DNA from: Actinomycetales bacterium
Lineage (GTDB): Bacteria; Actinomycetota; Actinomycetes; Actinomycetales; Cellulomonadaceae
Direction: 5' to 3'
Length of the DNA: 36,344 nt
Assembly (NCBI GenBank): GCA_012514545.1
Contig: JAAZAC010000105.1
Location: forward strand, 1 to 36,344
Shown: positions 1 through 36,344 of the stretch, in pieces
How the letters are laid out: each line of letters begins with the position of its first letter
How positions within the stretch are numbered: position 1 is the stretch's first letter
Program-made: the position numbers and the translations under genes
Notes under the pieces: generated by a model
What the model saw: the letters and a program-made list of their open reading frames with translations, nothing else
Databases searched by the model: none
Told to the model about the DNA's origin: nothing

Positions 1-492
1 AACAACTCGGGCACCACCGCGATCTTCATCAACCAGCTCCGCGAGAAGATCGGCGTCTTCTTCGGCTCCCCGGAGACGACGACGGGCGGCAAGGCGCTGA
101 AGTTCTACGCCTCGGTGCGCATGGACATCCGGCGGATCGAGACCCTCAAGGAGGGCACCGAGTCCGTCGGCAACCGGACCCGCGTCAAGGTCGTCAAGAA
201 CAAGCTCGCGCCGCCCTTCAAGCAGGCGGAGTTCGACATCCTCTACGGCGTGGGCATCTCCCGCGAGGGCGGCCTCATCGACCTCGGCGTGGAGCACGGG
301 CTCGTGCGCAAGTCGGGCGCCTGGTACACGTACGAGGGCGACCAGCTCGGCCAGGGCAAGGAGAACGCCCGGGCGTTCCTGCGCGACAACCCCGACCTCG
401 CCGCGGAGATCGAGAAGAAGATCAAGGAGAAGCTCGGGATCGGCGCGCGCGTCGACGCGCCGGCCGACCCGCCCGCCCCCGTCGACTTCTAG
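1..492 (+). CDS. recA: Recombinase RecA, C-terminal part (5' end outside window)
   Basis: Frame-1 translation [47 protein letters not shown]... is RecA core and C-terminal domain; stop TAG at 490-492; followed by recX. Confidence 0.98.
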
Positions 493-504
493 GAGCCCGT
501 CCGA

Positions 505-1071
505 GTGACGTCCCGACGCCGTCCGCGGTGGTCGGCGCCGGAGCCCCCGGCGACCGGCGCTGCGGCGGTCGACCCCGAGCCCGACCCCGAGCAGGTCGCC
601 CGGTCGATCGCGCTGCGGCTGCTCACCGGGGCGCCGCGGAGCCGGCACCAGCTGGCCGAGGCGATGGCGCGCCGCGGCGTGCCCGACGACGTCGTGACGC
701 GCGTGCTCGACAGGTTCACCGAGGTCGGGCTGATCGACGACGCCGAGTACGCCCGGATGCTCGTCCGCGCGCGGCGCGAGTCGCGCGGCCTCGCCCGGCG
801 CGCGCTCGCCGTCGAGCTGCGCCGCAAGGGGATCGACGACGAGACGGCCGCGGCCGCGCTCGACGAGGTCGACCCGGAGAGCGAGGAGGAGGTGGCGCGG
901 GCGCTGCTGCGCCGGCGGTGGCGCACCGACGTCGCCCCGGACGTCCAGGCGCGCCGCGCGCTGGCGATGCTCGCGCGAAAGGGGTATCCGCCCGGCCTGT
1001 CGCGCCGCCTCGTGGCCGAGATGCGCGACGATGGAGACCTGCCCGCCGGCGTCGCCGGCGACGAGGAGTGA
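505..1071 (+). CDS. recX: Regulatory protein RecX
   Basis: 188 aa, GTG start, RecX-like (YARMLVRARRESRGLARRALAVELRRKGID), directly downstream of recA. Confidence 0.95.
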   Translation: MTSRRRPRWSAPEPPATGAAAVDPEPDPEQVARSIALRLLTGAPRSRHQLAEAMARRGVPDDVVTRVLDRFTEVGLIDDAEYARMLVRARRESRGLARRALAVELRRKGIDDETAAAALDEVDPESEEEVARALLRRRWRTDVAPDVQARRALAMLARKGYPPGLSRRLVAEMRDDGDLPAGVAGDEE

Positions 1072-1083
1072 CGACGGCCGGAG

Positions 1084-2580
1084 GTGGCGGTGACCGAGTG
1101 GGGCGAGGCGGCCTTCGTCGTCGCGCTGCTCGTCGCCTGCCTCGTCGCGCTCGTCCTCGTCCTGCTCGCCCGCCGCGAGGCGGAGGCGACCCGCCGGCAG
1201 GCGCTCGAGGACGCCGCCACGGTCAAGGCCGAGGCGCGCGCCATGCTCGCCGACGCGCAGCGGCGCGAGGAGCACGTCGCCCAGCGTGAGCAGGACCTCG
1301 CCGCCGAGCGGCGGCAGGTCCGCGAGCTCGTCGAGCAGGCCGAGGCGCGCGTCCAGCAGTCGACCCTGCACGCGCAGCAGGCGGAGGCGGACCGGCGCGC
1401 GGCCCGCGAGGAGCTCGCCGCGGCGCGGGAGGAGGCGGCGGCGCTCCTCCAGGCCACGTCCGGGCTGTCGCCCGCCGAGGCCCGCGCGGAGCAGGTCCGG
1501 CTCGTCGTCGAGGAGGCGGAGCGCGAGGCCGCGGCCACCGTGCGCCGCGCCGAGGCGCGCGCCCGTCGCCAGGCCGACGAGCGCGCCCGGCACATCGTCG
1601 CCGCGGCCGTGCAGCGCATGGCCGGCCCGACGAGCACGCAGAGCGTCGTGACCGTGGTGCCCCTGCCCGCCGAGGAGATGAAGGGCCGCATCATCGGCAA
1701 GGAGGGGCGCAACATCCGGACGTTCGAGGCCCTCACGGGCGTGAACGTCCTCATCGACGACAGCTCCGACCAGGTCACGCTCTCGAGTTTCGACGCCGAG
1801 CGCCGGGAGGTCGCCGCCGTGGCGCTGGAGGCGCTCATCGCGGACGGTCGCATCCACCCGCAGCGCATCGAGCTCGCCTACGCGGAGGCCCTCGCGGGCG
1901 CGCGCGACCGGGCCGTCGCAGCAGGCCACGAGGCGGCCGAGCGGGCCGGCGTCGTCGGCCTGCACCCCGAGGTCGTCGAGACGCTCGGGCGCCTGCGCCT
2001 GCGGGTCAGCTACGGCCAGAACGTGCTGGCGCACCTCGTCGAGAGCGCCCAGCTCGCCGCGCTCATGGCCGCGGAGATCGGGGCCGACGTCGCCACCGCC
2101 CGCCGGGCGGCGTTCCTGCACGACCTCGGCAAGGCCATGACGCCCGAGCGCCCGGGCACCCACGCGGCCCTCGGGGCGGAGATGCTGCGCCGGCTCGGCG
2201 AGCCCGACGTCGTCGTCAACGCGGTCGCCGCGCACCACGACGAGGTGCCGCTCGAGTCCGTCGAGGCCGTGCTCGTCCAGGCGGCCGACGCGATCTCGGC
2301 GTCCCGCCCCGGCGCGCGCCGCGAGGAGCTCGACCAGTTCGTGGAGCGCATGACGAGCCTCGAGTCGCTCGTCGCCTCCCACCCCGGCGTGCGCCGCGCG
2401 CTGGCGATGGCCGCCGGCCGCGAGGTCCGCGTCGTCGTCGAGCCCGACGTCGTCGGGGACGCCGCGCTGCCCGACCTCGCCAACGCGATCGCGCGGCACA
2501 TCGAGACCGAGCTCACCTACCCGGGCGAGATCACCGTCACGGTCGTGCGCGAGCTGCGGGCCTCGGCGACGGCCGGCTGA
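1084..2580 (+). CDS. rny: Ribonuclease Y
   Basis: N-terminal TM helix, coiled coil, KH motif (EEMKGRIIGKEGRNIRTFEALTGVNVLIDD) and HD motif (AAFLHDLGKA). Confidence 0.95.
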   Translation: MAVTEWGEAAFVVALLVACLVALVLVLLARREAEATRRQALEDAATVKAEARAMLADAQRREEHVAQREQDLAAERRQVRELVEQAEARVQQSTLHAQQAEADRRAAREELAAAREEAAALLQATSGLSPAEARAEQVRLVVEEAEREAAATVRRAEARARRQADERARHIVAAAVQRMAGPTSTQSVVTVVPLPAEEMKGRIIGKEGRNIRTFEALTGVNVLIDDSSDQVTLSSFDAERREVAAVALEALIADGRIHPQRIELAYAEALAGARDRAVAAGHEAAERAGVVGLHPEVVETLGRLRLRVSYGQNVLAHLVESAQLAALMAAEIGADVATARRAAFLHDLGKAMTPERPGTHAALGAEMLRRLGEPDVVVNAVAAHHDEVPLESVEAVLVQAADAISASRPGARREELDQFVERMTSLESLVASHPGVRRALAMAAGREVRVVVEPDVVGDAALPDLANAIARHIETELTYPGEITVTVVRELRASATAG

Positions 2581-2602
2581 CCGCGCGCCGTGCCGCCGGG
2601 GG

Positions 2603-3493
2603 TCAGGGGGCGGTCAGCGGACCCGTGGGCGGCGCGCCGCCCGCGCCGGCCTCGACGGCGAGCACCGGCGCCGCGGGGCGACCCGTCCTGGCACCCGTGC
2701 GCCGGCTCAGCCAGCGCGCGAACCACGACAGCGTGAGGTTGACCGCGAGGTACGTCCCCGCGCCCACGACGAAGAGCGCGACGAAGTACCGGTTGCCGAA
2801 GTACTGCCCGTTGTTCTGGATCGACTTCAGCAGCTCCGGGTAGCTCACGATGAAGCCCAGCGAGGAGTCCTTGAGCAGCACGACGAGCTGGGCGACGAGG
2901 CTCGGCAGCATCGTGCGCACCGCCTGCGGCAGCTGCACGGTCCGCAGCGCCTGCCAGCGCGTCAGCCCGATGGCGTACGCGGCCTCGGTCTGGCCCCGCG
3001 GGAGCGCGGCGAGGCCCGCCCGCAGGATCTCGGCGAAGATCGCCATGTTGTACACGACGAGGCCGAAGACGACGCCCGAGAACGGGTCCATGTCCAGGGC
3101 CAGGGTGCCGAACAGCATCATGAGCAGGACCGGCAGGCCGCGGAACAGCTCGACGACGGCGACCGCCGGCAGCCGCAGCCACGTCCAGCGGGTCGTGCGC
3201 CACAGCGCGAGCAGGAGGCCGAGCACCAGCGCCAGGGGAGCGGCCACCGCCGCGGCGCGCAGCGTGGCGCCCAGCCCGCGCACGACGATGGACCGCCACA
3301 CGCTCGCCGCGGTCTGGTTCTTCGGCGGGTCGTACAGGACGTCCCAGTGGTCCGCCTGGAAGACGCCGCGGCCGGCGGCGTAGCGCAGCGCGAAGAACAG
3401 CGCGACGAGGATGACGAGCGCGCCGACGACGGACCCGATGCGCTCGCGGCGGCGCGTCACCGGGCCCGGCGCGTCGTAGAGGACGGTGGTCAT
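2603..3493 (-). CDS. gluD: Glutamate/amino-acid ABC transporter permease
   Basis: MTTVLYDAPGPVTRRRERIG... to ...TGPLTAP; HisM-type permease with TM segments and EAA-like loop (EAAYAIGLTRWQALRTVQLPQA). The track ORF 2603..4789 reads through upstream; the ATG at 3493 is the plausible start. Confidence 0.9.
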   Translation of the reverse strand: MTTVLYDAPGPVTRRRERIGSVVGALVILVALFFALRYAAGRGVFQADHWDVLYDPPKNQTAASVWRSIVVRGLGATLRAAAVAAPLALVLGLLLALWRTTRWTWLRLPAVAVVELFRGLPVLLMMLFGTLALDMDPFSGVVFGLVVYNMAIFAEILRAGLAALPRGQTEAAYAIGLTRWQALRTVQLPQAVRTMLPSLVAQLVVLLKDSSLGFIVSYPELLKSIQNNGQYFGNRYFVALFVVGAGTYLAVNLTLSWFARWLSRRTGARTGRPAAPVLAVEAGAGGAPPTGPLTAP

Positions 3494-4137
3494 CGCGCGA
3501 ACGCCACCCTTCGCTCGAGCGCCGAGGCGAGCAGCCCCGCCGGGATCGTGATGACGAGGTAGAACGCGGCCACCCCGACGAGCACCCAGGGGTCGCCCGC
3601 GTTCGCGGTGGACAGCCGGCGGCCGACCCCGATGAGCTCGACGGTCGCGAACCCGGCGGCCACCGAGGTGTTCTTCGTCAGCGCGATGAGGACGTTGATG
3701 AGCGGCGGGATCGTGGACCGCACGGCCTGGGGGAGCACGACCTCGCGCAGCGTCTGACCGAAGGTCAGGCCGATCGACCGGGCCGCCTCGGCCTGCCCGA
3801 CGCCGACCCCGTTGATCCCGGAGCGCACCGCCTCGGCGACGAACGCCGACGTGTACAGCCCCAGGCACAGCACGGCGGTCCAGAAGCCGAGCGGCAGGAG
3901 GATCCCGAACTGCGGCGCGACGAGCACCATGAAGAAGAACACCAGCGTGAGGGGCGTGTTGCGCAGCACCTCGACCCACGCGGCCGCGAACAGGCGCAGG
4001 GACCGCAGCGGCGCGACGCGCAGCCCCGCGACGATCACGCCGAGGACCAGCGCGAGCGCGCCCGCGTACGCGGTCAGGCGCAGCGTCACCACGAACCCGT
4101 CGACGTAGGTCGACGCGTTGTCGAAGATCACGCCCAC
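3490..4137 (-). CDS. gluC: Glutamate/amino-acid ABC transporter permease
   Basis: 215 aa, EAARSIGLTFGQTLREVVLPQAVR permease loop; 4-bp overlap with gluD. Confidence 0.9.
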   Translation of the reverse strand: MGVIFDNASTYVDGFVVTLRLTAYAGALALVLGVIVAGLRVAPLRSLRLFAAAWVEVLRNTPLTLVFFFMVLVAPQFGILLPLGFWTAVLCLGLYTSAFVAEAVRSGINGVGVGQAEAARSIGLTFGQTLREVVLPQAVRSTIPPLINVLIALTKNTSVAAGFATVELIGVGRRLSTANAGDPWVLVGVAAFYLVITIPAGLLASALERRVAFAR

Positions 4138-4209
4138 GCTCGGCCGGCTCCCTCCGCTCGGGGGCGCGGGCGGCCGGAGACCCGGCCCGCCCGCGCCCGC
4201 GTCGGTGCG

Positions 4210-5097
4210 TCAGTCCTCGTACCGGTCCACGCTCGGCGGCTCCGGCGTCGGCAGCACGGTCCCCGCCGTGGCCTCCCACGCCGCGGTCCAGCGGCCGTCG
4301 GCGAAGATCTCCTCGAGCACGTCGTTGATCCACATCCGGAACTCGACGTCGTCCTTCGCCACGCCGATGCCGTACGGCTCCTCGGTGAACGGGTCGCCGC
4401 GCACCTCGAGGTCGTCGCTCTCGGCCGCGAAGCCCGCGAGGATCACGTTGTCCGTGCTCACGGCGTCGACCTGGCCGTTGCGCAGGGGCTCGAGGCACTC
4501 GGAGTACGTGCCGAACGGCACCACGTCGACGTCGGGGAAGTTGGCGAGCAGGTTCCCCTCCGGCGTCGAGCCGGAGACCGTGCACACGCGCTTGCCCGAG
4601 AGGTCGTCCGGCCCCTGGATGTCGGTGTTGGAGGCGAGCGTGAGGATCGACTGGCCCGCGAGGTAGTAGGGCCCGGCGAAGCCGACGCGCTGCTTGCGCT
4701 CGTCGTTGATCGTGTAGGTCGCCACGACGATGTCGACGTCGCCGTTCTCGATCGCCGTCTCGCGGTTCTGCGACGGCGTCTCCACCCACTCGATGTCGTC
4801 CTCGTCGATGCCGAGCTCGCCCGCGATGAGCTTGGCGATCTCGACGTCGAAGCCCTCGGGGACGCCGTCGGGCCCGACCAGGCCGAAGAGCGGCTGGTCG
4901 AACTTCGTGCCGACGGTGATCGTCCCGGCCTCGGCGAGGCGCGCCATCGTCGAGCCCTCGGGGAACTCGGCGGTCTCGCCGCCGTCGTCGCCGCCGTCGG
5001 TGGCGGGCGGGGTGTCCTCGCCGTCTCCGCCGCAGCCGGACAGTGCGAGCGCCGTCGCCGCGATCAGCGCGACGGCGAGTCGTCGACTCGTGGTCAT
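4210..5097 (-). CDS. gluB: Glutamate-binding lipoprotein
   Basis: 295 aa, signal peptide with lipobox (ALALSGCGG), SBP family 3 motifs (GFDVEIAKLIAGELG, GKRVCTVSGSTPEGNL). Confidence 0.93.
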   Translation of the reverse strand: MTTSRRLAVALIAATALALSGCGGDGEDTPPATDGGDDGGETAEFPEGSTMARLAEAGTITVGTKFDQPLFGLVGPDGVPEGFDVEIAKLIAGELGIDEDDIEWVETPSQNRETAIENGDVDIVVATYTINDERKQRVGFAGPYYLAGQSILTLASNTDIQGPDDLSGKRVCTVSGSTPEGNLLANFPDVDVVPFGTYSECLEPLRNGQVDAVSTDNVILAGFAAESDDLEVRGDPFTEEPYGIGVAKDDVEFRMWINDVLEEIFADGRWTAAWEATAGTVLPTPEPPSVDRYED

Positions 5098-5130
5098 GGC
5101 ATCACCTTCTCGGTCGGACCGCCGGAGCGG

Positions 5131-5976
5131 TCAGTGGGTGAGGATCTTGGACAGGAAGTCGCGGGCGCGCTCGGAGCGGGGGGCGGTGAAGAACTCCTCG
5201 GGCGGCGCCTCCTCGACGATGCGGCCGGCGTCCATGAAGACGACGCGGTCGGCGGCGCGGCGCGCGAACCCCATCTCGTGGGTGACGACGACCATCGTCA
5301 TGCCGTCGCGCGCGAGGGCGACCATGACGTCGAGGACCTCGTTGATCATCTCGGGGTCGAGGGCGCTCGTCGGCTCGTCGAAGAGGATCACCTTGGGCCG
5401 CATGGCCAGCGCCCGGGCGATCGCCACCCGCTGCTGCTGGCCGCCGGAGAGCTGGGCCGGGAGCTTGTGCGCCTGGTCGGCGACGCCGACCCGGTCGAGG
5501 AGGCTCATCGCGAGCTCGTTCGCCTCGGCGCGGCGCATGCCCTTCGCCTTGATCGGCTCGAGCGTGACGTTGTCGAGCACCGTCCGGTGCGCGAAGAGGT
5601 TGAACGACTGGAAGACCATGCCGATGTCGGCCCGCAGGCGCGCGAGCGCGCGGCCCTCGGCGGGGACGGGCACGCCGTCGACGGCGACGGTGCCGGAGTC
5701 GACGGGCTCGAGCCGGTTGATGACGCGGCAGAGCGTCGACTTGCCGGAGCCCGAGGGGCCGATGACGACGACCACCTCGCCGCGGCGGACCTCCAGGTCG
5801 ACGTCGCGCAGCACGTGCAGGTGCCCGAAGTGCTTGTTGACGCCGGACAGCGTGACGAGCGCCGGCGCGTCGGCGCCGTCGCGAGGCGCGGGCCGGTCCT
5901 CGGGGGCGCTGCCGGCCGGGTGGCCGCCCGTGGGTCTCACCCGTCGAACGTAGGTCGGTTGCGCGAGGGCGGCCAC
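5131..5976 (-). CDS. gluA: Amino-acid ABC transporter ATP-binding protein
   Basis: Walker [10 protein letters not shown], signature [15 protein letters not shown], Walker [13 protein letters not shown]. Exact N-terminus uncertain. Confidence 0.94.
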
Positions 5977-6034
5977 TCGAGATGATCACGACCAGGTAAA
6001 TTCTCGCCGGGCCCGCGTCGTACCCTGGACCGCG

Positions 6035-7693
6035 ATGACGACGACCCTCCCGGACCGCGCGCCCGCCGGCCCGACCGCAGCCCCCCGCACGACGCCGGAC
6101 GCCCGCCGGACCGCCCGGGGGACCTACGTCGTGCGCACGCTCGGCTGCCAGATGAACGCGCACGACTCCGAGCACATGGCCGGCCTGCTCGAGCAGGCCG
6201 GGTTCGCGCCCGCGCCGCCGGAGGAGGCGGCCGAGTGGCGGGCCGACGTCGTCGTCATCAACACCTGCGCGGTCCGCGAGAACGCGGCGACGCGCCTCTA
6301 CGGCAACCTCGGGCGGCTCGCCGGGATCAAGGCGGAGCGGCCCGGCATGCAGATCGCCGTCGGGGGCTGCCTGGCGCAGAAGGACCGGGCCGGCATCGTC
6401 GAGCGCGCCCCGTGGGTCGACGTCGTCTTCGGCACGCACAACATCGACGCGCTGCCCGTGCTGCTCGAGCGGGCCCGGCACAACGCCGCGGCGCAGGTCG
6501 AGATCGAGGAGTCCCTCAAGGTCTTCCCGTCGACGCTGCCGACGCGCCGCGAGTCGGTCTACGCCGGCTGGGTCTCGATCAGCGTCGGCTGCAACAACAC
6601 GTGCACCTTCTGCATCGTGCCGCACCTGCGCGGCAAGGAGCGCGACCGCCGGCCGGGGGAGATCCTCGCCGAGGTCGAGGCGCTCGTCGCCGAGGGCGCC
6701 ATCGAGGTGACGCTGCTCGGGCAGAACGTCAACTCCTACGGCGTCGGCTTCGGCGACCGGGGGGCGTTCGCCAAGCTGCTCCGGGCGGTCGGCGCGATCC
6801 CCGGGCTCGAGCGCGTGCGGTTCACCTCGCCGCACCCGGCCGCGTTCACCGACGACGTCATCGCCGCGATGGCGGAGACCGGCACGGTCATGCCGAGCCT
6901 GCACATGCCCCTGCAGTCGGGCTCGGACCGGATCCTGCGCGCGATGCGCCGCTCGTACCGCAGCGAGCGGTTCCTCGGCATCCTCGAGCGGGTGCGCGCC
7001 GCCATCCCCGACGCTGCGATCACCTCCGACGTCATCGTCGGCTTTCCCGGGGAGACGGAGGAGGACTTCGCGGAGACGCTGCGCGTCGTCGAGCAGGCGC
7101 GGTTCAGCTCGGCGTTCACGTTCCAGTACTCGCCGCGGCCGGGCACGCCGGCGGCGGACCTGCCGGACCAGGTGCCGCCCGACGTCGTCGCGGAGCGCTA
7201 CGCGCGGCTCGTCGCCCTCCAGGAGCGCATCTCGACGGAGGAGAACGCGGCGCAGGCCGGGCGCGTCGTCGAGGTGCTCGTGGCCGAGGGCGAGGGCCGC
7301 AAGGACGAGGCCACGCGCCGGGTCAGCGGGCGCGCGGCCGACAACCGGCTCGTGCACCTCGCCCTGCCCGAGCACGTGGCCGGGCTCGTGGCGGCCGCGG
7401 GAGAGCCGTCGGCGGACCCGCCGGCCGACCCGCGCCTCGCCGCCGAGCCGCCGGCCGACCTGCCGCGGCCCGGCGACCTCGTCACCGTGCAGGTGACGTA
7501 CGGCGCGCCGCACCACCTCGTCGCGGACTCTGCGCTGACCGGCGGGCCGTTCGCGGTGCGCCGCACGCGCGCCGGCGACGCCTGGGCCGCGCGGCGCCGC
7601 GCCGAGCTCGGCGAGGACGACCACGCCCACGCGCACGCCCACGCCGCCGCCGCGGGGCCGGTGCTCCTGGGGCTGCCGACGCGCCGGGCCTGA
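6035..7693 (+). CDS. miaB: tRNA-2-methylthio-N6-dimethylallyladenosine synthase MiaB
   Basis: [18 protein letters not shown] and radical [23 protein letters not shown] motifs; upstream of miaA. Confidence 0.97.
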
Positions 7694-7825
7694 GCGGAGC
7701 GGCGCCGAACCGGGCGCGACCGGGCCCTGACCAGGGCGCGAGCCCGGGCCGCCGCCCCCGCCCGGCCCTAAGTCTCACCCGCACGAGGGACCGTGCCCCG
7801 GCGGGCGGCACGGTACCGTCGCATC

Positions 7826-8551
7826 GTGCTCGTGGCCGCAGCCCTCGTGCCGCCGACCGCGCTGCTCGTCCCGGGGGCCTCGGGCGCGACGCCGGTGCTC
7901 GGCGTGGAGCGTGCCGCCTCCGTCGCCGCCGTGACCGCCGTGCGGGGCGCCCGGCCGGACGTCGTCGTGGTGGTCGCGCCGAGCCGCGACGCGCCCGTCC
8001 GGATGACCGGCCGGCTGCACCCGTCGCTGGCCGCCGCCGGCGTGGACGACGCGCGGCTCGGCTGGGTGCCGCGCGCCACCTACGGGCGCGGGCCGGCCGT
8101 GCTCGTCGACGACGTGCCCGCGGCGGTCGGCATCCTGCTGCTCGACCGGGCGGGCTGGACGGGCCCGGTGGAGGTGGCCGGCGTCGGGATGGCGCCGGTG
8201 CCCGACCTCCGGCGGACGGGGGCCGAGCTCGTCGCCGACCGCGACGCCGCGCTCCTGCTCGTCGGCGGGCTCAGCGCGCGCCGCGGCCCCGACGGGCCGC
8301 TCGCGACCGACGAGCGGGCCGCCGTCCTCGACGACGCCACCGTGAACGACCTGGGGGACCTCGGCCCGGCCGCGCGCGAGCGGCTCGGCGCCGTGCCCGC
8401 CCAGGTGGCGTTCGAGCTGGCGATCAGCGCCTGGGCGCCCCTGCAGGTGCTGCTCGGCGCGGCGCCGCCCGAGCGCCCCGACACGGTGGTGCACCACGTC
8501 AGCGCGCCGTTCGGCGCGACGTACGCGTGCGTCTCGTGGCGGTGGACGTGA
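7826..8551 (+). CDS. Class III extradiol dioxygenase subunit B-like protein (uncharacterised)
   Basis: Conserved position between miaB and miaA. The track starts at GTG 7793, but TACCGT (7814-7819) lies exactly 6 nt before an in-frame GTG at 7826, favouring a leaderless start there. Confidence 0.65.
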   Translation: MLVAAALVPPTALLVPGASGATPVLGVERAASVAAVTAVRGARPDVVVVVAPSRDAPVRMTGRLHPSLAAAGVDDARLGWVPRATYGRGPAVLVDDVPAAVGILLLDRAGWTGPVEVAGVGMAPVPDLRRTGAELVADRDAALLLVGGLSARRGPDGPLATDERAAVLDDATVNDLGDLGPAARERLGAVPAQVAFELAISAWAPLQVLLGAAPPERPDTVVHHVSAPFGATYACVSWRWT

Positions 8552-9498
8552 GCGCTCCGCTCGTCGTGGCGGTGGTCGGCCCGACGGCGACCGGCAAGTC
8601 GGAGCTCGGCCTCGCCCTCGCGGAGGCGCTGGGCGGCGAGGTCGTCAACGCGGACGCGATGCAGCTCTACCGCGGCATGGACGTCGGCACCGCGAAGCTC
8701 AGCCCGGCCGAGCGGCGCGGCATCCCGCACCACCAGCTCGACGTGCTCGACGTCGCCGAGGAGGCGTCGGTCGCCGCGTACCAGCGCCACGCCCGCGCCG
8801 ACGTCGCCGCGATCCACGCGCGCGGGCGGCGGGCCGTCGTCGTCGGCGGGTCGGGGCTGTACGTCCGGGCGCTCCTCGACCGGCTCGAGATGCCGCCGAC
8901 CGACCCCGAGGTGCGCGCGCGCCTCGAGGAGCGGGCGCGGCGCGAGGGCCCGGGGCGCCTGCACGACGCGCTCGCCGCCGTCGACCCGGAGGCCGCGGCC
9001 CGGATCGACCGCGCGAACACCCGCCGCATCGTCCGGGCGCTCGAGGTCGTGGAGATCACCGGCCGGCCGTTCTCGGCCACGCTGCCCGAGCACGTGTACG
9101 CGGTCCCGGCCGTGCAGGTCGGGCTCGACTGCGCGCGCGACGTCCTCGACGCCCGCATCGCGGCGCGCGCCAAGCGGATGTGGGCGTCCGGCCTGCTCGA
9201 CGAGGCGGCGGCGCTCGGCCCGCGGATGGGGCGCACGGCGTCGCGCGCCGTCGGGTACGCCCAGGCGCTCGCGCTGCTCGCCGGCGAGGTCGACGAGCCC
9301 ACCGCGCGCGCGGGCACCGTCACCGCGACGCGGCGCCTCGCCCGCCGGCAGATGACGTGGTTCGGCCGGGACCCGCGCGTGCACTGGCTGCCCGCCACGG
9401 CGCCGGACCTCGTCGAGCGCGCGCTCGCGCTCGTCGCGGCCGCCGACCGCGGCGAGCTGCCCGACCCGCCACCCCGACGCCGTACCCTCGGCTCATGA
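8548..9498 (+). CDS. miaA: tRNA dimethylallyltransferase MiaA
   Basis: VVAVVGPTATGKSELGLALAEALGGEVVNADAMQLYRGMDVGTAK; GTG start overlaps the previous stop (GTGA). Embedded in over-long track ORF 6235..9498. Confidence 0.96.
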   Translation: MSAPLVVAVVGPTATGKSELGLALAEALGGEVVNADAMQLYRGMDVGTAKLSPAERRGIPHHQLDVLDVAEEASVAAYQRHARADVAAIHARGRRAVVVGGSGLYVRALLDRLEMPPTDPEVRARLEERARREGPGRLHDALAAVDPEAAARIDRANTRRIVRALEVVEITGRPFSATLPEHVYAVPAVQVGLDCARDVLDARIAARAKRMWASGLLDEAAALGPRMGRTASRAVGYAQALALLAGEVDEPTARAGTVTATRRLARRQMTWFGRDPRVHWLPATAPDLVERALALVAAADRGELPDPPPRRRTLGS

Positions 9499-10457
9499 CG
9501 GACGCGCGGCGCGCCCTCGCCGTCACCAAGGGCCACGGCACGCGCAACGACTTCGTGCTGCTCGACGACCCGGACGGCGCGCTCGACCTGGGGCCGGCGC
9601 TCGTCCGCGCGCTCGCGGACCGCCGCTCGGGCGTCGGCGGCGACGGCGTCATCCGCCTGGTCCGCAGCGCGCACGCGCCCGACGCCGGGCCCGCCCTCGC
9701 CGAGGACCCGCGGGCGACGTGGTTCATGGACTACCGCAACGCCGACGGCTCGGTCGCCGAGATGTGCGGCAACGGCGTGCGCGTGGTCGCCGCGCTGGCC
9801 GAGCGCACCGGCGCGTGGGACGGCACCGGGGAGCTCGTGCTCGCGACGCGCGCGGGCGTGCGGCGCGTGCGGCGCCTCGGCCCCGCGGACCTGCCGGGCG
9901 CCGGGGCCGAGCCCTGGTACGAGGTCGACATGGGTGCCTGGGCCTTCCCAGGCGGCCCGGCGGCGCTCGACGCCGGCCAGGACGCCGAGGTCGCCGTCGC
10001 GGGCCTCGACGTGCCGCGGCCCGCGCTCAGCGTCGACGTCGGGAACCCGCACACCGTCGTCGCCCTGCCCGACGCCGACCTGCTGGCCGCCGCGGACCTC
10101 ACCCGGGCGCCGCGCGTCGCGCCGACCCCGCCGCACGGGACGAACACCGAGCTGGTCGTCCCGCTCGGCGAGGGGCCCGACGGCGCCGGGCGGCTGCGCA
10201 TGCGCGTGCACGAGCGGGGGGTCGGGGAGACGGAGTCGTGCGGGACGGGCGCGTGCGCGGCGGCCCTCGCCGTGCGGGCCTGGGCCGGCGCCGGCGCGCC
10301 CGACGCGTGGTGGGTCGAGGTGCCGGGCGGGACGCTGCGCGTCCGGGTCACGGGCGACCGCGTCCACCTGGCCGGGCCGGCGGTGCTGACGTTCACCGCC
10401 GAGGTCCGCCGGGGTCACCGCCCGGTGACGGATGGGGGCGTCGGGCTCAGCGCGTGA
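9495..10457 (+). CDS. dapF: Diaminopimelate epimerase
   Basis: TKGHGTRNDFVLLDD, MCGNGVRVVA and ESCGTGACAAALAVRAW active-site cysteine motifs; ATGA overlap with miaA. Confidence 0.96.
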   Translation: MTDARRALAVTKGHGTRNDFVLLDDPDGALDLGPALVRALADRRSGVGGDGVIRLVRSAHAPDAGPALAEDPRATWFMDYRNADGSVAEMCGNGVRVVAALAERTGAWDGTGELVLATRAGVRRVRRLGPADLPGAGAEPWYEVDMGAWAFPGGPAALDAGQDAEVAVAGLDVPRPALSVDVGNPHTVVALPDADLLAAADLTRAPRVAPTPPHGTNTELVVPLGEGPDGAGRLRMRVHERGVGETESCGTGACAAALAVRAWAGAGAPDAWWVEVPGGTLRVRVTGDRVHLAGPAVLTFTAEVRRGHRPVTDGGVGLSA

Positions 10458-11076
10458 CGCGCAGCACCCGGAAGCCCTTGGCGCTGCCGACGCGCTCGGC
10501 CTGCATGCCCAGCCCCGTGGCGAGCCAGCGGTGGAGCGAGTCCGCGCCCAGGTTCCGCTGCACGACGAGGTGCGCGGCGCCGTCGGGCGCCAGCCGCGGC
10601 AGCCACCGCGCGAGCAGCGCGTGCAGCGCCTCCTTGCCCACCCGGATCGGGGGGTTCGACCAGATGGCCGCGAACGCGACGTCGTCGGGCACCTCGTCCG
10701 GGGCGACGGCGTGCAGGCGGGCCAGGCCGAGGTCGGCGGCCGTGCGGCGCACCAGGTCGAGCGCGCGGAGGTTGACGTCCACCGCCCACACCCGCGCGCC
10801 GGGGGAGCGCAGCGCCATCGTGAGGGCGAGCGGGCCCCAGCCGCAGCCGAGGTCGAGGAGGTCGCCCGCGGCGGGCGGCGTCGGCACCTCGCGCAGCAGC
10901 ACCTGGGTGCCGAGGTCCACTCGGCCCGGCGAGAAGACGCCGGGCGCCGTCCAGGCGCGCACCTCGCGCCCGGCGAGCCTCACGGTCAGCAGACGCCGCT
11001 CGTCGGGCGACGCGGGCTCGGCCGTGAAGTAGTGGTCGCCGCGCGCGGGGTCCTCGGGTCGCTCGGCGGGGGGCAC
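10447..11076 (-). CDS. RsmC-type class I SAM methyltransferase
   Basis: DLLDLGCGWGPLALTMA SAM motif, IWSNPPIRVGK catalytic NPP motif. The track start is 11085; the leaderless-promoter geometry favours GTG at 11076. Confidence 0.85.
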   Translation of the reverse strand: MPPAERPEDPARGDHYFTAEPASPDERRLLTVRLAGREVRAWTAPGVFSPGRVDLGTQVLLREVPTPPAAGDLLDLGCGWGPLALTMALRSPGARVWAVDVNLRALDLVRRTAADLGLARLHAVAPDEVPDDVAFAAIWSNPPIRVGKEALHALLARWLPRLAPDGAAHLVVQRNLGADSLHRWLATGLGMQAERVGSAKGFRVLRVTR

Positions 11077-11165
11077 GCAGCGCACTGTACCGGCGCGCGG
11101 GCGGCCGTTATCGCCTCGCGTGGCGCCGCGCGGGCGTGTCAGGCTGGTGGCGAAGGAAGGTGCAG

Positions 11166-12638
11166 ATGACGACCCCGACCCACTCCACCGACGCCCTCGC
11201 GCAGGACGTCGTCGCCCGCGTGCTCGCCCGCGCCGGCCGCACGCTCGACGACGCCGCCGACCCCTGGGTGGACGCCGACGGCGACCAGCTCGACCGCGCC
11301 GACCGCGCGGCGCTGCGTCGCGTCGCCGGCCTGTCCACCGAGCTCGCGGACGTCACCGAGGTCGAGTACCGGCAGCTGCGCCTCGAGCGCGTCGTGCTCG
11401 TCGGCCTCTACTCCCGCAGCGCGGAGGAGGCCGAGGTGTCGCTGCGCGAGCTCGCCGCGCTCGCGGAGACCGCGGGCTCGCAGGTGCTCGACGGCGTCCT
11501 GCAGCGGCGGCCGCACCCCGACCCCGGGACCTACCTGGGCTCCGGCAAGGCGGCCGAGCTGGCCGACCTCGTGCGCGACGTCGGCGCGGACACCGTGATC
11601 GTCGACGGCGACCTCGCCCCGTCCCAACGGCGCGGGCTCGAGGACATCGTCAAGGTCAAGGTCATCGACCGGACGGCGCTGATCCTCGACATCTTCGCCC
11701 AGCACGCGCGCTCCAAGGAGGGCAAGGCCCAGGTGGAGCTCGCCCAGCTCGAGTACCTGCTGCCGCGCCTGCGCGGCTGGGGCGAGTCGATGTCCCGGCA
11801 GGCCGGCGGCCGGGTGGCCGGCGGCGAGGGCATCGGCTCCCGCGGCCCCGGCGAGACGAAGATCGAGCTGGACCGGCGGCGCATCCGCGCCCGCATGGCC
11901 AAGCTGCGCCGCGAGATCGCCCACATGAGCCCGGCGCGGTCGACGCGCCGCGCGGCCCGGCGGCGCCACGGGGTGCCCGCGGTCGCCGTCGTCGGCTACA
12001 CGAACGCGGGCAAGTCGAGCCTGCTCAACCGGCTGACGGGCGCGGGGGTCCTCGTCGAGGACGCGCTGTTCGCCACGCTCGACCCCACGGTGCGGCGCAC
12101 CCAGACCCCGGACGGGCGCACGTACACGCTCACGGACACCGTCGGGTTCGTCCGGGCGCTGCCGACGCAGCTCGTCGAGGCGTTCCGCTCGACGCTCGAG
12201 GAGGTCGCGGAGGCCGACCTGCTGCTGCACGTCGTCGACGTCTCGCACCCCGACCCGGAGGGCCAGATCGCCACGGTCCGCGGCGTCGTGCGGGAGATCG
12301 ACGGCGCCGAGCGGATCCCCGAGCTGCTCGTGCTCAACAAGGTGGACACGGCCGACCCCGACGTGGTCGAGCGGGTGCTGCGGCGCGAGCCCGGCGCCGT
12401 GGTCATCTCCGCCCGCACGGGCGCCGGCCTGCCCGAGCTGCGCGAGCGCATCGCGGCGGCCCTGCCGCGGCCGCGCGAGCTCGTCGAGGTCGTCGTGCCG
12501 TACGCGCGCGGGGACCTCGTCAGCCGCGCCCACGACGAGGGGGAGATCGAGCGCGAGGAGCACACGCCGGACGGCACCCTGCTCGTCGCCCGGGTCGATC
12601 CCGGGCTGGCCGCCGAGCTGCGCGCCGCCGGGGTCTGA
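11166..12638 (+). CDS. hflX: GTPase HflX
   Basis: GVPAVAVVGYTNAGKSSLLNRLTG, DTVGFVRALPTQLVEAFRSTLEE, RRRIRARMAKLRREI; RBS GAAGGA upstream of ATG. Confidence 0.95.
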   Translation: MTTPTHSTDALAQDVVARVLARAGRTLDDAADPWVDADGDQLDRADRAALRRVAGLSTELADVTEVEYRQLRLERVVLVGLYSRSAEEAEVSLRELAALAETAGSQVLDGVLQRRPHPDPGTYLGSGKAAELADLVRDVGADTVIVDGDLAPSQRRGLEDIVKVKVIDRTALILDIFAQHARSKEGKAQVELAQLEYLLPRLRGWGESMSRQAGGRVAGGEGIGSRGPGETKIELDRRRIRARMAKLRREIAHMSPARSTRRAARRRHGVPAVAVVGYTNAGKSSLLNRLTGAGVLVEDALFATLDPTVRRTQTPDGRTYTLTDTVGFVRALPTQLVEAFRSTLEEVAEADLLLHVVDVSHPDPEGQIATVRGVVREIDGAERIPELLVLNKVDTADPDVVERVLRREPGAVVISARTGAGLPELRERIAAALPRPRELVEVVVPYARGDLVSRAHDEGEIEREEHTPDGTLLVARVDPGLAAELRAAGV

Positions 12639-12841
12639 CGCCCGGCGGCGTCCCCGAGGGGCGGCTGACGGCGCGGACGAAGGGGACGGCCGTCGCGACG
12701 TTCGGGCCGCCGGTGTGCGACCGGGACGAGTGGGTGATCACTCAAGGACGTCGACGCGGCCCGCCGCGACTGGGTGCGCGGCCGCCCGCCGGCGGTGGAT
12801 CGCGGCCCGAAGGCGTCGGCGGCACGGCCTAGGCTGCCCGG

Positions 12842-14992
12842 GTGGACACGCCCGGGGCCGAGGAGCTGCTCGACCTCGCGGTGACCGCGCTCGGCGGGCG
12901 CCGCCGCGACGGGCAGCACGCCATGACCCGGGCCGTCGCGCGGGCGCTCGAGCGGGGTGAGCACCTCCTCGTCCAGGCGGGCACCGGGACGGGCAAGTCG
13001 CTCGCGTACCTCGTCCCCGTGGTGCGGCACGCCGTCCTCGCCGACGAGCGCGTCGTCGTCTCGACGGCGACCCTCGCGCTCCAGCGCCAGGTCATGGCGC
13101 GCGACCTGCCGCTCGTCGCGTCCGCCGTCGCGCCGCGGCTGCCGCGCCCGCCGCGCGTCGCCCTGCTCAAGGGCTGGCACAACTACCTGTGCCGCCACCG
13201 CCTCGCCGGCGGCTACCCGGAGGAGGAGCCGGAGGGGCTGTTCGAGCTCGCCGAGGGGCGCGGCGCCGCCGAGCACCCGCGGCCGGACGACGCGCTCGGC
13301 GCGCAGGTCGTCCGGCTGCGCTCGTGGGCCGAGGCGACCACGACGGGCGACCGGGACGACCTCGTGCCCGGCGTCTCGGACCGCGCGTGGCGGCAGGTGT
13401 CGGTCACCGCGATGGACTGCCTCGGCCGCCACTGCCCGTTCGCGGACGACTGCTTCCCGGAGCACGCGCGCGAGCGCGCCCACCAGGCCGACGTCGTCGT
13501 GACCAACCACGCGATGCTCGGCATCGCGGCGAGCGGAGCGCCGGGCGTGCTGCCCGAGCACGACGTCCTCGTGGTGGACGAGGCCCACGAGCTCGCCGAC
13601 CGCGTCACCGCGCAGGCCACCGCGGAGCTCTCGCCGTCCGTCGTCGAGCGCGCGGCGCGGCTGGCCCGCCGCCACGGCGGCGTCCCGCCCGACGAGCTGC
13701 TCGGTGCCGCCGCCGCGCTCCGGGCCGCGCTCGCGGCGACGCCCGAGGGACGCCTGCCCGACGGCCCGCCCGGCGGGCTGCTCGCCGCCGTGGAGTCCGT
13801 CCGCGACGCGGCCCGCACGCTGCTCACCGCCCTGCGCCCCGACACGACAACCGAGGACGCCGAGAAGCAGGCGGGCCGCAAGATGGCGACGTCGGCCGTG
13901 CTCATGCTCTTCGAGATCGCCGAGCGGATCGCGGGGGACGGGCCGCGCACCGGCCGCGACGTCCTGTGGACGGCGCCCGCGGAGCGGGGCGAGCCGCCGG
14001 ACCGGCTGCTCGTCGCGCCGCTCGACGTCGCGCGCCTCGTGCGGGGCGGGCTCTTCGCCGGTCGCACCGCCGTGCTCACCTCGGCGACCCTGGCGCTCGG
14101 GGCGAGCTTCCTGCCGCTCGGCACCGCCGTCGGGCTGCGCGCTGACGAGCTGGTCACGGGCGACGGGGACGACGACGGGGACGACGGCCGGCCGGCGTCG
14201 GGCGAGGACGGGGCGGACGCCACGGACGGCGGCCAGCCCGCGGACGGCGACGACACCGAGGCCGCCGAGGCCGCCGGGACCGACGACGGGGAGGCCGCCC
14301 AGCCCTGGCGCGGGGTCGACGTCGGGAGCCCGTTCGACCACGCACGGCACGGCGTCCTCTACGTCGCGCGCCACCTGCCCGCCCCGGGGCGCGAGCCCAC
14401 CACCGAGGCCCAGCTGGACGAGATCGCCGCGCTCGTCGAGGCGGCCGGGGGCGCGACGCTCGGGCTCTTCTCGTCGCGGCGCGCCGCGGAGGTGGCCGCC
14501 GAGGCGATGCGGCGCCGGCTCGACGTGCCCGTGCTGTGCCAGGGGGACGACACGGTGCCGGCGCTGGTGCGCCGGTTCGTCGAGGACGAGGCGACGTGCC
14601 TGTTCGGCACCCTGTCGCTCTGGCAGGGCGTCGACGTGCCGGGCGCCGCGTGCCGGCTGGTGCTCATCGACCGGATCCCGTTCCCGCGGCCCGACGACCC
14701 CGTCCGCTCCGCGCGCGCCGAGGCCGTCGCGGCGGCCGGTGGCAACGGCTTCATGTCGGTGGCCGCGACGCACGCGGCGCTGCTGCTCGCGCAGGGGTCC
14801 GGCCGGCTGCTGCGCACCGAGACCGACCGCGGGGTCGTCGCGGTGCTCGACCCGCGCCTCGCCACGGCGCGGTACGGGGCCTTCCTCGTCCGCAGCATGC
14901 CCCCGTTCTGGCGGACCACGGACCGCGAGGTCGTGCTCGCCGCCCTGCGCCGCCTGCGTGCCGGGACGGGGGCGGCCGCGGTGCGGGACTAA
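12842..14992 (+). CDS. ATP-dependent DNA helicase, DinG/XPD-like family
   Basis: Walker A QAGTGTGKSLAYLVP, DEAH box VVDEAHELAD, four-Cys Fe-S pattern (NYLC...MDCLGRHCPFADDC), C-terminal WQGVDVPG...RLVLIDRIPFPRP. Confidence 0.93.
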   Translation: MDTPGAEELLDLAVTALGGRRRDGQHAMTRAVARALERGEHLLVQAGTGTGKSLAYLVPVVRHAVLADERVVVSTATLALQRQVMARDLPLVASAVAPRLPRPPRVALLKGWHNYLCRHRLAGGYPEEEPEGLFELAEGRGAAEHPRPDDALGAQVVRLRSWAEATTTGDRDDLVPGVSDRAWRQVSVTAMDCLGRHCPFADDCFPEHARERAHQADVVVTNHAMLGIAASGAPGVLPEHDVLVVDEAHELADRVTAQATAELSPSVVERAARLARRHGGVPPDELLGAAAALRAALAATPEGRLPDGPPGGLLAAVESVRDAARTLLTALRPDTTTEDAEKQAGRKMATSAVLMLFEIAERIAGDGPRTGRDVLWTAPAERGEPPDRLLVAPLDVARLVRGGLFAGRTAVLTSATLALGASFLPLGTAVGLRADELVTGDGDDDGDDGRPASGEDGADATDGGQPADGDDTEAAEAAGTDDGEAAQPWRGVDVGSPFDHARHGVLYVARHLPAPGREPTTEAQLDEIAALVEAAGGATLGLFSSRRAAEVAAEAMRRRLDVPVLCQGDDTVPALVRRFVEDEATCLFGTLSLWQGVDVPGAACRLVLIDRIPFPRPDDPVRSARAEAVAAAGGNGFMSVAATHAALLLAQGSGRLLRTETDRGVVAVLDPRLATARYGAFLVRSMPPFWRTTDREVVLAALRRLRAGTGAAAVRD

Positions 14993-15038
14993 GGTCCTCT
15001 CAGTCGCCGCCACCGGGGCGGCCCGACGAGAGGTGGAC

Positions 15039-16061
15039 ATGGAGACCACGGACCGCGGCCGGCAACCAGGACTGGTCGACGGCGCCCCCGGGAGCGGGCG
15101 GCGCACGACGAAGGTGGCGGTGGTCGGCGCGGGCAGCGTCGGCGCGACGCTCGCCTACGCGGCCCTGATGCGCGGCGCGACCCGCACGCTCGCCCTCTAC
15201 GACATCAACGCGGCGAAGGTCGAGGCCGAGGTGCTCGACATCGGCCACGGCATCCAGTTCATGCCGATGGCGGAGATCGTCGGCTCCGACGACATCGCGG
15301 TCTGCGCGGACGCCGACGTCGTGGTGGTCACCGCGGGCGCCAAGCAGAAGCCCGGGCAGACCCGGCTCGACCTCGCCGAGGCCACCGTCGGCCTCGTCAC
15401 GAAGCTCATGCCGCAGCTCGTCGAGGTGGCGCCGGACGCCGTGTACATCATGGTCACCAACCCGGTCGACGTCGTCACCTACGCCGCGCTCAAGGTCTCC
15501 GGCCTGCCCGCGGGGCGCGTGTTCGGGTCGGGCACCGTGCTCGACTCCTCGCGGCTGCGCTACCTCCTGGCCCGCCACACGGGCGTCGCGGTGCAGAACA
15601 TCCACGCGTACATCGCGGGCGAGCACGGCGACACCGAGATCCCGCTGTGGAGCTCGGCGACCATCGGCGCGGTGCCGTTGACCGAGTGGCGCGGCATCCC
15701 CGGGCCGGACGGCACGTACACGGGCCGGCTCACCGAGGCGGACCGCGAGCGCATCGCGCACGAGGTCGTCACGTCCGCCTACAAGATCATCGAGGGCAAG
15801 GGCGCGACGAACTACGCCGTCGGCCTCGCGGGTTCGCGGATCATCGAGGCGGTGCTCGGCGACGAGGGCCGCGTGCTGCCCGTCTCGTCGCTCCTCGACG
15901 GCTACCTGGGCATCGACGACGTGTGCCTGTCGGTGCCGTCGGTCGTGGGGCGCGAGGGCGTGCGGACGCCGCTCGAGATCCGGATGTCGGTCGAGGAGCT
16001 CACCGGGCTGCGGCGGTCGGCCGAGGCGCTGCGCGCGGTGGCCCGCTCGCTCGGCCTCTAG
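15039..16061 (+). CDS. ldh: L-lactate dehydrogenase
   Basis: VAVVGAGSVGATLAYAALMRG, DVVVVTAGAKQKPGQTRLDL, IAGEHGDTEIPLWS. Confidence 0.95.
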   Translation: METTDRGRQPGLVDGAPGSGRRTTKVAVVGAGSVGATLAYAALMRGATRTLALYDINAAKVEAEVLDIGHGIQFMPMAEIVGSDDIAVCADADVVVVTAGAKQKPGQTRLDLAEATVGLVTKLMPQLVEVAPDAVYIMVTNPVDVVTYAALKVSGLPAGRVFGSGTVLDSSRLRYLLARHTGVAVQNIHAYIAGEHGDTEIPLWSSATIGAVPLTEWRGIPGPDGTYTGRLTEADRERIAHEVVTSAYKIIEGKGATNYAVGLAGSRIIEAVLGDEGRVLPVSSLLDGYLGIDDVCLSVPSVVGREGVRTPLEIRMSVEELTGLRRSAEALRAVARSLGL

Positions 16062-16065
16062 CCGA

Positions 16066-16110
16066 GCCGACCTCGAGCCGGCCGACCTCGAGCCGGCCGG
16101 CCTCAGTCGC
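16066..16110. repeat. 15-bp tandem repeat GCCGACCTCGAGCCG (2 exact plus a degenerate third copy)
   Basis: 16066-16080 and 16081-16095 identical; GCCGGCCTCAGTCGC follows. Lies between convergent ldh and lexA. Confidence 0.85.
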
Positions 16111-16131
16111 GATCGGTCCCTGCCGCGACGG

Positions 16132-16887
16132 TCAGAGGCTGCGCAGCACCGCCACGACCCGGCCGAGGACCACGGCGTCGTCGCCCGGGATGGGCTCGTA
16201 GGCCGGGTTCTGCGGCAGCAGCCACACGCGGCCGTCCGCGCGCCGCAGGGTCTTGACCGTCGCCTCGCCCTCGATCATCGCGGCGACGATCTCGCCGTTC
16301 TCCGCGACGGGCTGGCGCCGGACGACGACCCAGTCGCCGTCGCAGATCGCCGCGTCGATCATCGAGTCGCCGCTGACGCGCAGGAGGAACAGCTCGCCCT
16401 CGCCGACGAGCTGGCGGGGGAGCGGGAAGACGTCCTCGACCGCCTGCTCGGCCAGGATCGGCCCGCCCGCCGCGATGCGGCCGACCAGCGGCACGTACGT
16501 GGGCGCGGGCGCGGCGTCGCCGACCGCGAGGTGCTCCTCGCCGAGGGCGAGCGGCGCGGCGCGGCGCGAGTCGTCCGGGTGGCGCACCTCGATGGCCCGC
16601 GGCCGGTTGGGGTCGCGCCGCAGGTAGCCCTTGCGCTCGAGGACCGTGAGCTGGTGCTTGACGGAGGAGGGGCTGGTGAGGCCGACGGCCTCGCCGATCT
16701 CGCGCATGCTCGGGGGGTACCCGCGCTGCTCGACGCTCGCCCGGATGGTCTCGAGCACCATCCGCTGGCGGGGCGTGAGCGCGTCGGCCGAGCGCGCGTC
16801 GTCCAGCTCGTGCACGGACGCGAGCCCCTGCGTGTCGCCCGTCGCCGCGGCGTCGCGCGGGTCCTGGTCCGATGGCGTGCGTGCCAC
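16132..16887 (-). CDS. lexA: SOS repressor LexA
   Basis: Winged-helix DNA-binding domain ([44 protein letters not shown]), Ala-Gly cleavage region (GRIAAGGPI), catalytic Ser (SGDSMIDA) and Lys (EATVKTL). GTG start at 16887 behind GGAGG-type RBS. Confidence 0.97.
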
Positions 16888-16963
16888 TGTCGCCTCCTTC
16901 GCCACGGCCGTGTCGGTGGCCCGTGGTCCGATGTCGCCAGCGTAGGGCCGGCGAGCGGCGAGA

Positions 16964-16979
16964 TCAAACATCTGTTCGA
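16964..16979. promoter_or_regulatory. LexA (SOS) box TCAAACATCTGTTCGA
   Basis: One mismatch to the Gram-positive/actinobacterial palindrome TCGAACnnnnGTTCGA; upstream of lexA. Confidence 0.85.
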
Positions 16980-16986
16980 CGTGTCG

Positions 16987-17015
16987 TGGACAGTGTCGGC
17001 CTCGCGTGATAGATA
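16987..17015 (+). promoter_or_regulatory. Putative sigma-70-type promoter for the LysM gene (TGGACA-N17-TAGATA)
   Basis: -35-like 16987-16992, -10-like 17010-17015, 17-bp spacer, directly followed by the operator array. Confidence 0.6.
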
Positions 17016-17061
17016 TCGTACAGGCGTACGACGGACAGGTGTTCGACGGACGCGTGTTCGA
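17016..17061. promoter_or_regulatory. Three 15-bp-phased LexA-like operators
   Basis: TCGTACAGGCGTACGA (17016-17031, perfect inverted repeat), ACGGACAGGTGTTCGA (17031-17046), ACGGACGCGTGTTCGA (17046-17061). Confidence 0.7.
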
Positions 17062-17083
17062 CGAAGAGGCTGGGAGGCACACG

Positions 17084-17440
17084 ATGAGCGCGATCACGGT
17101 GGACGTCGCGGGCAGCACGTTCCGTCCGGCGCGGGACGCGCGCCGAACCCAGCTGCGCCTGACGGCGCGCGGCCGGGCGGTCGTCTGGGTGCTCGCCGGC
17201 CTGCTCGGTCTCGCCGGCCTGCTCGGCGCGCAGGCGGCCAGCGCGGGGACGCCGCCGCCCGCGCAGCCGGTGGAGACGTACGTCGTGGCCCCGGGCGAGA
17301 CGCTCTGGGGCATCGCCGTCGGGCTGGCGGAGCCGGGCGAGGACGTGCGCGACGTCGTCGCCGAGCTCGTCGAGCTCAACGGCCTGCCGGGCGTGGCCCT
17401 GCGGGCCGGGCAGCAGATCCTGCTCCCCGCGGGTCGCTGA
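17084..17440 (+). CDS. Small membrane-anchored LysM-domain protein, divergent from lexA (candidate SOS cell-division inhibitor)
   Basis: One TM segment ([20 protein letters not shown]) then LysM ([18 protein letters not shown]...[21 protein letters not shown]). Position matches Rv2719c/DivS/YneA-like genes next to lexA. Confidence 0.85.
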
Positions 17441-17630
17441 CCGGAGGGCGCCGGGGCGCCGATCGGAAGGGCGTCGGCCACGGCGGTGGCGGCCGGGCGG
17501 CGCGCGGAGCGGCCCTGCCGGGTGCCCGCGGCGGTCCTTGCAGCGGCGCACGGCGCTGCGTAGCGTGATCGGGACCCGCCGGCCCCCGGCGGGCGACCCG
17601 CGCGCCGCGCGGCGGCCCCAGGAGGATCGC

Positions 17631-18125
17631 GTGCACTGCCCGTTCTGCCGGCACCCGGACTCGCGCGTCGTCGACTCGCGCACGTCCGACGACGGCGCCT
17701 CCATCCGCCGGCGCCGGCAGTGCCCCGAGTGCCACCGCCGCTTCACGACCGTGGAGACCGCGAGCCTGTCCGTGGTCAAGCGGTCCGGCGTCGTCGAGCC
17801 GTTCAGCCGGGAGAAGATCGTCGCCGGCGTGCGCAAGGCGTGCCAGGGCCGCCCGGTGAGCGAGGACGACCTCGCGCTGCTGGCGCACCGCGTCGAGGAG
17901 ACCCTGCGCAGCACCGGCAGCGCCGAGCTCGACGCCCACGAGATCGGCCTCGCGATCCTCGGGCCGCTCCGCGAGCTCGACGAGGTCGCCTACCTGCGGT
18001 TCGCGAGCGTGTACCAGGCGTTCGAGTCGCTCGAGGACTTCGAGGCCGCGATCCGCGCGCTGCGGGCGGCCCGCGAGGAGGAGGGCGAGGGCGAGCTCGT
18101 GGAGGCGGACGGCGCGACGCGCTGA
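17631..18125 (+). CDS. nrdR: Transcriptional repressor NrdR
   Basis: [42 protein letters not shown] zinc ribbon plus ATP-cone. Confidence 0.97.
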
Positions 18126-18156
18126 CGCGCTGCCCCGACCGGGAGTGCGGCGGGGC

Positions 18157-19860
18157 TCAGTCCTTGTCGAGCACCTGCTGCCGCACGACGCGGCGCAGCA
18201 CCTTGCCGATCTGGGAGCGCGGCAGCTCCGGCAGCACGATGAGCTCGCGCGGGTGCGCGTAGCGGGCCAGGCGCTGCTCGCTCCACGCCCGCACGGCCGA
18301 CATCTCGACCTTGGTCACACCCTCGGCCAGCACGATCGCCGCGACGACCTTCTCGCCGATGTCGCCGCCGGGCACGCCGACGACGGCGACGTCGTCGATC
18401 TCGGGCATCTCCCGCAGGAGGTCCTCGACCTGGGACGGGTAGACGTTGTACCCGCCGGTGACGATGACCTCCTTGATGCGGTCGACGAGGCGCACGAAAC
18501 CGCCCTCCTCGACGACCACGACGTCGCCGGTGCGCAGCCAGGTGCGGCCGTCGATCTCGACGAGCACCGCCGCCGTGTCGTCGGGGTGCTGCCAGTAGCC
18601 GTCGAACACCTGGGGGCCGGACACCAGCAGCTCGCCGCGCTCGCCCGGGGGCACCTCGCGCGTCGGGTCCTCGGGGTCGACCACGCGCATCGTCGTGGAC
18701 GGGAACGGCACGCCGAGGTGGCCCGGCCGCCGGTCCGTCGTCATCGGGTTGCCGAGCGCGACCGGCGAGGTCTCCGTGAGGCCGTACCCCTCGACGAGGA
18801 TGCCGCCGGTGACCTCCTCCCACGCGGCCGCGGTCTCGGGCGACAGGCTCATGGCGCCGGAGATGGCGTGGCGGATGCTCGACACGTCGACGCCCCGCTC
18901 GCGCGCGGCGCGCGCCAGCCGCTCGAACATCGGCGGGACGCCGGGGAAGAACGTGATGGGCCGGCGCTGCTGCGCCGCGAGCACCTGGTCCACGTCGAAC
19001 CGCGGGAAGACCACGACCGTCGCGGCGATGCGGATCGCGTACGACAGGCACAGCGTCATGCCGAAGGCGTGGAAGAAGGGGAGGGCGGCGGCCACCGTCT
19101 CGGTGCCCTCGCCGTGCTGCGTCCAGGCGGCGCCCTGCGCGGCGTTCGCGACGAGGTGGCGGTGGCGCAGGATCGCGCCCTTGGGCACGCCCGTCGTCCC
19201 GCCCGTGTACTGCAGGAGCGCGAGGTCGTCGCCGGAGGGCCGCGGGTGGTCCGCGGGCAGCGCGCGGGCGGCCTGGACGATGCGGTGCCAGCGCAGGACC
19301 TTCGCGCCGGAGGGCAGGGGGGCGCGCATCGCGGCGCGGGTGCGCCGCGCCGCGGGCACGGGCAGGTGCAGCGCGCCCCGCTTCACCGCGGGCAGGTCGC
19401 GCGTGAGGTCGACGACGACGACGGTGCGCACCTGCGTGCGCGGCCGGGCCGCGAGGAGGGGCGCGGCGGCGACCTCCCACACGATCGCGGTGGTCGCCCC
19501 GCTGTCGGCGAGCTGGTGGGCGAGCTCGTCGGCGGAGTAGGTCGGGTTGTGCTCGACGACGACGGCGCCGAGCCGCAGGACGGCGTAGAACGCGACGACG
19601 TGCGTGGCGCAGTTGGGCAGGACGAGCGCGACGCGGTCACCGCGGCGCACGCCGATCTCGCGCAGGGCCTGCGCCGCGTGCTGCACGCGCCGCCAGAGCA
19701 TGTCGTACGTGGTCACGGCGCCCATGAAGTCGAGCGCCACGCGCGACGGGTGGTTGTGCGCGGCGCGCTCGAGGGCGTCGGTGAGCGGTTCGTCCGGCAC
19801 GTCGATGTCGGCCGGGACACCAGGGGCGTACGCGGACAGCCAAGGGCGCTCGGTCGTCAC
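18157..19860 (-). CDS. Long-chain fatty-acid-CoA ligase / AMP-dependent synthetase
   Basis: LQYTGGTTGVPKGAILRH AMP-binding motif, GYGLTETSPV, WLRTGDVVVVEEGGFVRLVDRIKEVIVTGGYNVYPSQVE. Confidence 0.93.
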   Translation of the reverse strand: MTTERPWLSAYAPGVPADIDVPDEPLTDALERAAHNHPSRVALDFMGAVTTYDMLWRRVQHAAQALREIGVRRGDRVALVLPNCATHVVAFYAVLRLGAVVVEHNPTYSADELAHQLADSGATTAIVWEVAAAPLLAARPRTQVRTVVVVDLTRDLPAVKRGALHLPVPAARRTRAAMRAPLPSGAKVLRWHRIVQAARALPADHPRPSGDDLALLQYTGGTTGVPKGAILRHRHLVANAAQGAAWTQHGEGTETVAAALPFFHAFGMTLCLSYAIRIAATVVVFPRFDVDQVLAAQQRRPITFFPGVPPMFERLARAARERGVDVSSIRHAISGAMSLSPETAAAWEEVTGGILVEGYGLTETSPVALGNPMTTDRRPGHLGVPFPSTTMRVVDPEDPTREVPPGERGELLVSGPQVFDGYWQHPDDTAAVLVEIDGRTWLRTGDVVVVEEGGFVRLVDRIKEVIVTGGYNVYPSQVEDLLREMPEIDDVAVVGVPGGDIGEKVVAAIVLAEGVTKVEMSAVRAWSEQRLARYAHPRELIVLPELPRSQIGKVLRRVVRQQVLDKD

Positions 19861-20016
19861 CGTCCCATCGTAAACCTACGGGGCCGTAACCTACCCTCCC
19901 GTACGGGCGTCGGACCGCCCGGCGTCGGCGGCCCTGGGGATTGCGCTGGCCGACCCCCGCGGGGCGGCGGCAGACTGGGGACGACGGTCACCGTGGCCGC
20001 GACGGGGAGGGACGAG

Positions 20017-20202
20017 ATGACTGCTGACCGAGACCGCGCGTCGGCGCCGTCGGAGGACGCGAAGGCTCGGTTCCGCGAGGCGCTCGAGCGCAAGCGGCAG
20101 GCGTCCCACCGCTCGGCCGAGGCGCGCGAGGCGACAGGCGTCGTGCAGGGCCCGGAGGTCACGGGCGGCGGCCGGCGCACCTTCCGGCGCAAGACCGGCT
20201 GA
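20017..20202 (+). CDS. DUF5302 family small protein
   Basis: 61 aa: EDAKARFREALERKRQASHRSAEAREATG...RRTFRRKTG, typical of actinobacterial DUF5302. Confidence 0.8.
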   Translation: MTADRDRASAPSEDAKARFREALERKRQASHRSAEAREATGVVQGPEVTGGGRRTFRRKTG

Positions 20203-20228
20203 GGCCGGCCCGGGCGGGCCCGACCCGA

Positions 20229-20284
20229 CCCGAGCCGGTCGACCCGAGCCGGTCGACCCGACCCCGTCGACCCGAGCCGGTCGA
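20229..20284. repeat. 14-bp tandem repeat CCCGAGCCGGTCGA (4 units, third variant)
   Basis: 20229-20242, 20243-20256 and 20271-20284 identical; 20257-20270 is CCCGACCCCGTCGA. Between convergent DUF5302 and serA. Confidence 0.9.
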
Positions 20285-20308
20285 CCCGTCGGGCCCGCCC
20301 CGGCCGGG

Positions 20309-21508
20309 TCAGGAGAGCACGCGCAGCCGGATGGTCTGCGGCATCGCCTCGAGGTGGGCGCGGACGGCCGGCTCGAGGCCGGACCCGATGTCCGTGACGA
20401 CGTAGCCCAGCTCGCCGCGCGTCGAGAGCAGCTGGCCCTCGATGTTGACGCCGTGCTCGGCGAGCGCCTGGTTGATGCCCGCCAGCACGCCGGGGGTGTT
20501 CTCGTGCAGGTGGGCGAGGCGGTGCGCGCCGGTGCGCGCGTCGAGCGCGAGGTTCGGCAGGTTGACGCTGAGCGTCGTGGAGCCGGTGCGCAGGTAGTCG
20601 CGCAGCTTGTTCGACACGAACTGGCCGATCGCCTCCTGCGCCTCGAGCGTCGAGCCGCCGATGTGCGGGGTGAGGATGACGTTCGGCAGGCCGCGCAGCT
20701 CGGAGTCGAACGGGTCGCCGCGGCGCTTCGGCTCGTCGGGGAAGACGTCGACGGCCGCGCCGGCGATGTGGCCGGAGACGATCGCGTCGCGCAGCGCCCG
20801 GTAGTCCACGACGAACCCGCGGGACAGGTTGAGGAAGAGCGCCCGCCGCTTCATCTTCGCGAACTGCTCGGCGCCGAACAGCCCGGCGTTCCCCGGGCGG
20901 CCGTCGACGTGCAGCGTCACCGTGTCGGCGACGGCGAGCAGCTCGTCGAGCGAGGCCATGCGGCGCGCGTTGCCGAGCGCGAGCTTCTCGGCGGTGTCGT
21001 AGAAGACGACGGACATGCCCAGGTTCTCGGCCAGCACGGACAGCTGCGTGCCGATGTTGCCGTAGCCGACGATGCCGAGCACCCGGCCCCGGATCTCGTG
21101 CGCGCCCTCGGCGGTCTTGTCCCAGACGCCGGCGTGCAGCGCGCGGTCGCGCTCGGTGAGGCGGCGCGCCAGCGCGATGATCTCGGCGATGGCGAGCTCG
21201 ACCACGGAGCGCGTGTTGGAGAACGGCGCGTTGAACACGGCGATGCCGCGCCGGGACGCCGCCCGCAGGTCGATCTGGTTGGTGCCGATGCAGTAGGCGC
21301 CGATGGCGAGCAGGTCCGGGGCGGCGTCGAGCACGCGCTCGGTCACCTGGGTCTTGGACCGGATGCCGAGCAGGTGCACGCCCTGGAGCGCCTCGACGAG
21401 CTCGTCCTCGTCGAGCGCGCCGGACCGCGCGGTGACCTCGGCGCCCTCGGACTCGAGGATCGTCGTCGCGAGCGGGTGGAGGTTCTCGAGGAGGAGAGCG
21501 CGCAGCAC
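20309..21508 (-). CDS. serA: D-3-phosphoglycerate dehydrogenase with C-terminal ACT domain
   Basis: LLLENLHPLATTILESEGAEV, GIVGYGNIGTQLSVLAENLGM, LNLSRGFVVDYRALRDAI, C-terminal ACT (ENTPGVLAGINQALAEHGVNIEGQLLST). Track ORF 20309..23797 is over-extended; GTG at 21508 is plausible. Confidence 0.93.
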   Translation of the reverse strand: MLRALLLENLHPLATTILESEGAEVTARSGALDEDELVEALQGVHLLGIRSKTQVTERVLDAAPDLLAIGAYCIGTNQIDLRAASRRGIAVFNAPFSNTRSVVELAIAEIIALARRLTERDRALHAGVWDKTAEGAHEIRGRVLGIVGYGNIGTQLSVLAENLGMSVVFYDTAEKLALGNARRMASLDELLAVADTVTLHVDGRPGNAGLFGAEQFAKMKRRALFLNLSRGFVVDYRALRDAIVSGHIAGAAVDVFPDEPKRRGDPFDSELRGLPNVILTPHIGGSTLEAQEAIGQFVSNKLRDYLRTGSTTLSVNLPNLALDARTGAHRLAHLHENTPGVLAGINQALAEHGVNIEGQLLSTRGELGYVVTDIGSGLEPAVRAHLEAMPQTIRLRVLS

Positions 21509-21616
21509 AGGCCTATCGTGGCCCCGCAGCGCCCTCGGCGTCAGGCGCGACCGCCTGGCGGACCGCCCGCCGAGGCGTGAACGGCGGCCCGCGGCGCGCG
21601 GCGGCACACTGGGCGG

Positions 21617-22417
21617 ATGGATCACCCCCGACGACGGGTGGGGCTCGGCACGGGCCTCGGCCTCGTCGTGGCGGCGGCTGCCCTCGCCCTCGGCGTCGGG
21701 GGCGACCCGAGCGGGTGGTTCCGGCCCCGCGCGTACGTCGAGGTGGAGGGGCGGCCGGTCGCCGTGCCCGAGCCCGCGCCGGCGGACGGCCGCCTCCTGC
21801 CGCCGGTCCCCGTGACGACGAGCGGCGCGCACGCCTTCCTGCACACCGCCCCGGACGGCTCGCCCGTCGGCTACGACCCCTGCCGGCCGGTCCGCTACGT
21901 CGTCAACCCGGCGGGCATGCCCGACGGCGGGGACGCGCTCGTCGCGGAGGCGGCCGCGGTCGTGTCGGCGGCGAGCGGGCTGGTCGTGGAGTACGTGGGC
22001 ACGACCGACGAGGCGCCGGCGGTCGAGCGGCCCCTCATCCAGCCCGAGCGGTACGGGCACGCCTGGGCCCCGGTGCTCGTCGCGTGGTCCGACGAGGAGC
22101 ACCTGCCCGAGCTCGCGGGCGAGGTCGCCGGGGTGGGCGGCTCGGCCGCGGTGCCGGGCGCGGACGGGCGGGGCCGCTGGCTCGCCGCCGGGCGGGTCGT
22201 CCTCGACGCGGCCGACATCGGCGCGATGCTCGACCGCCCGGACGGCGCCGCCCACGCGCGCGCGATCGCCGTGCACGAGCTCGCGCACGTGCTGGGCCTC
22301 GACCACGTGGACGACCAGGCCGAGCTCATGTACCCGGTCAGCGCCGCGCGCCAGGACCTGGGGCCGGGGGACCGGCAGGGCCTGGCGCTCGTCGGTCAGG
22401 TGGCCTGCGAGGACTGA
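21617..22417 (+). CDS. Matrixin-like zinc metalloprotease, membrane-anchored
   Basis: N-terminal TM and HELAHVLGLDHVDDQAELMYP (HExxHxxGxxH plus downstream Met). Confidence 0.88.
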   Translation: MDHPRRRVGLGTGLGLVVAAAALALGVGGDPSGWFRPRAYVEVEGRPVAVPEPAPADGRLLPPVPVTTSGAHAFLHTAPDGSPVGYDPCRPVRYVVNPAGMPDGGDALVAEAAAVVSAASGLVVEYVGTTDEAPAVERPLIQPERYGHAWAPVLVAWSDEEHLPELAGEVAGVGGSAAVPGADGRGRWLAAGRVVLDAADIGAMLDRPDGAAHARAIAVHELAHVLGLDHVDDQAELMYPVSAARQDLGPGDRQGLALVGQVACED

Positions 22418-24651
22418 GCGAGGCCGGGCGGCAGCGGGCCCGCGGCGACGACCCGCAGGGCGCGCGTCGGGCGCGTCATCGCCACGTAGAGGTCGCCCGC
22501 CCCGGCGGCCGCGACCTCCGCGGGCTCGGCGAGCACCACGACGTCGAACTCCAGCCCCTTCGCCTCGCGCGGGGCGAGCACGGCCAGCGGCGCGTCGAGG
22601 ACCGCCGACGGCGGCCGGAGCGCGGGCGCCGTGTCCGGCGCGGCGGCGAGCGCGTCGCGCAGGGCGGCGACCCGGGCGGGCGGCGCGATGACGGCGACGC
22701 GGCCCGCCCCGGCGTCGGCGCCCTCGAGGCCCGCGAGCGCCTCGCGGGCGTGCCGCACGACGGCGGCGGCGAGCGCGGCGTCGTCGCCCGGTGCGTGCAG
22801 CTCCTCGACGACGAGCGCGTCGGGCACCTCGCGGGCCGACGTCAGCCGGCTCGTCGGCAGGCCGGCCGCCTCGGCGACCGCCTGGGCGGCGCGCGCCACC
22901 GCGGCGGGCGTGCGGTAGCTGACGGTCAGCTCCGCGAGCTGCCACGAGTCGCCGAGGACCGGGCCCAGCAGGGCCTCCCAGGACCGGACGTCCCGCCGCG
23001 ACGACTGCGCGAGGTCGCCCGCGATGGTGAGCGAGCGCGTCGGCACCCGGCGCACGAGCATGCGCCACGCCATCGGCGAGAGCTCCTGGGCCTCGTCGAC
23101 GACGACGTGCCCGTAGGTCCAGCGGCGGTCGGCGGCGGCGCGCTCCGCCGTCGTCAGCGACGGGCCGCCGTGCGCGAACCGCTCGGCGAGGAGCTCCGGG
23201 CTGACGAGGTCGCCCGCGCCGGAGGTCTCGAGCACCTGGCGTGCGTACTCGACGTCGGCGGCGCGGCGCCGCGCGCGCTCGGCCGCCTCGGCGCGCTCGG
23301 CCTGGTCGTCCTCGCCGAGCAGCTCGGCGGCCTCGTCGAGCAGGGGCACGTCGGCGGGGGTCCACGGCGCGCCGGGCTCCCGCCGGAGCAGCGCGCGCTC
23401 CTCGGGCGTGAGCTCGGGCGCGGCCGCCGCGAGGCGGTCCGGGTGGCGGTAGAGGCTCTCGAGGAGGCGCTCCGGGGTGAGCGGCAGCCAGGCGAGGTTG
23501 AGGGCCACGCGCACGCCGCGCGTCGTGCGCAGCTCCTCCACGAGGTCGGCGCGGTCCTCGGGCGGCACGGGGAACGGCAGCTGCGCCGCGTACTGGTCGG
23601 CGAGGCGGCCCAGCATCTCCCGGACGAACGTGGCGCGCGCGAGGTTGTGCGGCTGCCCCGACCGGCGCGCGCGGGCCGCGGCCTCCGCGACGTCCCGCGG
23701 CTCGACGCGGACCACGCGCCCGTCGAGGGCGACCTCGCGCGTCCCGATGTCGAGGCCCTGGCGCTGGCGCACCGCGCGCGCGAGGATCTGGCGCCACACC
23801 AGCCGGCCCTTGATCTCGGCGACCTCGTCGGGCTCCGTCCCGTCGGCGACGACGCCGGGCAGGATCTCCGCGATCGTCGTCGTCACCACGCCGGTCTCGC
23901 CGAGCGAGGGGAGCACCTGGTCGATGTAGCGCAGGAAGACCCGGCTCGGCCCGACGAGCAGCACGCCCGAGCGCTCGAGCGTGCGCCGGTGCGCGTACAG
24001 CAGGTACGCGGCCCGGTGCAGCGCCACGGCGGTCTTGCCCGTGCCCGGCCCGCCCTGCACGACGAGCGCGCCCGCGAGGTCGGCGCGGATGACGGCGTCC
24101 TGCTCGGCCTGGATCGTGGCGACGATGTCGCCCATCCGGCCCGTGCGGGCGGTCGCGAGGGAGGCGAGCAGTGCGGCCTCGCCGACGAACGACTGCGGGT
24201 CGGCGCCGTCGAGCGCGGCGAGGTCGAGGATCTCGTCCTCGACGCCGGTGACGGTGCGGCCCCGCGTGACGAGGTGGCGGCGGCGGTGCACGCCGTCGGG
24301 CTGAGCGGCGGTCGCGCGGTAGAACGGCTGGGCGGCGGGGGCGCGCCAGTCGGTGAGCAGCACCGTGTGGTCGTCGTCCGTCAGCCCGATCCGGCCCACG
24401 TAGTGGGTCGTCCCGTCGGCGAGGTCGAGGCGCCCGAACGTGAGGCGCTGCTCGACCGCGTCGAGCTGGGCGAGGCGGTCCTCGTAGAGCGTGGCGAACG
24501 CGTCGCGCTCGGAGCGGTTCTGCGGGGAGCCCGAGGGTCCGCTGCGCCGCGTCCGGCGCAGGCGCTCGAGGGTCTGGGCCCGCAGGGCGTCGAGCCGGGC
24601 GTACCTGCGGTCGACGGCGGCCTGCTCCTCCGCCAGGTGCTCTGACCTCAC
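22396..24651 (-). CDS. HelD-like SF1 helicase (UvrD/Rep superfamily, RNA-polymerase-recycling type)
   Basis: EEQAAVDRRYARLDALR N-terminus, DWRAPAAQPFYRATAAQPDGV, Walker A VQGGPGTGKTAVALHRAAYLLY, VVDEAQELSPMAW. ORF-track ATG in frame at 24690; GTG at 24651 is preferred because a GATAAT -10-like hexamer overlaps the ATG. Confidence 0.85.
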   Translation of the reverse strand: MRSEHLAEEQAAVDRRYARLDALRAQTLERLRRTRRSGPSGSPQNRSERDAFATLYEDRLAQLDAVEQRLTFGRLDLADGTTHYVGRIGLTDDDHTVLLTDWRAPAAQPFYRATAAQPDGVHRRRHLVTRGRTVTGVEDEILDLAALDGADPQSFVGEAALLASLATARTGRMGDIVATIQAEQDAVIRADLAGALVVQGGPGTGKTAVALHRAAYLLYAHRRTLERSGVLLVGPSRVFLRYIDQVLPSLGETGVVTTTIAEILPGVVADGTEPDEVAEIKGRLVWRQILARAVRQRQGLDIGTREVALDGRVVRVEPRDVAEAAARARRSGQPHNLARATFVREMLGRLADQYAAQLPFPVPPEDRADLVEELRTTRGVRVALNLAWLPLTPERLLESLYRHPDRLAAAAPELTPEERALLRREPGAPWTPADVPLLDEAAELLGEDDQAERAEAAERARRRAADVEYARQVLETSGAGDLVSPELLAERFAHGGPSLTTAERAAADRRWTYGHVVVDEAQELSPMAWRMLVRRVPTRSLTIAGDLAQSSRRDVRSWEALLGPVLGDSWQLAELTVSYRTPAAVARAAQAVAEAAGLPTSRLTSAREVPDALVVEELHAPGDDAALAAAVVRHAREALAGLEGADAGAGRVAVIAPPARVAALRDALAAAPDTAPALRPPSAVLDAPLAVLAPREAKGLEFDVVVLAEPAEVAAAGAGDLYVAMTRPTRALRVVAAGPLPPGLAQSSQAT

Positions 24652-24810
24652 CCCTGCCCCTTCCCCGCCCGTCCGGGCACGGTCGTCCATTATCCGCCCG
24701 CCGACGGCGTCGCGTCGCCGCCGCCTGCCAGGTGGGATGCAGCGCGGGCCCCTCGACCTGCGCCGGGACCGGGGCGCGCCTAGGATCGCGCCGCGGACCG
24801 AGAGGCGGAC

Positions 24811-26010
24811 ATGCCCTACCACGAGATCGACGCGAGGCCGATCTCCGTGCTGCTCGTCGAGGAGGACGACGGCACGGCGGCCTGGGTGGCCGGGCTGGTC
24901 CGCGCGTCGGGCGCCCCCTTCGACCTGCGGCGCGCGCAGCGGCCGTCGGACGTGCCGCCCGACGTCGAGTGCGTGCTGCTCGGCCTCGGCGGCGAGCAGG
25001 CCGACGGCGTCGAGGCCGTCGGGCGGCTGCTGCGGCACCCCGCGGAGCCGGCCGTCGTCGTGCTCACGGCGCGGGCCGGCCTCGGGCAGGGGCTCGCCGC
25101 GCTCGCGGCGGGCGCGCAGGACTACCTCGTGGCCGACGAGGTGGACCCGGAGCTGCTGCACCGGTCGGTGCGGTACGCCGTGCAGCGTCGCCGCGCCGAG
25201 CTGCAGGAGCGGGCGCTGTTCCGCGCGGAGCTGCGCCACCACGAGGCGAGCCGGCTCGAGCGCGCGCTGCTGCCGCGCCCGGCGGTCGTCGACGAGGCGC
25301 TCGCCGTCGACGTCGGCTACCGGGCCGGCCGCGACGGCCTGCTCGGTGGCGACTTCTACGACGTCGTCGAGCGCGACGACGGGTCGCTGCTCGCCGTCGT
25401 CGGCGACGTGGCCGGCCACGGGCCCGACGAGGCCGCCCTCGGCGCCACCTTGCGCACCGCCTGGCGCGCGGGCGTGCTCGCGGGGCTGCCCGCGGGGCGC
25501 GTGCTCGACGTCGTGGAGCGCGTGCTGGTGACGGAGCGGGAGCGGCCGGAGGTCTTCGCGACCCTCGTCATGGTCGACGTCGCGCCGGACCGTCGCGCGC
25601 TCGACCTGTACCTGTGCGGGCACCCGGCGCCGCTCCTCGCCGGCCCGCCGGCGCGGTCGCTGCCCACCTGGGCGCGGGGGCGGGCGCTGGGCATCCCGGT
25701 GCCCGGCGCGTGGGAGCCGGCCCGGGTCGAGCTCGGCGACGCCTGGCAGGTCGTGCTGTACACCGACGGCCTCGTCGAGGCGACGGTCGACGGCGGCCGC
25801 GCCCGGCTGGGGGAGGACGGCCTGCGCGGGATCGTCGAGGAGGCCGTGGCGGCGGGCGGCGGGCTCGTCGCGCGCGTGCTCGACGCCGTGACCGCGCGGC
25901 ACGGCGGCGACCTGGTCGACGACGCCGCGCTCGTCGCCCTCGCCTGGCCGGCGGACGCGGCCGACCCGGCGCGGTCGCCGCGCCACGCCGTCGGCTCGTG
26001 GTATGGCTGA
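24811..26010 (+). CDS. Receiver-like domain fused to SpoIIE/PP2C serine phosphatase
   Basis: N-terminal REC fold ([16 protein letters not shown]...VVVLTARAG...[12 protein letters not shown]), C-terminal PP2C ([28 protein letters not shown]...YTDGLVEA). Confidence 0.92.
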
Positions 26011-26099
26011 GCGGGTGCGCGCCGCGCGGGATCGCGACGGCGGAATGCCCGGCGCGGGGCGTGGCGTTGCACGGGGGAGACGACGCTGAGGAGCACACC

Positions 26100-27035
26100 G
26101 TGACCATCGACCCGCGGGACCTGTACACGGTCGAGGAGGAGACCGTCGCCGACCTCGTCGCCGAGGTACGCGAGTCCGGCGAGGGTCTCGTCATGCTGCA
26201 CGCCGTCCGTGGGTTCATCGACGCCGGCGGCGCGGGCGAGCTCGCCACGGAGCACCTGCTCGAGCGGTTCGGCGCGCGCCGGGTCGTCACGTTCGACGCG
26301 GACCTGCTCGTCGACTACCGGGCCCGCCGCCCGGCGATGACGTTCGACGTCTGGCGCTGGCGCGACTACGACGCGCCCGAGCTCGTGGTCGACGCGCTGC
26401 GCGACGCCGACGGGCGGCCCTTCCTGCTCCTGCACGGGCTCGAGCCGGACGTGCTGTGGGAGCGGTTCGTGGAGGCGGTCCGCCAGGTCGTCGAGCGCCT
26501 GGACGTGCGGCTCGTCGTCGGCATGCACGGCATCCCCATGGGCGTGCCCCACACGCGGCCGCTGGGCGCCACCCGGCACGGCACGCGCCGCGACCTGGCC
26601 TCGCCCACGAGCTGGTTCGGCACCGTCCAGGTGCCCGGCTCGGTCGCCTCGCTGCTCGAGCACCGCCTCGGCAGGGCGGGCCACGACGCCGCGGGCGTCG
26701 GGGTGCACGTGCCGCACTACCTCGCCCAGTCGTCCTTCCCGCCGGCCGCGAAGGCGGCGCTGGAGCACGTGACCGAGATGACGGGCCTGCAGCTCGACGC
26801 GGACGCGCTCGCGGGCGCGGCCGCCGAGGCGCTCGAGGCCGTGGCCGAGCAGGTGGCCGAGTCGGCCGAGGTGGCCGCCGTCGTCCGCGCGCTCGAGGAG
26901 CAGTACGACGGCCTGAGCCGCGCGCTCGGCCGCGTGAGCCTGCTCGCGGAGCAGGCCGACCTGCCGACCGCCGACGAGATCGGCGCCGAGTTCGAGCGGT
27001 ACCTCGCCGACCGGTCGCGCCGCGAGGAGGAGTAG
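26100..27035 (+). CDS. PAC2 family protein (proteasome-assembly-chaperone-like)
   Basis: [53 protein letters not shown]-like region; GTG start. Confidence 0.85.
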
Positions 27036-27071
27036 GCGCCGCGCGCACGCCGGGCCACCGGGCTCGACGAC

Positions 27072-27105
27072 GCTTGCGGGGCTTGCGGGGCTTGCGCGGC
27101 CCCGC
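27072..27105. repeat. Three 9-bp units (GCTTGCGGG x2, GCTTGCGCG) ending in a 7-bp-stem hairpin
   Basis: Units at 27072, 27081, 27090; hairpin GCGGGGC-TTGCGCG-GCCCCGC at 27085-27105, 50 bp after the PAC2 stop; probable terminator. Confidence 0.6.
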
Positions 27106-27349
27106 GGAGGGCCCGACCGCCGTCGGAACCGAAGATCACGGGGTGATCAACTCCTGTGGCCAAGGCCACACGCCCCGTGCCATGCTTGCGCGTGTTGCAG
27201 TGACCGGCATGGCCCTGGGCCGTCCGGGCGACCGTCACGACCTCGCCAGGTGTGTCGGAGCAGGACGTGGGACGAAGGCATTGCGGCACGACGACCGAGC
27301 ACAAGGCGCGGTCACGACGTCCCGGGATGGACAGAAGGACAGGCACAGC

Positions 27350-27553
27350 ATGGCGCAGGGTTCCGTGAAGTGGTTCAACGCCGAGAAGGGGTACGGGTTC
27401 ATCGCCCAGGACGGCGGCGGCGCCGACGTCTTCGTGCACTACTCGGCCATCGACGTGCAGGGGTACAAGACGCTCGAGGAGGCCCAGCGGGTCGAGTTCG
27501 AGATCACCCAGGGCCCCAAGGGCCCGCAGGCGGAGAACGTCCGTCCCATCTGA
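27350..27553 (+). CDS. Cold-shock protein (CspA family)
   Basis: [37 protein letters not shown]1/RNP2 motifs. Confidence 0.97.
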
Positions 27554-27570
27554 CGTCCACGTTCCTCGAC

Positions 27571-27600
27571 GACGGCCGCGCCCGGATGGGCGCGGCCGTC
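27571..27600. terminator. Strong (likely bidirectional) hairpin terminator
   Basis: Perfect 13-bp stem, 4-nt loop: GACGGCCGCGCCC-GGAT-GGGCGCGGCCGTC between convergent csp and methyltransferase genes; no long U tract. Confidence 0.85.
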
Positions 27601-27617
27601 TCGTCGTCTCAGGGGCC

Positions 27618-28454
27618 TCAGCCCGCGGGCGGGGCACCGCGGACGAACGCGGCGAGGTCGTCGTCGTGCAGCAGGCGGGCCGGCACGGGCAGCGAGCGGA
27701 GCGCGCGGGCGAGGCCGGCGTCGCCGAGCGGCGGGCCGCCGGGGCCGGCCGCGACGAGGACGACGTTCCCGTAGCGCCGGCCGCGCAGCACCGCGGGCTC
27801 GGCGACCACGGCGACGTCGTCGAAGACCGTGCGCAGCGCGGCCGCCTCCGCCCGCGCGCGGCGCAGGGGCGGCCGGTCCGCGCAGTTGGCGAGGTACACC
27901 CCGCCCGGGCGCAGGACGCGGGCCGCCTCGGCGGCGAACGCGGCGGTGCCGAGCTCGGGTGGCGTCGCGTCGCCCGCGAAGACGTCGCGGACGACGACGT
28001 CGGCGCCGTCGTCGGGCAGGGAGGCGAGGGCCGCGGCCGCGTCCTGGACGCGGATCCGCAGGCGGGGCGCGCGGGGCAGGTCGAACCACGCGCGGACCAG
28101 CCGGACGAGCTCGGCGTCGACGTCGACCGCGAGCTGACGCGAGCCGGGGCGCACGGCGTCGAGCCAGCGGGGGAGCGCGCAGGCCGCGGCGCCGAGGTGC
28201 ACGGCCGCGAGGGGGCCGGGCGGCAGCACGTCGACGACGGCGGCCATCTGCTGCATGTACTCGAACTCGAGCCACGTCGGGTCCGCGAGGTCCAGCGACG
28301 AGCTCGGCACGCCGTTGAGGTGCAGCGTCACGAGCGAGGGGCGGCCCGGCTCGCGCACGAGGCGTGCGGTGCCGGTGCTGACGGGGACGTCCTCGGTGGG
28401 CAGCCCGGCGGGCAGGTCGCTGCCCGCCCGTCGCCCCGCGCCGCGTCGTCCCAC
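27618..28454 (-). CDS. Spermidine-synthase-like SAM-dependent methyltransferase fold protein
   Basis: FEYMQQMAAVVDVLPPGPLAAVHLGAAACALPRWLDAVRPGSRQLAVDVDAELVRLVR; DVVVRDVFAGDATP. Start GTG 28454 or 28463. Confidence 0.82.
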   Translation of the reverse strand: MGRRGAGRRAGSDLPAGLPTEDVPVSTGTARLVREPGRPSLVTLHLNGVPSSSLDLADPTWLEFEYMQQMAAVVDVLPPGPLAAVHLGAAACALPRWLDAVRPGSRQLAVDVDAELVRLVRAWFDLPRAPRLRIRVQDAAAALASLPDDGADVVVRDVFAGDATPPELGTAAFAAEAARVLRPGGVYLANCADRPPLRRARAEAAALRTVFDDVAVVAEPAVLRGRRYGNVVLVAAGPGGPPLGDAGLARALRSLPVPARLLHDDDLAAFVRGAPPAG

Positions 28455-28505
28455 GGGGCACACCGTACGGGCGCGGGCGTGTCGGTGGTCGGTGCGACCA
28501 TGAGG

Positions 28506-28521
28506 TCGAACGCCCGTTCGA
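28506..28521. promoter_or_regulatory. Perfect LexA (SOS) box TCGAACGCCCGTTCGA upstream of HEPN-dinB
   Basis: Perfect 6-4-6 palindrome TCGAAC-GCCC-GTTCGA, 17 bp before the HEPN ATG (28539). Confidence 0.9.
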
Positions 28522-28538
28522 CATCGAGGAGGTGCCCC

Positions 28539-28943
28539 ATGGCGGCCCCGCTCCCGGACACCGCGCTCGAGCTCCTCGCGCGCAGCGACGCCGAGCTCGT
28601 CGCCGCGGCGTCGGCGACCACGCCCGAGGAGGCGTTCCGCCACGCCCACCTGGCGGCGATGCGGGCGGGCGCCGCGGTGCTGGCCGTGCGCGGCCGGCCG
28701 GGGCCGCGCACCCGCGCGCGTACGGTGTGGGACATGGTCGCCCGCGTCGCGCCCGAGCTCGCCCCGTTCACCGCGTACTTCGCCGGGAACGCGGCGGCCC
28801 GCGCCGCGGTCGAGGCCGGTCGGGCCGGCGCGGTCGACGCCGCCCGCGCGCGGCGCGCGACCGCGGCCGCCGAGGACTTCCACGCCGCCGTCCGCGCGCT
28901 CGTCGCCGAGCCGCAGGGTGGGCTCGCCCTGCGCGCCTCCTGA
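28539..28943 (+). CDS. SAV_6107-type HEPN domain protein
   Basis: 134 aa helical Ala-rich protein (ELLARSDAELVAAASATTPEEAFRHAHLAAMRAGAAVLAVRGRPGPRTRARTVWDMVARVAPEL); resembles the SAV_6107 family found next to dinB. Confidence 0.82.
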   Translation: MAAPLPDTALELLARSDAELVAAASATTPEEAFRHAHLAAMRAGAAVLAVRGRPGPRTRARTVWDMVARVAPELAPFTAYFAGNAAARAAVEAGRAGAVDAARARRATAAAEDFHAAVRALVAEPQGGLALRAS

Positions 28944-28957
28944 GGCGAGCCGGTGCG

Positions 28958-30226
28958 ATGAGCCGGCACGCGCCGCCGCCCGGGCTCCGCCGCGACTGGG
29001 GCGACGACGACGAGGGCTGCCCGATCCTGCACGTCGACATGGACGCGTTCTTCGCGTCGGTCGAGCTCGCGCGCCGGCCCGAGCTGCGGGGCCGGCCGGT
29101 GATCGTGGGCGGCGAGGGGCGCTCCGTGGTGCTCGCCGCGACGTACGAGGCGCGCGCGTTCGGCGTGCACTCCGCGATGCCGATGACGCAGGCCCGGCGG
29201 CTCTGCCCGGCGGCCGTCGTCGTGCCCCCGGACCACGAGCGCTACCGCGAGGCGTCCGCGCGCGTCATGGCCGTGCTGCGGGACGTGACGCCCCTCGTCG
29301 AGCAGGTGAGCGTCGACGAGGCGTTCCTCGACGTCTCGGGCGCGCGGCGGCGGCTCGGGTCCCCGACGGCGATCGCCGAGCGCATCCGGGCGCGCGTCCA
29401 CGCCGAGCAGGGCCTGACCTGCTCGGTGGGCGTCGCCGCGACGAAGTTCGTCGCCAAGCTGGCCTCCGGCATGGCCAAGCCCGACGGGATGCTCCTCGTG
29501 CCCAGGGCCGCCACCGTCCCGTTCCTCCACGCGCTGCCGGTGAGCGCCCTGTGGGGGGTCGGCGAGCGGACGCAGGCGGCGCTCGCCCGGTGGGGGATCA
29601 CGACGGTGGCCGAGCTGGCCGCGACCGACGTCGCGACGCTCCAGCGGGCGGTCGGCCGCGCCGCCGGGGCGCACCTGCACGACCTCGCCTGGGGGCGCGA
29701 CCCGCGCCCCGTGACGCCGGAGCGGCAGGAGAAGAGCGTCGGAGCGGAGACGACCTTCGACGTCGACCTGCACGACCGCGCCGCGATCGAGGCGCAGGTG
29801 CTGGCGATGGCCGAGCGGTGCACGCGGCACCTGCGGGCCAAGGGCCTCGTGGGCCGCACGGTCGTGCTCAAGGTCCGCACGGCCGACTTCACGACCCTCA
29901 CCCGCTCTCGCACGCTGCCCGCGCCGACCGATGCGACGGCCGAGGTGTTCGCCGCGGCGCGGGACCTCCTGGCGGCCGTCGACCTGCGCGGCCAGGCCGT
30001 CCGCCTCGTCGGCGTCCGGGCCGAGGGGCTCGGGCCCGCCGTCGTGCGCCAGCCCACGCTCGAGGAGGCGAGCCGGGAGGCGGCGCCCCGCCGTCGGGCG
30101 GAGGAGGTCGCCGACGCCGTGCGCCTCCGGTTCGGCGCGCGGGCCGTCCTGCCGGGGGCCGTGATCGGCTCGGCACGCGCTCAACTACCGCCCCGTGCGG
30201 GAGGCGCCTATCCTGAAGGTCAGTGA
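28958..30226 (+). CDS. dinB: DNA polymerase IV (Y family)
   Basis: ILHVDMDAFFASVELARRPELRGRPVIVGG, SVDEAFLDVSG, CSVGVAATKFVAKLASGMAKPDG; 14 bp after the HEPN stop. Confidence 0.96.
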   Translation: MSRHAPPPGLRRDWGDDDEGCPILHVDMDAFFASVELARRPELRGRPVIVGGEGRSVVLAATYEARAFGVHSAMPMTQARRLCPAAVVVPPDHERYREASARVMAVLRDVTPLVEQVSVDEAFLDVSGARRRLGSPTAIAERIRARVHAEQGLTCSVGVAATKFVAKLASGMAKPDGMLLVPRAATVPFLHALPVSALWGVGERTQAALARWGITTVAELAATDVATLQRAVGRAAGAHLHDLAWGRDPRPVTPERQEKSVGAETTFDVDLHDRAAIEAQVLAMAERCTRHLRAKGLVGRTVVLKVRTADFTTLTRSRTLPAPTDATAEVFAAARDLLAAVDLRGQAVRLVGVRAEGLGPAVVRQPTLEEASREAAPRRRAEEVADAVRLRFGARAVLPGAVIGSARAQLPPRAGGAYPEGQ

Positions 30227-30252
30227 CCGACACGGGAACACGGAGGTACCCG

Positions 30253-30636
30253 ATGCCTCTGTCCGAGTACGAGCAGCGCGTGCTCGAGCAGATGGAGCGT
30301 CAGCTCACCACTGACGACCCGAAGCTCGTGAGCACGCTCCGTGGCGGTCGCTCCACGCTGGGCCGGTGGCTCCTCACGGGCATCGGCGCCCTCGCCGGCC
30401 TCACGTTGCTCGTGGTGGGGACCGCCGCGAGCCTGCCGATCGTCGGCATCGCCGGCTTCGTGCTCATGTTCGTGTTCGTCGTCCTCGCGCTCACGCCCCC
30501 GCGGCGCCGCGGGCCCGCGGGCACGGTGCAGCCGGACGGCTCGGTGCGCCGGCCCGCGCAGCAGCCCCGCTCGAAGGGCTTCGTCGAGCGGCTCGAGGAG
30601 CGCTGGGAACGCCGCCGCGACGAGGGCCGCGGCTGA
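30253..30636 (+). CDS. DUF3040 domain membrane protein
   Basis: MPLSEYEQRVLEQMERQLTTDDPKLVSTLRG plus two TM segments; CGGAGGT RBS. Confidence 0.92.
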   Translation: MPLSEYEQRVLEQMERQLTTDDPKLVSTLRGGRSTLGRWLLTGIGALAGLTLLVVGTAASLPIVGIAGFVLMFVFVVLALTPPRRRGPAGTVQPDGSVRRPAQQPRSKGFVERLEERWERRRDEGRG

Positions 30637-30734
30637 CCGCTGACGGCTGACCGACCCGCGCCGGGTCGTCCCCGTCGCGCGCTGACGCACGAGCGAGGCA
30701 TCCCGCGCTGACGCGCGCGCCGTCCGCGGGAGGC

Positions 30735-32933
30735 TCAGTCCTCCTCGACGGCGGCGCCGACCGCGGCCAGCGGCCGCTCGACCGCGTCCACCCAGGCGCC
30801 CAGCTCCTCGTCCGTCGCCGTCACCGGCCGGGGCGCGTAGCGCTCCGTCTCGACCGCCGCGACGAGCGCGTCGAGCGCCGCCCGCGCGTCGGCCACCTCC
30901 GGCGTCCCGCCGTTGCCCGCGACGACGGCGTCGAGCCGCCGCCGCACGAGGTGGGCCGCCTGCCGGGGCGTCGTCGCGTCCGTCCAGGAGACGCCGTGCT
31001 CCGCGAGCGTCGCCCGGAGCCGGGCCCACCACTCCTCGGGCCCGTCGGGTCGGCGGAGGCGCAGCCGGTGCCGCCGCCACACGAGCGCCGCGACGCCGAG
31101 CAGGACGAGCGCCACGAACCCGCCCACGCCGGCCACCGCCGCGACCGGGACCTCCGTCTCGCCGATCGTCACGACCCCGCGGGTCGGCCGCTCGCCGGCG
31201 CCGGGCTGCCGCGACGGCACCACGGACGGCGCCGCGGTCCCGGTCGGGATGTTCTCGTTCTGCTGCGGCTGCCCGGCGAACGGGTCGGCGTAGAGCGGGG
31301 GAGCGCCGGTCTGCCGGGCGGGGGTCGGCTCGAACCGCACCCACCCGGCGTCGGCGAAGTACAGCTCCGGCCACGTGTGGGCCTGCCGGGCCGAGACGAC
31401 GAAGCGGCTGGTGTTGCCCTCGTCGGGCACGCCGGGCAGGAAGCCGACGGCCATGCGGGCCGGGATGCCGACCATGCGGGCCATCAGCGTCATCGCGGTC
31501 GCGAACTGGACGCAGTAGCCGCGGCCGGACGTGAGGAAGTCCCAGACCGCGTCGGTGGTCCGGGGCTCGGCGAGCCGGGTGTCGTAGGCGAAGTTCTGGG
31601 CGCTGCGCAGGTACTGCTGGATCGCGAGCGCCTGGTCGTAGGTGGTCGTGGCGTCCGCGGTGATCTCCTGCGCGAGGCGCCGGATGTCCGTCTCGTGCTC
31701 CGTCGAGGGCACGTCGAGGTACGCCGACGGCAGGCCGCCGGGCCGGCCCGCGGTGTCCTCGCGCAGGCCGTCGGCGGTGAGGCCGCGGGGGCTGATCGTC
31801 AGCTCGTACTCCAGCCCCCGCGTCGAGGTGTTGGCGCCGACGACCTCGTCGCGCGCGGCGTCGTAGAGCCAGCGGCCGTCCGCGGCGATCTCGCGGGGCT
31901 CGCCGGGCACGGGCAGACGGTCCCCGTCGAGGGCGAGCACGCGGACCCGGACGCGCGCCGGCTCCTCGGCGGGCTCCACCGCCGTCGGCCAGAGGAGGCC
32001 CTCCGCGTTGACCAGGCCGCTCGACTGCGAGCCGCGGTGCCACTCCTGGCCGTCGAACTGGGTCACCGTGTACATGCGCAGCGCGCCGACGGCGCGGACG
32101 TCGCCGGTGTACTCCAGCAGCGGCCGGTCGCTGCGGCCGTCGAGGTCGTTGCGCATGTCGAGGTCGGTCGACAGGCGCAGCGGGCTGTCGATGTCCTGCG
32201 CGCCCCACGAGGACGGCAGGCGGACGCTGCCCGCGAACGGCAGCGCCCCCGCGGCCGTGCCGACCACGAGCGCCGCCACCGTGACGACGCCCGCCGCGAG
32301 CGCCGCCGTCGGCACCTCGCGGTGCACCGGCAGGTCGTGCCGCCGCGAGCGCCGGCGCGTGACGGCCAGCAGCAGCACGAAGGTCGCGCCGCCGGCCAGC
32401 AGGTGCAGGAGGGCGACGTCGGTCTCGAAGCTCACCGCCGGCGACCACAGGCCGAGGATCGCCAGCCCGGCGAGTCCCCCGCGGCCCATCCCGAGCGCGA
32501 CGAGCTCGGCGACGAGGTACGTGACGAGCACGAGCACGAGGAGCAGCATCTCCAGGCCGCGGGTCGGCTGCACCGGCACCCGGCCCTCGAGGATCGTCTG
32601 CTGCCCCTGGCCGACGAGGAGCCGCAGCCGCTCGAGCGTCTCCTGGGTGGGGCGCGGCACGGAGAAGCCCGTCGTCAGCCCGCCGTACTGCCCGGCGATC
32701 CCGACGACGACGCCGAGCAGCCCCCACGCCGTCGGCGCGAGCCGCGAGCGCAGCACCTGGCGCAGCACGCCCACGACGACGGCCAGCAGGGCGAGCCCGA
32801 CGGCGGCGGTGGTCAGCCAGGGGCCCGGGCGCACGACGGTGCCGAGCGTGCGCGATCCGACGAGCACGGCCGCGAAGAGCGTCGCGGTGCCGAGCCACAG
32901 CCGCGCGCCGGTGATCCGGGCCGCCCCCCTCAT
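30735..32933 (-). CDS. Transglutaminase-like membrane protein (TgpA/DUF3488 type)
   Basis: Multiple N-terminal TM segments, transglutaminase core (GRGYCVQFATAMTLMARMVGIPARMAVGF...SARQAHTWPELYFADAGWVRFEPTP), C-terminal TM plus DUF4129-like region. Confidence 0.92.
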   Translation of the reverse strand: MRGAARITGARLWLGTATLFAAVLVGSRTLGTVVRPGPWLTTAAVGLALLAVVVGVLRQVLRSRLAPTAWGLLGVVVGIAGQYGGLTTGFSVPRPTQETLERLRLLVGQGQQTILEGRVPVQPTRGLEMLLLVLVLVTYLVAELVALGMGRGGLAGLAILGLWSPAVSFETDVALLHLLAGGATFVLLLAVTRRRSRRHDLPVHREVPTAALAAGVVTVAALVVGTAAGALPFAGSVRLPSSWGAQDIDSPLRLSTDLDMRNDLDGRSDRPLLEYTGDVRAVGALRMYTVTQFDGQEWHRGSQSSGLVNAEGLLWPTAVEPAEEPARVRVRVLALDGDRLPVPGEPREIAADGRWLYDAARDEVVGANTSTRGLEYELTISPRGLTADGLREDTAGRPGGLPSAYLDVPSTEHETDIRRLAQEITADATTTYDQALAIQQYLRSAQNFAYDTRLAEPRTTDAVWDFLTSGRGYCVQFATAMTLMARMVGIPARMAVGFLPGVPDEGNTSRFVVSARQAHTWPELYFADAGWVRFEPTPARQTGAPPLYADPFAGQPQQNENIPTGTAAPSVVPSRQPGAGERPTRGVVTIGETEVPVAAVAGVGGFVALVLLGVAALVWRRHRLRLRRPDGPEEWWARLRATLAEHGVSWTDATTPRQAAHLVRRRLDAVVAGNGGTPEVADARAALDALVAAVETERYAPRPVTATDEELGAWVDAVERPLAAVGAAVEED

Positions 32934-34197
32934 CGCAGGCTCGCCACCGGCATCTCGGCGCCGAGGAGGCGGTCCCACGCGGCGGCGACGTCCTCGCCGG
33001 GGAGCACCCCGGCGACCCGCCAGCCCGCGCGCCGCAGCGCCTCGAGCGTGTGGGTCTCGTCGTCGGTGGCCGGGCGGTGCTGCCGACCCTGGCGGACCAT
33101 CGCCCAGCCGAGGTTCGCGTCGCCGAGCCGGGCCAGCGCGGCGAGCGCGTCCGCGTCCAGGCCGCCGACGACGGCGAAGACCAGCTCGGCCCCGTAGCCC
33201 TGCTGGCCGAGGGTGTCGACGGCGGCGCGCAGCCACGCGTCCCGCGTCATCCGGTTCGGCGGGAGGACGAGGTCGACGGTCTGGTCGAGCAGCGCGTCCG
33301 CCGCGGTGCCGTCGACGTCGGGGCGGTGGTGGTCCGCGGCGGCCCCGACGATCCCGCCCCCGAGGAGGCGCACGCGGTGGCCGGTGCGCAGCAGCGCGAG
33401 GGCGACCGAGGCCGCGGCCGAGATGGACCACTCGGCCGCCTCGTCGTCGTCGGGCAGGTCGAGGAGCACGGTCACGGGCCGGCGGGCGGCGCGCTCGTCC
33501 TGGCGGACGGTCAGCTCGGCGCGGCGCGCGCTCGTGCGCCAGTGGACCCGCCGCAGGTCGTCGCCGGGCCGGTAGTCGCGCAGGGACGCGTCGTCGGCGG
33601 CGGGCATGCGCGTGCCGATGGCGGCCCGGTCCACGTCCGTCGAGGCGGTGCGGGTGTCCATGTCGAGCCGGACGACCTTCGGCCGCACCGCGACCTTGAC
33701 GGGCGGCCCGAGGGGGCCGTGCCAGCGGGCCACGCCGAACAGGTCCTGCCGCTGGACCTGCAGCGGGCCGACCGACCAGCGCCCGCGGTGCACGGGGTGG
33801 ATCGCGTAGGAGAGCGTGAGGCGGCCCCGCGACCGGCGCACCCGCGCCCGCAGGCCGACGCTGCCGGACAGCTCGCGCGCCGCCTGCTCCGCGACCTCGA
33901 GCCGGTCGAGGCGGTGCACGCCGCCGGCGCTCGTGAGCTCGACCTCGACGCGCGCCTCGTCGCCCACGCTCACCGGGTGCGGCGTGACGCGCCGGACGAG
34001 CTGCAGGCCGCCCCGGTTCGCGCTGCGCGCCTGGGCGCCGAGCACGGCGAGCCCGTACCCGAGGACGCCGAGGAGCAGGACGCCCGCCTGGGTGAGGACC
34101 TGCACCCCGAGGAGCACGCCGACGAGGGTGACGCCCGCGCCCACGATGCCGAGGGCGAGCCCGCGCGGCGTCACCTGGACGCGCCGGACCTCCGCCA

Positions 34198-34198
<1 letters not shown>
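32930..34198 (-). CDS. DUF58 domain protein
   Basis: Two N-terminal TMs and DYRPGDDLRRVHWRTSARRAELTVRQDE signature; 4-bp overlap with the transglutaminase gene. Confidence 0.94.
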
Positions 34199-35202
<1,004 letters not shown>

Positions 35203-35281
35203 GCGGACTCCCTCGTCGAACGGTGGGACGAGCCTAGTCGGCGGCACCCGCGCGTCGTGGGGCGTCCCGCACCGCGACCGC

Positions 35282-35297
35282 CCCCACTTCCCTCCAC
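35282..35297 (-). promoter_or_regulatory. MraZ-box-like pair oriented towards moxR (GTGGAGGGAAGTGGGG on minus strand)
   Basis: Two GTGGRG units with 10-bp period, 80 bp upstream of the moxR start. Confidence 0.4.
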
Positions 35298-35428
35298 CCC
35301 TCCCGCCCCGGCCCCACCGACGGCCCCCGTGCCGCGCCGTCGGGCCCGCGGGCCCCCGCCCCGCGCGCGGCCCGGCGCCCTCCGCGCGCCCGTGGTGCCC
35401 GACGGCGACGCGCCGGGGGGCCGCGGCC

Positions 35429-35444
35429 CTCCACATCCCTCCAC
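35429..35444 (-). promoter_or_regulatory. MraZ-box-like pair (GTGGAGGGATGTGGAG on minus strand)
   Basis: Two exact GTGGAG units with 10-bp period. Confidence 0.5.
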
Positions 35445-35504
35445 CGCTGTGAGCAGCGGCGACGCCGCGATTCACCCGCTCGGTGGGCACCTGGAGGGTT
35501 GTCG

Positions 35505-35540
35505 GTGGAGGAAAGTGGAGTACTGTGGGGCCACTGGGTG
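35505..35540 (+). promoter_or_regulatory. MraZ operator: GTGGAG-gaaa-GTGGAG-tact-GTGGGG-ccac-TGGGTG
   Basis: Four direct repeats at 35505, 35515, 35525 and 35535 (10-bp period), 31-66 bp upstream of mraZ ATG. Confidence 0.85.
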
Positions 35541-35570
35541 GGCAGTGGTCTCGGACGGGGGAGGGGTGCG

Positions 35571-36038
35571 ATGACCGACGAGTCGGCCGCGTACCCCTCG
35601 TACGCGCCCTTCCTCGGGACGTTCACGCCGCGCCTGGACGACAAGGGGCGGCTGATCCTCCCGGCGAAGTTCCGCCCGCAGCTCGCCGCCGGCCTCGTCG
35701 TCACCCGCGGCCAGGAGCGCTGCCTCTTCGTCTTCCCGATGGCGGAGTTCCAGCGGATGCACGAGCAGATCCGCACGGCGCCCGTGACGAGCAAGCAGGC
35801 CCGCGACTACCTGCGCGTGTTCCTCTCCGGCGCGCACGACGAGATCCCCGACAAGCAGGGGCGCCTGTCGATCCCCGCGCCGCTGCGCGCGTACGCCGGG
35901 CTCGACCGCGACGTGGCGGTGATCGGGGCGGGCACGCGCGTGGAGATCTGGGACGCCGCCGCCTGGGAGGCGTACCTGGCCGAGCAGGTGGAGGCGTACT
36001 CCGAGACCGCGGAGGAGGTGTTCCCCGGTGCCTTCTGA
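35571..36038 (+). CDS. mraZ: Transcriptional regulator MraZ
   Basis: [25 protein letters not shown] and [18 protein letters not shown] (two AbrB-like repeats); first gene of the dcw cluster. Confidence 0.97.
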
Positions 36039-36091
36039 CTGAGCGCGGGGGCCGGGCGCGGACGTCCGTGGCCGGCCCGGTCCGCACGGCG

Positions 36092-36155
36092 AGGTCTCTC
36101 CCCGCCCGTTCTGGCGCACTTCCCCGGCGCCAGAACCGGCTGCGGAGGGAGACCT
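36092..36155 (+). ncRNA. mraW RNA motif-like leader hairpin
   Basis: Outer stem AGGTCTC/GAGACCT, inner perfect stem GTTCTGGCGC/GCGCCAGAAC, apical loop containing CTTCCCC (36119-36125), in the 5' leader of rsmH (mraW). Confidence 0.8.
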
Positions 36156-36285
36156 GGTCGGGCGGAGGAGGGCCCCCGACCTACCACGTCCCGCCGGCAC
36201 CGCCGCCGGCACCCCGTCATCGGACCCGTCGTCAGGAGGCGGGCCCGCCACCCGTCAGTCCCCGTCGAGCCGCCTGGGAGGTGAG

Positions 36286-36344
36286 ATGCCCGATCGGACG
36301 GCCGCACGTCACGTGCCCGTGCTGCTCGAGCGCTGCCTCGAGCT
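36286..36344 (+). CDS. rsmH: 16S rRNA (cytosine1402-N4)-methyltransferase RsmH, N-terminus (truncated by window end)
   Basis: MPDRTAARHVPVLLERCLE...; HVPVLLERCLE is the typical RsmH start; GGGAGGTGAG RBS; downstream of mraZ. Confidence 0.93.
   Translation, partial: MPDRTAARHVPVLLERCLE

Follow-up and report, generated by a model that had tools for sequence, protein, structure and literature searches.

The spacer between lexA and a divergently oriented LysM gene contains four palindromic LexA boxes, three of which form a head-to-tail array in exact 15-bp phase. These were found in the window, by which we mean the whole 36,344-nucleotide stretch of DNA analysed. We consider it probable, reading from the sequence, that the spacer holds a multi-LexA operator which tightly represses an SOS cell-division suppressor, and that PafBC supplies a second DNA damage input to the same gene.

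LexA boxes and genes of the spacer

On one side the spacer is bounded by lexA, encoding the SOS repressor (16132..16887, minus strand; TIGR00498 equivalog match of 252 bits against a cut-off of 111, with PF01726 and PF00717), whose start codon appears to be GTG. On the other lies a gene for a small LysM protein of 118 residues (17084..17440, plus strand; PF01476 match), which is followed by nrdR (17631..18125, plus strand; TIGR00244, 163 bits against a cut-off of 125). A GGGAGG ribosome site can be read 5' of the LysM gene ATG at 17084. By eye the LysM protein has a hydrophobic stretch in addition to its PF01476 domain, and together with its place beside lexA and LexA boxes this gives a ChiZ/YneA/DivS-type layout. 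The YneA model NF010723 matches it weakly (26.5 bits), below the cut-off of 60, and it was therefore not filed as YneA itself. We presume it to be a ChiZ/YneA-like SOS cell-division suppressor.

Boxes were scored over 12 positions against the actinobacterial LexA consensus TCGAAC-N4-GTTCGA. Box 1, TCAAACATCTGTTCGA (16964..16979), is the candidate lexA operator and matches at 11 positions. Each of the array units matches at 10: unit 1 (box 2), TCGTACAGGCGTACGA (17016..17031), which sits at the expected start site and is conserved in relatives; unit 2 (box 3), ACGGACAGGTGTTCGA (17031..17046); and unit 3 (box 4), ACGGACGCGTGTTCGA (17046..17061), which is lineage-specific. The sequence-only reading had described four palindromes, three of them in 15-bp phase, and both points are confirmed, with the array spanning 17016-17061, its units beginning at 17016, 17031 and 17046 and adjoining 16-mers sharing one base. 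Its interpretation of them as LexA operators is well supported by these scores and by retention of the phased pair in relatives. In array units 2 and 3 the left half is degraded (ACGGAC), and given this these two could be weak LexA sites.

A chance origin of the array was ruled out. Across the 36 kb of the window chance would yield about 1.4 sites scoring at least 10/12, compared with the four found within 98 bp, and outside the spacer only two other places in the window score 10/12 or better, one of them the perfect box at 28506. In 6 Mb of simulated first-order Markov sequence there were no pairs of such sites 8-39 bp apart, which indicates that the array is not accidental. A pattern search of the genome, in which only the best sites were checked for neighbours, found no perfect LexA site elsewhere with a 15-bp neighbour; the array is thus promoter-specific.

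The genome encodes further SOS components. LexA (TIGR00498) is accompanied by RecA, pieces of which lie on two contigs: the window begins inside recA (4-261), and the start of the gene is found on a second contig (C140:28171), where a LexA box, CGAACACGTGTTCG, precedes it by about 190 bp. Elsewhere in the window, at 28506-28521, stands a perfect LexA box, TCGAACGCCCGTTCGA. It lies in front of a dinB-like gene for DNA polymerase IV (about 28946-30184), which is accordingly a probable member of the SOS regulon.

Promoters and a PafBC-type element

The LysM gene promoter, TGGACA-N17-TAGATA (16987..17015, plus strand), has its hexamers at 16987-16992 and 17010-17015. It had been proposed from the sequence to stand immediately before the array, and this holds: the hexamers are present and their positions are conserved in relatives, which carry TCGACA-N17-TAGACA at the same places. 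A stringent sigma-70 scan did not call this promoter at the scan threshold. Since the array begins directly after the conserved -10, its units would cover the start site and leader and would belong to the LysM gene. The sequence-only reading had compared the array with boxes at lexA promoters; it is better assigned to the LysM gene promoter, with the single box at 16964 as lexA's own operator. A presumed lexA promoter, TTTGAT-N18-TACGCT (16939..16968, minus strand), can be read from the sequence, and its -35 would fall inside box 1.

Within the LysM gene promoter we also found a PafBC-type element missed by the sequence-only reading, TGTCGG-N10-TA (16994..17011, plus strand). PafBC promoters were defined by TGTC[GA][GC]-N10-TA-N3-T across the -35/-10 region; the window element matches as far as the TA, and the final T of TA-N3-T is absent (TAGATA), which makes the assignment probable rather than certain. 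The gap between TGTCGG and TA shows a strong preference for 10 among relatives: 51 of the 134 family loci and 39 named loci have it, with every other gap found in 0-4 loci. Two adjacent WYL genes, encoding proteins of 338 and 322 residues, form a pafB-pafC-like pair, assigned only by WYL domain and tandem layout. A structured leader RNA was considered and rejected, as an Rfam search of 16800-17700 gave no match.

Phasing and unit number among relatives

The comparison set comprised the 134 family genomes in which the spacer could be read, the window included, and 80 named actinobacterial loci; in the family spacers the first box served as the anchor for reading phased units. A pair or longer run of LexA boxes spaced by 14-17 bp is present in 131 of the 134 family genomes, and at least three units in 26. 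Matches of at least 9/12 occur relative to the first unit at +15 (112 genomes), +16 (19), +30 (17), +31 (4) and +32 (5), so that all 131 phased-pair genomes have a +15 or +16 unit and 26 a unit at +30-32, with positions further out giving a background of about 0.1 genome each; a handful of matches also fall at +27. The consensus letters of both common units are nearly invariant in relatives while the flanks vary freely, and box 1, as [TCG]CAAACN4[AG]TTCGA, is present in all but two of the loci examined. Among the named loci, spacing is 15 bp in Cellulomonadaceae and Nocardiaceae, 16 bp in Streptosporangiales (e.g. Actinomadura and Nonomuraea) and 17 bp in Geodermatophilaceae (e.g. Blastococcus), and mycobacterial LysM-side boxes are about 20 and 22 bp apart.

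Absence or loss of phase of the units in close relatives, named by the sequence-only reading as evidence against its proposal, was looked for and not found, as 131 of 134 genomes retain the phased pair. The same count shows that the packing is conserved and overturns the accompanying claim that it is unusual, at least for this promoter; tandem boxes at 15-17 bp are the rule in many Actinomycetes and a 1+3 arrangement has been published. Two of the three exceptions (L162 and L182) have boxes separated by 30-31 bp and nothing recognisable as a middle site, as if that unit of a phased triplet had eroded.

Distances between box 1 and box 2 are mostly 51-55 bp in relatives, with others at 48-49, 60-65, 79, 101 and 112 bp, and strict helical phasing of the two boxes was rejected because these values are too varied; the usual distance arises because the promoter sits between them. 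Three loci from the window's genus (L085, L096 and L129) have box 1-array distances of 101, 112 and 79 bp, respectively, compared with the usual 52-53 bp, and keep the 15-bp phase.

The window genome seems to belong to the genus Actinotalea, because genomes of the same genus have LexA identical to that of A. lenta and A. solisilvae. Three units are found in 3 of the 18 genomes of this genus; the other two of these three do not group with the window genome, whose sister (G143; support 100/98) has two units. It is possible, although we regard it as doubtful, that the third unit arose as a tandem duplication and is neutral, contributing little to regulation, and that only the conserved pair works. 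Its absence from the sister genome would fit this, as would the 13/15 identity of the window's units 2 and 3, both of which contain the atypical G of ACGGAC. At box 3 this G occurs in about 1% of family genomes, compared with 10 of the 26 third units, and its presence in both units suggests recent duplication or copying between them. Against neutrality, a phased third unit is almost uniform in some other genera (4/4 genomes in g14 and 11/13 in g21), with its core letters kept. Together with the sister that lacks it and the scattered three-unit genomes, this indicates that the unit is lineage-specific and has been gained or lost several times, repeatedly within the genus and always in phase.

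A coding origin, in which the 15-bp units would be five-codon repeats in an N-terminal extension of the LysM protein, is extremely improbable. The frame is open in the window and a GTG at 17006 is in frame, but among relatives the array is found in each of the three frames with respect to the LysM gene, some with stops between, which argues that it is not coding; other relatives have 16-bp spacing, and the ribosome site precedes the ATG at 17084.

Proposed mechanism and comparison with known systems

What the sequences show is the sites, how they are conserved, phased and distributed over lineages, and the preferred PafBC spacing. From these we infer that the spacer is a divergent region of SOS control, in which LexA binds, fills the sites together on alternating faces and represses, and we likewise infer the timing of repression and the function of the LysM gene. 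On box 1, a single LexA dimer would cover the lexA promoter and give lexA autoregulation. Two to three more would fill the 15-bp-phased array, from just past the -10 into the LysM gene 5' leader, and would keep the likely cell-division suppressor off until RecA-driven cleavage of LexA clears all the sites. Stacking of several middling sites could thereby keep repression tight and make the release late and steep, much as in colicin genes of E. coli, where two overlapping SOS boxes bind two LexA dimers and basal expression is very low or undetectable (PMC2994835). The PafBC element in the LysM gene promoter would probably add RecA-independent activation.

At 10.5 bp per turn, spacings of 15, 16 and 17 bp place neighbours about 154, 189 and 223 degrees apart, on nearly opposite faces, whereas 20 and 22 bp bring them back to roughly the same side of the helix. 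The near-opposite placement fits with dimers avoiding a clash, and LexA on the array may accordingly be packed on opposite faces and may bind cooperatively. We think it unlikely that the array instead holds one dimer at a time, with mutually exclusive units raising local capture of LexA and no stacked complex forming. Adjacent units do share a base, and in phage GIL01, where two boxes adjoin, LexA binding is non-cooperative and double occupancy is doubted (PMC4551915), which counts against simple stacking. However, exact 15-17-bp phasing over many genera exceeds what local enrichment needs, the 15-bp offset would itself ease a clash, and for the overlapping colicin boxes binding of two dimers has been reported.

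The stacked operator also permits a broader proposal, which we advance only tentatively: the 15-17-bp register may reflect a defined LexA dimer-dimer arrangement on alternating faces, in a modular operator to which whole units are added or from which they are removed to tune when the division brake is released, and in Actinomycetes generally a single promoter would combine this operator with activation by PafBC. Among the relatives, one orthologous promoter carries two, three or occasionally four phased LexA sites, a clean natural series that would allow the influence of operator number and of helical phase on SOS timing to be measured. These spacers also point to joint LexA and PafBC control of a presumed division brake outside mycobacteria.

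The closest parallel is the M. tuberculosis lexA-Rv2719c (chiZ) spacer. PMC8151990 reports four SOS boxes there, confirmed in vivo, one for lexA and three, with a PafBC motif (TGTCGG-N10-TA-N3-T), for the opposite operon, which it prints as Rv2019c-Rv2017c and which we take to be Rv2719c-Rv2717c. On this description the two spacers have in common lexA opposite a LysM-gene operon, 1+3 boxes and a PafBC motif directed away from lexA. They differ in that the mycobacterial LysM-side boxes, at their wider spacing, share no base, in contrast to the 15-bp units of the window. ChiZ, DivS and YneA are SOS division suppressors whose genes have been noted to lie near lexA, and YneA and ChiZ carry an extracellular LysM domain (PMC3989709). 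The LysM gene resembles these in its position and candidate SOS control, although its match to the YneA model is below cut-off. Overlapping LexA boxes are common to the window and the colicin genes, but the latter have two boxes of another consensus on a plasmid-borne gene. In vitro, LexA of S. venezuelae binds the dnaE2 box TCGTACGTACGTTC, and the lexA and dnaE2 operators of that species share with the window the box consensus, several boxes per promoter and a TCGTAC half-site, which in S. venezuelae is bound; unlike for the window, no phased three-unit array is described for them in the available part of that study (PMC9380542). The layout of the spacer is thus of a kind already described in actinobacteria, and the 15-bp overlap and third unit are its local form.
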